This document shows, in pieces, positions 1-64,000 of a DNA stretch of 64,000 bases. The notes below the pieces were generated by a model, which saw only the letters and a program-made list of their open reading frames with translations, ran no database searches and was not told where the DNA came from. The stretch's first letter is position 1; the number at the start of each line of letters is the position of its first letter. Origin of the DNA: Paludibacter sp. (GTDB lineage: Bacteria; Bacteroidota; Bacteroidia; Bacteroidales; Paludibacteraceae); contig JAQUWU010000015.1 of the NCBI GenBank assembly GCA_028692715.1, positions 23,912 to 87,911 on the forward strand. Direction: 5' to 3'. Both the position numbers and the translations under genes were made by a program.

Positions 1-143
1 ATTTTTTTTTATATTTTATACAGATATACTAATTAAGTAAACATATGAATTATAATCCATTTATTTTTATAATTATACATGATTAAATCGTCAGAAATCT
101 AATTCGATAAAAAACTTCTATCAAATATTTCGTACAGAATACA

Positions 144-151
144 TATCTTTG
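144..151 (+). promoter_or_regulatory. Bacteroidota-type -7 box upstream of GH53 gene
   Basis: TATCTTTG matches the Bacteroidota TAnnTTTG -7 consensus and lies 65 bp before the galactanase start codon. No clear TTTG -33 element sits 19-20 bp upstream, so this is a moderate call. Confidence 0.45.
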
Positions 152-216
152 TCTACACCTGAATTTGTCATGTAGGGAGAAAAAATAATCAGTTACTTTC
201 TTAACAAATTATCTAT

Positions 217-1473
217 ATGAAAAATCGCATTTCAATTTTAACGATATTGTTCTTTATCTCAATTAAAAGCATTGCAGTTCAACCCTTTGCAAACGGAGCA
301 GACGTAAGTTGGCTGCCTCAAATGGAAGCAACAGGTTATGTTTTTAAAAATGATAATGGTGTTTCTGAAGATTGCCTAAAAATTTTGAAAGATAAAGGAA
401 TAAATTCGATACGATTGCGAACTTTTGTTAATCCGTCAACTAATCGTACTAGCGGACATTGCAGTAAAGACGAAACAGTAGCAATGGCAGTTCGTGCTCA
501 ACAAATGGGCATGCGCATAATGATTGACTTTCATTACAGTGATACTTGGGCCGATCCTGCACATCAGGCAAAACCAGCAGCTTGGGTTGGTCACTCATTT
601 ACTGAATTGCTTGATGATGTTTACAACTACACTTTCGATGTAATGAATGCCCTAAAAACTGCCGGGGTTACTCCCGAATGGGTTCAGGTGGGCAATGAAA
701 TCCCAAGTGGAATGATTTATCCCGAGGGGAGCAATGAAAGTAGTTGGACTCAACTTATTCAAGTGATAAACAAAGGTTATGATGCAATTAAAACAGTTAG
801 CTCGACCTCAAAAGTTATTTTGCATGTCGACCAAGGAAATGATAACAGTCGGTTTCGATGGTGGTTCGACAATGCAAAAAACGGTGCTGCAAAGTATGAT
901 ATAATCGGAATGTCTTATTATCCATATTGGCTTAGCGGAAGTCCAAATTTCACTCTTTCTATTAACGATTTAGGCAATAATTTAAATGATATGGTTTCCC
1001 GTTATGGCAAAGAAGTGATGGTGGTGGAAATTGGTGGTGTTGATACAGAAGCACAAAACACCTTCGATATGCTGACTGCCGTAATTGCTAAAGTAAAAGC
1101 GGTACCCAATAGTAAAGGTTTAGGAGTTTTCTATTGGGAACCGGAAGGAGCAAAAAGCTGGAGCGGATATTCGTTAAGTGCATGGGGAAACAATGGACAA
1201 CCAACCATTGCAATGAATGCATTTAATAATCTAACTGCAAATTATACTCCCAATGAATCTTCGGTAAAATTGTTTCTGAACAGACAAAATAGCGAGTTGG
1301 AATTTTCAGTTATTTGTTCAAAAATTGAAATTTTAAATCTAAATGGAATGATACTCGATTCAATAACTAACTCAAATTCAATCAATATACAGCAATTACC
1401 AAAAGGGTCTTACTTAATCAGAACTTTTGGAGAGAAATCAAAGGATGTATCCATTTTTAAATTTATTTCATAG
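217..1473 (+). CDS. Secreted arabinogalactan endo-1,4-beta-galactanase (GH53) with T9SS tail
   Basis: 418 aa. An N-terminal signal peptide (about residues 1-20) is followed by a GH53 barrel from NGADVSWLPQME onward. The predicted acid/base Glu is E161 (QVGNEI) and the nucleophile is E271 (VVEIGG), both at the usual strand ends for clan GH-A. GH53 enzymes cleave beta-1,4-galactan side chains of pectin. The last ~70 residues (IEILNLNGMILDS...LPKGSYLI) resemble a T9SS type A sorting domain, so the enzyme is probably exported by T9SS to the cell surface or medium. It stands alone with no SusCD pair in view. The start is the only ATG giving a signal peptide. Confidence 0.9.
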   Translation: MKNRISILTILFFISIKSIAVQPFANGADVSWLPQMEATGYVFKNDNGVSEDCLKILKDKGINSIRLRTFVNPSTNRTSGHCSKDETVAMAVRAQQMGMRIMIDFHYSDTWADPAHQAKPAAWVGHSFTELLDDVYNYTFDVMNALKTAGVTPEWVQVGNEIPSGMIYPEGSNESSWTQLIQVINKGYDAIKTVSSTSKVILHVDQGNDNSRFRWWFDNAKNGAAKYDIIGMSYYPYWLSGSPNFTLSINDLGNNLNDMVSRYGKEVMVVEIGGVDTEAQNTFDMLTAVIAKVKAVPNSKGLGVFYWEPEGAKSWSGYSLSAWGNNGQPTIAMNAFNNLTANYTPNESSVKLFLNRQNSELEFSVICSKIEILNLNGMILDSITNSNSINIQQLPKGSYLIRTFGEKSKDVSIFKFIS

Positions 1474-2037
1474 AAAGATATTTCCAAAATCGATTGTTGG
1501 CTTAGCACTTTTAACCCTTCGCTACAAATTTATTTATATTACTGAACAACAAGAATATAAGTTATATATTTCGAGACTTTATTTTTTTTGTGTCTTAATA
1601 TTCTTGCAAATTGTACCTGCTAATTTATCGGTAAAGAAAAAACTTTACAGTTTCCCATCCGATTCACAGATTGTTCCATTGGCAAACCCGGGTTTACGTG
1701 ACAAGTTTTGTGTTTTTGCGTAAAAAAGATATTGTATAACGAGACATTGTATTTTAAAATATTGATATTAAATATCTCAACTTAGTTTATTGCACCAAAA
1801 TTCACTCATTTGCAAATCATAAAAATTAGTATTTGTATCTCAGTGACTTTGGATGATTTTATATTTACTAAAATTATATTTACTAACTTTTAGTTTGTTA
1901 TCAATACAAATAAAAAATTAATATAAAAATCAGAAAAAACTTATCAAAAATAAAATATCTTTGCATACTACTAAGTTTAAAATAAGACATTAAAGATTAA
2001 AAAAAATTGTTACTCTTACATATTACAATAAGATTTT
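1474..2037. other. Intergenic region between GH53 gene and ccsBA
   Basis: 564 bp of AT-rich DNA. A 98-codon frame overlaps the end of the galactanase gene but its translation looks like no known protein and is probably chance. Apart from the -7 box at 1956-1963 I see no structured element. Confidence 0.5.
1956..1963 (+). promoter_or_regulatory. -7 box upstream of ccsBA
   Basis: TATCTTTG, followed by GCATAC at the expected start-site distance, 75 bp before the ccsBA ATG. The -33 element is not obvious. Confidence 0.5.
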
Positions 2038-5000
2038 ATGAAAAAACTGAAAGATGTACTTTTTTCGATGCATACCACCGTTATTTTACTCCTGATTTTT
2101 GGTATCAGTATCGGTTACGCTACATTTGCCGAGAATAGTTCAGGTACAGAATACGCTCGCGAAATTATATACAACGCCATTTGGTTTGAAGTATTGATGA
2201 TAGCATTAATTATCAATCTCTTAGGAAGTATATTTCGTTTTAAACTGCTAGCCAAAAGAAAATGGAGTGTACTTCTTTTTCATTTGGCTTTTATATGTAT
2301 GATAATTGGAGCTGCCGTAACACGCTACTTTGGTTCGGAAGGTATGATGCATATACGACAAGGTGAAACTTCGAATGAAGTATCGACCGATAAAACTTCT
2401 GTTGGAATTACGGCCGAATACAACGGAGAAAAAGTGGAGAAAACTTTTGATGCCAGCTTTGCCGAAAACAAATCGAATAATTTCTCAGAATCGATTACCA
2501 TAGCCGGAAAAACGATTACCGTTGAAAATGAAATGTATGTCCCTAATTCGGTTGAAACAATTGTTCCAGACGATAATGGAGAACCAGCACTTTCGTTATT
2601 CGTAATGAACAGCATGAACAAAGGAATGGATTTTATTTTGATGAATGAAGAAACAAATTTGTTTGAAGGACTTGCTTTTGGTTTTGGCGACAGTATTAAA
2701 AATTCAGATGTAAACTTGAAACTTGAAAACAACGAACTTTATTTTTCAAGTAGATATCCTGTTTCAGGCATGAGTATGATGCAAAAAGATGAATCTGTGA
2801 TGTTGCCGGGTAAATACTATCCTGCACAACAAAAAACTATTTATAAAGCTGAAAATGTGATATTTGTATTAAAGACATATTTGCCAAAAGCTAAAAAGAA
2901 TTTATCGCAAGTCACACCCGAAATGAATAAATCCGGCATTACTATAGAAGGGAAAAATGCTATTGTATTCAAAGTAAGTAACGGAAATATTTCAAAAAAG
3001 GTAAATGTTTTAAGTGCTGATAATCAAGTTTCACAACCCGCAAAATGTGAATTGGGGAACGTGAAAGTTTCAGTTTCGTACGGAGTGCTGGCAAAGAAAT
3101 TGCCATTTTATATAACCTTACGAGAATTTGTTCTGGATCGTTATCCGGGTTCAAACAGTCCGTCATCCTACGCCAGCGAAATTACGGTTACCGACCATGA
3201 AAGGAAAACCGAACTTCCGTTCAGAATATTCATGAATAATATCTTAAATTACCGTGGATATCGTTTCTTCCAGTCATCTTACGATCAAGACGAAAAAGGA
3301 ACGATATTATCTGTAAGCCAGGACTATTGGGGAACTCTGATAAGTTATATCGGATATTTCTTAATGATGCTGGGTATGATATGGACTTTATTCAATAAAA
3401 ACAGTCGTTTCCAAACAGTTATAAAACTCAGCAATGAACTTCAGAAAAAGAGAAAAGCTGGAAAAATAGCTCTTCTTGCCGGATTAATAGTATTATCGGG
3501 TTCGGTGTTCTCGGCGAGTACTGAAATCACTAAGAAAAGTCATATTAATGAATTAAACAGCTTATTAATTCAAGACGAAGCACAGGGACGCATTGAGCCT
3601 TTCAATACTTATGCATCGGACATTTTCAGAAAAATCTCTAAAAAAACATCGTGTAATAATATGCCGGCAGTCGAAGTAATTATTGGAATGTCTGCCAATC
3701 CTTCAGCATGGCAAAACGAACCAATTATAAAAGTTGCAAATCCTCAACTGGCTAAAGAATTGGGAATTGTAGGTGATTTAGTATCGTTCAACCAACTTTT
3801 CGATTTTGATAACGGCGGTGAATATCGTCTGAAAGAGAAGGTCAACAAGGTGTATCAAAAAGAACAATCTACGCATAATAAATACGATAAGGAAATAATT
3901 AATGTCGACGAGCGGGTAAATATCTGTTATGAAATTTATAACGGCAATATGCTGGCATTATTCCCAAATACAAGTCATTCAAATGACAAATGGAATGTTG
4001 TTCAGCCTGTTGATGTGAACAATATTGGACATAATCATTCTGAAAATCCCCACATGAATGAAATGGGAAGTATGGAAAGCAAAACACCACCTGCCGGAAT
4101 GGGTGGAATGAGTGAAGAACAAATTAATGCCATGATGGGAAATACAATTCCAACAATAAATCCCACAACATTATCAAACGATTCGCCGGAAATGTTGCTG
4201 ACAAATTATTTACATGCTGTAAACGAAGCAAATTTGAATGGTGATTGGAAACAAGCAATTGAACAACTTACACTTATAAAGAATTATCAAAAACTGAATG
4301 ATGTTGATTTGCCTTCAGAAAGAAAAACAAATCTTGAAATATTCTACAATAATATAAATATCTTTTCAAAACTGGCAATAACCTACTCATTACTAGGATT
4401 TTTATTATTACTACTACATTTAATTGATATTTTCAAAACTAAATCCGGTCTCGAAAAAATTCTGAAATGGGCAAATTATTTATTTCTATTGGTATTTGTA
4501 GTGTACTGTTCCGGACTTGGAATGCGATGGTACATTTCAGCCCATGCCCCTTGGAGTAATGGTTACGAAACCATGATTTTTGTAGGTTGGGCAGCTGCTC
4601 TTTCCGGATTATTATTTGCCAGAAAATCACCCATATCGCTTGCTGTAACAGGCATTTTATCGGGTATTGCATTGTTAGTTGCCGGCATGAGTTGGATGAA
4701 TCCTGAAATTACAAATCTCGTTCCTGTTCTCAAATCCTATTGGTTAATAATTCATGTGGCTATTATTACATCAAGTTATGGTTTTCTGGCAATGGCAGCA
4801 TTACTTGGAATCCTAAACCTAAGTTTAATGATTGTCATGAATAAAAACAATGCTTATAAACTGAAAGACAGTATTCAGGAATTGAGCTATATTATTGAAA
4901 TGGCTATGACAATAGGACTCATTATGTTGACTATCGGTTGTTTTATCGGCGGAATTTGGGCTAACGAATCGTGGGGACGTTATTGGGGTTGGGATCCGAA

Positions 5001-5283
5001 AGAAACCTGGGCATTGGTAAGCATTTTAGTTTATTCAGCCATCCTCCATTTGCGAAATATCCCGGTATTAAACAATCAGTTTACATTGAGTAGTTTATCT
5101 TTATTGGGATTTGGCACTATTATTATGACATTCTTTGGCGTAAATTACTATTTATCAGGCATGCATTCCTATGCACAGGGAACGCCTCCACCCATCCCTG
5201 CCGAAGTTTATATTGCCTTAATTGTGATAGTATTATTGGTTATTTTTGCTTTCAGAGCTGAAAAGAAAAATAAGAATATTTGA
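2038..5283 (+). CDS. ccsBA: CcsBA fused cytochrome c maturation (system II) protein
   Basis: 1081 aa fusion of ResB/CcsB (about residues 1-460) and CcsA/ResC (about 790-1081). System II exports heme and ligates it to CXXCH apocytochromes on the periplasmic side of the inner membrane. The CcsA half carries the tryptophan-rich heme-handling motif WGRYWGWDPKETWAL near residue 980 and an external-heme region around residue 835 (SAHAPWSNGYETM). ResB-type transmembrane helices lie at both ends of the first half. Between the halves is a periplasmic segment whose stretch at about residues 655-705 is rich in Met, His and Gly. Length and architecture fit the fused Bacteroidota form. The downstream cytochrome/ferredoxin pair suggests a respiratory neighbourhood. 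Confidence 0.93.
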   Translation: MKKLKDVLFSMHTTVILLLIFGISIGYATFAENSSGTEYAREIIYNAIWFEVLMIALIINLLGSIFRFKLLAKRKWSVLLFHLAFICMIIGAAVTRYFGSEGMMHIRQGETSNEVSTDKTSVGITAEYNGEKVEKTFDASFAENKSNNFSESITIAGKTITVENEMYVPNSVETIVPDDNGEPALSLFVMNSMNKGMDFILMNEETNLFEGLAFGFGDSIKNSDVNLKLENNELYFSSRYPVSGMSMMQKDESVMLPGKYYPAQQKTIYKAENVIFVLKTYLPKAKKNLSQVTPEMNKSGITIEGKNAIVFKVSNGNISKKVNVLSADNQVSQPAKCELGNVKVSVSYGVLAKKLPFYITLREFVLDRYPGSNSPSSYASEITVTDHERKTELPFRIFMNNILNYRGYRFFQSSYDQDEKGTILSVSQDYWGTLISYIGYFLMMLGMIWTLFNKNSRFQTVIKLSNELQKKRKAGKIALLAGLIVLSGSVFSASTEITKKSHINELNSLLIQDEAQGRIEPFNTYASDIFRKISKKTSCNNMPAVEVIIGMSANPSAWQNEPIIKVANPQLAKELGIVGDLVSFNQLFDFDNGGEYRLKEKVNKVYQKEQSTHNKYDKEIINVDERVNICYEIYNGNMLALFPNTSHSNDKWNVVQPVDVNNIGHNHSENPHMNEMGSMESKTPPAGMGGMSEEQINAMMGNTIPTINPTTLSNDSPEMLLTNYLHAVNEANLNGDWKQAIEQLTLIKNYQKLNDVDLPSERKTNLEIFYNNINIFSKLAITYSLLGFLLLLLHLIDIFKTKSGLEKILKWANYLFLLVFVVYCSGLGMRWYISAHAPWSNGYETMIFVGWAAALSGLLFARKSPISLAVTGILSGIALLVAGMSWMNPEITNLVPVLKSYWLIIHVAIITSSYGFLAMAALLGILNLSLMIVMNKNNAYKLKDSIQELSYIIEMAMTIGLIMLTIGCFIGGIWANESWGRYWGWDPKETWALVSILVYSAILHLRNIPVLNNQFTLSSLSLLGFGTIIMTFFGVNYYLSGMHSYAQGTPPPIPAEVYIALIVIVLLVIFAFRAEKKNKNI

Positions 5284-5693
5284 ATTTTTTCATGACAAAA
5301 AATCAAAAAGAGAGACCAAATGTTTAATTATAAAGCTGTATTCATCCTCGTAGTGTGAGATCGACCTCGTCCAGTGAGCCTGCCTGTTGCAGGTAGGTCG
5401 AAAAACAAGTGAAGTTGGCGTAAAAAATCGTCCTTTTTGAGCGAAGAAGGAGCGATCCACGATAGCTATCTCTTAGGTTTTAGCCAACTGAGCGTACGTT
5501 TTTCGAGCGAACGCCTGACGGTAGGCAGGGTGGGCGCAGTCTTGACTTTTTTGCCTACTTTTTGTGTTAAGACAAAAAGTAGGTCAGGGTTTTAGGGGCG
5601 GAAGTCCATTAGATAAGGCAAAGATATTCAAGGCATTAATATCGTTTTTTTTTGTCATGTAAACTTCAATTAACAACCTATAAAATTAACAAC
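5284..5693. repeat. Large imperfect inverted-repeat region plus hairpin
   Basis: Non-coding DNA with two structures. One is an imperfect inverted repeat from 5378 to 5529 whose arms pair in order: GCCTGCC with GGCAGG, CGAAAAAC (5399-5406) with GTTTTTCG (5498-5505), and GTTGGC (5414-5419) with GCCAAC (5483-5488). The other is a hairpin at 5554-5583 with 12-bp arms CCTACTTTTTGT and ACAAAAAGTAGG. The left arm recurs at 18377-18405 with 5 mismatches in 29 bases, so this is a dispersed repeat family. Confidence 0.75.
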
Positions 5694-6479
5694 ATGACAC
5701 AATTCGTTCATAAGTTCTCAATATCCATTTATTTTATTATTATAATAGTTACTATTGTTGTACTAGCCTATTTTGGATTTTCGTTTTATAATCTTCCTGA
5801 AGAAGAGCGTTTTTTTCATCCTCTTTACGAATCGTTGAAACCGAGTGGCTTCTTTGGACATGGTTTAGGGATAATTGGTACCTCCATTTTATTATTTGGA
5901 TTGTTCTCATATATGGCACGAAAAAGGATGAAAATCTTTTCTCGTTGGGGAGTTTTGAAATATTGGCTCGAATTTCATATTTTCATGTGTACTTTAGGTG
6001 CGGTTTTAATTCTATTCCATACATCCTTTAAATTTGGAGGAATTATATCTATAGGTTTTTGGAGTTTAGCAATAGTTTGGGTTAGCGGTGTAATTGGTCG
6101 TTTTTTGTATATTCAAATTCCCAGAACCATTGAAGGTAGAGAATTGAGTTTGCACGAAGCCGAAGAAATTAAAAATCAGATAGCAGATGAATTATTGGAA
6201 AAATATCAAATTAATTTTCATGAAATTATGACCAGTAAATTTTCCGAAATTAAAGCTAAACTTATTTCGGAAAATGTTCATAAACATGATTTTCGTAAGG
6301 TAAAAAAACAAATCAGGAAAGAACGTATTCTGGCAGAAAGGATTAAACGACTTGACCAAATGCTACGTTTATTTAAATACTGGCATGTAGCTCATTTACC
6401 ATTTGCGTTAGTGATGCTGCTAATAATGGTGATACACGTGATTGTAGTATTAACATTGGGTTATCAATGGGTATTTTAA
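5694..6479 (+). CDS. Membrane-bound b-type (probable diheme) cytochrome
   Basis: 261 aa from the ATG at 5694. A TTG 42 bases upstream is open in frame, but it adds no membrane segment. There are about five hydrophobic helices, including ones at residues 10-32, 54-74, 92-112, 118-140 and 236-258. Two helices carry histidines 14 apart, H95/H109 and H234/H248, the classic bis-His arrangement holding two hemes across a membrane. A charged, probably cytoplasmic domain (about 145-225) separates them. It lies 41 bp before a ferredoxin/flavoprotein, so the two probably form one electron-transfer complex with the quinone pool. The exact family is not recognised; heme binding is inferred from histidine spacing. 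Confidence 0.65.
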   Translation: MTQFVHKFSISIYFIIIIVTIVVLAYFGFSFYNLPEEERFFHPLYESLKPSGFFGHGLGIIGTSILLFGLFSYMARKRMKIFSRWGVLKYWLEFHIFMCTLGAVLILFHTSFKFGGIISIGFWSLAIVWVSGVIGRFLYIQIPRTIEGRELSLHEAEEIKNQIADELLEKYQINFHEIMTSKFSEIKAKLISENVHKHDFRKVKKQIRKERILAERIKRLDQMLRLFKYWHVAHLPFALVMLLIMVIHVIVVLTLGYQWVF

Positions 6480-6520
6480 AAAATAAATCTTTTGTTTTTT
6501 ATAAACAAATTTAATTAACT

Positions 6521-7852
6521 ATGGAAGTAATCATTGAACAAGTACTAAGCTATGGTCTATCTGTCATACTTATAATTAGCATTCTGGCTATATATTTATC
6601 ACAACAAAAACGGCAATCTAAAGTAGTTAGCGATAAAATATTACAAGCTAAAGCTGATGGATTGCATGAACCGGTATCACTTTACCCTGTAGTGGATATT
6701 AACAGATGCATTCAAAGTGGAGCCTGTATTGAGGCTTGTCCAGAGAAAGAAATATTAGGAATTACAAACGGTAAAGCTTCAATTATAAATGCTTCAAGAT
6801 GTATAGGACATGGTGCTTGTTTCAGAGCTTGTCCAGTTGAAGCTATTTCATTATGGATTGGTACGGAAAAACGTGGAGTTGACCTACCACATGTCAGTGC
6901 AAATTTCGAAACAAATGTTCGGGGAATTTTTATTGCTGGTGAGCTGGGTGGAATGGGACTGATAAGAAATGCTATCACTCAGGGTCGTGAAGCCGTTGAG
7001 CAGATTGTAAAAATAATTAATAAAGAGACAAAAGCTGACTATGATTTGATTGTGGTGGGTGCCGGTCCGGCAGGAATTTCGGGAACATTAGCCGCTAAAA
7101 AAGCCGGTTTAAATGTTCTTACATTGGAGCAGGATACGCTGGGAGGCGCAGTTTATACCTATCCCCGTTCCAAAATTGTAATGACAGCTCCTATGGATTT
7201 ACCTTTGTATGGAAAAGTAAAGTTTAGAGAAACTTCTAAAACTGAATTACTGTCACTTTGGAAAACTGTCATCGAAAAAAATAAAATTGAAATTGTTGAA
7301 AACTCGAAAGTTGAAGCCATTATTCCAAATAATGGCATTTTTAGCGTCGAAACGATAAATGGTGAAAAATACTCATGTAAAAATGTATTATTATCAATAG
7401 GTCGACGAGGAACACCACGAAAACTAGGTGTTCTGGGAGAAAATACTGAAAAAGTAGCCTACCGTTTACTCGAGCCGGAGATTATTACCGATAAAGATAT
7501 AGTTGTAGTAGGTGGTGGTGACTCTGCAATTGAAGCGGCACTTTCACTTGCTGATAAAAATCGTGTAACTCTTTCGTACAGAAGCGATAAGTTTAGCCGA
7601 ATAAAACAAAAAAATGCCGAAAAAATAAACGAAGCTATCAAACTGGCTAAAATCGTTGTAAAATTTAATAGCAATGTAGTTTTAATAGAACCCGAAATAA
7701 TTTCATATACCGAAAATAATTCTGAAGAAATTTTCAAAATTAAAAACGATTTAATTTATATCTTTGCAGGTGGTGAGTTACCAACGGAATTTTTGAAAAA
7801 AATGGGCATTGAAATGTCAACCAAACACGGTGAAGTGGTATTGAAGCATTGA
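6521..7852 (+). CDS. Membrane-anchored ferredoxin-FAD/NAD(P) oxidoreductase
   Basis: 443 aa. One N-terminal membrane helix (about 8-26) is followed by two ferredoxin motifs and a pyridine nucleotide-disulfide-type flavoprotein (about 170-443). The FAD motif is VVGAGPAGISG and the NAD(P) motif is VVVGGGDSAIEA. No CxxC thioredoxin-reductase site is seen, so it resembles YpdA-like proteins. Both ferredoxin motifs lack the usual second cysteine: motif 1 has C63, S66, C69, C73 and motif 2 has C94, H97, C100, C104. It follows the b-type cytochrome gene by 41 bp and probably passes electrons between NAD(P)H and that cytochrome; the direction is unknown. Confidence 0.8.
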   Translation: MEVIIEQVLSYGLSVILIISILAIYLSQQKRQSKVVSDKILQAKADGLHEPVSLYPVVDINRCIQSGACIEACPEKEILGITNGKASIINASRCIGHGACFRACPVEAISLWIGTEKRGVDLPHVSANFETNVRGIFIAGELGGMGLIRNAITQGREAVEQIVKIINKETKADYDLIVVGAGPAGISGTLAAKKAGLNVLTLEQDTLGGAVYTYPRSKIVMTAPMDLPLYGKVKFRETSKTELLSLWKTVIEKNKIEIVENSKVEAIIPNNGIFSVETINGEKYSCKNVLLSIGRRGTPRKLGVLGENTEKVAYRLLEPEIITDKDIVVVGGGDSAIEAALSLADKNRVTLSYRSDKFSRIKQKNAEKINEAIKLAKIVVKFNSNVVLIEPEIISYTENNSEEIFKIKNDLIYIFAGGELPTEFLKKMGIEMSTKHGEVVLKH

Positions 7853-8079
7853 AAAAATCAAGAACTCTTTACACATTAATTACTTTTTCATATAATTGAA
7901 GTAAAAGACTACGAGTATACAAATTAGAGCTGCTACTCCTGTAATCCAAAAGGCAGAAAAAAATTAATGCTAAAATAAAATGCAAATTAATAATCAAATT
8001 TATTGTTTTAAATTTAACAATACGATATAAAATAGTATTTGTTTTTTAACAAGAAATTCTATAAAGGATTTTTATTGAT

Positions 8080-10551
8080 TTATTCAAACTCCACTATCGT
8101 AATTCCAGCACCACCAAACTGAACATGTTCGTCACGAAATGTTTTTACAGCAGGAACTGTCCCGAGATACTGACGAATAATTTGTCGCAATGCTCCGGTT
8201 CCTGTTCCATGCAGAATTCGAACGCCTGAAATCCCAACCATTAGCGCATCATCGATAAAATAGGTTACTGCCTGTAACGCTTCATCAACACGCATACCAC
8301 GAACATCTATTTCGGATTTAAAAGTAAGTTTACGCTGACGAACCTCGTCGGTAGTTGTTGTTACTAAATTTTCAAACTTTTTGCTTTCTTTTTTGAACTG
8401 CGTGTTACTTATCACTTCTAATTTAATCAATTTCACCGTCGATTTCATTTGCCCAAAAGCCACAATTGCATTTTTATCCTGAATTTCAATAACTTTACCA
8501 ATGGCTGTTTGACCTTTCATACGAACATTAGCCCCCAACCTCACCTCGATCCTCCCCAAAGGGGAGGAAGTTGGAGGTTCAATAGACTTAATACGCTTTT
8601 TCAGAACACTTTTTCCCTCTCCTTTGGAGAGGGTTAGGGTGAGGTCAGGAATCGAGGGGTCAGGTGTGAGGTATTTCGCTTTAAACTCTTCCAACTCCTT
8701 CCTTACTGCTTTCGTTTTTTCTTTTTCTGCATCCGCTTCTTTTATTTGACGAATGGTATTTTCAATTTTGGCATTTGCTTCACTCAATAAATTCTGAGCA
8801 TCAGCCTTTGCCTTTTGAGTTATTTCCTTCCGTTGCTTATCAATACCGGCCATTTCTTCCTCGTATTTTGCCAGGGTTTCTTCCAACCGTTTTTCTTTCT
8901 GACGGATTTGCTGACGTTTATTTTCCCAATAGCGTTTGTCGCGTACAATATCCTGTAAATGTTTATCATAATCCAGATGCTCCGCTCCCACTTTTTCAGC
9001 AGCTTCGGCAATTAAATCTTCGGGTAGTCCAATCTTTCGGGCAATTTCAATAGCGAAGGAACTTCCCGGATTACCAATACTCAGTTGGAAAAGTGGTTGC
9101 AAATGCTGACGGTCGTACAACATGGCTCCATTCACAATTCCCGTAGCATCTTCGGCATAATGTTTCAGATTAGTATAATGCGTGGTTATAACTCCAAAAG
9201 CCAGATTCTTATTGAAACGTTCCAACGAAGCTTCAGCAATTGCTCCACCAATCAGAGGTTCTGTTCCAGTTCCAAATTCATCAATCAGCAACAAGGTTTT
9301 TTCATTGCTATTTTTGATAAAATATTTCATATTCAGCAAATGCGAACTATAGGTAGACAAATCATTCTCAATGGATTGCTCGTCTCCAATATCAATAAAA
9401 AGCCGCTCAAAAATTCCTGCACGACTGCTATCATGCACCGGAATTAGCAATCCGCACTGCATCATATATTGCAATAAGACAACCGTTTTCAAACAAACTG
9501 ATTTTCCTCCCGCATTGGGACCGGAAATAATCAGAATCCGTTGATTTTCATTCAACGTAATGTCAAGCGGTACAATTTCTTTTCCTTGTTTTTTCAACGA
9601 AAGGAATAAGATGGGATGAACTGCTTTAGCCCATTCCAATTGGCAACAATCATCGATACGGGGTTTAATTCCGTTTATTTCAATAGCAAAAAGTGCTTTG
9701 GCCCGAAAAAAATCAATTTGACCCAGAAAAAATTGTGACGCAAAAATATCTTCGGAATGTGGACGAACAAAATTGCTAAAATCAACCAAAATACGTATCA
9801 CTTCCCTCCGCTCCTCGCCTTCCAGTTCACGAACACGGTTATTGGCTTCCACTACTTGTTGGGGTTCAATAAAAACGGTTTTCCCGGTGGCCGATTCGTC
9901 ATGAACTATTCCGTTTACTTTCCGCTTAAAAGCCGGCGAAACAGGGATTACCAAACGTCCTTCACGCATGGTTGGCGCTACATCTTTTTCTACATAACCA
10001 TCGACTTGTGCCTGGCGAAGTATGGAGTTTAATGTTCGGGAAATACCACTTTGCACCTGAAAAATATCTTTTCGGATACGGGCTAATTCCGGAGAAGCAT
10101 TATCTTTAATTTTCCCGAATTTATTTAGAATATTGTCAATTCGATTGATAATCAATGGGAAAGTTTCAATTTCCTGAACCAACTCGTGCAAATGTGGATA
10201 AACTTCGGCTTCGCTTTTTGTCAGAAATGCAACCAGTAATCGCACTGCTTCTAATGCTCTACGAAGATTAAACACCTCCAATTCATCCAAAAACAAACCC
10301 TCAACCTTGATTCTCGACAAAGCCGGACGAACATCGTAAAAATCACCAATGGGTAATTCATCGGCTTCGGAAGTCAGAATTCGTACCATTTCGTCGGTCT
10401 GACAAAGCAATTTCATTACTTCCGTATAATCCGACGAAAACTGTATTTCATCTACTTTTTCGGCACCCAAGGTACTCACACACTTGTCTTTCAACAATTG
10501 GCGAATGGTACTAAAAGCTATTTTTTGTTCTATATGAGAAGGATAAAGCAT
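8080..10551 (-). CDS. mutS2: MutS2 (RqcU-type) ATPase with Smr domain, carrying an in-frame repeat insertion
   Basis: 823 aa. MutS core with Walker A GPNAGGKS near residue 345, Walker B LLLIDEFGTG near 425, a long coiled coil (about 520-635), an SH3-like KOW region near 675-705 and a C-terminal Smr domain (about 750-823) with LHGTGTGALR. MutS2 proteins act on branched DNA or rescue collided ribosomes; the sequence alone does not say which. Residues about 636-671 are encoded by a palindromic element of the type that lies between genes elsewhere in this window. The insertion keeps the frame and sits in the linker between coiled coil and SH3 domain, so the protein is probably functional. Confidence 0.93.
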   Translation of the reverse strand: MLYPSHIEQKIAFSTIRQLLKDKCVSTLGAEKVDEIQFSSDYTEVMKLLCQTDEMVRILTSEADELPIGDFYDVRPALSRIKVEGLFLDELEVFNLRRALEAVRLLVAFLTKSEAEVYPHLHELVQEIETFPLIINRIDNILNKFGKIKDNASPELARIRKDIFQVQSGISRTLNSILRQAQVDGYVEKDVAPTMREGRLVIPVSPAFKRKVNGIVHDESATGKTVFIEPQQVVEANNRVRELEGEERREVIRILVDFSNFVRPHSEDIFASQFFLGQIDFFRAKALFAIEINGIKPRIDDCCQLEWAKAVHPILFLSLKKQGKEIVPLDITLNENQRILIISGPNAGGKSVCLKTVVLLQYMMQCGLLIPVHDSSRAGIFERLFIDIGDEQSIENDLSTYSSHLLNMKYFIKNSNEKTLLLIDEFGTGTEPLIGGAIAEASLERFNKNLAFGVITTHYTNLKHYAEDATGIVNGAMLYDRQHLQPLFQLSIGNPGSSFAIEIARKIGLPEDLIAEAAEKVGAEHLDYDKHLQDIVRDKRYWENKRQQIRQKEKRLEETLAKYEEEMAGIDKQRKEITQKAKADAQNLLSEANAKIENTIRQIKEADAEKEKTKAVRKELEEFKAKYLTPDPSIPDLTLTLSKGEGKSVLKKRIKSIEPPTSSPLGRIEVRLGANVRMKGQTAIGKVIEIQDKNAIVAFGQMKSTVKLIKLEVISNTQFKKESKKFENLVTTTTDEVRQRKLTFKSEIDVRGMRVDEALQAVTYFIDDALMVGISGVRILHGTGTGALRQIIRQYLGTVPAVKTFRDEHVQFGGAGITIVEFE
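8539..8644. repeat. MITE-like palindromic-end element inside mutS2
   Basis: 106-bp element. The left end CCTCACC (8539) and right end GGTGAGG (8638) are inverted. Just inside each is a perfect palindrome: CCTCCCC-AAA-GGGGAGG (8551-8567) and CCCTCTCC-TTT-GGAGAGGG (8615-8633). It matches in size and design the elements upstream of pyrB and the CAT-like gene. Confidence 0.85.
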
Positions 10552-10712
10552 TTAATTTGTTCAATTAGAATCTTATTATTAAATATACTTCAAAAACAAC
10601 GAAAAATCAGACAATCAATTAAGTATAACTAAATAAAGCATTTAGAATAAAGATTAATGAATATAGGGTGATATGATCCAAAATATCATTTGTGTTTAAA
10701 GACATTAGATTA

Positions 10713-11744
10713 CTAATTTTGTTTTCGAAGCATCTTATCAAAGTCACTTTCAATCAATTTATTTTGTGTTATTCTGAATTTCTCGAATTCCTTTTCGGCA
10801 AGCGCTAATACCACTTCAGGCGAAACCGTTCCCTGATGGTTTAAAATTGCTTCTTCGTTAAATTGAAGAAATGCATCCAATTTTGCCACCCAATCTTTCA
10901 TATACATTACCACACTTTTTTTTGCCTGATTTTCAGCATAATCGAGATACATTGTGACAATGCGGTTAAGAGCATCCATTTCCTTTTCATTCAGGTAATT
11001 TTTCGCAACCCCTACATCTGTTTTTCGGATAGTACCTTTCGGAGCATTCTTCCAAGTAGTCAAACCCATATTATCTTTAGAACAATCAGCTCTGGAAGCA
11101 ATTAACTCTGATGCTGTCTGTCCGGTTATTGCCCAATGAAGTTTATTTTGTACGGTTGCAAAAAAATCTTTTGTTGTTTTTTCATCAACATTATAATCAG
11201 CACTACATTGAGAGTAAATGTCAGTAATTTTTTGATAAAAACGTCGTTCACTACTACGAATATCGCGTATTCGTGCCAATTGTTCTTCAAAATAATCCTT
11301 TCCAAAAATATTGTTTGGATTTTTAAGGCGTTCATCATCCATAGTAAAACCTTTGATGATATATTCTTTGAGCCGTTCAGTGGCCCATATCCGAAAAGCT
11401 GTTGCCTGATGACTATTCACGCGATAACCTACTGAGATAATAGCATCAAGGTTGTAAAATTTTGTAGTTGATTCTTGCGTCTTTCCTTTTATAGCTCCAT
11501 GTTGAGTGGTATGTTCCAAAATGGAACAAACCACTTCTTCCTGTAATTCACCTGATTCAAAAATATTTTTGAGATGCTTTGTTATTGCAGGGCGCTGCAC
11601 GCCAAACAAATCAGCAATTTTATGTTGGGTAAGCCATATTGTTTCATTTTGTAAATAAATTTCCACTTTTACTTTACCGCCGGGCGTGGTATAAAGCAGT
11701 ATTTCGCTGAAACCTTCTGTAACTAGGTTCTGTATTTTTGACAT
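10713..11744 (-). CDS. RhuM family protein
   Basis: 343 aa, full length for the virulence RhuM family (PF13310). An N-terminal winged/HTH-like region includes WLTQHKIADLFGVQRPAITKHLKNIFESGEL (about residues 33-63), followed by the conserved KTQESTTKFYNLDAIISVGYRVNSHQATAFRIWATERLKEY region (about 95-140). The name comes from a Salmonella pathogenicity-island gene; the biochemical function is unknown, and homologues often lie near restriction-modification or mobile genes. Here it lies between mutS2 and mazG with no such partner. It is its own transcription unit, 80 bp from mazG. Confidence 0.88.
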   Translation of the reverse strand: MSKIQNLVTEGFSEILLYTTPGGKVKVEIYLQNETIWLTQHKIADLFGVQRPAITKHLKNIFESGELQEEVVCSILEHTTQHGAIKGKTQESTTKFYNLDAIISVGYRVNSHQATAFRIWATERLKEYIIKGFTMDDERLKNPNNIFGKDYFEEQLARIRDIRSSERRFYQKITDIYSQCSADYNVDEKTTKDFFATVQNKLHWAITGQTASELIASRADCSKDNMGLTTWKNAPKGTIRKTDVGVAKNYLNEKEMDALNRIVTMYLDYAENQAKKSVVMYMKDWVAKLDAFLQFNEEAILNHQGTVSPEVVLALAEKEFEKFRITQNKLIESDFDKMLRKQN

Positions 11745-11824
11745 ATTATACTATGTTTCGTTCCTTGATCAATCAACTTAAACCTTTATTGATTTTTACT
11801 TTTCTGGTAAACTTGAAGGTCAGG

Positions 11825-12622
11825 TTACTTTGTGGTCGAAGGGGGTAATTTCTTCGCTTCTTCCCAAATCTCATCCATTTCGGCTAAGCTCATTTTCTTT
11901 AAATCTTTTCCAACTGTAATGGTTTTCGATTCTAGATAATTAAAACGGCTGATAAATTTACGGTTGGTACGTTCCAGCGCATTTTCAGGATTAATATCGT
12001 AAAGTCGGGCAGCATTGATCAAACTGAACATCAAATCGCCAAACTCAGCTTCCATTTTATCTTTGTCCATGGCAGCTACTTCAACTTTAAACTCATTAAT
12101 TTCTTCCTGCACTTTTTCCCAAACCTGTTCGCGTTCTTTCCAATCGAAACCCACACTGCGGGCTTTGTCTTGAATGCGGTGGGCTTTTATTAATGCAGGA
12201 AGCGACATGGGTACTCCCGACAAAACAGATTTATTTCCCCCTTTTTCCTTCAATTTCAACGATTCCCAATTTTGCATTACAATTTCGCTGTTGTTGGCTT
12301 CCACTTCGGCAAAAATATGTGGATGCCGATAAATCAGTTTTTCACATAACCCACTACAAACATCATAAATATCAAAATCGTTGGTTTCGCTGCCCATTTC
12401 GGAATAAAAAACAATGTGTAATAATATGTCTCCCAACTCTTTTCGAATTTCGGTTTTGTCTTCCCTGATGATGGCATCAGCCAACTCATAAGTTTCTTCA
12501 ATGGTGAGTGTGCGCAGACTTTCGAATGTTTGTTCTTTGTCCCATGGACATTTAGCGCGTAGTTCAGTCATTATTTCGAGTAATCGCTGAAATTGATCTA
12601 GTTTTTCTGTTGTTGTATGCAT
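11825..12622 (-). CDS. mazG: Nucleoside triphosphate pyrophosphohydrolase MazG
   Basis: 265 aa with two MazG domains in tandem. The first has CPWDKEQTFESL and the metal-binding EETYELADAI (about 25-52). The second has EEINEFKVEV and AEFGDLMFSLIN (about 165-205). MazG hydrolyses non-canonical or excess NTPs to NMP and pyrophosphate in the cytoplasm and lowers (p)ppGpp signalling in some bacteria. The length fits the E. coli type. Upstream DNA (12630-12662) is a low-complexity AATTCATAATT-like track. Confidence 0.95.
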   Translation of the reverse strand: MHTTTEKLDQFQRLLEIMTELRAKCPWDKEQTFESLRTLTIEETYELADAIIREDKTEIRKELGDILLHIVFYSEMGSETNDFDIYDVCSGLCEKLIYRHPHIFAEVEANNSEIVMQNWESLKLKEKGGNKSVLSGVPMSLPALIKAHRIQDKARSVGFDWKEREQVWEKVQEEINEFKVEVAAMDKDKMEAEFGDLMFSLINAARLYDINPENALERTNRKFISRFNYLESKTITVGKDLKKMSLAEMDEIWEEAKKLPPSTTK

Positions 12623-12831
12623 TTATTTCAGTTGATAATTCACAATTCATAATTTATAATTAGCACAAAGGTAAGCATTTTTGGTGTTGAATTGAAAAAT
12701 ATTAAACTCCAACTCACTTTTCTAATAACGCAAAAAGCCCTATAAATAAGCATTCCAAAAATATTATTCTCAATTTAATATTTATTAACTTATAAAATGA
12801 ATCAAAATTGAAATATTGCTATACTTTTACG

Positions 12832-12853
12832 GTGTACTATTTCACTAATACAC
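12832..12853. promoter_or_regulatory. Candidate operator for the YtrA-type GntR regulator
   Basis: Inverted repeat GTGTACTA-N6-TAATACAC (one mismatch in 8-bp arms), 31 bp before the first ABC cassette gene. YtrA-type GntR repressors are known to bind GTGTA...TACAC inverted repeats upstream of their own ABC operons, and this operon encodes such a regulator. A weak -7-like box (TACTTTTA) precedes it. No equivalent site is seen before the second cassette. Confidence 0.5.
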
Positions 12854-12884
12854 TAATTCAAAACAAAAGTAATAATTTAAAATC

Positions 12885-13733
12885 ATGGTAAATGTACAAA
12901 ACGTAACTTTCAGTTACAGTAGAAAAGCAAATTTGCTTTCCAATTTGAGTTTAAATCTAAAAGCGGGACGCATTCATGGCTTATTGGGAAAAAATGGCGA
13001 AGGTAAGAGTACTTTATTAAAATTAATTTCAGGAATGGATTTTCCACAATCAGGTTCTATTGAAACAATCGGATTTAACCCGGTAAAACGTTTTCCTGAA
13101 ATGCTTCGTGACATATATTTTATTCCCGAAGAATTACCACAGATGAGCATCAGTATAAAAGAATACGAAAATGTTTATGCCTCTTTTTATCCAAATTTCA
13201 GTTCTGAGCAGTTCAACGCATATTTAAAAGAGTTTGAAATTGAATCAAAGTCCTCAAAACTAAACAAACTTTCTCAAGGACAGAAAAAGAAAGTTTTTGT
13301 GGCATTTGGTTTGGCCGCCAACACTAAATTATTGTTGATGGATGAACCAACAAACGGATTAGACATACCTTCGAAAGGACAGTTTCGTCGTATGGTGGCA
13401 TCGGTAATAGATGAGAACCGCTGTTTGGTTATATCAACTCATCAAGTCCGCGATTTGGATAGTTTGATTGATACTATAACTGTAATGGAAGGTCACGAAA
13501 TTGTGTTCAACGAATCCATTGAAGATATTACCAAAAAATTGCTTTTCAAAGTATATGAAAAAAATGAGAAAGATGAAACAGTTATCCATTCTGAAGACAC
13601 TTTGCGTGGTTATTATCAGGTTCGGGAGAATAAAACCGGCGAGGAAAGTAAATTAGATATTGAATTGTTATTCAATGCTATAATAGGCAATAAAAATCGA
13701 ATGAAACAACTTTTTCCCTTAACAAATAAATAA
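12885..13733 (+). CDS. ABC transporter ATP-binding protein (cassette 1)
   Basis: 282 aa ABC ATPase. Walker A is GKNGEGKST (about residues 36-44), the signature is the variant LSQGQKKK, and Walker B is LLLMDEPTNGLD followed by STHQVRDLD. The C-terminal ~70 residues form a small extra domain. It begins a five-gene operon (ATPase, permease, GntR regulator, two small membrane proteins) with gaps of 10, 2 and 3 bp and one 4-bp overlap. The substrate is unknown. YtrA-linked ABC systems elsewhere respond to cell-wall antibiotics or act in export, so export or envelope stress is a reasonable inference. The paralogue at 15888-16733 has the same layout. Confidence 0.9.
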   Translation: MVNVQNVTFSYSRKANLLSNLSLNLKAGRIHGLLGKNGEGKSTLLKLISGMDFPQSGSIETIGFNPVKRFPEMLRDIYFIPEELPQMSISIKEYENVYASFYPNFSSEQFNAYLKEFEIESKSSKLNKLSQGQKKKVFVAFGLAANTKLLLMDEPTNGLDIPSKGQFRRMVASVIDENRCLVISTHQVRDLDSLIDTITVMEGHEIVFNESIEDITKKLLFKVYEKNEKDETVIHSEDTLRGYYQVRENKTGEESKLDIELLFNAIIGNKNRMKQLFPLTNK

Positions 13734-13743
13734 TTTAAAAACC

Positions 13744-14505
13744 ATGAATACAACATTAAATATCAATCGTTTAGGATTACTATTCAAACGTTTTTTTATA
13801 GAAAACAAACAAAAGGAACTCATTTTTTGGGGAATATCTATAGCTGTTTTCACAATAATGCATCAGGTTGGTTCTGTAGAAATGTTTACTTACATAGCCG
13901 GATTTATTTTTGCTGCTCGTCTGTTTAGCATTTTCGCCTATACTCCCACCGGAATGCATTACTTACTAATTCCTGCCACCCATACTGAGAAACTGATCGT
14001 AAATATTGTTTTAAGTACTATTTATTTTTTCACAATGATCTTAGTTACCTATATTATAGGCTCTGTTGTAGGAAATCTTTTAGGAAGTATGATTTTTGGC
14101 TTGGATAAACCCATCAATTTAGACTTATTCAACGATAGCATTTCAAATGCATGGAATACAGGAAATCACCAAGACGGAATTTTCAACATTTTCATGTCTT
14201 TTGCCCTGTCACAATCAATCTTTTTGCTGGGATCCATTTTTTTCAAAAGAAGCGCAATAGCAAAAACGTTCTTATCCATCATATTAGTTACTATGGCACT
14301 TGGAATTATCCAATTAATACTCTTCAAACTTACTTTTGGAACATTTCATATGAATACCAACTCATTTAGATTTGATTTGTTAGGACCTAATTTTATAAAT
14401 GAAATTTTCCCTAATTACAAAATGATAGGTACAATTCTCAAGTACTCATTAATCCCATTTTTCTGGATGGTAACGTATTTCCGTTTAACCGAAAAACAAG
14501 TATAA
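13744..14505 (+). CDS. ABC transporter permease (cassette 1)
   Basis: 253 aa integral membrane protein with about six hydrophobic segments and an N-terminal cytoplasmic segment (LFKRFFIENKQKELIFWG). The motif HYLLIPATHTEKLIVNI after the second helix is shared with the paralogue at 16756-17523 (HFMMIPATQTEKLISNI). Its place 10 bp after the ATPase gene and its size support an ABC-2-like exporter subunit. The pair probably assembles as a homodimer of permease and ATPase. No substrate can be deduced. Confidence 0.8.
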   Translation: MNTTLNINRLGLLFKRFFIENKQKELIFWGISIAVFTIMHQVGSVEMFTYIAGFIFAARLFSIFAYTPTGMHYLLIPATHTEKLIVNIVLSTIYFFTMILVTYIIGSVVGNLLGSMIFGLDKPINLDLFNDSISNAWNTGNHQDGIFNIFMSFALSQSIFLLGSIFFKRSAIAKTFLSIILVTMALGIIQLILFKLTFGTFHMNTNSFRFDLLGPNFINEIFPNYKMIGTILKYSLIPFFWMVTYFRLTEKQV

Positions 14506-14507
14506 TT

Positions 14508-14873
14508 ATGGAATTCAAAGAAAATCAAACCATATATCTGCAAATAGGCGATTACGTCTGCGAACAGATACTCCTTGGACGATGGAATGAGGGAGACCGT
14601 ATTCTATCGGTGAGGGAGCTGGGTGTAGACTTGGAGGTAAACCCAAATACAGTCATGCGAAGTTATGATTTCCTGCAAAGCAACGAAATTATATTTAATA
14701 AAAGAGGTGTAGGATATTTTGTGGAAGAAAATGCAAAAACTAAAATTATCAATTATCGTCGGAAACAATTTTTAGAACAAGAACTTCCTGTTATTTTCAA
14801 AACAATGAATTTACTTGGAATGACCATTGAAGATATAAATATACAATACACAAGCTATTTAAAATCAGTTTAG
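14508..14873 (+). CDS. GntR family regulator, YtrA subfamily
   Basis: 121 aa. An N-terminal winged helix (about residues 8-75) contains YLQIGDYVCEQILLGRWNEGDRILSVRELGVDLEVNPNTVMRSY in essentially canonical GntR form. Only a ~45-residue tail follows, the short C-terminus typical of YtrA regulators, which lack a large effector domain. It lies in the operon it probably controls, 2 bp after the permease. The candidate operator is at 12832-12853. Cassette 2 has no copy, so this protein may control both or only the first. Confidence 0.9.
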   Translation: MEFKENQTIYLQIGDYVCEQILLGRWNEGDRILSVRELGVDLEVNPNTVMRSYDFLQSNEIIFNKRGVGYFVEENAKTKIINYRRKQFLEQELPVIFKTMNLLGMTIEDINIQYTSYLKSV

Positions 14874-14876
14874 CCC

Positions 14877-15110
14877 ATGAAAACAACGAATAGAATACCA
14901 AAAGCAATAGCAATTGTTGTAATTTTAGGTTTTGGAATGATTAACAATGTAAAGAATAAGCTAATTATGATACAAGCCTACGATCAAATTTCGAATGAAC
15001 TTGAAAACACGGTAGAATCGGAAAGTACAAAAACATCCGATAACAAGCTATATATTTACACTAAATCGATTATAAAAAGCAGTATTCAACAAGTAATATT
15101 TAATTTATGA
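14877..15110 (+). CDS. Small single-pass membrane protein (cassette 1, small protein A)
   Basis: 77 aa, not recognised. A basic N-terminus (MKTTNRIPKAI) leads into one hydrophobic segment (about residues 9-25), followed by a polar tail ending with TKSIIKSSIQQVIFNL. It is clearly paralogous to the 78-aa product at 17553-17789, which has the same N-terminus, helix, YTRSVLRSGI-like segment and NL end. Its stop overlaps the next start (ATGA). Conservation in both cassettes and tight coupling argue for a real gene. Confidence 0.75.
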   Translation: MKTTNRIPKAIAIVVILGFGMINNVKNKLIMIQAYDQISNELENTVESESTKTSDNKLYIYTKSIIKSSIQQVIFNL

Positions 15111-15616
15111 AAACAAGTAACAAATTACTCCTCGGACTTTTTATTGTAGTAGTTTTGGGAATGATATTCGCAAATATCAGACTTAAAAATGTAATTGAAA
15201 CGACACCTGGATTAGAAAGCCAAACTTCCAATAATAAGTCATTTTTTAGTTTTAAGATGACTAAAAGCTCAAGTAATACAATTTCGAAAACTGATACTTT
15301 ACAAGGTGACTTTAGTTATGGTCTTTTTGCAGATCAAACAAAAGTACTCTTATCGATAGATGGAAATACAAGCTATGATCAATTAAATCAGTATAAAATC
15401 GATTTGAAAAGACTAAATATCGATCTAAATATCAAAAAAGTAGAATTTGCCGATAATGGTAAAATGATAAAATTGGAAATTGCCGTCGATTGTAATGACG
15501 GTTTTAAAGGGACTGTAAAACAAGTGCTTAGAAACAACAATAGAATTGGTTTTTACAGAATCTATGACGAATCGGCACCCTCTGCTTTTGGAATGTCTGC
15601 TATGCCTTTGGAATAG
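15107..15616 (+). CDS. Single-pass membrane protein with small periplasmic domain (cassette 1, small protein B)
   Basis: 169 aa. N-terminal membrane anchor MKTSNKLLLGLFIVVVLGMI (about 6-26), Ser/Asn-rich linker, then a domain at about 80-150 (YDQLNQYKIDLKRLNIDLNIKKVEFADNGKMIKLEI...GFKGTV). That domain resembles the small alpha/beta module found at the C-terminus of some Bacteroidota M56/BlaR1-like proteins; this is a pattern-based suggestion. The N-terminal 27 residues match the 57-aa protein at 17786-17959, which lacks the domain. It overlaps the previous gene by 4 bp and is followed by a strong terminator. Confidence 0.75.
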   Translation: MKTSNKLLLGLFIVVVLGMIFANIRLKNVIETTPGLESQTSNNKSFFSFKMTKSSSNTISKTDTLQGDFSYGLFADQTKVLLSIDGNTSYDQLNQYKIDLKRLNIDLNIKKVEFADNGKMIKLEIAVDCNDGFKGTVKQVLRNNNRIGFYRIYDESAPSAFGMSAMPLE

Positions 15617-15641
15617 CGATCTTTATAAAACTTATGTCATT

Positions 15642-15682
15642 AAAAACCATTTTACTGAACTAATCAGTGAAATGGTTTTTTT
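15642..15682 (+). terminator. Rho-independent terminator after ABC cassette 1
   Basis: 15-bp stem (AAACCATTTTACTGA pairing with TCAGTGAAATGGTTT, one G-U pair), 5-base loop and seven T residues, 26 bp after the last gene of cassette 1. Confidence 0.9.
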
Positions 15683-15805
15683 ACATTTACATTTTGAGTT
15701 ATTACTAAACTGGGCAATTTAACGAAAGCTACTAAACAATTATTATTACTTTCAATAAAATCTGAGATTAACTGCCTACAGACCAAACAATTTAACGAAA
15801 AATAA

Positions 15806-15836
15806 TTTGTCAGGAAATTAACTATTAATACATTTG
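15806..15836 (+). promoter_or_regulatory. Promoter of ABC cassette 2
   Basis: TTTG (15806-15809), 19-bp spacer and TACATTTG (15829-15836). This is an exact match to the Bacteroidota TTTG-N19-TAnnTTTG consensus, 51 bp before the second ATPase gene. It shows that cassette 2 is transcribed separately from cassette 1. Confidence 0.75.
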
Positions 15837-15887
15837 CAAAATACATTCTACAACTCTCGGGTTTTCAGAAACTAAAATCTGCATAAA

Positions 15888-16733
15888 ATGAGAAAAGTGA
15901 TTGATATTAGAAATCTTGAATTTCACTACTACCGACAAGAGAAATTATTAAATAACCTGAATTTAAAATTAAAATCAGGGAATATTCATGGTCTTATCGG
16001 CAAAAACGGAGAAGGCAAAACAACCTTATTTAAACTGATTTGCGGTTTAATATTTCCAATAAAGGGTGAAATAGAAGTGTTGGAATACGAACCACGTAAA
16101 CGGCATACCGGAATGTTGAATCACGTTTATTTTTTGCCTGAAGAAATATATCCCACCAAACTGTCCATTCTAAATTATGAACGTGTATATGCTCCCTTTT
16201 ATCCTGAATTTAGTTCAGGTTCGTTTTATAAATATCTGAATGAGTTTAGCATCGATACTAAAAATACTAATTTCGAAAAGTTCTCCTATGGTCAAAAGAA
16301 AAAAATAATGATTGCTTTCGGATTGGCAACTAATGCTAAACTGATACTTATGGATGAACCAACAAATGGTTTAGATATACCATCGAAAAGGCAATTCAGA
16401 AGGATGATTTCTTCAGTTTCGAATAAAGATAATTGCATAATTATTTCTACCCATCAGGTATTTGATTTGGAAAATATGGTAGATAATATAATAATAATGG
16501 ATGAACACGAAATAATATTTAATGAATTAATAACCAGCATAACGAATAAATTGCAATTTAAAGTATCAAAAAAAAGAGAAAAGAACGATTTGATACTTTA
16601 TCAGGAAGAAACTGCAAAAGGCGTTGGTCAAATTCTTGAAAATAAAACCGGAGTAGAAAGTTCTCTCGACATTGAGCTGCTATTCAACGCATTATTATTT
16701 GACTGTGAAAGGATTAAAACTGTATTAGATTAA
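15888..16733 (+). CDS. ABC transporter ATP-binding protein (cassette 2)
   Basis: 281 aa, paralogue of the 12885-13733 product with the same length and motifs: Walker A GKNGEGKTT, signature FSYGQKKK, Walker B LILMDEPTNGLD and STHQVFDLEN. The C-terminal extension is also shared (ENKTGVESSLDIELLFNAL against ENKTGEESKLDIELLFNAI). It heads a second unit of ATPase, permease and two small membrane proteins. The substrate is unknown. Confidence 0.9.
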   Translation: MRKVIDIRNLEFHYYRQEKLLNNLNLKLKSGNIHGLIGKNGEGKTTLFKLICGLIFPIKGEIEVLEYEPRKRHTGMLNHVYFLPEEIYPTKLSILNYERVYAPFYPEFSSGSFYKYLNEFSIDTKNTNFEKFSYGQKKKIMIAFGLATNAKLILMDEPTNGLDIPSKRQFRRMISSVSNKDNCIIISTHQVFDLENMVDNIIIMDEHEIIFNELITSITNKLQFKVSKKREKNDLILYQEETAKGVGQILENKTGVESSLDIELLFNALLFDCERIKTVLD

Positions 16734-16755
16734 AACAAAAGAAATAATACTTATA

Positions 16756-17523
16756 ATGATGAAAAACAAAGTGGATTTCAGACAAATAAATCTTTTAATT
16801 CAACGCTACATGTTTGAAAACTGGAGCAAAGAAGTGCTGTTTTGGAGCATTATCACTCTGTTTTTTACCGTGTTAGATAACCGGTACTTTGTTATTTTTG
16901 TATTATTTATTAGTGGAATAATATATTCTGTTCGTCTCCATAAAGAATTGATGAATGGAACAAATGGAATTCATTTTATGATGATTCCCGCAACACAAAC
17001 CGAGAAATTAATTTCCAATATCTTTCTGAATACCGTTTACCATTTTTTTATGATATTATTTTCATATAGTATTGGTAATGTATTAGTTATATTATTATAT
17101 CATGTCATTCTAAAAATTAATGTACCGGTAAACTGGGATTTATTTCAGGTTACAAATAATACTTTTGCAGATGGCTATATACTGGTTAGCTCCAGAAATG
17201 TTTTTTGGCAGATATTTGGGTTATTTGCTTTCTCGCAAGCAATCTTCACATTAGGCTCTCTTTACTTCAAGAACAATATCGTGGCAAAAACCATTTTAAG
17301 CTTTATTTTCATTGGCTTTATTTTTTTTATGGTACAGCTAATCCTGTTTAAATTTCTTTGGGATATAAAATATTTAAGCAATGCACTTTTCCCAATACTT
17401 GTGATGATAAATGATGCTACATTACCCCCTATTGTTCACAAAATAATAACCATTGGGAGTTATATCACTTTACCTTATTTGTGGGTGGTAAGTTATTTCA
17501 GACTGAAAGAAAAAGAAGTTTAA
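16756..17523 (+). CDS. ABC transporter permease (cassette 2)
   Basis: 255 aa, about six membrane segments, paralogue of the cassette 1 permease. Shared landmarks are an N-terminal RYMFENWSKEVLFW segment, the PATQTEKLI motif near residue 78, SQAIFTLGSLYFKNNIVAKTILS near 168 and the C-terminal YFRLKEKEV. It follows the ATPase gene by 22 bp and precedes small protein A2 by 29 bp. Confidence 0.8.
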   Translation: MMKNKVDFRQINLLIQRYMFENWSKEVLFWSIITLFFTVLDNRYFVIFVLFISGIIYSVRLHKELMNGTNGIHFMMIPATQTEKLISNIFLNTVYHFFMILFSYSIGNVLVILLYHVILKINVPVNWDLFQVTNNTFADGYILVSSRNVFWQIFGLFAFSQAIFTLGSLYFKNNIVAKTILSFIFIGFIFFMVQLILFKFLWDIKYLSNALFPILVMINDATLPPIVHKIITIGSYITLPYLWVVSYFRLKEKEV

Positions 17524-17552
17524 TTTTTTTAAATTAAAAGAAATTACAAATT

Positions 17553-17789
17553 ATGAAAACTAAAAACAGAACAATAAAAGCTATTGTTGTTATTCTAATG
17601 GTTAGTCTGGGAGTATTAAATAATATTGATTTTAAAATAAATAGAACCGACTCTTCTTTTTCAATAACAAACTCTGAAACGGAGATTCAAATGAAAAGCG
17701 ATTCATCACTCGTTAAAACAAATCGCATAATTACCTATACTAGATCAGTTTTAAGATCAGGTATTAAACACTTAATTTCAAACTTATGA
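17553..17789 (+). CDS. Small single-pass membrane protein (cassette 2, small protein A2)
   Basis: 78 aa, unknown family. It shares with the 14877-15110 product the start MKTKNRTIKAI, one hydrophobic segment ending LGVLNNI, a polar middle and the tail YTRSVLRSGIKHLISNL. The stop codon overlaps the next ATG by 4 bp, exactly as in cassette 1. Confidence 0.7.
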   Translation: MKTKNRTIKAIVVILMVSLGVLNNIDFKINRTDSSFSITNSETEIQMKSDSSLVKTNRIITYTRSVLRSGIKHLISNL

Positions 17790-17959
17790 AAACAAGTAAC
17801 AAATTATTACTTGCACTTTTCTTTTTTATTTTAATAGGAATTGTAGTGCTAAATATTGTGATACGCAATGAAACTAACAATACTGTTTTAAGGCAAGCAG
17901 TAACTATTTCCAATAATGATACGACTTCTCTGTCAACCGATTCTATTGCCGCAGAATAA
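17786..17959 (+). CDS. 57-aa membrane peptide (cassette 2, short form of small protein B)
   Basis: A short frame starting at the ATGA overlap. It begins MKTSNKLLLALFFFILIGIV, nearly identical to the start of the 169-aa cassette 1 protein (MKTSNKLLLGLFIVVVLGMI), then has a Thr/Ser/Asn-rich tail and stops. The periplasmic domain of the cassette 1 protein is absent, so it is either a truncated paralogue or a minimal membrane peptide. The identical coupling and conserved N-terminus make a real gene likely. Confidence 0.65.
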   Translation: MKTSNKLLLALFFFILIGIVVLNIVIRNETNNTVLRQAVTISNNDTTSLSTDSIAAE

Positions 17960-17974
17960 AGAATTGAACGATTA

Positions 17975-18232
17975 ATGAAATCTCAGCCCACCCTTATATT
18001 TTGTCTGTTAATGGATTTGATAGGCTCAGCCAGCTTTTTCATTCCTGGAATTGGAGAATGGTTTGACTTACTTTGGGCACCTCTTTCGGCCTTTATTTTT
18101 TATAAAACTTTTGGTGGAAAACTTGGAAAACTTGGTAGTGTCATTTCTTTTGTTGAAGAAATTTTGCCCTATACCGACATTATTCCTACCTTTACACTCG
18201 GTTACTTTTATAAACATAATGGTTCGTTATAA
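17975..18232 (+). CDS. Small hydrophobic membrane protein of unknown function
   Basis: 85 aa. Two or three short hydrophobic segments with many Gly/Pro residues (DLIGSASFFIPGIGEWFDLLWAPLSAFIFYKTFGG near residues 12-46, then IISFVEEILPYTDIIPTF). It looks like a compact membrane protein seen as a hypothetical in other Bacteroidota. It starts 15 bp after the 57-aa peptide and may be the last gene of cassette 2. It has no counterpart in cassette 1. Confidence 0.6.
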   Translation: MKSQPTLIFCLLMDLIGSASFFIPGIGEWFDLLWAPLSAFIFYKTFGGKLGKLGSVISFVEEILPYTDIIPTFTLGYFYKHNGSL

Positions 18233-18566
18233 AATAATTTATTAGTTTAGTGTTCAGGTAATTAAAACGATTAACCCTTTTAAAATATTAAATATATTTT
18301 TTTTAATTAAACGCAAAGAACGCAAAGTGAAAAACTTGAAGTTTTTCTTGGCGGCTTAGCATCTTAGCGCCTTTTCGCCTGCCTGCTGCAGATAGGTTGA
18401 AAAATAAAATTTTATAACGAACTATTGTAAACATATAACTAATTGATAATTATTATTGATTATACTTTTTAATATGTAATCCACAGTAGTTCAAATAGAA
18501 AAAAGAAAACTAAGTCCACAACAGATCATTAAATATCGAAATTTCTTAAAAGAAAATAAATGCTCC
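18233..18566. repeat. Intergenic region with degenerate dispersed repeats
   Basis: Contains a degenerate repeat (AACGCAAAGAACGCAAAG near 18308 and GGCGGCTTAGCATCTTAGCG near 18350). Next to it is a 29-bp segment at 18377-18405 (GCCTGCCTGCTGCAG...GAAAAAT) that matches the left arm of the inverted repeat at 5378. No coding signal is seen. Confidence 0.6.
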
Positions 18567-19265
18567 ATGAATAAACTTAAAATTCACACTTTTATGCACG
18601 TTCCTTATGAAGGATTAGGCTGCATTGAAAAATGGATAACATTAAAGAAACACAGTATTACTTACAGTAAATTTTACGAAAACTATTCCTTGCCCGAATT
18701 GTCAGAAATTGATTGGTTAATAGTTATGGGTGGACCAATGGGTGTGTACGATGATAATATATATCCCTGGTTGTCAGAGGAAAAAAACTTTATAAAAAGA
18801 GCTATAGATTCGGGCAAAACAGTGTTGGGAATTTGTCTGGGCTCTCAACTAATTGCAGACGTTTTAGGTGCAAAAGTGTATCCGAACAAACAAAAAGAAA
18901 TTGGTTGGTTTAACTTATCACTTACCGAAGTTGGTCAACAACATCCGATTTTAAAGGATTTTGAAAATAGTTTTCCAGTTTTTCACTGGCACGGTGACAC
19001 CTTTGATTTGCCATCAGAAAGCATTCAATTATTTCAATCTAAAATCACTAAAAATCAAGGGTTTTTATATCACGAAAAGGTTTTAGGTCTCCAATTTCAT
19101 TTTGAAGTAACCGTAAAATCATTAACCAATATGGTATCAAATGGAATGAGCGAACTTGTAGAGAATGAAAGTATTCAATCTTCTGAAAGTATTTTAGCTC
19201 AAACATCTGATATTGAATCAAACAATCAGAAAATGTACAGCATATTAGACTTTTTAGCCAAATAA
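18567..19265 (+). CDS. Class I glutamine amidotransferase domain protein
   Basis: 232 aa free-standing GATase1 of the GMP-synthase-like type. The nucleophile elbow is LGICLGSQLIAD with C90. The His-Glu end of the triad is in LGLQFHFEVT (about residues 171-180). The oxyanion region is VMGGPMGVYDD. Such proteins release ammonia from glutamine, or act as gamma-glutamyl hydrolases; with no synthetase partner nearby the acceptor cannot be named. It ends at a bidirectional terminator shared with dapA. Confidence 0.85.
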   Translation: MNKLKIHTFMHVPYEGLGCIEKWITLKKHSITYSKFYENYSLPELSEIDWLIVMGGPMGVYDDNIYPWLSEEKNFIKRAIDSGKTVLGICLGSQLIADVLGAKVYPNKQKEIGWFNLSLTEVGQQHPILKDFENSFPVFHWHGDTFDLPSESIQLFQSKITKNQGFLYHEKVLGLQFHFEVTVKSLTNMVSNGMSELVENESIQSSESILAQTSDIESNNQKMYSILDFLAK

Positions 19266-19295
19266 AAAAGGAGGAAAATTATTTGTAAAAAAAAC

Positions 19296-19325
19296 AAGAT
19301 ACACAAATCTGTATCTTATTTTTTT
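19296..19325. terminator. Bidirectional terminator between GATase gene and dapA
   Basis: Perfect 8-bp stem AAGATACA/TGTATCTT with a 6-base loop. It is flanked by T residues on the plus strand and by A residues on the other side, so it can stop both convergent genes. Confidence 0.75.
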
Positions 19326-19342
19326 ATAAATAATGAATTGAA

Positions 19343-20236
19343 TTAATATTTCACATTCAATTTATTTAAAACCAATCTTATTTTTTCGTAGGTTTTTATG
19401 GTATTTGGGACTAAAGGTAAACGTAGAACATTTTCGGTATAACCCATAACGGCCAACATACTTTTTACACCAGCAGGATTTCCTTCCACAAAAAGCAATT
19501 CAATCAACTCAGTAAATCGGTGATGAATTTGTCTTGCACTTGCATAATCTCCTTGTAAAGCAAGTCTTACCATTCTACTGAATTCAGTAGGTAAAGCGTT
19601 TCCAATTACCGAAATAACACCAACAGCTCCTAAGGTAATTAAAGGGAAAGTGATACTATCGTCGCCTGAAATAACCATGAATTCTTCAGGCTTATTTTTT
19701 ATGATATCGTCAATCTGTGAAAAGTTACCCGATGCTTCTTTTATAGCACAAATGGATGAGAATTCTTTTGCTAAGCGTAAAGTGGTCGAAGCCAACATAT
19801 TTACGCCTGTTCGTCCGGGAACATTATAAAGTATTATTGGAAGTGGCGATACTTTTGCAATAGCAGCATAATGTTGGTATAATCCTTCCTGCGAGGGTTT
19901 ATTATAATATGGTGTAACCGATAAAATAGCATCAATTCCAGAAAAATCATAAGTCTTTAGTGTCTCGACAACAGCTTTTGTGTTATTACCACCTACCCCA
20001 AGTACAATTGGCAAACGACCCGCGGCAGTTTGAACAACAAAACGGGTGATTTTTTCTTTTTCCTGTTCGGTAAGTGTTGGTGTTTCAGCAGTAGTACCAC
20101 AAACAACAAGATAATCCGTTCCACATTTAATTTGATATTCAACTAAACGTGCCAACGCATCAAAATCTATCGATTCATCATTTTTGAATGGAGTGATAAG
20201 AGCTACCCCCATTCCTGTCAGTTTATTATTTATCAT
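19343..20236 (-). CDS. dapA: 4-hydroxy-tetrahydrodipicolinate synthase
   Basis: 297 aa from the ATG at 20236; the longer frame starts at a TTG and overlaps the likely promoter. It condenses pyruvate with aspartate semialdehyde in lysine and diaminopimelate synthesis. Family marks are ALITPF, the catalytic tyrosine region SVTPYYNKPSQEGLY, ILYNVPGRTGVN and the Schiff-base lysine in AIKEASGN. Length is normal. A -7-like TACTTTTG lies just upstream (20260-20267, minus strand), so it is probably transcribed apart from the preceding DUF6913 gene. Confidence 0.96.
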   Translation of the reverse strand: MINNKLTGMGVALITPFKNDESIDFDALARLVEYQIKCGTDYLVVCGTTAETPTLTEQEKEKITRFVVQTAAGRLPIVLGVGGNNTKAVVETLKTYDFSGIDAILSVTPYYNKPSQEGLYQHYAAIAKVSPLPIILYNVPGRTGVNMLASTTLRLAKEFSSICAIKEASGNFSQIDDIIKNKPEEFMVISGDDSITFPLITLGAVGVISVIGNALPTEFSRMVRLALQGDYASARQIHHRFTELIELLFVEGNPAGVKSMLAVMGYTENVLRLPLVPNTIKTYEKIRLVLNKLNVKY

Positions 20237-20259
20237 CGGTAAAATATACAATTTGTTTG

Positions 20260-20267
20260 CAAAAGTA
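20260..20267 (-). promoter_or_regulatory. -7 box of dapA
   Basis: Reads TACTTTTG on the minus strand, 24 bp before the dapA ATG, in the narrow gap after the upstream gene. No strong -33 element. Confidence 0.4.
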
Positions 20268-20272
20268 ATGCT

Positions 20273-20848
20273 TTAATCGTTAGTTTGTATGCTTTTGAGG
20301 TAAAAAATTATTTGTTCGAACAAGTAAGTTTCGTCAAGTTGAATCTCAGAAGTTTCAAGTTCTTCATTTTTTGTTATTAAATTTTCAATATCTAAAACAA
20401 AATCATATAAGGGCAATTGAAAATTTTTAATACCGGTTTTACAAGATGCATTGGCATACAAAGCAATATATTGAAGCGGAAGTATTGGTTTCAACGTTAG
20501 GTCAATCAACAAATCAAATTGCTGATTCTCAAGTTCATTTAAAAATGTAGTTTTCGGAACCTGGAAAAAATTAGTTTCTTTATGATTTAATATTCGAAAT
20601 TCGGGTAAAATAGAGGTAATAACGACCTTTTTTTCAACAAATCCCCAGCAGGATACTTTTTTTCTGTCCTGTTGGAGCTTATAAACTATTTTCCGAACTT
20701 CAGGATTTTTTTCGGAAAAATCACTTTCGAACAATACTAAAACTGATTTAGCATTATTGTAATTCACAAACCGTCGCTCCCGTTCGGAAGTGTTGATTAT
20801 TTTCTTTGCCCGATGCAGAAATATGAAATTATTTAATTTTTTGAACAT
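20273..20848 (-). CDS. DUF6913 family protein
   Basis: 191 aa cytosolic protein. It begins MFKKLNNFIFLHRAKK, has the conserved RRFVNYNNAKSVLVLFESD strand near residue 25-45 and a FDLLIDLTLKPILPLQYIALYANASCKTGI segment near 112-140. This matches the Bacteroidota DUF6913 family, whose genes often neighbour dapA or ligA. Function is unknown. Confidence 0.75.
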   Translation of the reverse strand: MFKKLNNFIFLHRAKKIINTSERERRFVNYNNAKSVLVLFESDFSEKNPEVRKIVYKLQQDRKKVSCWGFVEKKVVITSILPEFRILNHKETNFFQVPKTTFLNELENQQFDLLIDLTLKPILPLQYIALYANASCKTGIKNFQLPLYDFVLDIENLITKNEELETSEIQLDETYLFEQIIFYLKSIQTND

Positions 20849-20920
20849 ACAATTTATTTTTAAAACAAAAATTCTAAATGACTGACGAAATAGAAATCAA
20901 AAGAAAAAAATCAAAATTTA

Positions 20921-21115
20921 AATAGAACGCTGATTTACGCCGACTTAACGGATTTTTCTCAATAATATCAGGACGGATTTAAATTTCAACTAGTCGAAAT
21001 GACTTTCAGATACTCAGTTCTTATCTGTCATGCTTGCATGACTAAAATCTGTTTTTTTGATCCGTAAAAAAGAATCTGCTGAATTCCGCATAATCCGCTA
21101 AATCTGCGTTCTATT
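20921..21115. repeat. Structured ~195-bp repeat, copy 1
   Basis: Ends form a terminal inverted repeat (AATAGAACGCTGATTTA left, TAAATCTGCGTTCTATT right, one mismatch in 17). Inside are ATTTC(A)ACTAGTCGAAAT, a near-perfect palindrome, and GTCATGC-TT-GCATGAC, a perfect hairpin. A ~24-bp trailer (AAACATTAAGTAGAATATCA) is shared with copy 2, so copies 1 and 2 form a tandem direct repeat of about 232 bp. Confidence 0.9.
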
Positions 21116-21152
21116 AAACATTAAGTAGAATATCATATCATTAATTATTGGC

Positions 21153-21346
21153 AATAGAACGCTGATTTACACCTACTTAACTGATTTTTCCCGATAATAT
21201 CAGAACGGATTTAAATTTCGACTAGTCGAAATGATTTTCAGATACTTAGTTCTTATCTGTCATGCTTGCATGACTAAAATCTGTTTTTTTGATCCGTAAA
21301 AAAGAATCTGCTGAATTCCGCATAATCCGTTAAATCTGCGTTCTAT
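21153..21346. repeat. Structured ~195-bp repeat, copy 2
   Basis: Over 90% identical to copy 1, same orientation. Here the inner palindrome ATTTCGACTAGTCGAAAT is perfect over 18 bp. The shared trailer runs to the stop codon of the GxxExxY gene. Confidence 0.9.
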
Positions 21347-21369
21347 TAAACACTAAGTAGAATATCACA

Positions 21370-21759
21370 TTATTCCATTTTCTTTTTATTATTCATAAAT
21401 ATTTTCCTTTTATATTCAGCCACTTTTCCAAAATTCAACAGTAGGCCGAGTTCTACATCTGTTGCTCTTAAGTAATTTATTAACTGACATTCATTTTCTT
21501 CGGATAATACCTTAGATGCTTTGAGTTCTATTACAACTAAGTTATTCACAATAATATCTGCAAAGTATTCACCAACAATTTTGTTATCATACAATACAGA
21601 AATTGGATATTGACATTTCACTTCTAATCCATTTTTCATTAATTCTATTGCTAATGCATTTTCGTATACTTTTTCCAAGAAACCATAACCAAGAGTGTTG
21701 TAAACTTTATAGTATGATTTTATTATTTTCTCAGTAATTTCTTCATGTAGCAATTTCAT
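21370..21759 (-). CDS. GxxExxY protein (PD-(D/E)XK nuclease-like)
   Basis: 129 aa. The family-naming motif is GFLEKVY (about residues 26-32). It is followed by the nuclease-fold core GEYFADIIVNNLVVIELKAS (about 63-82), whose Asp and E-L-K match the PD-(D/E)XK pattern. The activity is unproven. The gene lies between repeat copies 2 and 3, with its stop codon touching the trailer of copy 2. Genes of this family are often linked to dispersed repeats in environmental genomes, so gene and repeats may move or be maintained together. Confidence 0.88.
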   Translation of the reverse strand: MKLLHEEITEKIIKSYYKVYNTLGYGFLEKVYENALAIELMKNGLEVKCQYPISVLYDNKIVGEYFADIIVNNLVVIELKASKVLSEENECQLINYLRATDVELGLLLNFGKVAEYKRKIFMNNKKKME

Positions 21760-21833
21760 AATACTGTATGAATTAATTATTTGAATACATTATTCTAAAA
21801 AAGACAAAGTTTCTATAAATTATATTCATTTAT

Positions 21834-22028
21834 AATAGGACACTGATTTACATATACTTAACGGGTTTTTCCCGATAATATCAGGACGGATTTAAATTTC
21901 GACTGGTCGAAATGATTTTCAGATACTCAGTTCTTATCTGTCATGCTTGCATGACTAAAATCTGTTTATTTAATCCGTAAAAAAAAATCTGCTGAATTCC
22001 GCATAATCCGTTAAATCTGCGTTCTATT
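21834..22028. repeat. Structured ~195-bp repeat, copy 3
   Basis: Same orientation as copies 1 and 2, about 90% identical, ending 25 bp from the stop codon of ligA. With copy 2 it brackets the GxxExxY gene. The left end has drifted (AATAGGACACTGATTTA). Confidence 0.9.
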
Positions 22029-22052
22029 CTCTTTCATTAACTTTCCCAATTC

Positions 22053-24131
<2,079 letters not shown>

Positions 24132-24354
24132 CTAAAATTAGAATTCATTAATTTATCATCAACCGCAACGATAAAATCACTGAAATTTTTGATATTAAAT
24201 TTGCTATTTTTTTTATAATTTAAAGCATAATCACTTCAAAAAAAATCAAGTAGAAATATTTGTATTTTTAAGCTAAATTTTTTTCCAATATTTATACATT
24301 TTTCATACTTTTCTATTATCTTTCGAAAAAAATAATCTTATAATCAGAGATTTT

Positions 24355-27300
24355 ATGAAAAAGATAAGCCCACAAGAAGTAATCGATTGGTCGAAAGAAT
24401 TTCTTTTTAAAACAGAAATGGAAATTACGAAAGAGGAGAAAAAAGAACAAAAGAAATATGCCATTTTAATTCAAAATCCAAACGATAAAACGCTTTTATC
24501 TAAGCTTTTGGATGAGTCGTCGCAAATTCATGATAACAAGAAATTAGCACGTCGCATGAAATTGTTAATTGAGAAATACGGTGTTCCTGAATTTTTCAGT
24601 AAATCAGGCAATTTTATGTTAAAGCTATTTACCGGCTTTGGGTATTTGTTCGATTTTATTTCTGTTCCTCTATTCAAAAATCGTCTCCGTTCCGATACAT
24701 CCAAAGTCATTATTAATGAAAAGCCATCGTTACTCAATCAACATTTAGACAAGAGAAAAAAAGAACAAATCGGTCAAAATGTGAATTTATTGGGCGAAGT
24801 AGTATTAGGAGATAGTGAAGCTGAAAAACGTTACCAGCATTATCTGAAAGCTTTAAAAGATCCACATATCAATTATATTTCAATCAAGATATCAGGTATT
24901 TACGCACAAATCAATCCATTAAATTACGAACAAAACAAACTCGATTTATGCGAACTATTGACTAAAATCTATCAACAATCGATTGATTTCCCCTATATCG
25001 AAGAAAACGGTACAGCTAAGTCAAAATTCGTAAATCTGGACATGGAAGAATACAAAGATGCGGAACTTACAATGGACGTTTTCAAAACCGTATTAAGTCT
25101 TCCGCAATTTAAAAATTATACAGCTGGGATTGTCGTTCAGGCATATTTGCCGGATGCCTGGCATTTTCAAACCGAGTTGCTTGATTTTGCAAAAGCTCGT
25201 TTTGCAGCAGGTGCTGCTCCACTAAAAATGCGATTGGTAAAAGGAGCCAATCTCCAAATGGAATCGATTATTTCATCGCTTAGAGGTTGGGAAAATCCGG
25301 TTTTACATTCGAAAGTGGAAGTAGATGCAAATTATTTGCACATTCTTGACAGAGCTTTAGAACCTGAAAATGCTAAAGCATTGTATATTGGAGTTGCCTC
25401 ACACAACTTCTTTAGCATTGGATATGCCTATTTGTTAAGCAAAGAAAATGGAGTAGAGAATCAGGTTACTTTCGAAATGCTGGAAGGTATGGCGAATCAT
25501 TTACCTCGCGTTATGCGAAATCTGGGAAAACAAATTATACTTTATACGCCAGTAGTGAAAAACGAACATTTCCTCAATGCCGTTTCCTATCTCGTTCGTC
25601 GTCTTGACGAAAATACCGGAAAAGATAATTTTCTGAGCTATTCATTCGGTTTAAAATACGACAGTAAAGAGTGGAAATTTTTACAACAACAATTTATAGA
25701 TGCATACAAGTTGAAAGACAGCATCGACCCTACTCCATTCCGCCAACAAAACCGGAACGAAAAACAACAATCGCAAGACGCTGAAAATAAGAATTTTAAG
25801 AACGAATCTGATACTTTCTTCGACACCAAACAAAATCGTGACTGGGCAGATGAAATACGCAAAAATTGGATGAAAACCAAGGATTCAAAGCCCTATCAAA
25901 TTCCGGTACAAATTGGCGATAAAGAAATTACAACAGAAAATAAAATCAAATATTTTGATAAAAATCAGAACAATGAAATACTGGTTTGTGAAACCTCACT
26001 TTCGAATCTAGATCAGGTAAAAGATATAATTTCGGTAGCTGAGAAAGATGTTTCGGGCTGGAGAAAATCAACACTGAAAGAAAGAAATTTGATTTTGAAC
26101 AAAGTGGCAGAAAATCTAAGCAATAATCGTAAAAATCTGATCGGTTCTATGTCTGCCATAACGGGAAAAACATTCCTTGAAGGAGATGTGGAAGTATCGG
26201 AGGCTATTGATTTTTGTCGTTATTATCCTATCACGATGAAAACATTTGAAGAGTTAAAAACAGTTTCCATCTCACCAAAAGGAATTGTATTAGTTATTCC
26301 ACCATGGAATTTTCCATTAGCAATTCCTGTTGGTGGTGTAGTTGCAGCACTTTCGGGAGGAAATACTGTAGTACTGAAACCTGCCACAGTAGCTTTACCT
26401 GTTGCCTGGGAATTTGTGAAAAGTTTTTGGGAAGCTGGCGTGCCAAAAGACGCTTTGCAGATAGTTTGCACTGACGGCCGCGAACCGTTGAATTTTCTAA
26501 CTGCTCATCCTTCCATTAAACACATTATAATGACTGGTGGAACTGATACTGCTTTCCACTTGTTGGAAAATAATCCAACCTGCCCACTTTCTGCAGAAAC
26601 GGGAGGAAAAAATTCTATTATCCTAACTTCCAGTGGCGACCGAGATCATGCCATACAGAATATTGTAACATCTGCTTTCAGTAATGCTGGTCAAAAATGC
26701 TCTGCTTGTTCATTATTGTTACTTGAAAAAAAAGTATATAACGATCCTGGATTTAAGACAAAACTAAAAGATGCGGTTACCAGCATGCATACAGGAAGTG
26801 CGTGGGATGGAGGAAACATGGTGGGACCCATGATTACAAATCAAAACGATAAGTTGCTACATGCCATTGCCCATCTCGAACCAGGCGAATCGTGGCTTGT
26901 TGCTCCTGAATATGTGGACGAAAAACAATTTATTTTGAAACCGACTGTAAAATGGGGAGTTGAGCCGGGTAGTTATACCTTTGAAAATGAATTATTCGGA
27001 CCTCTGTTGGCTGTTGTATGTATCGACAATTTAGATCATGGGATTAAAATCATGAATAAATCGGAATATGGATTAACATCTGGATTGCAAAGCTTGGACG
27101 AAACAGAACATCTGAAATGGAAAAACAATTTAGAAGCAGGGAATCTTTATATAAATAGAGGAATCACGGGAGCAATAGTTAATCGTCAACCATTTGGTGG
27201 TATGAAACGCTCTGCTTTTGGTGGTGGTTTGAAAGCCGGCGGACGAAATTATGTTTCATTATTTGTTGATATTGGTGAAAAGAATTCAGTATACATTACA

Positions 27301-27870
27301 CCTGAAAACAACAAATTTCACAAATTTAATAACTTATTAAACACAAAGGAAAAAGGACGTTTTAATACAGCCGTTGAAAGTTATCTGAGAAATTGGGAAT
27401 CTGAATTTTCGCTTGAACTGGACATAAATAATATTATGGGCGAAAAAAACACATTCCGATATCTGCCACTTAAAAATATGGCATTAAGAGTTCAACCCTC
27501 TGATAATTTATGCGACATTTCAATGATTTTGGCTGCTGCTAACATTGCTAAAACTCCAATAACAATTAGTATTAATACCGATGATAGTAAATTCTATATT
27601 TTGAAAAAAATGGCTGATAAAAAATTTAAACTAAAAGTTCAAAAAGAATCAGCGTTTTTGGATGAAATGAATAGTTACGAACGAATCCGGACCTGTAATG
27701 ATCAAATTTCAAAAGAATTTTATCTTCAAGCAGCAAAACTGGGAAAATATCTAGCCACGGCTAAGCCAACTATCGAGGGTCGACTGGAAATGCTTCACTA
27801 CCTAAAAGAACAAAGCATTGCCTTCGAATATCACAGATACGGAAGTATTGCTGAGACTGAAAAAAACTAA
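24355..27870 (+). CDS. putA: Bifunctional proline dehydrogenase / L-glutamate gamma-semialdehyde dehydrogenase
   Basis: 1171 aa. The FAD-dependent proline dehydrogenase barrel spans about residues 140-450 (KMRLVKGANLQMES, conserved LVRRLDEN near 420). The NAD-dependent aldehyde dehydrogenase spans about 540-990, with general base E748 (SAETGGKN) and nucleophile C782 (GQKCSACS). A ~150-residue C-terminal part completes the protein. It oxidises proline to glutamate in two channelled steps. There is no N-terminal DNA-binding domain, so it is not an autoregulatory PutA. It is monocistronic with a strong terminator. Confidence 0.95.
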   Translation: MKKISPQEVIDWSKEFLFKTEMEITKEEKKEQKKYAILIQNPNDKTLLSKLLDESSQIHDNKKLARRMKLLIEKYGVPEFFSKSGNFMLKLFTGFGYLFDFISVPLFKNRLRSDTSKVIINEKPSLLNQHLDKRKKEQIGQNVNLLGEVVLGDSEAEKRYQHYLKALKDPHINYISIKISGIYAQINPLNYEQNKLDLCELLTKIYQQSIDFPYIEENGTAKSKFVNLDMEEYKDAELTMDVFKTVLSLPQFKNYTAGIVVQAYLPDAWHFQTELLDFAKARFAAGAAPLKMRLVKGANLQMESIISSLRGWENPVLHSKVEVDANYLHILDRALEPENAKALYIGVASHNFFSIGYAYLLSKENGVENQVTFEMLEGMANHLPRVMRNLGKQIILYTPVVKNEHFLNAVSYLVRRLDENTGKDNFLSYSFGLKYDSKEWKFLQQQFIDAYKLKDSIDPTPFRQQNRNEKQQSQDAENKNFKNESDTFFDTKQNRDWADEIRKNWMKTKDSKPYQIPVQIGDKEITTENKIKYFDKNQNNEILVCETSLSNLDQVKDIISVAEKDVSGWRKSTLKERNLILNKVAENLSNNRKNLIGSMSAITGKTFLEGDVEVSEAIDFCRYYPITMKTFEELKTVSISPKGIVLVIPPWNFPLAIPVGGVVAALSGGNTVVLKPATVALPVAWEFVKSFWEAGVPKDALQIVCTDGREPLNFLTAHPSIKHIIMTGGTDTAFHLLENNPTCPLSAETGGKNSIILTSSGDRDHAIQNIVTSAFSNAGQKCSACSLLLLEKKVYNDPGFKTKLKDAVTSMHTGSAWDGGNMVGPMITNQNDKLLHAIAHLEPGESWLVAPEYVDEKQFILKPTVKWGVEPGSYTFENELFGPLLAVVCIDNLDHGIKIMNKSEYGLTSGLQSLDETEHLKWKNNLEAGNLYINRGITGAIVNRQPFGGMKRSAFGGGLKAGGRNYVSLFVDIGEKNSVYITPENNKFHKFNNLLNTKEKGRFNTAVESYLRNWESEFSLELDINNIMGEKNTFRYLPLKNMALRVQPSDNLCDISMILAAANIAKTPITISINTDDSKFYILKKMADKKFKLKVQKESAFLDEMNSYERIRTCNDQISKEFYLQAAKLGKYLATAKPTIEGRLEMLHYLKEQSIAFEYHRYGSIAETEKN

Positions 27871-27891
27871 AAAATTCACTCAGAATATTAT

Positions 27892-27923
27892 AAGCCCGAC
27901 TAATAAAAAAGTCGGGCTTTTTT
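27892..27923 (+). terminator. Rho-independent terminator after putA
   Basis: Perfect 9-bp stem AAGCCCGAC/GTCGGGCTT with a 10-base loop and T run, 21 bp after the stop codon. Confidence 0.93.
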
Positions 27924-28450
27924 ATTAAAATCAAGAATTGAGCGAACAGGAATTTATGATGTTAGTCGTATTTTCTGTTACATTTAATACTATTTTCACT
28001 TAAATATTGCTGTTTATAAAATTTGTAATTGTTATAAATTAGCAATTAATAGTTAATATTTTAGTTCATATCACATTCGAAACATTAAAATCAGTTAACT
28101 ATTTTTTTTTGCCACTTTTCACAACCCCTTATTTATCAGTATTTACGGTTTTAATTACAATGATAATGTAAATATTATTATGTTTAACTTGATGAGTCTG
28201 ATTGTTTGATTTTAAAAGTATTGCTCCAACTGTCTTGTTTTCTGACTCTTAAACAGCATTTAAATATAAAATAAATTACGAACATACTTCTTTAAAGGAA
28301 TGAAGTTCAAGTTTTGAGATCAACCTTCCTATTCGGCTGTAGTATTTATTCTTTTTCAATAGGTAAAAAGTTCTACATAACACTACATATCAACACTTTA
28401 TATTTTTTTTATATATTTGAAACAGTATAAAAATTTAAAATAAATAAGTT
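27924..28450. other. AT-rich intergenic region with one promoter-like box
   Basis: Over 500 bp without a credible reading frame. A -7 box TATATTTG lies at 28412-28419, 31 bp before the lipoprotein gene. No repeat or hairpin stands out. Confidence 0.5.
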
Positions 28451-31354
28451 ATGATATCTTATAGTAAAACAAAAACATATACAGTTTTAACAATTCTCAT
28501 TTCAATATTTCTTTTTACAAACTGTATTGATAATGAATATGATTTATCAAGTGGTATAAATACAGAAATAAGTGTTGGGGGTGATTCACTTTCATTTCCT
28601 ATTGTCAAAACTACAAAAATCTATCTTGATTCAATGATGACAAGTCAGGATATTCAGATGTTGCAACGATTAGGAGACAGCACCTATTCATTTCAGTTAA
28701 TTGATTCGATGAGAGCGACTATGGGAACCCTCGCACCGGTAACTATCACCGTACCTTCTCTATCAATTGAACCTATCAAAATGAGTTTCTCAGACATAGA
28801 ACTTCCTACCATAAATCTTGATCCAACGCACTTTCAAACAGCTATTGAGATTCCTGATTTTGATATCGAAAACAAATTTATAAATCCAATAAACTCTTCT
28901 TATACACAGACTTTTCCGATTGATGCTCCCTCCTACGTAAAAAGGAATTCAGGCGCTTCAAAAATTAATAGTGCCAATATAGTGGTAGGACCATTTCAAA
29001 AAACAGTTAGCCAATCGATTAGCCAAGCACTTTATTTTTCATTTCCATCTCAAATTAAAAAAATCAATAAAGTTCAATTTAAAAACACGAAAGTCACTCT
29101 TACTTTTGATAAAACAAATACAAATTTATTGAATTTGGTTTCTCAGAATGACACAATTAGAGAATTAAGAATTGACTTCCCAAGTGAATATATTTTATCA
29201 ACAGCTGTTGGTTTAAATTCAAAAATTGAGGGAAGTTCATTCGTCATTAAAAATGCAATTCTGACTCAGGGAGTAAATATATTTACTGCCAGTTTTATGA
29301 TCCAAAGCTTGGATTTGACAAATATATTTCAATTTGAGTCATTATCTTACAACAAATCAATTGATTACAGTATTAATTATGGTTTTATCGGCGAAACGAA
29401 TGATATAAATTCGCTTAAGGGAAAGAACGTAGAATACAAAGTAAGTTTGCAAGCTACCCCCGTTATTGATGATATAGCCGTTATAACAAATAACATTGAG
29501 TCCGAATCTCAATCAGGAACTTTCACTGTATCTAAAAAAGTTGACAATTTACCTTCTGAGATAGCTGAAATAAAAACAATTACATTTGAAGACAATGCAA
29601 AATTGCAACTTTCAATTCCTGATCCTGGATTTTATCCTTTTATTTTGACGGCTGGTAATTGTATAATAGAATTACCAAAATCAATTATTTTCAAGCCAAC
29701 TACAGGTTTAAATACATCGACGAATGTTCTTACATTACCTTTCAATGAGAATTTTGGAACAAAAGATTTGGGAATTTCCGGTTTAAAAATCAATAAAACA
29801 ATTCCTGAAGGACAAAACTCATTTACAATTACCGACGAAACAAAATATTCTATTTCAGGAGTGGTAATCGGATCACAAGAAACGACTTTAAATGCTTTTA
29901 AATCATTGAATGATAAACAAATAAACATTACTGCAACCTGTAGTGGATTAGTTCCGAAAAATGCTGAACTTACAACCAACAGGATTTCCATAGATTTGGC
30001 TAAAAACACGACTAACATAAATATAAGCAAATTCGTATCAAAAGATGTTAAACGTTTGTACGTTGCTGAATTGAAGGAACCGACTGACATCAATATTAAA
30101 ATAAATATCAAAAACTTTCCATCAACTATTGACTCTCTATTTTTTGAAAATTACGTTATTCAACTTCCAACTTACCTAAAATTTAAAACAGGAGATGTAA
30201 ATAGTCAAAACCAAGTAATTCTTAATCGTGGTTTTAAGGTTTCGAATGGTTTTACAAAAACACTTACCTTATTGAAATTGGATTTTGGGGTTAGTGGAAA
30301 AGTACTTGAAGATGGTGTTTTTGCTCTCAACGATGAAGTAAGTATGCAGGGAAAAGTTTACATTAAAGGAGCCAACCTTAATACAAGCGAATTGGGCGAA
30401 ATAGAAATTTTACCTTCCTTTAAAATCAACGATTTAGCCTTGTCAATTGTCGAAGGAGAAATTAAGCCCGAAATTCCTCCGGTAACAAAAATTATGATGA
30501 TGAATTTCCCTAATTATCTACAAAATGAAACCACCAGTCTGGATTTGCAAAATCCGGTAGTGACATTGCAAGTTGGAAATACCTTAGGAATGGAAATTCA
30601 TGCCATAGTAACATTAATACCAAAACGCAATGGAATTGCAATAAACGATGCAATCGTTACGAGTGAGATTGACATTCCTGCAGCCGGTGTAATAGGACAA
30701 ACTAGTTGGTTTAAATATTGGATTGCAAGAACTGATGCCGGAATTTCTGAAAATTACGTGCCGGTTATAATACCTGATATTTCGAAATTGCTTAATTCAG
30801 TTCCTGATGAAGTAGATATAGTCGTTAGTCCTTCGTTAACAGGTGACCGACAAATAATTGATTTGTATTCAACCAATAATACACTTGAAATGAATTATGT
30901 AATGAATATTCCATTGGATTTTGGCACCAATTTTAATCTAAGTTATAACGATACTTTAATGAACTTAAAGGAAAAATTACGGGACATTATTAATTATACT
31001 CGAAAGATAGATGTAATTGCTATTATTGAAAATAAAATACCTTTGGATATGAATTTCGAGGTGATAGCACTAGATAGCTTAAATCAGGTAATACAAGGAA
31101 TAAATATTGTATCGTACGATTCTATTAAATCTTGCAATATTGATGGTTCTTTAAAAACAAATAACCTGAATCTGACAATAAATGAAACAAAAACAGGTGC
31201 GCTGGATTTACTAGATGCCTTTGCTTTTAAAGTTTCAGCATCGAAAAATACAACCGTTGCAGGAATTCCATTAAAAACTGATCAATTTATTTCTCTCGAA
31301 ATAAGAGTAAGAATTCCGGACGGAATTACGATCAATCAAACTAATTCAAACTAA
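28451..31354 (+). CDS. Large secreted lipoprotein of unknown function
   Basis: 967 aa. The lipobox LFTNC (Cys near residue 25) gives a lipid-anchored envelope protein. The rest is beta-strand-rich, Ser/Thr/Asn-rich and without recognised catalytic motifs. Two segments look like an internal duplication: about 370-450 (PSEIAEIKTITFED...IELPKSIIFK) and about 553-605 (FPSTIDSLFFENYVIQLPTYLKFK). A DUF5723 gene follows after 101 bp, so the two may act together at the outer membrane. A structural or adhesin-like role is only a guess. Confidence 0.8.
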   Translation: MISYSKTKTYTVLTILISIFLFTNCIDNEYDLSSGINTEISVGGDSLSFPIVKTTKIYLDSMMTSQDIQMLQRLGDSTYSFQLIDSMRATMGTLAPVTITVPSLSIEPIKMSFSDIELPTINLDPTHFQTAIEIPDFDIENKFINPINSSYTQTFPIDAPSYVKRNSGASKINSANIVVGPFQKTVSQSISQALYFSFPSQIKKINKVQFKNTKVTLTFDKTNTNLLNLVSQNDTIRELRIDFPSEYILSTAVGLNSKIEGSSFVIKNAILTQGVNIFTASFMIQSLDLTNIFQFESLSYNKSIDYSINYGFIGETNDINSLKGKNVEYKVSLQATPVIDDIAVITNNIESESQSGTFTVSKKVDNLPSEIAEIKTITFEDNAKLQLSIPDPGFYPFILTAGNCIIELPKSIIFKPTTGLNTSTNVLTLPFNENFGTKDLGISGLKINKTIPEGQNSFTITDETKYSISGVVIGSQETTLNAFKSLNDKQINITATCSGLVPKNAELTTNRISIDLAKNTTNINISKFVSKDVKRLYVAELKEPTDINIKINIKNFPSTIDSLFFENYVIQLPTYLKFKTGDVNSQNQVILNRGFKVSNGFTKTLTLLKLDFGVSGKVLEDGVFALNDEVSMQGKVYIKGANLNTSELGEIEILPSFKINDLALSIVEGEIKPEIPPVTKIMMMNFPNYLQNETTSLDLQNPVVTLQVGNTLGMEIHAIVTLIPKRNGIAINDAIVTSEIDIPAAGVIGQTSWFKYWIARTDAGISENYVPVIIPDISKLLNSVPDEVDIVVSPSLTGDRQIIDLYSTNNTLEMNYVMNIPLDFGTNFNLSYNDTLMNLKEKLRDIINYTRKIDVIAIIENKIPLDMNFEVIALDSLNQVIQGINIVSYDSIKSCNIDGSLKTNNLNLTINETKTGALDLLDAFAFKVSASKNTTVAGIPLKTDQFISLEIRVRIPDGITINQTNSN

Positions 31355-31455
31355 CAATTGTTTTATAAAATGTAAAGATTCGGGAAAAGATAGTTAGGAG
31401 ATTACTACCTTACGAATCTTTACATTACATAATTATCATCAAAATACCATTTTCC

Positions 31456-32835
31456 TTGAAAAAAATAATTGTCTACATATTTATATTGTTTAATTCATTC
31501 CAGATCATAAGGTCTCAATCAATGAATTCAATTTATTTTCTGGATGAATGGTCACAAAGACATACACTAAATGCTTCTTTCGCACCTCAAACAGGTCATT
31601 TTTCACTTCCTTTTGTTGGAGGAATGAGCTTTAATATTTCATCAAATACAGGTCTTTCAAATTACATCTACAAAAATGATAATGAGCTGGTTACATTTAT
31701 GCATCCGAGTGTTGATGGACACGACTTTATAGATCAGTTGGCTACGAACAATTTTTTGCATCAAGCGTCAAAAGTAAATTTGTTGTCCTTCGGATTTTAC
31801 AATAAAGAAAACTATTGGTCTTTTGATTTTAATCTGAAAGAACAACTGAACCTGAATTTACCAGTGGATTTATTTAGGCTTATAAAACTTGGTTTTGAAC
31901 ATGAAACAAATCAATATGATTTAAAAGATTTAAGCATTGACCAATCAAATATTGCCGAATATTCATTGGGCTATTCACGAAATATAAACCAAAAAATAAG
32001 AATTGGTGCTAATATGAAATTGCTGATCGGTTTATCTAGCGAACAAATAAAATACTCAAAATTTGATGTTTTGCTGACAAATGACCGCTACCAAATAAAT
32101 GCAACGGGTGAAACAAATATCATGTCGGATATCTTAACATTTGGTTCTGACACAAACAATAATATCGATTTTTTTAATCCGGATATAAACTTCTCAAGTA
32201 AAAATCCTGCAGGAACAGGTGGTGCAATTGATCTTGGGATAACCTATAAACCAAATTTAAAATGGACTTTTTCAGGAGCTGTTAACGATTTAGGAATTAT
32301 GTTTTGGAATGCATCAAAAATAACCAAAGGCATTGCAAACAGCAATTTCATTTTTACGGGATTTACTGTTGTTGATATGGAGAATAACAGTATTGAGAGT
32401 CAGCTCAATCAGATGGAACAGGATTTAAACAATTTGATTTTATTTCAAGATCAAGGACTTACAACTTCTGACATAGTAGAATCGACACCAACATCCGTTA
32501 ATTTATCTGCCGAGTACAGTGTTTTTGGGGATTCAGATCGCGATATAAAGTTGGGAGTATTACTGAACAGTTATAATTCAGCTATTTACAATTCGAATCA
32601 ATTAATGGGTGCTGTAACTTTCAAGCCAATGTCATGGCTTAGCCTATCTACTTCTTATTCAATACTTTTTAATGAAAGTAACCGCTTTGGAATTGCAATG
32701 AATTTTTCGCCCGAATGGTTGAATGCATTTATAGCAGCTGATTTTTCAACTTTAAAATTCAATCGTCAGTTTATTCCTATCAATAAATTTAATTTGAATT
32801 TTCAAGCCGGGATTTCATTATACCTTGGTGAATAA
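31456..32835 (+). CDS. DUF5723 family outer-membrane protein
   Basis: 459 aa beginning at TTG, the only start that gives a signal peptide (MKKIIVYIFILFNSFQIIRSQS). The mature part opens SIYFLDEWSQRHTLNASFAPQTGHFSLP, typical of DUF5723. It continues with alternating aromatic/glycine strands (GYSRNINQKIRIGANMKLLIGL, LGITYKPNLKWTFSGAVNDLG) expected of a FadL/PorV-like barrel. It probably sits in the outer membrane and is paired with the upstream lipoprotein. Confidence 0.8.
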   Translation: MKKIIVYIFILFNSFQIIRSQSMNSIYFLDEWSQRHTLNASFAPQTGHFSLPFVGGMSFNISSNTGLSNYIYKNDNELVTFMHPSVDGHDFIDQLATNNFLHQASKVNLLSFGFYNKENYWSFDFNLKEQLNLNLPVDLFRLIKLGFEHETNQYDLKDLSIDQSNIAEYSLGYSRNINQKIRIGANMKLLIGLSSEQIKYSKFDVLLTNDRYQINATGETNIMSDILTFGSDTNNNIDFFNPDINFSSKNPAGTGGAIDLGITYKPNLKWTFSGAVNDLGIMFWNASKITKGIANSNFIFTGFTVVDMENNSIESQLNQMEQDLNNLILFQDQGLTTSDIVESTPTSVNLSAEYSVFGDSDRDIKLGVLLNSYNSAIYNSNQLMGAVTFKPMSWLSLSTSYSILFNESNRFGIAMNFSPEWLNAFIAADFSTLKFNRQFIPINKFNLNFQAGISLYLGE

Positions 32836-32838
32836 AAC

Positions 32839-33942
32839 TCAATAAAAAATTAAACAAACCGGCGAACCAACATTCATCCTTTTTCCGGTATCAGTAAGCA
32901 TCCCCGTTTTTTTATTTCTTTCAAACACAACAATATTATCTGTAAATTGGTGAGCTACAAATACGAATTTACCATCGGGTGTAATAGCAAAATTACGAGG
33001 TCCATCACCCATAGTTGAAATTTGTTGAATGAAAGTTAATTCTCCATCTTTTGCCACCGAAAAGCAAGTGATATCATTCGCATTTCCACGATTGGTGACA
33101 TAAAGAAATTTTTCGTCGGGCGAGAGATGAATGTCAGCTGCCCTATTAATAATGTTTTCTTTTTTTACTAACGATGTTTCCTGAATAAGCGAAAGTTTCC
33201 CTTTATCGAATCCCAGCACCGAAACAGTTCCATCAATCTCCTGAACCAAATAAAGTTTTTCCCCATTTTTACTAAAAGTTGCATGTCGTGGTCCACTTCC
33301 CAATTTTACCTGTAAAGTATCGAATGGAACAAGAATTTCAGTATCAGCGTTTGGATAATAATTATAAACAGTTACATTATCCGTTCCTAAATCATTTGCA
33401 ATAATGTATTTTTTATCTTTTGACAGGATCACCTGATGAACATGAGCTTCATTCTGGCGTTCTTTATTAATACTCCCACCTGAATGACGAATTAATTGTT
33501 TGGCTTCGGTAATTGATCCATCATTATTTCTTCCAAACACCGAAACACTTCCACCACCATAATTTGCAGTAAAAACATTTTTTTCGGTAGCAAGGATATT
33601 ACAAGGGCCTCCACTTTTGGTCAATGAAGTATTTATCGGAGTGAGTTGAGCTATTTTTTTATTAAAACTGAATGATTTTGCTGCACTTCCTTTATCGTTT
33701 TCACATACAGCATAAACAAATTTTTTATCGGGCGTTAATGCTAAAAAACTCGGATTGACAATATTTTTCGTTATCGACTTTTGTATAAAATCTCCTTTTT
33801 TCATGTCAATTTCGTAGGAATAAATTCCTTCACTTTTTCCGGTATTGGTATATGTTCCAACCAACAATTTATATTTACAACTCTGCATATATGTAAGATG
33901 CGTAAAAAGCAGAATAATTGAAATTGTAAAAAACTTTTTCAT
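32839..33942 (-). CDS. Lactonase family (YbhE-like beta-propeller) protein, exported
   Basis: 367 aa from the ATG at 33942, which gives a clean signal peptide with cysteine at SC near residue 22 (possible lipoprotein); a longer frame adds 24 residues with no role. Seven-bladed propeller repeats of the 6-phosphogluconolactonase type are visible: LLVGTYTNTGKSEGIY, NPSFLALTPDKKFVYAV, GPRHATFSKNGEKLYLV, GPRNFAITPDGKFVFVA. Being exported, it is unlikely to act in the cytosolic pentose phosphate pathway, so the substrate is open. It converges on the DUF5723 gene with a 3-bp gap. Confidence 0.85.
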   Translation of the reverse strand: MKKFFTISIILLFTHLTYMQSCKYKLLVGTYTNTGKSEGIYSYEIDMKKGDFIQKSITKNIVNPSFLALTPDKKFVYAVCENDKGSAAKSFSFNKKIAQLTPINTSLTKSGGPCNILATEKNVFTANYGGGSVSVFGRNNDGSITEAKQLIRHSGGSINKERQNEAHVHQVILSKDKKYIIANDLGTDNVTVYNYYPNADTEILVPFDTLQVKLGSGPRHATFSKNGEKLYLVQEIDGTVSVLGFDKGKLSLIQETSLVKKENIINRAADIHLSPDEKFLYVTNRGNANDITCFSVAKDGELTFIQQISTMGDGPRNFAITPDGKFVFVAHQFTDNIVVFERNKKTGMLTDTGKRMNVGSPVCLIFY

Positions 33943-34062
33943 TTCGTTTTCTTTTAAAAATTGCCTCAAAAGTAAGATTATTTTCTTATAAATTCTACTT
34001 AATGATTCAAACAATGCCAGGGATCTATACGTTTAATTGGAAACAATTAATATTTTTTAATA

Positions 34063-34482
34063 ATGAAACATACAATTAGAACAGAGTGGAAAGGTAAAAT
34101 GGCTTTTGAGGCTGACATAAATGGTCATAAAGTATTAATGGATGCACCAGAAGCAAATGGCGGCGATAATTCAGGTCCCGGACCAAAAACATTACAATTG
34201 GTAGCATTAAGTGGTTGCACCGGAATGGATGTAGTATCTATCTTAAAAAAAATGCGGGTAGAAATTGAAAAATGTAACATCGAGGTACAAGGTGAGATTA
34301 CGGAAGAATATCCCAAACAATATTCCAGTATGCATGTTATTTATGAATTTACAGGAAAAAATTTAGCCTTGGACAAACTTGAAAAAGCTGTTCGAATGTC
34401 AGAAGAAACCTATTGTGGTGTAAGTGCATTGTATCGAAAAGCTATCGAAGTAACATCTGAAATTAAAATTTTTGAATCGTAA
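34063..34482 (+). CDS. OsmC family peroxiredoxin-like protein
   Basis: 139 aa. The conserved cysteines are in LSGCTGMDVVSIL (about residue 51) and ETYCGVSALYRK (about residue 116). OsmC/Ohr proteins reduce organic hydroperoxides with paired thiols, or bind reactive small molecules. This one is of the YhfA-like short type rather than Ohr. Monocistronic, divergent from the lactonase-like gene. Confidence 0.88.
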   Translation: MKHTIRTEWKGKMAFEADINGHKVLMDAPEANGGDNSGPGPKTLQLVALSGCTGMDVVSILKKMRVEIEKCNIEVQGEITEEYPKQYSSMHVIYEFTGKNLALDKLEKAVRMSEETYCGVSALYRKAIEVTSEIKIFES

Positions 34483-34788
34483 AAATATTTCCAACAAAAA
34501 CAATTACGAGCAAATTTGATACATTAGAGTTTATATCGAATAATAAATTAGAGTACTAAAATTCAACTAAATACGAATTATCACAAAGACACGAAGTTAC
34601 AAATATTAATAATTAAGAAACCTGGTCATATTTAACTTACTTTTAACCACTTAGTTCAGCACATCTTTACTTAGAAAACAAATCCTGAGTTTTAAAAAGG
34701 GTTCTGAAATAGGATTTATAGATAATTTGTCGTAATTTTGTGTTAATCTTACTTTATCAAACCTAGTTGAACAAAACAAAAATTATTT
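34483..34788. other. Intergenic region upstream of otsAB
   Basis: 306 bp of AT-rich DNA with a degenerate CACAAAGACACGAAG track near 34582. A -7 box TAATTTTG at 34733-34740 lies 48 bp before the otsAB start. Nothing else stands out. Confidence 0.4.
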
Positions 34789-36969
34789 ATGAAACTAATA
34801 ATTATTTCGAACAGACTACCTGTAAAAATATCATTCGACGAATCAAATTTAATGGAGTTTTCACGTAGCGAAGGGGGTTTGACAACCGGACTTGACTCAC
34901 TTGATATGGACATTGAAAAACATTGGGTAGGTTGGCCTGGTGCAGATATTGAAAGTGATGAAGATAAAGAATATGTGATTCATCATTTGGAAAAGTTCAA
35001 ATTTCATCCCGTTTTTCTTACTCCTGATCAAATTGAAGATTATTACGAAGGATACAGCAACAGCACTATTTGGCCATTATGTCATTATTTTTATTCTTAT
35101 ATTCAATACGAAAACAGATTTTGGGAATCCTATAAACATGTAAACGAATTATTTTGTCAGGCAGCTTTGGATTTTATAGAACCCGGTGATATTGTTTGGG
35201 TTCAGGATTACCAGTTAATGCTACTGCCCCAAATGCTTCGCAAATCCACGTCTGACATAAGTATTGGTTATTTTCATCATATTCCATTTCCTTCGTACGA
35301 GCTATTCCGTGTATTGCCCGAGCGGGATGAATTATTGAAAGGCTTACTTGGAGCTGATTTAATTGGATTCCACACGCATGAATATATGCGTCACTTTGTG
35401 AGTGCTGCTGAACGTGTATTGGATTTGCGTTTCAAGCTGGATCAAGTTGTTCTGAACAATAGAATTGCTTATGTTGATGCTTTTCCAATGGGGATAAATT
35501 ACGATTTGTATTATAACTCCATTGAACAAACAAAAGTAAAAGAAATTGCATCAGTTTTAAAGAAAAACTATGGAATTCATAAACTGATATTATCAGTCGA
35601 CCGTCTGGATTATAGCAAAGGGATTATACATCGATTGAAAGGATTTGCTCAATTTATTGAAAACCATCCCGAGTATAAAGAAAAAGTATCGTTGGCAATG
35701 ATTATTGTTCCATCACGTGATAATGTGGGAAGATATGCTGATTTAAAAACAAAAATTGATGAAACTATCGGAGCAATAAATGGGATGTACTCTACAATAA
35801 ACTGGACTCCGGTATATTATTTTTATCATAGTTTCCCGTTTGACGAACTGGTAGCGATGTATAATATTGCTGATATTGCCTTGGTTACACCTTTACGTGA
35901 TGGAATGAATCTGGTAGCAAAAGAATATCTGGCAGCAAAAAGAGATAAACCGGGTGTTTTAATATTAAGTGAAATGGCAGGTGCTGCAATTGAGTTGACT
36001 GAAGCAATACTTGTTAACCCTAACGACATAACTGAAATAGAAAATGCCATTCTCGAAGCCATTGAAATGCCGGAAGAAGAACAACTGCGAAGATTACAAA
36101 TTATGCAACAACTTATTTCAAAACATAATGTAAATCGTTGGGCTTCAGGATTTGTAAAAGAGTTGAAAAATATTAAAAACAAAAATGCTGCACTTTTAAG
36201 TGAAAAAATTGACACCCACACCTTACAAATCATTCAGGAAGATTACCGAAACTCCGACAAAAGATTATTTATTTTAGACTATGATGGAACTTTGGTGGGC
36301 TTTAAAAATAAACCGGAAGATGCTGTACCAACTCCTGAGTTATTGGGAATCCTTGAAAAACTGGCTTCATCCACTAAAAATAAAATTGTTATCAGTAGTG
36401 GACGTCCTAAAGTTTTTTTAGAAAAATGGTTTGGGAATCTACCTTTAACGTTGGCCGCTGAACATGGTGCTCATTTTAAAGAAGACGGCATTTGGTACGA
36501 AAACGAATCACTCATTGAACCGTGGGATGAAGAGATAATAAATATTTTCCAGAATTTTGTCGATAAAACACCCCGATCAAAACTCGAAGTGAAAGATACT
36601 ACCCTCGTGTGGCATTTTCGCAACGTGGATAACTGGTTTTCTTCGCTACGCGAACAACAATTGGTAGATGCATTAATAATGCCTTGTTCCCGTCAAAATT
36701 TACAAATTATGCGGGGCAATAAAATTGTAGAAGTAAAATCGCCTCATCACACAAAAGGATCAGAGGCGAAAAGACTTTTAGGAAATAACGACTACGATTT
36801 TATTTTAGCAATAGGCGATGACACGACCGATGAAGACACTTTCCGCGAATTACCCTGTAGTGCATACACCATTAAAATTGGGAATATATCGGAAATTGCC
36901 AGATATAACATTCGCCATCAATCAGGTGTTTTACCATTTTTAAAACAACTGAGTGAAAACGTAAAATAA
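34789..36969 (+). CDS. otsAB: Fused trehalose-6-phosphate synthase / phosphatase
   Basis: 726 aa. The N-terminal GT20 domain (about 1-465) has RLPVKISFDES, WVGWPG, VWVQDYQLMLLPQML and the donor-binding region LVTPLRDGMNLVAKEYLA. The C-terminal HAD phosphatase (about 490-726) has its nucleophile at D497 in DYDGTL and ends with GDDTTDEDTF. Together they convert UDP-glucose and glucose-6-phosphate to trehalose, a compatible solute. The convergent GH15 gene ends 2 bp away, and homologues of the two are often neighbours. Confidence 0.96.
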   Translation: MKLIIISNRLPVKISFDESNLMEFSRSEGGLTTGLDSLDMDIEKHWVGWPGADIESDEDKEYVIHHLEKFKFHPVFLTPDQIEDYYEGYSNSTIWPLCHYFYSYIQYENRFWESYKHVNELFCQAALDFIEPGDIVWVQDYQLMLLPQMLRKSTSDISIGYFHHIPFPSYELFRVLPERDELLKGLLGADLIGFHTHEYMRHFVSAAERVLDLRFKLDQVVLNNRIAYVDAFPMGINYDLYYNSIEQTKVKEIASVLKKNYGIHKLILSVDRLDYSKGIIHRLKGFAQFIENHPEYKEKVSLAMIIVPSRDNVGRYADLKTKIDETIGAINGMYSTINWTPVYYFYHSFPFDELVAMYNIADIALVTPLRDGMNLVAKEYLAAKRDKPGVLILSEMAGAAIELTEAILVNPNDITEIENAILEAIEMPEEEQLRRLQIMQQLISKHNVNRWASGFVKELKNIKNKNAALLSEKIDTHTLQIIQEDYRNSDKRLFILDYDGTLVGFKNKPEDAVPTPELLGILEKLASSTKNKIVISSGRPKVFLEKWFGNLPLTLAAEHGAHFKEDGIWYENESLIEPWDEEIINIFQNFVDKTPRSKLEVKDTTLVWHFRNVDNWFSSLREQQLVDALIMPCSRQNLQIMRGNKIVEVKSPHHTKGSEAKRLLGNNDYDFILAIGDDTTDEDTFRELPCSAYTIKIGNISEIARYNIRHQSGVLPFLKQLSENVK

Positions 36970-36971
36970 AA

Positions 36972-38792
36972 TTAGGGTCGGATAAACTTTGATAATTCTA
37001 TTTCTTCTGAAAAGAGTAATGCTGTGTTTATCAATGCTAATTGAGAATATGCTTGAGGGAAATTACCCAACTGGCTTTTCGTTTCAAAATCAAGATCTTC
37101 GCTAAATAAGCCCAAATGATTTGAGTAACTCAATAGTTCTTCAAAAAGCGTTTGGGCTTCTTTTTCTCTTCCTGTTACAAATAATCCACGAATCATCCAA
37201 AAAGTACATATGGTAAATGCAGAAGTTGGTTTTCCAAAATCATCCTGAACAGTATATCTAAACATTAAGCCATTATAATTAAGAGCTCTATAAACAGAAT
37301 CAACTGTTTTCTTATAACGTATGTCATTAGCAGAAATAAATCCGTATTCTTCCATCAATAAAAGCGATGAATCCATTTCAGTATTTGTATAAGTTTGAGT
37401 GAAACTTCCAATTTCTTCGTTCCAGCCTTTTTCCATAACGTCTTGCTTAATAGAGTCGGCAATTATTTTCCAACGAGTGGCAAAGTCATTGCGTTGCAGA
37501 ATTTCGGCAATACCTACCGCCCTATCCATTGCTACCCACGACATAACTTTCGATAACACAAAATGTTGCTCTTCACCACGGATTTCCCATATACCTTTAT
37601 CAGGATTTTCCCAGTCGGAACTTACTGCTCGGACAATATTTTTCACTACTTCGAACATATCTTCCACTTCGTCCAACGAACCCGGAAAAAAACGATAATA
37701 CTGAAAAATAACATCCATTAAATATCCAAACGAATCGTTTTGTTTTTGATGATAAGCATCATTTCCTATGCGAACCGGCGCTGAGTTCTTATAACCACTT
37801 AAATGTGGTAGAATTTCTTCATGAAGCAATCTTTCCCCCCGAATTCCATACATAATTTGGAAACGGTCGGACTTCTTTTTCAATATATTGTGAATAAATG
37901 CCATAAAACGCTTTGCAGCACCCTGATGTCCAACACCCAATAAGGTTTCGATTGACATGGAAGCATCACGCAACCAACAAAAACGATAATCCCAATTGCG
38001 AACTTCGCCAATAGATTCGGGCAAACTGGTGGTTAGTGCTGCCAGTACAGCTCCACTCCTATGGAATGACATTAGCTTCAATACCAACACACTCCGTTCA
38101 ATTAACGAATAGTATTTAGTGAATTTTTTAGTTCGGTTCGCCCAATTAATCCAATAGACTTTGGTGCGCTGATATTCCATTTCAACCCGTATTTGGTCTA
38201 TTTTTATCAGTTTCTGATTATAAGAAAGAAGAAAAAATTCGTTTTTTTCAAGAATAAATTCTTTTTTTTCCAATACTGTATCAAAATCGATACTACTATA
38301 TAAATAAAATGTATCGTATTGATTTTCAGAAGCAACCACTTTCATGTAATCATTTTGAATATTAAATGTGGCGGTATCACGGGCATAATTCATAGCCGGT
38401 TTAAAATCCACTTTAAAACGCGGTTTACCACTTCGAAGTTTTATTAATCTGTAAACTTCAGGAGGCAAATAATAATCGTGTTTTTCTCCGATACGATATC
38501 GTGGCATAAAATCCAACACTTCAAACTCACCTTCGTAAGATGAAAAAGTTGTACAAAGTATATTCGTGTGTTCTACATACTTTTGCTTAATGGAGTATGA
38601 TTCATCAACTATAAAACCAAAATTTCCTCCAATTTTTTTATCAAGAATTTTTGCAAAAATCGAGGATGAATCGAAATCAGGAAGACATAACCAATCAATA
38701 CTACCTTTGTCAGATATCAGCGCTGCCGATCTGCAATTTCCTATTGCACCATAATTAAGAGATTCTGCCTGTAAATTTTCAGTTAGCTCCAT
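36972..38792 (-). CDS. Glycoside hydrolase family 15 protein (trehalase/glucoamylase-like)
   Basis: 606 aa without a signal peptide. N-terminal beta-sandwich (YGAIGNCRSAALISDKGSIDWLCLPDFDSSSIFA) and a C-terminal (alpha/alpha)6 barrel with NWDYRFCWLRDASMSIETLL, the catalytic Glu region WEIRGEEQHFVLSK and the late FPQAYSQLALINTAL motif. GH15 proteins of this soluble type next to otsAB act as trehalases or related alpha-glucosidases, so it may recycle internal trehalose; this is inference. It overlaps the end of the panE-like gene by 14 bp. Confidence 0.9.
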   Translation of the reverse strand: MELTENLQAESLNYGAIGNCRSAALISDKGSIDWLCLPDFDSSSIFAKILDKKIGGNFGFIVDESYSIKQKYVEHTNILCTTFSSYEGEFEVLDFMPRYRIGEKHDYYLPPEVYRLIKLRSGKPRFKVDFKPAMNYARDTATFNIQNDYMKVVASENQYDTFYLYSSIDFDTVLEKKEFILEKNEFFLLSYNQKLIKIDQIRVEMEYQRTKVYWINWANRTKKFTKYYSLIERSVLVLKLMSFHRSGAVLAALTTSLPESIGEVRNWDYRFCWLRDASMSIETLLGVGHQGAAKRFMAFIHNILKKKSDRFQIMYGIRGERLLHEEILPHLSGYKNSAPVRIGNDAYHQKQNDSFGYLMDVIFQYYRFFPGSLDEVEDMFEVVKNIVRAVSSDWENPDKGIWEIRGEEQHFVLSKVMSWVAMDRAVGIAEILQRNDFATRWKIIADSIKQDVMEKGWNEEIGSFTQTYTNTEMDSSLLLMEEYGFISANDIRYKKTVDSVYRALNYNGLMFRYTVQDDFGKPTSAFTICTFWMIRGLFVTGREKEAQTLFEELLSYSNHLGLFSEDLDFETKSQLGNFPQAYSQLALINTALLFSEEIELSKFIRP

Positions 38793-39729
38793 TTGTATAA
38801 TTGTTTAATCTTTCATTAAGACTTTGAAATATAACTTTATATGTTGGAGTTTCTACTCCGTTTTTCTTTCCTATATTTATTACCACCTTGGTCAATGTAT
38901 CTATTTCAGTGGTTTTGCCTGCAATAAAATCGCTATGCATTGATGAAGTTGTTTTAAATGGCAACCGTTCAATTTTTCGAATAGTACTCTCAATTATATC
39001 CGGCTCAAAATCCACACCTTCGGAATGTGCAATGTTCAACAATTCATTGAAACAGGACAGAGTTAGCATCTTGCGATGATCATCCGTCAACAAATCGCGA
39101 AATCCAACATTAAAATAAGAAGTGAGTGACGCTGTGACAGAAATGAACATAAATTTTCGCCAAATAATCTTTTTAATATTTTCTTCTAAATGCGATTCAA
39201 TACCGGCATTTTTAAACAGATTATCCATCCAAACCAATTTTTCGTTGGAACCTTTTTCTGCACCAAAATATAAATCGTGAAGACCACCGGAGCTTTCTAC
39301 AATTCCCGGTTCATTTAACCTACCCACAATATAAACACATCCATCCCATACCTGGTTAAGAGGAAAGTGTGTTCTTATTCGTTCACTTATATCAGCTCCA
39401 TTTAATAAGGGTAGAATAATTGTATTATTATCAATACAGGCCGAAATTTGATCTAATGTTTGAATTAAGTCATAGCTTTTTGTAGTCAAAATAACATAAT
39501 GCATTTTACCAAGTTCAGCTACATCGTTTGTAGCCAGTTTAGGATGAACTACAAAAGTTTCAGTCTCAGCAATAACAGTTAATCCATTTTTCTTTATTGT
39601 TTCCAAATGTTTTCCACGGGCAAAAAAATAGATTTCAATTTCCGGAATATTCTTGCAATACTTTGCCAATAATCCTCCATAATAGCCTCCTACTCCACCT
39701 AAACCAACAATTAATATTTTGATTTTCAT
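38779..39729 (-). CDS. 2-dehydropantoate 2-reductase family protein
   Basis: 316 aa. N-terminal NADP-binding motif VGLGGVGGYYGGLLAKY, then ILTTKSYDL, LPLLNGADISERI and a C-terminal ApbA_C domain with IIWRKFMFISVTASLTSYF (catalytic Lys in this region) and DFIAGKTTEIDTL. It reduces ketopantoate to pantoate in CoA synthesis, or a related 2-oxoacid. It is coupled by a 14-bp overlap to the GH15 gene. Confidence 0.88.
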   Translation of the reverse strand: MKIKILIVGLGGVGGYYGGLLAKYCKNIPEIEIYFFARGKHLETIKKNGLTVIAETETFVVHPKLATNDVAELGKMHYVILTTKSYDLIQTLDQISACIDNNTIILPLLNGADISERIRTHFPLNQVWDGCVYIVGRLNEPGIVESSGGLHDLYFGAEKGSNEKLVWMDNLFKNAGIESHLEENIKKIIWRKFMFISVTASLTSYFNVGFRDLLTDDHRKMLTLSCFNELLNIAHSEGVDFEPDIIESTIRKIERLPFKTTSSMHSDFIAGKTTEIDTLTKVVINIGKKNGVETPTYKVIFQSLNERLNNYTNGAN

Positions 39730-39869
39730 TACAATAAATAAATTATCTAACAGTTTTTTTAATTAATTTACAAAGTTAGTATATTATGACAATTAATAAA
39801 AGATTAAAATGCTAAAGCTCCATAAAAATAGTTGGCAGATAAACAATTGAAAAAAACTGATTTTTTTGT

Positions 39870-39906
39870 AAAAAATAACGGGCTGAACCTTTAATGGAAC
39901 AGCCCG
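39870..39906 (-). terminator. Rho-independent terminator after SPOR lipoprotein gene
   Basis: On the minus strand, CGGGCTG...CAGCCCG stem with a short internal bulge and loop, followed by TTATTTTTTAC. Confidence 0.85.
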
Positions 39907-39927
39907 CAAATTCAATATTTACGATCG

Positions 39928-40383
39928 TTATTTCTTTACCAAAACCCATGCATCGGGGAATCTATCTTTAATCTGATTAATGCGTGAACGCGCTTGTGAA
40001 TACTCATCAAACGAAGCAATTAACACTCTAAACATGTTGTTTTCGTTAACAACAACTATTGCTCTGTTACCTTCAGAATTTAATGTACTTTGTAAACCTT
40101 TGGCATTCATTTGTTTTGAAAAACTACCCACCACAACGTGATATTTGTATTTTAACGCATCTGCATTAGTTTCACCATCAGCTAAATTAAAGTTTTCATT
40201 TCTTGTAACTTCAGGTTCAGTGTAGGTTGGTGTACTTGGTGTATTTGGTGTTGTAGACTCAATAGGAGTTGTTGCAACAACATTTGCACCAGCAGGTATT
40301 TCTGCCACTTTTTGCTTTGTTTTACAAGATGCTGACACTAATATTACTAAAGCAAGAGTAAAAAATAATCGAATTGTTTTCAT
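39928..40383 (-). CDS. SPOR domain lipoprotein
   Basis: 151 aa from the ATG at 40383, which gives a lipoprotein signal with Cys in VSASC (about residue 19); a longer frame adds 15 residues without purpose. A Pro/Thr-rich linker is followed by a C-terminal SPOR domain (YHVVVGSFSKQMNAKGLQ...FRVLIASFDEYSQARSRI). SPOR domains bind denuded peptidoglycan at division sites. Single gene. Confidence 0.9.
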   Translation of the reverse strand: MKTIRLFFTLALVILVSASCKTKQKVAEIPAGANVVATTPIESTTPNTPSTPTYTEPEVTRNENFNLADGETNADALKYKYHVVVGSFSKQMNAKGLQSTLNSEGNRAIVVVNENNMFRVLIASFDEYSQARSRINQIKDRFPDAWVLVKK

Positions 40384-40724
40384 AATTAATATATTTATAT
40401 TTAATGGTGATAAAAAACTAACTTTCAAAACATACCAAAATTCATACCAAATAAATTAAGATTTAAATTTAACAAAATGGGAGTTTGGCGAATAATTAAA
40501 TCAATGTTTCTGAAAAATTGTATTCAGTCTTTTCTCTGTCAAAGTTTTGAGATAAGCTCATTTTACAGAATGAGTGCAAAGATGATAAGAAAATTGCATC
40601 TAAACAATAGAATTGCATTATTTTGTAAAAAAAATTGTACAACTATTAAACAAAACTGTCAAAAATAACGTTTAAGCATTAGAAATTAATCATACAAAAA
40701 TATAAACTTTTAAAAATTAAAATT

Positions 40725-41300
40725 ATGACATTTACTTTGCCTGAATTACCCTATGCTCACAACTCTTTAGAACCTGTTATTAGTGAAAAAACAATTAGCT
40801 TCCATTATGGCAAACACCATCAAGCTTATGTAAACAATTTAAACGGTTTAATTGGTGGAACTGAATTTGAGAATTCAGATCTTGACACAATCGTAAAAAA
40901 ATCGGATGGTCCAATTTTTAACAACGCTGCTCAAATTTGGAATCACAATTTTTATTTCTTCTCTCTTACACCAGAAAAAGGTTCTGTACCATCAGATAAG
41001 TTACTCAATGCAATTAAAACAACCTGGGGATCATTAGACAATTTCAAAGCTGAATTTAATAAAGCAGCAGCAACTGTTTTTGGTTCCGGTTGGGCATGGT
41101 TGGTAAAAGATGATGACGGGAAACTTTCGATTATTAAAGAAAGTAATGCCGGTAATCCAATGACTCGTGGTTTAATACCATTACTCACATTCGATGTTTG
41201 GGAACATGCATATTATATCGATTATCAAAACCGTCGTCCTGATTATATTGCTGCACTTTGGGCTTTAGTTAATTGGAAAGCAGTTTCTGATCGTTATTAA
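40725..41300 (+). CDS. sodB: Superoxide dismutase (Fe type)
   Basis: 191 aa. Metal ligands are H27, H74, D157 and H161. The residues around the second ligand (FNNAAQIWNHNFYF) and DVWEHAYYIDYQNRRPDY are typical of the Fe or cambialistic SOD of Bacteroidota. It removes superoxide in the cytoplasm. No signal peptide. Monocistronic with its own terminator. Confidence 0.96.
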   Translation: MTFTLPELPYAHNSLEPVISEKTISFHYGKHHQAYVNNLNGLIGGTEFENSDLDTIVKKSDGPIFNNAAQIWNHNFYFFSLTPEKGSVPSDKLLNAIKTTWGSLDNFKAEFNKAAATVFGSGWAWLVKDDDGKLSIIKESNAGNPMTRGLIPLLTFDVWEHAYYIDYQNRRPDYIAALWALVNWKAVSDRY

Positions 41301-41322
41301 TTTTTCTTGCTAATTATCATAG

Positions 41323-41358
41323 AAAAACCGGATGAAATTTGTTCTATCCGGTTTTTTT
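41323..41358 (+). terminator. Rho-independent terminator after sodB
   Basis: Stem AAAAACCGGAT/ATCCGGTTTTT with an 11-base loop and T run, 22 bp after the stop codon. Confidence 0.92.
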
Positions 41359-41869
41359 AGTTCAAAAAATGATGGCTATTATTAATATATTTCTAACACA
41401 TAATCCACAGTAGTTATAAATAATACCGATAGCACAAACAATACAGTCCAATTCCGACTTCGTCTCATTGCTCTATTTGTTTGTATACATTGGCATTAAC
41501 CACAGTAGACATATAAAATAGCTTTGGGCTATTTTATATGTACAGATGGTATAAAAAAGAGAAAACTAAGAACCCATTTAGAACAACCCTAGCTCGGGGA
41601 TATTTTCGCAAATATCGAGAGAATTTATGGCTCGACAAAAATATCTTCAGATACTTTTGTACTTTGTGCCCTAGGTCTTCTTTTTTTCCCTAAGTGTAGT
41701 ACTGCGGTAAAACATATCATTAAATATTTCGAACTATTTAGACGTATTTTTTTATCTTTATTAATTCAAAGTGATATATATTTCGTATTTTTGAATTTAT
41801 AACAACCTAGCATTTTTTCATCCTTAATTAAAGAGAAACTTCAGATTTTCATTTTCAAAAACTTAACTT
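41359..41869. other. Intergenic region with dispersed repeat copy
   Basis: Holds one copy (41417-41513) of a ~97-bp repeat also found at 46803-46901. Also present are a small palindrome AAAATAGC...GCTATTTT near 41516 and a weak -7 box TATTTTTG at 41786-41793. Confidence 0.55.
41417..41513. repeat. ~97-bp dispersed repeat, copy A
   Basis: About 80% identical to 46803-46901 in the same orientation. Shared blocks include GCACAAACAATA, AGTCCAATT, CGACT.CGTCTCATTG, CTATTTGTTTG, GGCATTAAC and AGTAGACATA. Inner arms CAAACAATA and CTATTTGTTTG are near-inverted. Confidence 0.8.
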
Positions 41870-44506
41870 ATGAAACCTAATCATTCAAGAATATGGAAAA
41901 GGGTTATCTTCACATTGATGATAATTGCACTATCTCAATCAATTATGGCAGTCAACTTGCTGGTTGGTGGAATTACTGATCCCATAGCAGCGAAGGGAAA
42001 ATACCTCCCAATTGCTGATCAAAACTCACACAAAGCGTGGAAGCACGAAAGCCAAAACTATTACATTTATTATAAAGTATGGGGTTCTATAGGATATTGG
42101 AACATTGATATTGATTTGGATGATGATGATGTGTTGTTTTTTTCTAACGATAATCCAGCCGAGGATAGTCCAACTAAAGTTACTGAATGGATTACATCTT
42201 CAGGTTCAGGATTTGCTAATGTAATAGAAGAAGGTGGTCCAATAGCTCCTGAAATAAATTTAAGAGGAAATAGTATTATAATCTCCGACAACGCCGTTAA
42301 TGCATCTTTCAATAATTTCACTAAATTTGGGTCAGCAGATATCTCCACCGGTACTATCGACCGGACTTTCACTATTGAAAATATCGGTATCGCAACGTTG
42401 ACTCTAAGTGGATTAACTATAACCGGCGTAAATGCTTCTGATTTTACTCTAAAAACAGCTCCTGCCACAACTATTGCAGCAGATGCAAGTACTACATTTA
42501 CAATTACGTTTAATCCGTCGGCATTGGGAGACAGAATTGCTACGATAAATATTGCTAATAACGATGCAGATGAAAATCCATACAACTTCGATATTCAGGG
42601 TTATGGTTTTTCACCCAAAGACCTGATAATTTCCGGTATCACCAATCCGTCCTCCGCCAATGGTAATTATGTTTTCATGGGTACAATTTTTGGATTTGAA
42701 TACTGGAAACATGCTACACAGGAATTTTATTTGTTTAATGATGAGTCTATCAACTCACGCTACTGGAATATTGATCAGGATACTGATGATACAAATGATA
42801 ATTACCTTTATTGGAACGTATCAGATACGGGTTCGCCGGTAGGACTTTCAAGCTGGACAGCCAATACTACCGGTAGTATAACCGGATTTCCTGTAATTAA
42901 TGACGCGATTCCGATTCCCAATATTATTCTAAAAGGGAATGAAAAAACCATTCTATCGAATGATTTTTCCCCTGCATTTACTGATTCCACCAACTTTGGA
43001 AGTGTAGATCTTTCATCCGGTACTAGAACCAGAATCTTTACAATTCAAAATACCGGAGGAACTAATCTTACTCTTTCGGGCACATCACCCTTTGTGACTA
43101 TTGGTGGTACAAATGCTGAAGATTTCAGCATTACAGCTGCTCCACCATCTGATATTGCCGCAAATAGTTCCACTACATTTATTGTAACTTTTAATCCTTC
43201 TGTTACAGGAACAAGATCTGCAATACTAAGTATTTCCAGCAATGATCCGGATCAAAGCATTTACACTTTTGCAATTCAGGGAGATGGATATATTCCACAA
43301 AAACTGAATGTTTCAGGAATCACAACTCCTTCAGCTGCGAACGGAGTGTATACACATATGGGAATAAAAAATGAATTCCAATATTGGAAACACAGTACAG
43401 AAAAATATTATATTTATAATGATATATTTGGAAATGTCAGGTACTGGAATATTGATTCTGATGATGCTACAAGTTATTTCTATTCAAATGATGGTGGAGA
43501 GAATGCTTCGCCAGTAAATGTTAGCAGCTGGCATATCGAAACAGTAGAAGGAATAGAAGTAGAAGGAACTCCATTAATTGAATACTACGAACCCGAAATA
43601 GATGTACAAGGAAATAGTAATTCGATTTTAGATGGAAGTACCACAACATCTGGTTCTAATTTTACTGATTTTGGTTCTTCAAATATAAGTTCAGGGACAG
43701 TTATTCAAACATTTAGCATTTTGAATACTGGAAATGCACCATTAGCTCTAACGGGAAATCCAAAAATCGCAATTTTCGGAACGAATGCCTCCGATTTTTC
43801 AGTAACTCAATTACCAACAAGTCCAGTTGCAGCAACAGCAGGTACAACTACATTCCAGATTACATTTGATCCTTCGTCATCTGGTGTGCGTACTGCTACT
43901 GTTTCAATAGCAAGTGATGATAGCAATGAAAATCCGTATGACTTTAGTATTATCGGTGTAGGATTTTCTCCACCAACTGCAACATCTAATGCAGCAACAA
44001 GCATTACGAGTTACAGTGCAACATTGAATGGTTTGGTAAATGCAAATAATGAAAGTGCAGTAGTAACTTTTGAATATGGCTTAACCAACAGTTACGGAAC
44101 AACTGTAACTGCTACTCAAAATCCGGTAACGGGAACTTCAGAAACAACTGTTAGCGCAACAATCAGTAATTTAACTTCCATAACGACCTATCATTTCAGA
44201 GTAAAAGCAGAAAGTTCTGCCGGCGCAACTATTGGACTAGATAAAACATTTGTTACAACTATGGGGACAAATGTTGATAAAGTTATAAATGAATCGATTA
44301 TTATTTACCCTAACCCTACTACAGATGGTTTTTATGTTAATGAAGGGGCTAATGAAAGGAGTTTGGATATTTATGATTTAACTGGACGAATTTTGTTTAC
44401 TCAACAAGTAATTAACAAAACATACATCAATATTTCAACCCTTAGTTTTGGTGTATATATTGTAAAAATAAACAACAAAAGCGTTAAGCTGATTAAAACA
44501 AGGTAA
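41870..44506 (+). CDS. Modular T9SS-secreted protein with choice-of-anchor D repeats
   Basis: 878 aa. Signal peptide (about 1-27), then three alternating pairs of modules. Module A (about 31-125, 250-345, 477-570) starts NLLVGGITDP/DLIISGITNP/KLNVSGITTP and includes AWKHESQNYYIYYKVWGSIGYWNIDIDLDDD-type text. Module B (about 126-248, 346-474, 571-697) is an Ig-like choice-of-anchor D domain (FTIENIGIATLTLSG...FTITFNPSALGDR). A fibronectin-like domain (about 700-795) and a T9SS type A tail (YPNPTTDGFYV...SFGVYIVKI) close it. Probably a surface or released adhesion protein; module A is not a domain I can name. Confidence 0.85.
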   Translation: MKPNHSRIWKRVIFTLMIIALSQSIMAVNLLVGGITDPIAAKGKYLPIADQNSHKAWKHESQNYYIYYKVWGSIGYWNIDIDLDDDDVLFFSNDNPAEDSPTKVTEWITSSGSGFANVIEEGGPIAPEINLRGNSIIISDNAVNASFNNFTKFGSADISTGTIDRTFTIENIGIATLTLSGLTITGVNASDFTLKTAPATTIAADASTTFTITFNPSALGDRIATINIANNDADENPYNFDIQGYGFSPKDLIISGITNPSSANGNYVFMGTIFGFEYWKHATQEFYLFNDESINSRYWNIDQDTDDTNDNYLYWNVSDTGSPVGLSSWTANTTGSITGFPVINDAIPIPNIILKGNEKTILSNDFSPAFTDSTNFGSVDLSSGTRTRIFTIQNTGGTNLTLSGTSPFVTIGGTNAEDFSITAAPPSDIAANSSTTFIVTFNPSVTGTRSAILSISSNDPDQSIYTFAIQGDGYIPQKLNVSGITTPSAANGVYTHMGIKNEFQYWKHSTEKYYIYNDIFGNVRYWNIDSDDATSYFYSNDGGENASPVNVSSWHIETVEGIEVEGTPLIEYYEPEIDVQGNSNSILDGSTTTSGSNFTDFGSSNISSGTVIQTFSILNTGNAPLALTGNPKIAIFGTNASDFSVTQLPTSPVAATAGTTTFQITFDPSSSGVRTATVSIASDDSNENPYDFSIIGVGFSPPTATSNAATSITSYSATLNGLVNANNESAVVTFEYGLTNSYGTTVTATQNPVTGTSETTVSATISNLTSITTYHFRVKAESSAGATIGLDKTFVTTMGTNVDKVINESIIIYPNPTTDGFYVNEGANERSLDIYDLTGRILFTQQVINKTYINISTLSFGVYIVKINNKSVKLIKTR

Positions 44507-45009
44507 TTCGTTTGAAATAATTATAAGTCCAGCTGAATTTTAAAATCTCAAATTCAGATAAATTCAATTATAAGAAAAAACTATCTATTTTTAAATTCAG
44601 AATTAACATGAGTATCTAGTTTATTTGAAGCAAGGAATTATATCGTTCATAAACAATGAATTAAGCAAAGACATAAATCCTTAAATACTTTTGTGTTTTT
44701 ATATAGATAATTTAAGAATAAATGCATTTGATACTATTTTGTGTCTTAGAGTCATTATGCTTGCAGATTAGGCAGGTTTCAATATTCTAAATTAATCACA
44801 CAGTATTTTAATCTGAATAATATCTATTTTAAATCGTTATTTCTGTGTTTATAGTTAATTTCATTCAGATAATTAATTTAGAAAATAAAACTTAACGTAA
44901 ATGTTAACAAATACAATGAAACATTCATTTTCCTAAAAATTGATTATGCATAGTACCAAACTCTTCTAAAAAAATTATCTTTGTATTCAAATTAAAATCA
45001 GATAGTAAA
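44507..45009. other. AT-rich intergenic region with a promoter box
   Basis: 503 bp with no credible frame or repeat. TATCTTTG at 44976-44983, 26 bp before the next ATG, is a likely -7 box for the small protein/Skp pair. Confidence 0.5.
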
Positions 45010-45240
45010 ATGGTGTACACTATTATTATATCATTTCTTTTACTTTTTATAGGTGTATTATTGTTAGGTGTAAGAATATTTTTTGTGAAAGATGGGAAAT
45101 TTCCTAATATTCATATTGGAGGCAGTAAAGCATTGAAAAACCAAGGAATAAACTGCGCAACGACTCAAGACCGACAAGCACAGAAAATAAAAAAAATGAA
45201 TGTTTCAGACATGATAAATGAATTAAATGACAAATACTAA
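45010..45240 (+). CDS. Small single-pass membrane protein, conserved hypothetical
   Basis: 76 aa. Membrane helix (about 3-24) followed by FFVKDGKFPNIHIGGSKALKNQGINCATTQDRQAQ, a segment conserved in small Bacteroidales proteins. It precedes the OmpH/Skp gene by 11 bp and shares its promoter. Function unknown; the single Cys in the tail is conserved in the homologues I recall. Confidence 0.7.
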   Translation: MVYTIIISFLLLFIGVLLLGVRIFFVKDGKFPNIHIGGSKALKNQGINCATTQDRQAQKIKKMNVSDMINELNDKY

Positions 45241-45251
45241 ATATTAAGCGA

Positions 45252-45854
45252 ATGAAAAACTTATCACTCATTATTAATGCCATCTTGGCAATTGCAGTCA
45301 TTATACTTTTTGTTATTGTTTTAAGTGGCAAGACTCCCACAGCAACTAATCAGATTGTTTCTGGCACAGATAGTGTTGGTTATAGTAAATTACCTATTGC
45401 TTATGTAAATATTGATTCCTTGTTATTGAATTACACCTTTGCAAAAGATGCAAATGAATCATTAATTAAAAAACAGGAAGATTCTCGTTTAACAATCAAT
45501 ACAAAAGCACGTCAGTTACAAACCGAAATGGCTGAATTTCAACGCAAACTTGAGAACAGTGCATTTCTAAGTCGTGAACGCGCCGAACAGGAAAAGTTAA
45601 GACTCCAAAATAAACAACAGGAACTACAGGAATTAGATGGCCAACTTAGCCAGCAATTGATGCAAGTACAACAAAAAATGAGCGAAGGGTTACGCGATAC
45701 CATTAACGCATTTATGAAAGAGTATAACAAGAACAATAAATATCAAATGATTATCAGCAATACTTCTAGTGATAATATTTTATATGCTGCTAAAGGTTAT
45801 GATATTACATCGGAAGTGACTAAAATGCTTAACGACAGATGTGCTAAAAAATAA
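45252..45854 (+). CDS. OmpH/Skp family periplasmic chaperone-like protein
   Basis: 200 aa. Uncleaved anchor or signal segment (about 5-25), then the OmpH start KLPIAYVNIDSLLLNYTFAKDA and a long coiled coil (about 80-150, Gln/Glu/Leu-rich). The final part, KYQMIISNTSSDNILYAAKGYDITSEV, is the family end motif. Skp proteins hold unfolded outer-membrane proteins in the periplasm. Confidence 0.88.
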   Translation: MKNLSLIINAILAIAVIILFVIVLSGKTPTATNQIVSGTDSVGYSKLPIAYVNIDSLLLNYTFAKDANESLIKKQEDSRLTINTKARQLQTEMAEFQRKLENSAFLSRERAEQEKLRLQNKQQELQELDGQLSQQLMQVQQKMSEGLRDTINAFMKEYNKNNKYQMIISNTSSDNILYAAKGYDITSEVTKMLNDRCAKK

Positions 45855-45873
45855 CCACACTCAATACAATATT

Positions 45874-45915
45874 AAAAAAGGCACAATTCTCTATTTGAGT
45901 TTTGAGCCTTTTTTT
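45874..45915 (+). terminator. Rho-independent terminator after OmpH gene
   Basis: AAAAAAGGC...GCCTTTTTTT arms around an AT-rich loop, 19 bp after the stop codon. The loop is long (about 23 bases), so confidence is moderate. Confidence 0.65.
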
Positions 45916-46135
45916 ATTTCAGTTTAAATCTTTTATCTGGTTAGATTAGGGATCACCCGTAAAAGTTGTGGACTAGGCGTATATTCTAGTTCATCTAAGT
46001 ATTTACCATTTTACTATTTAATAAAAAGAAGATATACAGCCAATTACTTGAATAGTAATACGTCATTATATTATTCTCATTACTTAAATAGAAAAAATAC
46101 ATTTTCAAAAATACACACAACATGAAATGCTAACA

Positions 46136-46300
46136 CATGGCTAAGTGCAGTTGGCTGCTGATGTGCATTTTGCAATTGAGAGAGCTTTCACGAGTGTTTG
46201 CTTTCACTTTGTCGTTTCACGACAAAATGTTTGCCCGAACGCAACGAGCTGGCACAAGCCGTCAAAGACCCTTTACGTAGGTCACTACGGGCAAGAATAA
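46136..46300. repeat. Dispersed intergenic sequence, higher in GC than surroundings
   Basis: From CATGGCTAAGTGCAG to GACCCTTTACGTAGG. It has an inner hairpin TTTGTCG-TTTCA-CGACAAA near 46208-46226 and no open frame. I recall near-identical non-coding tracts in other Bacteroidota genomes. It abuts the broken alcohol dehydrogenase and probably marks the rearrangement point. Confidence 0.55.
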
Positions 46301-46320
46301 AATAAAATGACTAAATAAAA

Positions 46321-46667
46321 AACAGGATTGATGTAGTCATTGACTTGGTAGCCGGAAAACAGTGGTCCGATTTATTGGATGTCTAAAACCTTTCGGGCGA
46401 TATGCAGTGGCCGGTGCGATAGGAGACCCACACGTAAAATTAGATATAAGAACACTTTATTTAATAGATTTAACCCTTTTGGGATGCACGGTTCTCGATA
46501 AAAGTGTTTTTTCAAACCTTATAAAGCATATTGAGAATGGAGACATTTCTCCATTAGTTACAGCAACCTATCAACTTGAAGATATTGTTAAAGCACAGCA
46601 AGCTTTTTTAGAGAAAAAACATACCGGGAAAATTATACTTAAAGTAAATAAGAAAATTAAAATATAA
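46321..46667 (+). pseudogene. Zinc-type alcohol dehydrogenase/quinone reductase fragment (truncated, frameshifted)
   Basis: Only the C-terminal ~115 residues of a medium-chain dehydrogenase remain. The first part (IDVVIDLVAGKQWSDLLDV, from 46321) hits TAA at 46384. In the frame one base away, homology continues at once (KPFGRYAVAGAIGDPHVKLDIRTLYLIDLTLLGC...HTGKIILKV). One missing T in a GTCTTAAAA-like site would explain the shift. The N-terminal two thirds, including the zinc ligands and most of the cofactor fold, are absent and replaced by the dispersed sequence at 46136-46300. Confidence 0.8.
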
Positions 46668-47089
46668 CCAGTAGCTTTATCCCCTTTTGGGATTAAGTTT
46701 GTTCCTGTTGGATGGGATTTGTGATTCCAGCCTCTGTATTATAAGGATTTGTAATCAGGAATAAACAAAATCGATTTGCAACTGGATACGCTACAAAGTT
46801 ATAAATACTAATACCGTTTGCACAAACAATATAGTCCAATTTCGACTACGTCTCATTGATACTATTTGTTTGAAGCAACGGCATTAACAATAGTAGACAT
46901 AAGAATACAAGAGCTAAGATTGCAATTTTTTCCTTCGGTTGTAATCCATAGTTTCCAGTAACAATTAGCAATATTTACTCATTAAAAGTGTATTTCCGGG
47001 AGGTTAGATTAGGTTTTTCCAATAGTTATCGGGAATGCCAAGCACATATAGTCCAGTCAATAAACAGTTATAGTGATAATAAAAAAACT
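46668..47089. repeat. Intergenic region with ~97-bp repeat copy B
   Basis: Contains the second copy (46803-46901) of the repeat at 41417-41513. An in-frame GTG at 46988 would extend the next gene, but those 34 codons look non-coding. Confidence 0.6.
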
Positions 47090-48724
47090 ATGTTTAGAAA
47101 TAGGAAGAAAAGAATCAAAGAAAAATTGCTTAGTGAATTCGGAACTTTAAAAGATGATTCATTTAATTTCAATTATATAGAAAGCTATTTCCGAAAGAAA
47201 GATCATTCTACAACTTTTCATACCCTATCAGACAAAACTTGTAACGATTTGGATTTCGATGAATTATTCATGTTTATTGATCGAACAAATTCAAAAATAG
47301 GTCAACAATATCTTTATAATAAGTTAAGAAACATCCCTGTAGACTCATCTGAGAATCTAAGACAGGAGAAATTTCTAACTGAATTTACTCAGAATTCAGA
47401 ATTCCGTGTAGAAGTTCAAACTAAATTGAGCAAATTGAATGATAGAGATGTATATTATATTGCTTCACTCTTTCAGGATGAAATACTAAAACCACCCAAA
47501 TGGTATTTTGTTGTTCCGTTATTGTCTTTTGCAAGTGTGATGTCTTTTATCATGTTGTTCTTCAATCCGGTATTTCTTTTTGTCCTTTTGGGTTTATCCA
47601 TTATCAATATTGTTATTCACTTCTGGAATAAAAAAAATCTATATTATTATTTTGGTTCAATTCCACAACTGTCGAAACTAAATAGTGTTGCTCAGGAATT
47701 ATTTAAGAATGACATGTTGAAGGAAATTAATCCTGATTTGATGAAATCGACAAGCGTACTTAATAAAGTCAGCAGTAAAATGTCATTTTTCAATCTGGAA
47801 GTGGAAATACAAAACGATCAGCGAATATTGTTTTGGTTAATGTTGGAGCTTGTAAAAATAGTGTTTCTGATTGAACCCTTGTTTCTGTTTAGCACTTTAA
47901 GGCGCATTGACAAAAGAAGAACAGAAATTGAAGATGTATTCCTGTTTGTTGGGGAGATAGATGCTATTGTATCCATTGCTTCACTTCGCAAAGGACTGAA
48001 TATCTTCTGTATCCCGAAAATTAATGACGGACAGAAAAGACTTTTTGCTCAGGAAGTATATCATCCATTGATTGAAAATTGTGTTAAGAATAACTTAACC
48101 GTCAACGAAAAATCAATATTGCTGACAGGTTCAAATATGTCAGGTAAAACATCATTTATCAGAACTATAGGAGTTAATGTTATAACCGGCTTAACGCTAA
48201 ATACTTGTTTTGCAAAAGAGTTTTCTACGCCAAGGCTAAGAATATTCTCGGCCATACGGATTAGTGATGATTTAATGAACGACAAAAGCTATTATTTTGA
48301 GGAAGTTATATCGATTAAAGAAATGATAGATAAAAGTAATGATGGAATCTTTAATTTATTTCTACTCGACGAGATATTTAAGGGGACAAACACTGTGGAA
48401 CGAATTTCGGCAGGCAAAGCCGTTTTATCTTCGTTGAATAGAAATAACAATATCGTTTTCGTCTCTACACACGACATTGAATTGGCTGATCTATTGAAGG
48501 ATGAATTTGATTTATACCATTTTAGTGAGATAGTTAGTCATAAAACAGTTGATTTTGACTATAAGCTAAAAGAAGGAAAATTAAAAAACAGAAATGCTAT
48601 CAGAATTCTTCAAATAAATGATTATCCCGAAAGTATTATTACGGAAGCTATTGAAATATCAGAAGAACTTGATAAAATAAATCAATATAGTCCCGGTTTA
48701 AACTCAATAAATGATTTAAATTAA
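47090..48724 (+). CDS. MutS-related ATPase (MutS domain V family)
   Basis: 544 aa from the ATG at 47090. N-terminal lever-like helices (LSDKTCNDLDFDELFMFIDRTNSKIGQQYLYNKLR), two adjacent hydrophobic segments (about 140-185) and a C-terminal MutS ATPase. Walker A is GSNMSGKT (about 347-354), then NDKSYYFEEV, Walker B LFLLDEIFKGTNTVERISAG and the switch STHDIELADL. The mismatch-recognition domain of MutS is missing and two membrane segments are present, so it is not the repair MutS. The role of this Bacteroidota family is unknown. Confidence 0.88.
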   Translation: MFRNRKKRIKEKLLSEFGTLKDDSFNFNYIESYFRKKDHSTTFHTLSDKTCNDLDFDELFMFIDRTNSKIGQQYLYNKLRNIPVDSSENLRQEKFLTEFTQNSEFRVEVQTKLSKLNDRDVYYIASLFQDEILKPPKWYFVVPLLSFASVMSFIMLFFNPVFLFVLLGLSIINIVIHFWNKKNLYYYFGSIPQLSKLNSVAQELFKNDMLKEINPDLMKSTSVLNKVSSKMSFFNLEVEIQNDQRILFWLMLELVKIVFLIEPLFLFSTLRRIDKRRTEIEDVFLFVGEIDAIVSIASLRKGLNIFCIPKINDGQKRLFAQEVYHPLIENCVKNNLTVNEKSILLTGSNMSGKTSFIRTIGVNVITGLTLNTCFAKEFSTPRLRIFSAIRISDDLMNDKSYYFEEVISIKEMIDKSNDGIFNLFLLDEIFKGTNTVERISAGKAVLSSLNRNNNIVFVSTHDIELADLLKDEFDLYHFSEIVSHKTVDFDYKLKEGKLKNRNAIRILQINDYPESIITEAIEISEELDKINQYSPGLNSINDLN

Positions 48725-49346
48725 GAGTTTGCATAACTTGAAACTTTATAAATTTTAGGACTATTAGCATGAAATAACAATATTTAACCAATGAACTAAT
48801 ACTATGAAACTAATTTCAATTATCTCTCTCTTTGGTTGCTGTTGATATCTATCGGTACGAAGTGGAAATAACAGACAAGTAACTATAAAATTACAATTTT
48901 AAAATCCTACTCAAACGCACTTCTGGCTCACGTTTAAACATTTTCTTCGTCAATCTTTAATAACTATTGTTTTGGAAAATATATAAGAATATTCAGTAAA
49001 AAAAATCAGATTGATATATGTACTTTAATTCTGATTTTAGAATCAGTTCTTAACAACATAAACCTTATTTATTGCTTAGAAATTTGGTTTTAGCATATAT
49101 TTGGTATACATTTGCAAATATGAGTCGAATTAAATACTTCAAATTATTTCCCCTTCACTACCTTTTACACTATTATCATACTGAAAGATATATACCTCCC
49201 TGCATCCTATAATAGCAGCTTCATTTTTTCAACATACGAATTACTATAAACGTTTTCAATTTAATTGAGAATGCAATTAATGCGTTAAACCTAAGATTTT
49301 TATCTATAGGCTTAGTTATATTTTCATCTAAAATACCCACCCACTT
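48725..49346. other. Intergenic region upstream of the porin/proVWX unit
   Basis: 622 bp, AT-rich, with no credible frame. TTTG (49083) and TACATTTG (49107-49114), 20 bp apart, form a good Bacteroidota promoter. A 5' untranslated region of about 230 bases would follow, long enough to hold regulation, though I see no strong fold in it. Confidence 0.5.
49083..49114 (+). promoter_or_regulatory. Promoter of porin-proVWX unit
   Basis: TTTG-N20-TACATTTG. It lies 233 bp before the porin ATG and implies a long leader. Confidence 0.55.
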
Positions 49347-50453
49347 ATGAGTTTAAAAAAATACTTCTTCTTGTTTTTCATTCTATTTTCAGTTCAGGCT
49401 TTTTCTCAAAAAGATTATGTCAAGATAGGCGGTGCTTTGCGCTATAACCTTTATGATAAAAGTTGGGTTGATGATAAAACAGATCCACAAATAGCATGGG
49501 ATACTTGGCGTTTAAATGTTGATGCTCGCACTGCCGGAATTGATATGAGCTTCGAGTACCGGTTCTATCCTGCCGATAACACACACTTTCTTCATCACGG
49601 ATGGTTCGGATATGGATTCAATGAAGATTTGTATATGAAATTAGGTGTATCACAAGTACCCTTTGGTATTTATAAATTTGCCTCTCACTCATGGTGGTTT
49701 CAAATTCCTTACTATGTTGGTTTGGAAGACGATTATGATATGGGTGTAAAGTTCGATTATACGGGAATTGAAAACCTTACTTTAAACCTTGCCTACTATC
49801 ATCAAGCAGAACCTCAGGGAACACCCAATTATTCAGCTCGTTATTCATACGATATTACAACATCGGCTGATGCCAGCATTAAAGAAGCCGGTCAACTTAA
49901 TTTACGTGCGGCATACAAACTGACAAAAAATATTGAGTTAGGTTTATCGGGACAGTACGGACACAATTATAATAGCGTTTTAGAAACAAGTGAAGCATCT
50001 ACTGCTTTTGCTGCCCACGTTGTCGCCGATTTCGGAAACTTCAATTTCAAAGGTGAATATATTAATTACAATTACGGAGCAAGAGATAATGCAGGCAACA
50101 AATTGAATATAATTCAAATGGGTGCCTATGCAGCTGATTACAATATTGCTGCAAAAGCCAATATCTATGTTGCCGGCCTTGCGTACAATATTGATGTAAA
50201 ACTAGGACCTATCACCAATATCCAACCTTATGTTGATTATTCAATCATTGATAAATCGGTTAGTAACTTTGAGTCTACACAACATCTTGTCCCCGGGTTT
50301 TTAATTACTGCAGGCAGCGTATATACTTATGTTGACTATGCATTGGGTAAAAATAATGCTTGGTTAGGAGCGTGGACCGATGGCTTGGCCGAAGGTTCGG
50401 CTAATGCAAAATGGGAATCAAGGTTCAATATTAATATGGGCTTTTACTTTTAA
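49347..50453 (+). CDS. Outer-membrane porin-like beta-barrel protein
   Basis: 368 aa. Signal peptide (about 1-20, AFSQ cleavage) followed by alternating strands rich in Tyr/Trp/Gly (VKIGGALRYNLYDKSWVDD, FEYRFYPADNTHFLHHGWFGYGF, YMKLGVSQVPFGIY, NLTLNLAYYHQAEP) and a terminal Phe in INMGFYF, the usual barrel end. It lies 29 bp before proV with no terminator between them, so it is probably a passage for glycine betaine or related osmolytes through the outer membrane; that role is inferred from position. Confidence 0.82.
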   Translation: MSLKKYFFLFFILFSVQAFSQKDYVKIGGALRYNLYDKSWVDDKTDPQIAWDTWRLNVDARTAGIDMSFEYRFYPADNTHFLHHGWFGYGFNEDLYMKLGVSQVPFGIYKFASHSWWFQIPYYVGLEDDYDMGVKFDYTGIENLTLNLAYYHQAEPQGTPNYSARYSYDITTSADASIKEAGQLNLRAAYKLTKNIELGLSGQYGHNYNSVLETSEASTAFAAHVVADFGNFNFKGEYINYNYGARDNAGNKLNIIQMGAYAADYNIAAKANIYVAGLAYNIDVKLGPITNIQPYVDYSIIDKSVSNFESTQHLVPGFLITAGSVYTYVDYALGKNNAWLGAWTDGLAEGSANAKWESRFNINMGFYF

Positions 50454-50482
50454 ACAGATACATGTATTTTAAAATAATATAG

Positions 50483-51751
50483 ATGGAAGAAACCAGAAAA
50501 ATTAAAATCAAGGTAGAAGAACTATCCTTGATTTTTGGTAAGAATAAAAAAAAGAAAGAAAGAGCGTTGGAAATGCTCAAGAACAAAATTTCCAAAACAG
50601 AAATTTTAGAGACAACCAAATGTACCGTTGGAGTAAACAATGTGAGTTTTGATGTCTACGAAGGTGAGATTTTTGTGGTTATGGGCTTATCGGGCAGTGG
50701 AAAGTCAACTTTAATCCGTTGCTTAAATCGTTTACATAAACCTACAGCCGGCAGGGTGTATATAAATGAATACGATATTACCAAAGAAAGCAATAAAGAA
50801 TTATTGGAAACCCGTAGAACAGAAATGAGTATGGTTTTTCAAAATTTTGGATTGCTCCCTCATCGCACTATACTTGAGAATGCCGCTTTTGGTCTGGAAA
50901 TAAGAGATGAAAAAAAAGCTGCTCGTTTGCAAAAAGCACAGGAAGCACTTGAAACTGTCGGGTTACAAGGTTATGAGCTTAAATTTCCATCGGAACTATC
51001 AGGGGGAATGCAGCAACGTGTAGGTTTAGCCAGAGCACTTGCCAACAATCCTGAAGTCTTGCTTATGGACGAAGCCTTTTCGGCTCTCGATCCTCTTATA
51101 AAGTCGGATATGCAAGATGAACTATTACAAATTCAGGACAAAGTGCATAAAACCATTGTCTTTATTACGCACGATTTGGACGAAGCCATTAAATTGGGCG
51201 ACCGAATAGCGATTATGAAAGATGGTGTTATTGAACAAATTGGTACTGCAGAAGATATTATTACAGCCCCGGCAAGTGAATATGTGGAAGCCTTTGTTGA
51301 AAAGGTAGATCGTAAAACAATTATTACCGCCGGAAAATTGATGTTTGAAAAACCAACTGTAGTACTTTATGGTAAAGATGGCCCTGAAATAGCCTTACGT
51401 AAAATGAGGGCCGCTTCTGTGGAAGTGCTCCCTGTTGTTGACAAGGATAAAAAGTTTTTGGGTTTTGTATGGCTTAACGACTTAATTGATTCTGCAAAAA
51501 ACAAATCGCAAATACTTGATGCAATTATCAAAACGGAGGTACATAGCATCCATAACAATTATACTGTTGAAGAAATGCTCCCTTTAATTTCCGGTAAAAA
51601 ATCGCCCCTCGCTGTGGTTGATCCAAACAATGGAAAACTAGAAGGTATCGTATCGCAAACTTCAATTATTATTGAAGCAACAAAATACGACCGCAAAGAA
51701 ATTAATGAATTACAAGATCAAGCTAAAGAACTTTTTAAATGGAAAAAATAA
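50483..51751 (+). CDS. proV: Glycine betaine/proline ABC transporter ATPase
   Basis: 422 aa. An N-terminal extension KIKVEELSLIFGKNKKKKERALEMLK typical of ProV/OpuAA, Walker A GLSGSGKST (about 68-76), signature LSGGMQQRVG, Walker B VLLMDEAFSALD and the H-loop FITHDLDEAI. Two C-terminal CBS domains (about 285-410) may sense ionic strength, as in OpuA. It overlaps proW by 13 bp. Confidence 0.95.
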   Translation: MEETRKIKIKVEELSLIFGKNKKKKERALEMLKNKISKTEILETTKCTVGVNNVSFDVYEGEIFVVMGLSGSGKSTLIRCLNRLHKPTAGRVYINEYDITKESNKELLETRRTEMSMVFQNFGLLPHRTILENAAFGLEIRDEKKAARLQKAQEALETVGLQGYELKFPSELSGGMQQRVGLARALANNPEVLLMDEAFSALDPLIKSDMQDELLQIQDKVHKTIVFITHDLDEAIKLGDRIAIMKDGVIEQIGTAEDIITAPASEYVEAFVEKVDRKTIITAGKLMFEKPTVVLYGKDGPEIALRKMRAASVEVLPVVDKDKKFLGFVWLNDLIDSAKNKSQILDAIIKTEVHSIHNNYTVEEMLPLISGKKSPLAVVDPNNGKLEGIVSQTSIIIEATKYDRKEINELQDQAKELFKWKK

Positions 51752-52602
51752 TAGACGTCGGAACATATATAGAAAGAGGGATTAACTCTCTTGAAAGAAA
51801 CTTTTCGTTTCTGTGGACAGCCATTGACAATGGCATCAGCTGGCTGGTTGATAGTATGAATAACTTTTTCCTGTTTTTCCCCTTTTGGCTCATCATTATT
51901 TTTGTTGCGCTATTGGCTTATGGATTAAAAGCTGGCAAGTATGGCTTCAAAAAACAAGGATTTAAACAAGGTATTGGAATCTCTCTTTTCATTATCTTTG
52001 GTTTTACATTTATCGTTTTATTGGGATATTGGAAGGACGCCATTGAAACGACAACATTGGTATTGGTCTCTACCTTTATAGCACTGTTACTGGGTATTCC
52101 ATTGGGCATCTTAACCGCTAGAAGTAAAACTGCCGATACCATTATTCGCCCTATTCTCGATTTAATGCAAACCATGCCGGCCTTTGTATATCTTATTCCG
52201 GCTATCTTCTTTTTTAGTGTCGGAAATTCACCCGGGGTAATTGCAACAGTGATTTTTGCCTTACCGCCTGCTGTCAGGCTTACCAGTCTGGGAATTCGCA
52301 ATGTACCACGCGAAACAGTAGAAGCTGGATATGCTTTTGGTGCTACCGAAAGTCAAATTTTATATAAAATACAACTGCCCTTGGCCATGCCAACAATTCT
52401 AGCCGGTGTGAATCAGGTAATTCTATTGGCATTATCAATGGTTGTTATTGCATCAATGGTTGGTGCCAGAGGGCTTGGAAGTATAGTATATCAAGGTATT
52501 CAGCAGAATGATATTGCCAAGGGTTTTGAATCCGGATTAAGTATTGTTATTTTAGCAATTATTCTCGACAGAATTACACAATCAATTGGAACAAAAAAAT
52601 AA
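51739..52602 (+). CDS. proW: Glycine betaine/proline ABC transporter permease
   Basis: 287 aa inner-membrane protein with about seven helices. The EAA loop is EAGYAFGATESQILYKIQLPLAMPTILAGVNQ (about 195-226). The upstream PAFVYLIPAIFFF and PPAVRLTSLGIRNV segments are characteristic of ProW/OpuAB. It overlaps proV and precedes proX by 17 bp. Confidence 0.95.
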   Translation: MEKIIDVGTYIERGINSLERNFSFLWTAIDNGISWLVDSMNNFFLFFPFWLIIIFVALLAYGLKAGKYGFKKQGFKQGIGISLFIIFGFTFIVLLGYWKDAIETTTLVLVSTFIALLLGIPLGILTARSKTADTIIRPILDLMQTMPAFVYLIPAIFFFSVGNSPGVIATVIFALPPAVRLTSLGIRNVPRETVEAGYAFGATESQILYKIQLPLAMPTILAGVNQVILLALSMVVIASMVGARGLGSIVYQGIQQNDIAKGFESGLSIVILAIILDRITQSIGTKK

Positions 52603-52619
52603 ATTTTAAAAGAAAAAAT

Positions 52620-53486
52620 ATGAATAAATTATCAGTAAAATTAAGTGGCTTATTTTTAATAGTCATTATCTTGTTTATTGCTGTATCGTGCAACGGTAAG
52701 AAAAAAAATTCAGGTACAGAAGATAAAACGGTTACCATTCTTTATCCAAACTGGTCCGAAGGAGTTGCCTATACTTATTTGGCAAAAACAGCACTCGAAG
52801 CCAGCGGTTACGAAGTAATACTTTATAACTTGGAGCCGGGTTTAATTTATGGCGAATTATCGAAAGACAATTCAAAAGGGGATGTATTTATGGATGCGTG
52901 GCTTCCGAATACTCACAAAGATTATTGGAAACAATATGGTGATAAACTGGTAAGTTTAGGTGTGACATTTAACGATGGTACTACCGGTCTTGTAGTTCCT
53001 TCTTATGTGAAAATTAATTCTATTGAAGAGTTAAATGCTCACAAAGCTGAATTTGAAGGTAAAATTTACGGTATTGGGAGTGGTGCAGGTATTTATGCCA
53101 ACACACTCAAAGCAATTGATGCTTATAAGCTTGACTTTGAGCAAATCACATCCAGTGGGCCTGCAATGATTGCCAGTCTTGAAAAAGCCATCAGAGACAA
53201 AAAATCAATTGTTATCACCGGTTGGAAACCTCACTTTATGTGGAAAAGATTTGATTTGAAATACCTTACAGATTCTAAAAATATTTTCCCAAAAGATCAA
53301 TGCGAAATCATTGCACGCCGTGGTTTTGTGGAAGAAAAACCTGAAGCTGCTAAATTCTTTAAAAACTTCAAATTAGATGAAAGTCAACTTTATGGTTTAG
53401 TTGCTGCTATTGAAAAAAATGGTGAAGATGCCGGAGCTAAAGAATGGTACGAAGCTAACAAAGAGTTAGTTGATAGCTGGAAATAA
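52620..53486 (+). CDS. proX: Glycine betaine-binding lipoprotein
   Basis: 288 aa. Lipobox IAVSC (Cys about residue 24), then an OpuAC-type substrate-binding domain: VTILYPNWSEGVAYTYLAKTALE, DVFMDAWLPNTHKDYW, GLVVPSYVKINSIEEL, ITGWKPHFMWKRFDLKYL. The tryptophans in NWSEG, DAWLP and GWKPHFMW are placed as in the aromatic cage that holds quaternary ammonium groups. Last gene of the unit, followed by a strong terminator. Confidence 0.95.
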   Translation: MNKLSVKLSGLFLIVIILFIAVSCNGKKKNSGTEDKTVTILYPNWSEGVAYTYLAKTALEASGYEVILYNLEPGLIYGELSKDNSKGDVFMDAWLPNTHKDYWKQYGDKLVSLGVTFNDGTTGLVVPSYVKINSIEELNAHKAEFEGKIYGIGSGAGIYANTLKAIDAYKLDFEQITSSGPAMIASLEKAIRDKKSIVITGWKPHFMWKRFDLKYLTDSKNIFPKDQCEIIARRGFVEEKPEAAKFFKNFKLDESQLYGLVAAIEKNGEDAGAKEWYEANKELVDSWK

Positions 53487-53577
53487 TTGCGCATCATTTC
53501 TTAATAAAACAATATATTTCGAATGAGCCTGAGAAGTATTAATTCAAAAGCTTGACATCGAATATAGAATAAAAATT

Positions 53578-53617
53578 ATGGGATTATTGGACTTGATAAG
53601 TCCTATAATCCCATTTT
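53578..53617 (+). terminator. Rho-independent terminator after proX
   Basis: Near-perfect long stem ATGGGATTAT.GGACTT/AGTCC.ATAATCCCAT with a 4-base loop, then TTTT. It ends the porin-proVWX unit. Confidence 0.85.
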
Positions 53618-54221
53618 CAATACTATTGAGTCTATTTCCAAATTGATAAATAGGACTTACTAACTCAACTTTCAGAAGGAGCATAACTATTTGATTTTTT
53701 ATAAAAATAGCAGCAAATTAATTTTGTTAAGCGACTGAATACCAGAAACTCTGTGTCGCAAAACAAAGACAGAACAGTGTGCTGCCGTACAAGGATACGA
53801 CTATACATTTAGAAATAAATGATTTTTTTACTACTAGTGAAAAAGCGATTGTTAGCATTTTCAGAGTACTTCATTCAATGCAGGTGTCTGACAAGCTATT
53901 TTTTAAAAACGATGCCTGTAATGTCAAGTATCGCAGTATTGATAAATTGACTTTATTGTTACTGTTTCCATTCTTTGAAATAAAAGATGCCTCCCATCTT
54001 GGAGGCTCTGTTTTATATAAGATTATCAACTTTGTGAAAAATGGCGTAATCGTAGGATGCTCAAAATTTATATTTTTATGTGAAATTAAGCACCTACTTT
54101 GAACTAAAAACACTTTAAAACCAAAAAACCAAATGAAAATTTCGATATATAAAAGAAAATATCTACTTTTGCAACACTAAAAAATACCGAATTAACAAAA
54201 TAGATTTAATCATAGCATCTT
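53618..54221. other. Intergenic region with transposase remnant and hairpin
   Basis: Holds the transposase-like remnant at 53779-54000 and, overlapping its end, a stem GCCTCC-CATCTT-GGAGGC (53989-54006) followed by TCTGTTTTATAT. A -7 box TACTTTTG at 54166-54173 precedes the TPR gene. Confidence 0.55.
53779..54102 (+). pseudogene. N-terminal remnant of an IS4-like transposase
   Basis: The translated segment (TIHLEINDFFTTSEKAIVS, VLHSMQVSDKLFFKNDACN, SIDKLTLLLLFPFFEIKDAS, LGGSVLYKIINF) resembles from memory the N-terminus of Bacteroidota IS4-family transposases of about 400 residues. Similarity fades after ~90 residues and the DDE domain is absent. The last ~25 residues look random. No terminal inverted repeats are evident. 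Confidence 0.55.
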
Positions 54222-54899
54222 ATGTCGAAAAAAGTAGAAAAAAAACACGACGAATTAGAAAATGTTGAACATGCATTAACAGCATCAGAAGCATTTATTG
54301 AAAAATATCAGAAACAATTATTAATTGGAGTTAGTGCTGTTATAATAATTGTATTATTAGCTTTATCTTTCCGTAATTTTTATTTAGTACCACGTGAAAC
54401 TGACGCAGAAAACGAGATGTACAAAGCACAATCATATTTCGAAAAAGATTCGTTTAAAATTGCTTTAGAAGGTGATGGTATTAATTTTATTGGGTTTAAA
54501 GAAATTGTATCAGAATATGGCTTAACCACTTCAGGAAATCTAGCGGCAGCATATACCGGAATTTGTTATTATAAAATGGGACAATACGAAAATGCGATAA
54601 AATTTTTATCTCAATTTGATGGAGACGACACTTATTTCACCTCCACTGTAATTGGATTAATGGGTGATTGCTATGTTGATTTAGGTGAAGTATCAAAATC
54701 AATTAGTTATTTTGAAAAAGCTGCCGACATGGATAATGCTGTAATAAGCCCCATTTATCTTAAAAAAGCTGGTATGGCATACGAATCGCTCAAAAAGCCG
54801 GATGATGCTTTAAAAATGTATACTGAAATAAAAGAAAAATATCCAAAAAGTTCACAGGCATCAGATATTGACAAATATATAGCTGCAGTTCAAAAATAA
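54222..54899 (+). CDS. Membrane-anchored tetratricopeptide repeat protein
   Basis: 225 aa. Cytosolic N-terminus, one membrane helix (about 31-50, LLIGVSAVIIIVLLALSF), then TPR-like repeats at about 100-215 (AAAYTGICYYKMGQYENAIKFLSQF, GLMGDCYVDLGEVSKSISYFEKAA, KKAGMAYESLKKPDDALKMYTEI). The topology matches YfgM-like or BamD-neighbour tetratricopeptide proteins of the envelope. It is common beside ribH in Bacteroidota. Probably an assembly or scaffold protein. Confidence 0.85.
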   Translation: MSKKVEKKHDELENVEHALTASEAFIEKYQKQLLIGVSAVIIIVLLALSFRNFYLVPRETDAENEMYKAQSYFEKDSFKIALEGDGINFIGFKEIVSEYGLTTSGNLAAAYTGICYYKMGQYENAIKFLSQFDGDDTYFTSTVIGLMGDCYVDLGEVSKSISYFEKAADMDNAVISPIYLKKAGMAYESLKKPDDALKMYTEIKEKYPKSSQASDIDKYIAAVQK

Positions 54900-54922
54900 C
54901 TTTTTGTACGATTTAGATTACC

Positions 54923-54956
54923 AAAAAGCTGCTTCTACTAAAGAAGTAGCTTTTTT
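54923..54956 (+). terminator. Terminator between TPR gene and ribH
   Basis: Stem AAAGCTGCTTC/GAAGTAGCTTT (one G-U pair), 6-base loop and T run. It lies 30 bp before ribH and may only partly separate the two. Confidence 0.85.
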
Positions 54957-54986
54957 AGTCATTCACCTTTTAGAGAAAACATAATT

Positions 54987-55511
54987 ATGGCAACAAAATA
55001 TCAAAATTTATCGGACTACGATCCTGACAAGATGCCTGACAAATCAATAGTTTCTGAACAGCAATTTGCAATTGCAGTTGCCGACTGGAATGCACAAATA
55101 ACTCACACATTACTTCAAGGCGCTATAGATTCTTTAATTGAAAATGGTGTACACTCAAAACAAATAAAAATTATTCATGTTTCGGGCACGTTTGAATTGA
55201 CTTACGCAGCAAAACAATTACAGGATGACTTTTATTGTATGATTGAGAACACCAAGGTACATAAATATGCAGCAATCATTGTTCTTGGATGTGTAATCCA
55301 GGGGGACACACCCCACTTTGATTACGTTTGTCAGGGCGTAACCTATGGTATTTCGAAATTAAATACACGTACCGATGCTTGCCCTGTAATTTTTGGAGTA
55401 CTCACTACCAACACCTTACAACAGGCACTTGATCGTGCTGGCGGAATACACGGTAACAAAGGCGTTGAAGCTGCAATTACTGCTATAAAAATGGCAAATA
55501 TTGTTTGGTAA
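54987..55511 (+). CDS. ribH: 6,7-dimethyl-8-ribityllumazine synthase
   Basis: 174 aa. It catalyses the penultimate step of riboflavin synthesis, joining the pyrimidine with dihydroxybutanone phosphate. Family marks are ADWNAQITHTLLQGAID, the substrate loop VSGTFELTYAAKQL, VLGCVIQGDTPHFDYVCQGVTYGI (catalytic His in this stretch) and PVIFGVLTTNTLQQALDRAGG. Length is normal for Bacteroidota, with a short N-terminal extension. Confidence 0.96.
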   Translation: MATKYQNLSDYDPDKMPDKSIVSEQQFAIAVADWNAQITHTLLQGAIDSLIENGVHSKQIKIIHVSGTFELTYAAKQLQDDFYCMIENTKVHKYAAIIVLGCVIQGDTPHFDYVCQGVTYGISKLNTRTDACPVIFGVLTTNTLQQALDRAGGIHGNKGVEAAITAIKMANIVW

Positions 55512-55535
55512 TATCGATAAATAAATTTATCTTTG
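55504..55535 (+). promoter_or_regulatory. Promoter of tRNA-Tyr/tRNA-Gly
   Basis: TTTG (55504-55507, inside the end of ribH), 20-bp spacer and TATCTTTG (55528-55535), 21 bp before the mature tRNA-Tyr. Confidence 0.65.
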
Positions 55536-55556
55536 CACCGCTTTAGAAAAGCACAA

Positions 55557-55639
55557 GGGCAGTTACCAAAGTGGCCAACTGGGGCTGACTGTAACTCAGC
55601 TGTCTTTCGACTTCGGAGGTTCGAATCCTTCACTGCCCA
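55557..55639 (+). tRNA. tRNA-Tyr (GTA)
   Basis: 83 nt with acceptor arms GGGCAGT/ACTGCCC, discriminator A, anticodon stem GCTGA/TCAGC with GTA at 55591-55593, a long variable arm as in bacterial tRNA-Tyr, and T-loop GGTTCGAATCC. CCA is not encoded. Confidence 0.97.
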
Positions 55640-55667
55640 CTTTACCAGTTCATAGTTAATAGTTATC

Positions 55668-55710
55668 AGTTGACAATTCGTTATCAACTTTCAATTGTCA
55701 ATTGTCAACT
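55668..55710. repeat. Inverted repeat between the two tRNAs
   Basis: Perfect 11-bp arms AGTTGACAATT (55668) and AATTGTCAACT (55700) in a low-complexity track of TTAATAGTTATCAGTTG type. Probably a simple-sequence boundary repeat that may also form a processing hairpin. Confidence 0.6.
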
Positions 55711-55715
55711 AAATT

Positions 55716-55788
55716 GCGAAAGTAGCTCAGTTGATAGAGCATTAGCCTTCCAAGCTGAGGGTCGCGGGTTTGAGTCCCGTCTTTCGCT
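55716..55788 (+). tRNA. tRNA-Gly (TCC)
   Basis: 73 nt with acceptor arms GCGAAAG/CTTTCGC, discriminator T, D-arm GCTC/GAGC, anticodon stem TTAGC/GCTGA with loop CTTCCAA (TCC at 55749-55751) and T-loop GGTTTGAGTCC. CCA is not encoded. Confidence 0.97.
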
Positions 55789-55795
55789 CTCAAGG

Positions 55796-55829
55796 AAAGA
55801 GATTTTGACTTTGTCAGAATCTCTTTTTT
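55796..55829 (+). terminator. Terminator after tRNA-Gly
   Basis: AAAGAGATTTTGAC-TTT-GTCAGAATCTCTTT, a 14-bp stem with one mismatch, then T run. It separates the tRNAs from the pyrB leader. Confidence 0.92.
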
Positions 55830-55887
55830 GTCTATAATTTTAAATAAAATATCACATTTACTATTTCATATTTCGAAATAAATCGAC

Positions 55888-55895
55888 TATCTTTG
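55888..55895 (+). promoter_or_regulatory. -7 box of the pyrB leader transcript
   Basis: TATCTTTG with a weak TTTC 20 bp upstream. It lies after the tRNA terminator and before the leader hairpin, giving a leader of about 255 nt to pyrB. Confidence 0.55.
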
Positions 55896-55904
55896 TATCC
55901 GAAA

Positions 55905-56003
55905 ATGAAAACGAGAAACTTTAAATATTTTTTCGAAATATGCAACTCACAGCAAAACAGTTGCGTGGGAAAGTTGCCTCAAAAAAATTCAAAACCAATA
56001 TAA
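55905..56003 (+). CDS. Possible 32-aa leader peptide ahead of pyrB
   Basis: Reading frame MKTRNFKYFFEICNSQQNSC... of 32 codons, starting about 10 bases after the -7 box and ending inside the 5' arm of the terminator hairpin at 55991-56033. An early U-rich stretch (55920-55934) could slow polymerase when UTP is low. The layout recalls the pyrL leader of the enterobacterial pyrBI operon. There is no Shine-Dalgarno site and the mRNA would be nearly leaderless, so translation is uncertain. Confidence 0.35.
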   Translation: MKTRNFKYFFEICNSQQNSCVGKLPQKNSKPI

Positions 56004-56033
56004 ATCGACTGTAGATTTGTGTTGGTTTTTTTT
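55991..56033 (+). terminator. Strong terminator hairpin in pyrB leader (candidate attenuator)
   Basis: 16-bp stem: AAAACCAA pairs with TTGGTTTT and TATAAATC pairs with GATTTGTG, including two G-U pairs. The loop is GACTGTA and eight T residues follow. It stands between the promoter at 55888 and pyrB. Upstream, GCAACT (55942) can pair with either of two AGTTGC sites (55959, 55972). Confidence 0.7.
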
Positions 56034-56036
56034 ATA

Positions 56037-56144
56037 ACCCCTAACCCCTAAAGGGTAATAAATAAGAAATATCAAATTTTTTGTATATTAATAGAATTAC
56101 TAACAAAAAAAAACTATCTTAAAGCCCCTTTAGGGGTTTGGGGA
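56037..56144. repeat. MITE-like palindromic-end element before pyrB
   Basis: 108 bp. The left end CCCCTAACCCCTAAAGGG and the reverse complement of the right end (CCCCAAACCCCTAAAGGGG) match at 17 of 18 positions. Each end is itself a CCC-TAAA-GGG palindrome. The core is AT-rich. It ends 13 bp before the pyrB ATG. Confidence 0.85.
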
Positions 56145-56157
56145 CTTCTTAAATCCT

Positions 56158-57072
56158 ATGAGCAAAAACGGTTTAGTATCCATTTCCGATTACAGTAAAG
56201 AAGAAATTCTTAGTATTCTGGATTCAGCGGCAGAATTTGAAGCTAATCCGAATAGAAAAACACTTGATGGAAAAGTAATTGCTACACTTTTCTTTGAACC
56301 TTCAACGCGTACACGATTGAGTTTTGAAACAGCTGTTATCAGACTTGGCGGATCCATCATCGGATTTTCTGATGCAGCTACCAGTAGTTCATCTAAAGGC
56401 GAAACACTAAATGATACCATTCATATGGTAAGTTGTTATGCAGATGCAATTGTAATGAGACATCCGCTGGAAGGTGCAGCAAGATACGCTGCTGAAGTTT
56501 CACCTGTTCCAATAATAAATGCCGGAGATGGTGCAAATCAGCATCCTTCGCAAACCTTACTGGATTTATACTCAATTTTAAAAACTCAGGGAACACTGGA
56601 GAATCTTACCATTTGTTTAGTCGGCGATTTGAAATATGGGCGAACTGTCCATTCATTATTAATGGCAATGTCACATTTTCATCCTACATTTAAATTTATT
56701 GCACCGGATGAATTGAAAATGCCGGATGAGTATAAAGTATTTTGTAAAAACAACAATATAGCTTTTACAGAAGTAAATGAATTAAATGACAATTTTAATG
56801 ATGCTGACATTCTATATATGACACGTGTTCAAAAAGAACGTTTTCAGGATTTAATGGAATACGAGCAAGTAAAAAATGTGTACACACTTAAAAATGAAAT
56901 GCTTGCGAATTCAAAACCAAATTTAAGAATTTTACATCCCCTACCCCGGGTAACTGAAATTAATCCGGATGTAGACAGTAATAAAAAAGCATATTATTTT
57001 CAACAGGCTCAAAACGGGCTGTATGTTAGACAAGCAATTGTAAGTAAGGTCCTTAACGAAAATAAAAAATGA
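56158..57072 (+). CDS. pyrB: Aspartate carbamoyltransferase catalytic subunit
   Basis: 304 aa. It makes carbamoyl aspartate, the first committed pyrimidine step. The carbamoyl-phosphate loop [15 protein letters not shown] is at about residues 47-61, with the [13 protein letters not shown] loop, HPSQTLLD and the C-terminal [12 protein letters not shown]. The stop codon overlaps the next gene by 4 bp (ATGA), and the regulatory subunit gene lies two genes on. Possible regulation by leader attenuation is described separately. Confidence 0.97.
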
Positions 57073-57935
57073 AAGATTGGTTAAATGGAATACCCTATGA
57101 AATTGCTTTTTGGTCATCAGTTTTCAAAAACAAGAAATCAAGAAATAATCTACTCTTGTGGTCACAAAACAATTGCACAATCAACAATAAAATACTTAAT
57201 TTAGAGGAATTTTTATCTAGTACTAAGTATTCAACAGTTCTAGATGTAGGTTGCGGAATGAGTTTCAGGACTAAATACATACTAAAAAATTATGATGTTA
57301 ATTTACAATATATTGACCCATTAGCTGACTATTTTAATAAAATTGCAATTAAGAATAAAGTAAATGTGCCAAATATTCAATTTGGAATGCTGGAATATCT
57401 ATCTGCATTTTATCCAGCTAAAAACATCTCACTTATTTTCATTTTCAACGCACTTGATCACTCACAAAACCCAATAAAGGGACTTTTTGAATGTATTGAA
57501 ATATTAAAAATAGGTGGTATTATTTATTTACAACATCATAACAATGAAGCAGAAACAGAAAGTTATCGGGGATTTCACAAATTCAATATTACTATTGATG
57601 AAAATCAACTAATAATTTGGAATAAAAAAAATCGATATAATATAAATGAATTATTTACTGACTTTGCAGAAGTTATTACTGATTTTACAGGCGATGAACC
57701 AACTGCAATTATAAAAAAAACAAAAAACACATCTAAAATATCTATTAATGACGATGATGACAAACGATTTTTGTGTGAAAATTTGATTAATTTCACCAAA
57801 GAGATGTCTTCATTATCATTTGTTCTAAAATATCATATTAAACTTAGATGGTATTTTTTTATCCATTTTGTATTTCAGTATCTTAGTTTCGACTTTAAGA
57901 GAAAAATTAAAAGAGCTATTCGCAAAATTAAATAA
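57069..57935 (+). CDS. SAM-dependent methyltransferase between pyrB and pyrI
   Basis: 288 aa. Class I methyltransferase with SAM motif [16 protein letters not shown] (about 57-71), an acidic ribose-binding residue in YIDPLADY, motif IV-like [14 protein letters not shown] and [15 protein letters not shown]. The C-terminal ~60 residues are hydrophobic then very basic ([22 protein letters not shown]) and may bind membrane. The substrate is unknown; similar proteins occur in surface-polysaccharide loci. It is coupled to pyrB by a 4-bp overlap and lies 8 bp before pyrI, and it is more AT-rich than its neighbours, so it looks like an acquired insert. Confidence 0.85.
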
Positions 57936-57943
57936 CTAACTTT

Positions 57944-58399
57944 ATGGAAAAGAAATTAAAAGTAGCTGCACTTTGTAACGGAACAGTTATTGATCATATA
58001 CCTTCTGATAAATTATTCAAGGTTGTTTCTATTTTGCATTTGGAATCTTGTTTGAATCAAATAACGTTGGCAAACAATCTGGAAAGTGCCAAAATTGGTT
58101 CAAAAGGGCTTATTAAAATATCAGACAGGGCTTTTGCTGAAAATGAAACGAATAAAATTGCGCTAATTGCACCTAATGCAAAAATTAATATTATTAGAAA
58201 TTTTCAGGTAGTGGAGAAACGACCATTGATATTACCGAATGAAATACGAGAAATAGTGCAATGCACAAACCTGAAATGTATTACGAATAATCAACCAGTT
58301 ACTACCAGATTTCACATTATTAAAAATGGGGATGAGATTATGTTAAAATGTCATTACTGCGAAAGGGAAGTAAGACGAGAAGATGCAAAAATAAAATAG
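57944..58399 (+). CDS. pyrI: Aspartate carbamoyltransferase regulatory subunit
   Basis: 151 aa. The N-terminal nucleotide-binding domain (VAALCNGTVIDHIPSDKLFKVVSIL) is followed by a C-terminal zinc domain with four cysteines (CTNLKC and CHYC). It binds CTP/ATP and links catalytic trimers to give allosteric control. The family normally sits directly after pyrB; here a methyltransferase gene intervenes. Confidence 0.95.
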   Translation: MEKKLKVAALCNGTVIDHIPSDKLFKVVSILHLESCLNQITLANNLESAKIGSKGLIKISDRAFAENETNKIALIAPNAKINIIRNFQVVEKRPLILPNEIREIVQCTNLKCITNNQPVTTRFHIIKNGDEIMLKCHYCEREVRREDAKIK

Positions 58400-58405
58400 A
58401 AGCAC

Positions 58406-58506
58406 TTAAATCCCCCATGGCGGACTTTAAGACAAAAAATATGAAAAGCAATAAAGATTTCAACAATATAAATAGTCAAAAAATCCCTTCCAGGGAAGTT
58501 GAAGGG
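58406..58506. repeat. MITE-like element overlapping the flavin reductase start
   Basis: The left end TTAAATCCCCCATGGCGGACTT and the reverse complement of the right end (CCCTTCAACTTCCCTGGAAGGGATTT) share the CCC-palindrome-GGG design, though more degraded than in other copies. The gene's candidate start codons (58417, 58441) lie within it. Confidence 0.6.
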
Positions 58507-59076
58507 AATTCAAAAGTCAACTGGAAACCCGGTACATTAATTTATCCACTTCCTGCCATTTTAGTTTCTTGTGGAAATTCTCCTGAAAACTATAATGTCC
58601 TTACAATAAGCTGGGTAGGCACAATCTGTACCAATCCACCTATGTGCTACATATCAGTACGTCCGGAACGTCATTCATATAATATCATTAAAGAAAGCGG
58701 AGAATTTGTATTAAATCTCACCAATGAGGATATGGCATTTGCAACCGATTGGTGTGGCGTAAAAAGTGGAAAAGATTTCAATAAATTTGCTGAAATGAAG
58801 TTAACTCCAATTAAAGGAGAAAAAGTAAATGCGCCAATTATAAAAGAATCACCACTTAGTATTGAATGCAAAGTAAAAAAAATTATTCCGCTTGGATCAC
58901 ACGATATGTTTATTGCAGAAGTAGTAAATGTTCAAGCTGACTCCCAATACATCGATCCGAAAACTGACACTTTCAAACTTTCTGAGGCAAAACTAATAGC
59001 TTATTCACACGGACATTACTATAAACTTGGTGAAGAAATAGGAAAATTTGGCTGGACAGTGAAAAAGAAAAAATAA
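58441..59076 (+). CDS. Flavin reductase family (FMN-binding) protein
   Basis: 211 aa from ATG 58441; ATG 58417 is also possible. Homology to the family begins only at VNWKPGTLIYPLPAILVSCG (about residue 24). It continues through NVLTISWVGTICTNPPMCYISVRPERHSYNII and GEFVLNLTNEDMAFATDWCGVKSGKDFNKF to YYKLGEEIGKFGWTV. These split-barrel proteins bind FMN and act as NAD(P)H:flavin reductases or hydrolases. The N-terminal ~22 residues are encoded by a repeat element, so the original start was probably displaced. Confidence 0.85.
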   Translation: MKSNKDFNNINSQKIPSREVEGNSKVNWKPGTLIYPLPAILVSCGNSPENYNVLTISWVGTICTNPPMCYISVRPERHSYNIIKESGEFVLNLTNEDMAFATDWCGVKSGKDFNKFAEMKLTPIKGEKVNAPIIKESPLSIECKVKKIIPLGSHDMFIAEVVNVQADSQYIDPKTDTFKLSEAKLIAYSHGHYYKLGEEIGKFGWTVKKKK

Positions 59077-59081
59077 AAATG

Positions 59082-59187
59082 ACCCCGAACCCATAAATGG
59101 GAAACTGAGTTAGTTTTATATTTGAATTATCTGTAAATTATCAAAACATAAGTAACATTTCTTATCCCCCTTTAGGAGTTAGGAGTC
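59082..59187. repeat. MITE-like palindromic-end element before the CAT-like gene
   Basis: 106 bp. The left end GACCCCGAACCCATAAATGGG is inverse to the right end CCCCCTTTAGGAGTTAGGAGTC, and both contain short palindromes. It ends 5 bp before the ATG. The right end supplies GGAG at an SD-like distance. Confidence 0.75.
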
Positions 59188-59192
59188 GTATT

Positions 59193-59825
59193 ATGAAACA
59201 CGAAATTGATCTATCAACATGGAAACGCAGAGAACACTTCGAAAATTTCAAAAATTTCGATGAGCCTTTGTTTGGTTTAACTGTTCGTGTTGAGTGCTCT
59301 GTGGCTTATAAAAAAGCAAAAGAACTTGGCTATCCGTTTTCACTTTTTTATTTATTCTTATCGATGAAAGCTGCAAACGAAATTGAGGAATTCCGTTATC
59401 GTATTGAAGATGATAAAGTTGTTTGTTATGACAGTGTGGGTGCAGGTCCTACTATATTTCGTAAAGATGAAACCTATGGATGCGGATATATGCCATACAA
59501 TGAAGATATTGATACTTTTATGGCTCAGGCAAAAGTTGAAACTGAACGTGTAAAAGATGAAAAGGGGTTGAAATTTCCCTATGCAGGCGAAGATATTTTG
59601 CATTATTCAACCTTGCCATGGGCCGATTTTACATCGGTTAATCACGCACGTAATTTAAGCACTGGAAGAAGTATTCCTAAAATTACATTTGGAAAAATAA
59701 CACGTGTTGAAGAAAAAGCACAAATGTGGATGCCTGTGGATATACATGTAAATCATGCATTAATGGATGGTTTTCATGTTGGGAAGTTTATTGAAAAATT
59801 TCAGGAACTATTGAATCAGGAGTAA
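59193..59825 (+). CDS. Chloramphenicol acetyltransferase-like protein (CatA fold)
   Basis: 210 aa, the usual CAT length. N-terminal TWKRREHFENFKNFDEPLFGLTVRVE, middle LPWADFTSVNHARN and the catalytic histidine H188 in VNHALMDGFHVGKF (family pattern HxxxDG). The general CatA fold transfers acetyl from acetyl-CoA to a hydroxyl. Many Bacteroidota carry such chromosomal copies without resistance, so the physiological acceptor is open. No mobile element or resistance partner is adjacent. Confidence 0.88.
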   Translation: MKHEIDLSTWKRREHFENFKNFDEPLFGLTVRVECSVAYKKAKELGYPFSLFYLFLSMKAANEIEEFRYRIEDDKVVCYDSVGAGPTIFRKDETYGCGYMPYNEDIDTFMAQAKVETERVKDEKGLKFPYAGEDILHYSTLPWADFTSVNHARNLSTGRSIPKITFGKITRVEEKAQMWMPVDIHVNHALMDGFHVGKFIEKFQELLNQE

Positions 59826-59889
59826 GCAGTAAACAGTAAACAATGAGCAGTAAACAGTTAGCAGTAAACAGTAAACAGTAAACAGTAAA
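59826..59889. repeat. AGTAAAC tandem repeat
   Basis: About nine imperfect copies of a 7-bp unit (CAGTAAA), with variants AATGAG and CAGTTAG, directly after the CAT-like stop codon. Likely slippage-prone. Confidence 0.85.
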
Positions 59890-59937
59890 AAAAAACAAAT
59901 CAAATAAACAATTATATAAACAAACTAATCAAAATTT

Positions 59938-59963
59938 CCTCCTTCGGAGGAATTTAGGGAGGC
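59938..59963. repeat. Half of a palindromic-end element before glyA
   Basis: CCTCC-TTC-GGAGG followed by AATTTAGGGAGG resembles a right end of the family, 4 bp before the glyA ATG. The matching left end is missing and the AGTAAAC track lies where it would be. Confidence 0.65.
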
Positions 59964-59967
59964 TTAA

Positions 59968-61248
59968 ATGAAAAGAGACCAAATTATTTTTGACATTATT
60001 GAACGTGAAAAAAAACGTCAATTAAAAGGAATTGAATTAATTGCTTCAGAAAACTTTGTTAGCGAACAAGTTATGGAAGCTATGGGTTCTGTACTAACAA
60101 ATAAATATGCCGAAGGTTATCCGGGCAAACGTTATTATGGCGGTTGCGAAGTAGTGGATATGAGCGAACAAATTGCCATCGACCGCTTAAAAGAAATTTT
60201 TGGTGCTGAATGGGCAAATGTTCAACCACACTCTGGCGCACAAGCAAATGCAGCAGTGTTTTTGGCTTGTTTAAACCCTGGCGATAAATTTCTGGGATTA
60301 AATCTGGCTCATGGTGGTCATTTATCACACGGTTCGTTGGTTAACAGTTCCGGTATTCTTTACAAACCATGCGAATACAATGTAAAAGAAGAAACAGGTC
60401 GAGTAGATTATGACCAAATGGAAGAAGTAGCCGTTCGTGAACAACCAAAACTGATTGTTGGAGGTGGCTCAGCATATTCTCGCGAGTGGGACTATAAACG
60501 TATGCGCGAAATTGCCGACAAAGTGGGTGCTTTATTGATGATTGACATGGCTCACCCCGCAGGACTAATTGCTGCCGGACTCCTTGAAAATCCATTAAAA
60601 TGGGCACATATTGTAACTTCAACTACTCATAAAACATTACGTGGACCTCGTGGTGGTATTATTTTATTAGGAAAAGACTTTCCAAATCCTTGGGGCAAAA
60701 CAAATCCAAAAGGCGAAATAAAAATGATGTCTGCCCTACTCGACTCCGCTGTTTTCCCGGGAATTCAGGGCGGTCCGCTAGAACACGTAATTGCAGCAAA
60801 AGCAGTATCATTTGGTGAATGTCTTCAACCTGAATATAAAACCTATCAGGTTCAGGTCCAGAAAAACGCTGCTGCATTGGCAAAAGCATTAATTTCACGT
60901 GGCTTTACTATTATTTCAGGTGGAACGGATAATCATTCCATGTTGGTAGATTTACGTTCTAAGTTTCCTGAATTGACAGGTAAAGTGGCTGAGAAAGTGT
61001 TGGTTGAAGCTGATATCACAGTAAATAAAAACATGGTACCTTTCGACAGTCGTTCAGCTTTCCAGACTTCAGGAATCCGTCTTGGAACACCGGCCATTAC
61101 TACTCGTGGAGCAAAAGAACCTTTGATGGAAGAAATTGCTGAAATGATAGAAACTGTACTTTCAAACATTGAAAACGAAGCAGTTATAAAATCAGTTCGC
61201 GAACGTGTAAATAAAACAATGGAAAAATATCCGTTATTTGCTGACTAA
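59968..61248 (+). CDS. glyA: Serine hydroxymethyltransferase
   Basis: 426 aa. PLP enzyme converting serine and tetrahydrofolate to glycine and methylene-THF. Marks: [56 protein letters not shown] and the PLP-lysine site [15 protein letters not shown] (lysine about 222). Length is normal. Its start is preceded by a GGAGG-containing repeat end that could serve as an SD, unusual for this genome. Confidence 0.97.
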
Positions 61249-61313
61249 AATAAAATTGAAGATTGAAGATTGAAGAATGAAAATAAAAAAAGATATAAAA
61301 TTGAACAAAGAAA

Positions 61314-61682
61314 ATGGATCAAGTAAGTAATTTTAATGATGCATTACAATCTCGAACTAAGAAATTTGCGACAGATATAATTCGATTTTACATTGCTAAT
61401 TGCAAAAAAGAAGAGGAGTTAAGAATCATCGGCAAACAATTTTTTCGATCTGGAACTTCAGTGGCAGCTAATTTTCGTGCATATATTCGAGGACGTTCAG
61501 AAGCTGAGAGATATGCAAAATTATGTATTGTTGTTGAGGAGATCGATGAAACACTTTTTTGGTTTGAGCTGTTGGAGTCATCAGAGTTATTTAAACCAGA
61601 AATAATTTCAGATATTAAACAAGAGGCTTTTGAATTATTGAAGATATTTTCTTCTGTACGTTCAAAAATGAAAACAAAATAA
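61314..61682 (+). CDS. Four-helix-bundle protein (S23/IVP family)
   Basis: 122 aa. Helical protein with the family pattern FATDIIRFYIANCKK...GKQFFRSGTSVAANFRAYIRGRSEAERYAKLCIVVEEIDETLFWFELL. Relatives were first seen as ORFs in intervening sequences of 23S rRNA genes and also occur alone, as here. The gene is flanked by inverted copies of an ATTGAAGATTGAAGAATG-like track. Function unknown. Confidence 0.9.
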   Translation: MDQVSNFNDALQSRTKKFATDIIRFYIANCKKEEELRIIGKQFFRSGTSVAANFRAYIRGRSEAERYAKLCIVVEEIDETLFWFELLESSELFKPEIISDIKQEAFELLKIFSSVRSKMKTK

Positions 61683-61724
61683 TTTTATACAATTTTCATT
61701 CTTCAATTTTCATTCTTCATACAT

Positions 61725-62717
61725 ATGATTGAAAAAATATACGAACTTTCAGAATTAACCGACTCTACTGTTTTTTATGGAATAAATAACAGCAATGTTC
61801 AGTTAATAAAAAACTTAATGCCCAATATTCGGTTTTCGGCGAGGGGAAACATTATTAAATTGGCTGGAAATGAAAGTGATATCAACAATTTATATTCAAT
61901 CATTGAAAAATTAGAACGTTATTGCATCGATAATAATATTCTTTCTGAAGAAAATATAATTGAGATAGTAAAGGGACACGATCCTGTAGAAATTAAATTT
62001 GAAAATTTAATTTTACATGGAGTAAATGGAAAATCCATCATGGCTCGTACTACCAATCAGCAGAAATTGGTAACTGATTTTGAAACCAATGACTTGCTTT
62101 TTGCTATAGGACCAGCAGGTTCCGGAAAAACGTATACTGCCATTGCTTTAGCAGTTCGTTCGTTGAAAAACCGTGAAGTAAAAAAAATTATTCTTAGTCG
62201 ACCGGCGGTGGAAGCGGGTGAAAAGCTCGGATTTCTTCCCGGAGACATGAAGGAAAAAATTGATCCGTATTTGCAACCATTGTACGATGCATTACAGGAC
62301 ATGATTACACCTTTGAAACTAAAAGAATATTTGGAAAATGGAACCATTCAAATAGCACCACTTGCATTCATGCGTGGGCGGACTTTAAGCGATGCCGTCA
62401 TTATTCTCGACGAGGCGCAAAATACCAGCACGATGCAAATCAAAATGTTCCTAACGCGTATGGGACTGAATGCCAAAATGATAATCACCGGTGATATGAC
62501 TCAGATTGATTTACCATATCAACAGAAATCAGGTTTAATTGATGCGTTAGAAGTTTTGAAAAACATTAAAGGCATTGCGCGTGTTGAATTTGATGTAAAG
62601 GATATTGTACGACACAAATTGGTACAACGAATTGTGGAAGCATATGAGAAACGTACCCTCCGACCCCCTGAAGGGGGAGTAAGAAAAAACCCACAAAATT
62701 CAGTCAAAGAGGAATAA
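61725..62717 (+). CDS. phoH: PhoH family ATPase
   Basis: 330 aa. N-terminal part with an ~80-residue KH-like region (IRFSARGNIIKLAGNESDINNLY), then a PhoH helicase-like ATPase with Walker A GPAGSGKT (129-136), RPAVEAGEKLGFLPGD, Walker B VIILDEAQNTS and MIITGDMTQIDLP. PhoH-like proteins act in RNA processing. The last ~20 residues (RTLRPPEGGVRKN...) come from a repeat element that overruns the C-terminus, and the original stop was probably a little upstream. Confidence 0.93.
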   Translation: MIEKIYELSELTDSTVFYGINNSNVQLIKNLMPNIRFSARGNIIKLAGNESDINNLYSIIEKLERYCIDNNILSEENIIEIVKGHDPVEIKFENLILHGVNGKSIMARTTNQQKLVTDFETNDLLFAIGPAGSGKTYTAIALAVRSLKNREVKKIILSRPAVEAGEKLGFLPGDMKEKIDPYLQPLYDALQDMITPLKLKEYLENGTIQIAPLAFMRGRTLSDAVIILDEAQNTSTMQIKMFLTRMGLNAKMIITGDMTQIDLPYQQKSGLIDALEVLKNIKGIARVEFDVKDIVRHKLVQRIVEAYEKRTLRPPEGGVRKNPQNSVKEE

Positions 62718-62803
62718 TTTATAGAGATTAAGATAATTAAATATAAAAAGATAATCAATTAATTATAAACGTTCCAAGATTCCCCCTTTAGGGGGCTAAG
62801 GGG
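62656..62803. repeat. MITE-like palindromic-end element spanning phoH end and purC upstream region
   Basis: 148 bp. The left end CCCTCCGACCCCCTGAAGGGGG and the reverse complement of the right end (CCCCTTAGCCCCCTAAAGGGGG) are alike, and each holds a CCCCC-TNAA-GGGGG palindrome. It overlaps 62 bp of phoH and ends 15 bp before purC. Confidence 0.85.
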
Positions 62804-62818
62804 CATATATTTATCAAT

Positions 62819-63766
62819 ATGAACGCACTAACTAGCACCGATTTCCATTTTGATGGACAAAAAAAAGTGTATCACGGCAAAGTACGTGATGTATACACAG
62901 TAAAGAATGATTTGCTCGTGATGGTTGCCACCGACCGTATTTCTGCTTTCGATGTGGTTTTACCAAAGGGAATACCTTATAAAGGGCAAATGCTGAATCA
63001 GATTGCTGCTAAATTTTTGGACGCAACAGCCGATATTGTACAAAACTGGAAAATGGCTAGTCCTGATCCAATGGTTACTGTAGGACTTCGATGCGAAGGT
63101 TACCCTGTAGAAATGATTGTACGCGGTTATCTTTGCGGAAGTGCATGGAGAACTTATAAAAGTGGAGTTCGTGAAATCTGCGGGGTTAAAATCCCTGACG
63201 GCATGCGCGAAAACCAACGCTTTCCTAAACCTATTATTACTCCGACCACAAAAGCTGAACTGGGTCGTCACGATGAAGATATTACCCGTGAAGAAATTCT
63301 GGGTCAGAGGTTAGTTTCAGTTGAGGAATACGAGATGTTGGAAAAATACACTATGGCACTTTTTATGCGTGGGTCAGAAATGGCAGCTGCTCGTGGTTTG
63401 ATTTTAGTAGACACAAAATATGAGTTTGGTCACAGAGATGGACAGATCTATTTGATTGACGAGATTCATACACCTGATTCATCACGCTATTTCTATGCTG
63501 ATACTTATAAGGAATTATTTGAAAAAGGCGAACCACAAAAACAGCTTTCGAAAGAATTTGTACGAGAATGGTTAATGAAAAATGGTTTTCAGGGAAAAGA
63601 CGGACAACAAGTACCTGAAATGACACCTGAAATAGTGGCTGGGATTAGCGAGCGCTATATTGAATTATTTGAAAATATCTCTGGAGAAGCTTTTGACAAA
63701 GCTGATATAGCTAACATAACTACCCGTATCGAAAATAATGTTGTAGAATATTTGAAAACTCTTTAA
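62819..63766 (+). CDS. purC: Phosphoribosylaminoimidazole-succinocarboxamide synthase
   Basis: 315 aa, the longer SAICAR synthetase type. It joins CAIR and aspartate with ATP in purine synthesis. Marks: [63 protein letters not shown] and [14 protein letters not shown]. The start follows a repeat element by 15 bp. Confidence 0.97.
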
Positions 63767-63837
63767 GCAATAAATATCTGATAACCAAATGGTATTTAAT
63801 TATTAATTATTAATTGAAAATTATTAATAAAAAACCG

Positions 63838-63868
63838 CTTGGTTGTTCGGGAAAAAGGCTTATCTTTG
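63838..63868 (+). promoter_or_regulatory. Promoter of tRNA-Ser
   Basis: CTTG, 19-bp spacer and TATCTTTG (63861-63868), 28 bp before the mature tRNA. The start region TTTGCACCGC is the same as that before tRNA-Tyr. Confidence 0.65.
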
Positions 63869-63896
63869 CACCGCCTTTGAAGAAAAGACGATCCCT

Positions 63897-63981
63897 GGAG
63901 AGATGGCAGAGTGATCGATTGCAGCGGTCTTGAAAACCGCCGTACTGCAAGGTACCGGGGGTTTGAATCCCTCTCTCTCCG
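63897..63981 (+). tRNA. tRNA-Ser (TGA)
   Basis: 85 nt with acceptor arms GGAGAGA/TCTCTCC, discriminator G, anticodon stem GCGGT/ACCGC with TGA at 63931-63933, a long variable arm typical of class II tRNAs and T-loop GGTTTGAATCC. CCA is not encoded. Confidence 0.96.
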
Positions 63982-64000
63982 CAAAATGAATTTCAATAAC

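Follow-up and report, generated by a model that had tools for sequence, protein, structure and literature searches.

Hairpin-ended elements at gene junctions and their nuclease-carrying kin: a possible, little-known type of mobile DNA

The paired palindromes that occupy gene junctions in this Paludibacter-like draft genome are, judging from sequence comparison, probably short non-autonomous mobile elements, relatives of a REP-ended system that carries a gene for a DUF559 nuclease. Their inverted arms recur in many copies across the genus, are present at a junction in one species and absent from the same junction in another, and bracket DUF559 genes, some of which lie in frame within housekeeping genes that lack them in other species.

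Results

Paired elements in the window

The window, that is, the whole 64,000-nt stretch analyzed, holds the following elements and neighboring genes.

56038–56143, unstranded: paired element 5′ of pyrB; left arm 56038–56056, AT-rich core, right arm 56125–56143
56158–57072, + strand: pyrB, neighbor (PF02729 and PF00185)
58406–58506, unstranded: claimed fourth pair across the flavin-reductase start; pair status unsupported
59083–59185, unstranded: paired element with diverged arms; flavin-reductase stop (59076) to its left, CAT-like ATG (59193) to its right
59193–59825, + strand: CAT-like acetyltransferase, neighbor (PF00302)
59938–59963, + strand: single arm, from a related subfamily, composed of CCTCC-TTC-GGAGG, a linker, and GGGAGG
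61725–62717, + strand: phoH-like gene (PF02562), its 3′ end crossing the left arm of the 62656–62803 pair
62656–62803, unstranded: paired element; left arm lying in the phoH frame at its 3′ end, right arm 62782–62803
62819–63766, + strand: purC, neighbor (name as in the original prediction; translation)

Each arm consists of a small hairpin (e.g., CCCC-TTTA-GGGG, or CCTCC-TTC-GGAGG at 59938) with an extra C-run or G-run outside it, and the window pairs have terminal inverted repeats in the form of inverted arms. Inverted ends that are also internal palindromes, set around an AT-rich core, were seen in the pairs at 56038, 59083, and 62656, as originally described. Direct sequence comparison showed the 18-nt arms of the 56038–56143 pair to be 94% complementary. 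Folded as single-stranded DNA, this copy (56036–56146) scored far better than its shuffles (z = −4.8, 0/200) and the 62655–62803 copy also scored better (z = −2.3, 2/200), while the diverged copy at 59080–59187 (z = −1.4, 19/200) and the single arm at 59938–59963 (z = −1.1, 34/200) were not clearly distinct from shuffles. The original prediction had listed four pairs and a half copy; three pairs and the half copy proved real, but the ends of 58406–58506 neither match each other nor pair in the fold (z = −1.0, 27/200), and arm scans of the sequence recovered no pair there. That region does cover the flavin-reductase start, as had been claimed, with the ATG at 58441 falling inside it.

The distances from right end to start codon agree with the predicted ones within 1–2 bases: 14 bp to the pyrB ATG (56158), 7 bp to the CAT-like ATG (5 with the wider edge used previously), 4 bp from the single arm to the glyA ATG (59968), and 15 bp to the purC ATG (62819). 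The left end of the 59083–59185 pair begins 6 bp past the upstream stop. We also observed something that the prediction did not mention, namely that the left ends of the window elements abut or enter the upstream stop as much as the right ends near the start. The host is described as a freshwater-type bacterium, and it is the narrow gaps between neighboring genes that hold the elements.

Copy number and distribution in the genus

A genome-wide search, which the prediction had proposed, found 220 exact copies of the core palindrome CCCCTTTAGGGG in the whole draft genome, compared with 1 for the reversed control; arms numbered 89 in 1.264 Mb, compared with 2 in one shuffle. Across the genus the palindrome ranges from 0 to 261 copies per genome, and it was present in 30 of the 35 same-genus species searched, at 2 to 261 copies each. 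For 19 pairs the cores measured 30–104 nt and consisted of mostly dissimilar AT-rich DNA, with no single spacing peak; the cores of own-genome copies showed neither alignment with one another nor a conserved peptide. The arms open with a C-run and linker, and the GT[AG]G foot is absent from the palindrome 5′ end. This absence is not decisive, because the passages on subclass 2.6 TnpA-REP in PMC6006769 likewise describe structures without GT[AG]G.

At orthologous junctions in other species, the element was present in some and absent in others (states at one junction, 26 loci). The 59083–59185 element was found in some relatives and missing in others, and the element upstream of purC, a gene conserved across 41 of the 48 same-genus genomes, was absent in most of the relatives listed. 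Upstream of pyrB, relatives carry related right arms, and the right hairpin is the best-kept part across species, with loops and stems that vary (e.g., CTCC-GTT-GGGAG). The prediction had also suggested that the right end might act in regulation by supplying a hairpin and SD-like text; many species have no element at the corresponding gene. The check for empty sites in relatives thus yielded junctions without the element in several species, each of which may be either an empty site or a loss. Copy number, inverted arms, spread within the genus, and presence or absence at the same junction together support the earlier suggestion that the elements are mobile and non-autonomous.

Placement at gene junctions

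Among 16 tandem-junction pairs, 13 had the called start within 20 bp or overlapped (null 9.6%; two overlap the start by 53 and 63 bp), 12 had the previous stop within 20 bp or overlapped (null 10.1%), and 9 had both (null 1.4%). In a second genome the same measure gave 4/13 pairs for starts and 8/13 for stops. When junctions rather than bases were drawn at random, 10/16 pairs fell in junctions of ≤40 bp, compared with 31% of junctions (Mann-Whitney p = 0.02), and in the second genome 6/12 compared with 27% (p = 0.21). The excess shrinks under the junction draw, and we therefore concluded that the pairs fill short co-directional junctions and do not target starts as such. The predicted bias toward start codons accordingly stood as an excess over the null but was incomplete, since upstream stops lie equally close. 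In these statistics, copies of a separate 165-bp MITE family were kept apart from single arms.

Element-bearing spacers showed a modest preference for tandem orientation, with 35 of 36 lying between tandem genes; tandem spacers make up 75% of all intergenic bases to begin with (p = 5e-4, or p = 0.013 when spacers are counted by number). For genome G016 the figure was 25/28 (p = 0.047; by number, 0.17). A repeat cluster at about 688–798 kb of its contig includes pairs that lie far from gene ends, which reduces the placement bias in that genome.

DUF559 loci carry matching arms

Of 90 loci encoding DUF559, a Vsr-like nuclease, 38 were bracketed by window-type arms, compared with 3 of 488 control genes; any matching inverted flank was found at 64/90 and 23/488, respectively. 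No Y1 (IS200/RAYT) locus was bracketed (0/60, at least two counted twice). The original prediction had called for a transposase with matching ends. This check, run for Y1, found no such gene; the gene found with ends of this kind encodes the DUF559 nuclease. Twelve genes had arms close to each end, and no transposase was recognised among them, the dedicated transposase search being for the Y1 family. Match scores were higher between the two arms of a unit than between arms taken from different units (22.9 vs. 8.6; maximum of 10,000 permutations 11.3), a contrast biased upward because the arms had been selected for matching.

Longer open frames enclose 40 of the 90 loci in frame. We scanned nine such host frames (IleRS, ValRS, UvrA, two of MetH, FGAM synthase [PurL], a type ISP enzyme, and two of LeuRS) and found no protein-splicing domain in any of them. 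One loop of IleRS occurs across species in DUF559-carrying, short, single-arm, and empty states; similarity between inserts is confined to those in orthologous IleRS genes. No DUF559 remnants were noticed in the cores of short copies, which are therefore not plain deletion derivatives, a point against the DUF559 reading.

Further observations count against a role for DUF559. The own genome has seven DUF559 matches, one with arms CCCCC-ATTT-GGGGG (contig C34, position 106317); the exact commonest arm, CCCCTAACCCCTAAAGGGG, brackets none of the seven, the ATTT-loop form being the nearest. Two genomes without a DUF559 match are nonetheless arm-rich (G011 with 71 and G026 with 49), both being fragmented drafts. 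Over 48 genomes, and with kinship ignored, arm number tracks DUF559 (p = 0.0015), any Y1 (p = 0.0014), subclass-2.6 RAYT (p = 0.0007), and genome size (rho = 0.58). Because DUF559, Y1, and genome size all show this correlation, copy number does not discriminate in favor of DUF559.

Discussion

Alternative origins of the arms

One alternative, which we consider unlikely, is that the arms are REPs moved in trans by a Y1 transposase (TnpA-REP, subclass 2.6) and that DUF559 is a passenger caught between REPs. The anatomy is REPIN-like, in that two short palindromes are inverted within one unit present in many copies, and PMC6006769 describes Bacteroidetes RAYTs of subclass 2.6 whose flanking structures are atypical. 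A Y1 profile (PF01797) has 7 matches in the own genome and matches in 40/48 genomes of the genus; the subclass-2.6 query found RAYT-like genes in 23 of 48, where arm number is higher (p = 0.0007, as above), and in one lineage two RAYT genes (L007 and L283) have one window-type arm ~35–40 bp outside their own upstream palindrome. However, window arms bracketed no Y1 locus in the strict test, and it was on this ground that Y1/RAYT, tried as the partner gene, was demoted to a rival. Across 86 Y1 loci that overlap in part (264 kb), any window-type arm occurred at only 6 distinct places, RAYT loci of the genus often bear different palindromes of their own, and genomes lacking a subclass-2.6 match are still arm-rich (G067 with 227, G016 with 86). 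Pair spacing is also variable, with the core lengths given above. A candidate REPtron in G016 (contig C1, 792705–793088), with a Y1 gene seemingly set between arm pairs, was dropped; the nearest pairs lie about 0.9 and 2 kb off, among unrelated small genes.

It is very unlikely that the elements are MITEs derived from a conventional DDE insertion sequence, as the 165-bp family in the own genome would be. That family has the same hairpin beside one end and 13-bp terminal inverted repeats (12/13 matching), and 17 of its copies show 8-bp target duplications (8/8 in 11, 5–7 of 8 in six). The window pairs lack its terminal repeats and have arms of a different plan, and no target duplication was noticed by eye in the listed pair flanks; with a transposase search that covered the Y1 family, a DDE partner may yet exist. 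We give still less credence to immobile, locally selected junction hairpins acting as terminators, mRNA stabilizers, or translation elements. Location at gene junctions and the conservation of the right hairpin 5′ of pyrB despite changed loops and stems are what such selection would give; against it stand the 220 near-identical palindromes, the range of 0 to 261 copies within one genus, the many species with the same junction and no element, and the identical arm type found inside coding sequence and around in-frame DUF559 genes.

Comparison with known systems

Homing endonuclease genes and inteins place a small nuclease gene in conserved genes with a species-patchy distribution. DUF559 resembles them in occupying conserved genes in some species and not others, but differs in the lack of a splicing domain in the nine host frames and in the hundreds of nuclease-free copies with similar ends. 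A DUF559/Vsr-like endonuclease of the PD-(D/E)XK superfamily is treated in PMC12907096, where its gene is chromosomal and linked to DNA damage and mismatch repair. The encoded domain is the same (also PDB 3hrl), whereas the units described here are bracketed by palindromic arms. In open-licence papers we found no report of DUF559 with palindromic ends, which is not proof of absence.

REPIN/BIME doublets with a RAYT in Pseudomonas fluorescens SBW25 likewise consist of two short inverted palindromes and a spacer in many, mostly intergenic, copies; they are described with spacing peaks at 71 and 110 bp and a random distribution in extragenic space (PMC3116915). Window-type elements differ from that description in having spacers of 30 to 104, filling short junctions, bracketing no Y1 gene, and occurring also around DUF559 and inside reading frames. 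Subclass 2.6 TnpA-REP shares the phylum and the lack of GT[AG]G (PMC6006769), and the genus has relatives of those genes, but these are flanked by other palindromes and unbracketed by window arms. Rickettsia palindromic elements, at about 100–150 bp, are also palindromic and many are translated in frame within unrelated genes (PMC10969869), as with the IleRS loop and the 40/90 DUF559 loci; they are described there with a conserved peptide, whereas window-type elements have dissimilar cores and, in their larger members, a nuclease gene.

A possible mechanism and its meaning

In the preferred reading, two REP-like hairpin arms inverted around AT-rich DNA would be the short, non-autonomous form, and the larger members would carry the DUF559 (Vsr-like, PD-(D/E)XK superfamily) gene between arms of the same kind. 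The arms may be extruded as hairpins in single-stranded DNA and serve as the recognised ends. We infer that DUF559 moves window-type elements; the nuclease would nick or cut arms or targets, and host repair or replication would copy the element into new sites. Insertions would persist where harm is small, between co-directional genes or in frame in permissive protein loops. A bolder and more tentative proposal, which we regard as possible rather than probable, is that Bacteroidota harbor a class of mobile DNA in which a Vsr-like DUF559 nuclease drives movement in place of a transposase, with arms as ends, junction pairs as non-autonomous forms, and full copies residing, as translated in-frame insertions, in essential genes (e.g., for aminoacyl-tRNA synthetases), from which an imprecise loss would kill the cell.

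REP-like palindromes are common bacterial repeats whose spread the cited literature ties to a Y1 transposase. If the preferred reading is true, REP-like ends around a second nuclease, unrelated to Y1, would represent another route of REP spread and would account for the DUF559 domains within essential Bacteroidota enzymes, tRNA synthetases among them. In many species, junction pairs alter gene ends and the spacers within operons, and may therefore matter for expression.

Anatomy and copy number of the paired elements

The window has a G+C content of 33.6% and derives from a draft genome of 4.85 Mb in 122 contigs (the own genome, G000). The following genes lie within it:

pyrB, pyrI, flavin reductase, CAT-like acetyltransferase, PF05635 gene and phoH; assigned with Pfam
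glyA and purC; names taken from the original prediction

The original prediction described four MITE-like pairs and a half copy at gene starts, each pair being two inverted hairpin arms around an AT-rich core. Using sequence inspection, arm scans and folding, we found three pairs (56037-56144, 59082-59187 and 62656-62803) and the single arm (59938-59963) to be as described, and no support for a pair at 58406-58506. A good arm runs from a C-run through a short linker into a hairpin (C-run, 3–4-nt loop, G-run), and the opposite end is its mirror image. The own-genome copies have these arms in common, yet their cores could not be aligned (14 pairs compared), and core length ranged from 30 to 104 nt among 19 own-genome pairs. 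The sequence CCCCTTTAGGGG occurred 106 times forward and 114 times reverse in the own genome, where its reversed control gave 0 and 1, and was found in 30/35 same-genus and 6/24 same-order species searched.

Other repeats were also observed. Short repeats of the AGTAAACAGTAAACAGT type form a run between the CAT-like gene and glyA (59826-59890). A separate 165-bp MITE ends in GTGACTACTCAGC/GCTGAGTAGTTAC, shows 8-bp target duplications and has 17 copies (locus L038:322-484 and other own-genome stretches); a window-type CCCCCTTTAGGGGG hairpin adjoins one end, and some copies contain an additional hairpin insert of ~26 bp.

Placement at gene junctions

We examined placement in two samples, a 1.264-Mb portion of the own genome that takes in the window and 0.8 Mb from a complete genome, G016. 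Genes were called with a home-made hexamer scorer, which makes the called starts approximate. Once 15 arms of the 165-bp MITE were removed, the own-genome sample held 19 pairs and 36 single arms; 15 elements were inside called genes or without assignment. Of 16 tandem-spacer pairs, 13 ended within 20 bp of a downstream start or overlapped it, 12 began within 20 bp of an upstream stop or overlapped it, and nine did both, versus 9.6, 10.1 and 1.4%, respectively, under uniform placement across tandem spacer bases. Right-type single arms in this sample were at starts in 8/12 cases and left-type at stops in 9/11. For G016 pairs, the counts were 4/13 (start), 8/13 (stop) and 4/13 (both). A null drawn from junctions gave a weaker excess than the base-drawn null (own genome, 10/16 vs. 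31%, p = 0.02; G016, 6/12 vs. 27%, p = 0.21). Pairs do adjoin starts, as originally predicted, but because they adjoin upstream stops as well, the start bias is only one half of a junction-filling pattern that is clear in the own genome and weaker in G016.

In locus L249 (G016:C1:790001-810000), small genes unrelated to one another all face the same way, with several arm pairs and with repeated text between the genes (ACATCTTGTGCTAAG.TACGCT.AACGA); the row might be a gene-cassette array.

The same junctions in relatives

We sorted by eye 26 rows from relatives at the CAT-like start. Eleven had both arms, among them one decayed copy, one from a variant subfamily and one beside a different upstream gene; one had the right half alone, and three had other neighbours. 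The remaining 11 were arm-free, ten ranging from overlapping genes to ~60 bp and one containing ~180 bp of simple repeats. Cores at this site are similar to one another in some species (G000, G004 and G022), so at least some of the copies go back to a single ancient insertion, and some of the arm-free junctions may have lost the element. At purC, the element was present in G000, G014 and G017, with a variant form in G013 and G064, and among the matches listed most other relatives were without it. At pyrB, the right hairpin was the best-conserved portion across relatives.

Upstream of pyrB, window 55905-56036 holds a 32-aa ORF (MKTRNFKYFFEICNSQQNSCVGKLPQKNSKPI) leading into a strong hairpin (z = -6.7, 0/200 shuffles) and then a T-run, and many relatives have similar text ahead of pyrB. 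The arrangement resembles a pyrL-type leader with its attenuator, comparable to that of E. coli pyrBI; the paired element is located between it and the pyrB ATG.

Many DUF559 genes are bracketed by arms

Twelve genes in the own-genome and G016 samples had arms near both ends. Only one type could be recognised in each of the two genomes, namely a small ORF with the Vsr-like nuclease domain DUF559 (PF04480):

G000:C34:106317-106706, DUF559 ORF of the own genome, arms near both ends
G016:C1:749946-750317, DUF559 ORF of G016, arms near both ends

The own-genome ORF matched PF04480 (E 2e-35), PF18741 below cut-off, and structure 3hrl ("endonuclease-like protein," E 3e-19); defence families returned nothing past one weak match (E 0.004). 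PMC12907096 assigns a Caulobacter DUF559 protein to the PD-(D/E)XK superfamily, with a Vsr-like structure and a tie to DNA damage.

PF04480 had 99 matches across 37/48 same-genus genomes, of which we analyzed 90 (30 + 60 loci), omitting the nine weakest or partial (E 1e-12 to 9e-4). When the 350 bp upstream were locally aligned with the reverse-complemented 350 bp downstream, 64/90 DUF559 loci scored at least 14, compared with 23/488 similar-length genes, and 54 of 90 scored at least 16, compared with 15 of 488. Inverted window arms lay on both sides of 38/90 DUF559 loci vs. 3/488 control genes (Fisher p = 6e-31), a control that should itself contain both ORFs listed here.

PF04480 was present in 138/247 genomes sampled from the phylum, in a number of them within frames of >1,000 aa. 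For eight loci outside the genus, 200-bp flanks scored at least 14 in 2/8 and at least 12 in 4/8, and by eye translated REP-like peptides such as SPLPLGEDLGEG adjoin the domain at several; arm-like flanks there are suggestive only.

Within the window, inverted tracts ATTGAAGATTGAAGAATGAAAAT and ATTTTCATTCTTCAAT... lie either side of the PF05635 (23S rRNA-intervening-sequence protein) gene at 61314-61682 (61255-61722 overall), as if it were another small inverted-repeat-bracketed gene.

In-frame units inside host genes

In 40/90 cases, DUF559 lay inside a frame extending well past the domain on both sides. Nine long frames were scanned (isoleucine-, valine- and leucine-tRNA ligase, UvrA, methionine synthase, FGAM synthase and type ISP enzyme); DUF559 was internal in every one, and none contained a protein-splicing domain. 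The own genome has an in-frame DUF559 once in LeuRS and once in MetH. We read by eye the IleRS loop (CVAQF to YFLAWTTTPWT) at 30 loci from 44 genomes matched: 16 were plain, two had DUF559 between arms (a third case, G004, came via locus L325), one had a single translated arm (G020, PPKSPKGDLL), five contained a short insert in which arms were discernible (G011, G021, G013, G026 and G002), and six, own genome included, had other or decayed inserts.

Translated REP-like peptides (LTPGPSPKGEG, SPLTPLLEERG) were also seen in reading frames at L001:14-964 and L006:2390-3163, where other palindromic repeats are tolerated within coding sequence.

Candidate partners and relation to known systems

The original prediction proposed looking for a transposase with matching ends, and RAYT (Y1, PF01797), the transposase of REPIN systems, was the natural first candidate. 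Seven PF01797 matches were found in the own genome; palindromes flanking the RAYT genes at L004 and L005/L006 differ from window arms, and the gene at L007 is flanked by CCCCTCGTT...AACGAGGGG pairs. Among 60 Y1 loci, in which two places entered the count twice, window arms were on any side of three and bracketed none, compared with 38/90 DUF559 loci (p = 7e-11), and we rejected RAYT as the bracketed partner. RAYT-like genes of the genus (L004, L007, L272-L291) comprise lineages with distinct flanking palindromes, e.g., ACGATTGCATCGT, CCCCTCGTT..AACGAGGGG and CATAGCG..CGCTATG.

It is possible that RAYT acts in trans on the arms, with DUF559 a passenger. Counting against a DUF559 partner, the exact commonest arm was absent around own-genome DUF559 matches, and G011 (71 arms) and G026 (49 arms) have no DUF559 match. 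Counting against a RAYT partner, genomes without a subclass-2.6 RAYT match can also be arm-rich (G067, 227 arms; G016, 86 arms). Arm copy-number correlations across genomes do not discriminate between DUF559 and RAYT as mover. By inference from the bracketing, the DUF559 enzyme may move elements bearing such ends.

The window element works like a REPIN unit, but no cognate Y1 gene bracketed by its arms was found among the 60 Y1 loci, and we therefore keep it out of that class. Rickettsia palindromic elements, as portrayed in PMC10969869, are alike in being in-frame palindromes and differ in that we saw no common core peptide in the present elements. Our literature search, which covered open-licence papers, listed no report of DUF559 with palindromic ends. 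The best-supported reading is that the window copies are short non-autonomous copies sharing their end plan with a DUF559-carrying element; in the bold case, their movement would be nuclease-driven.
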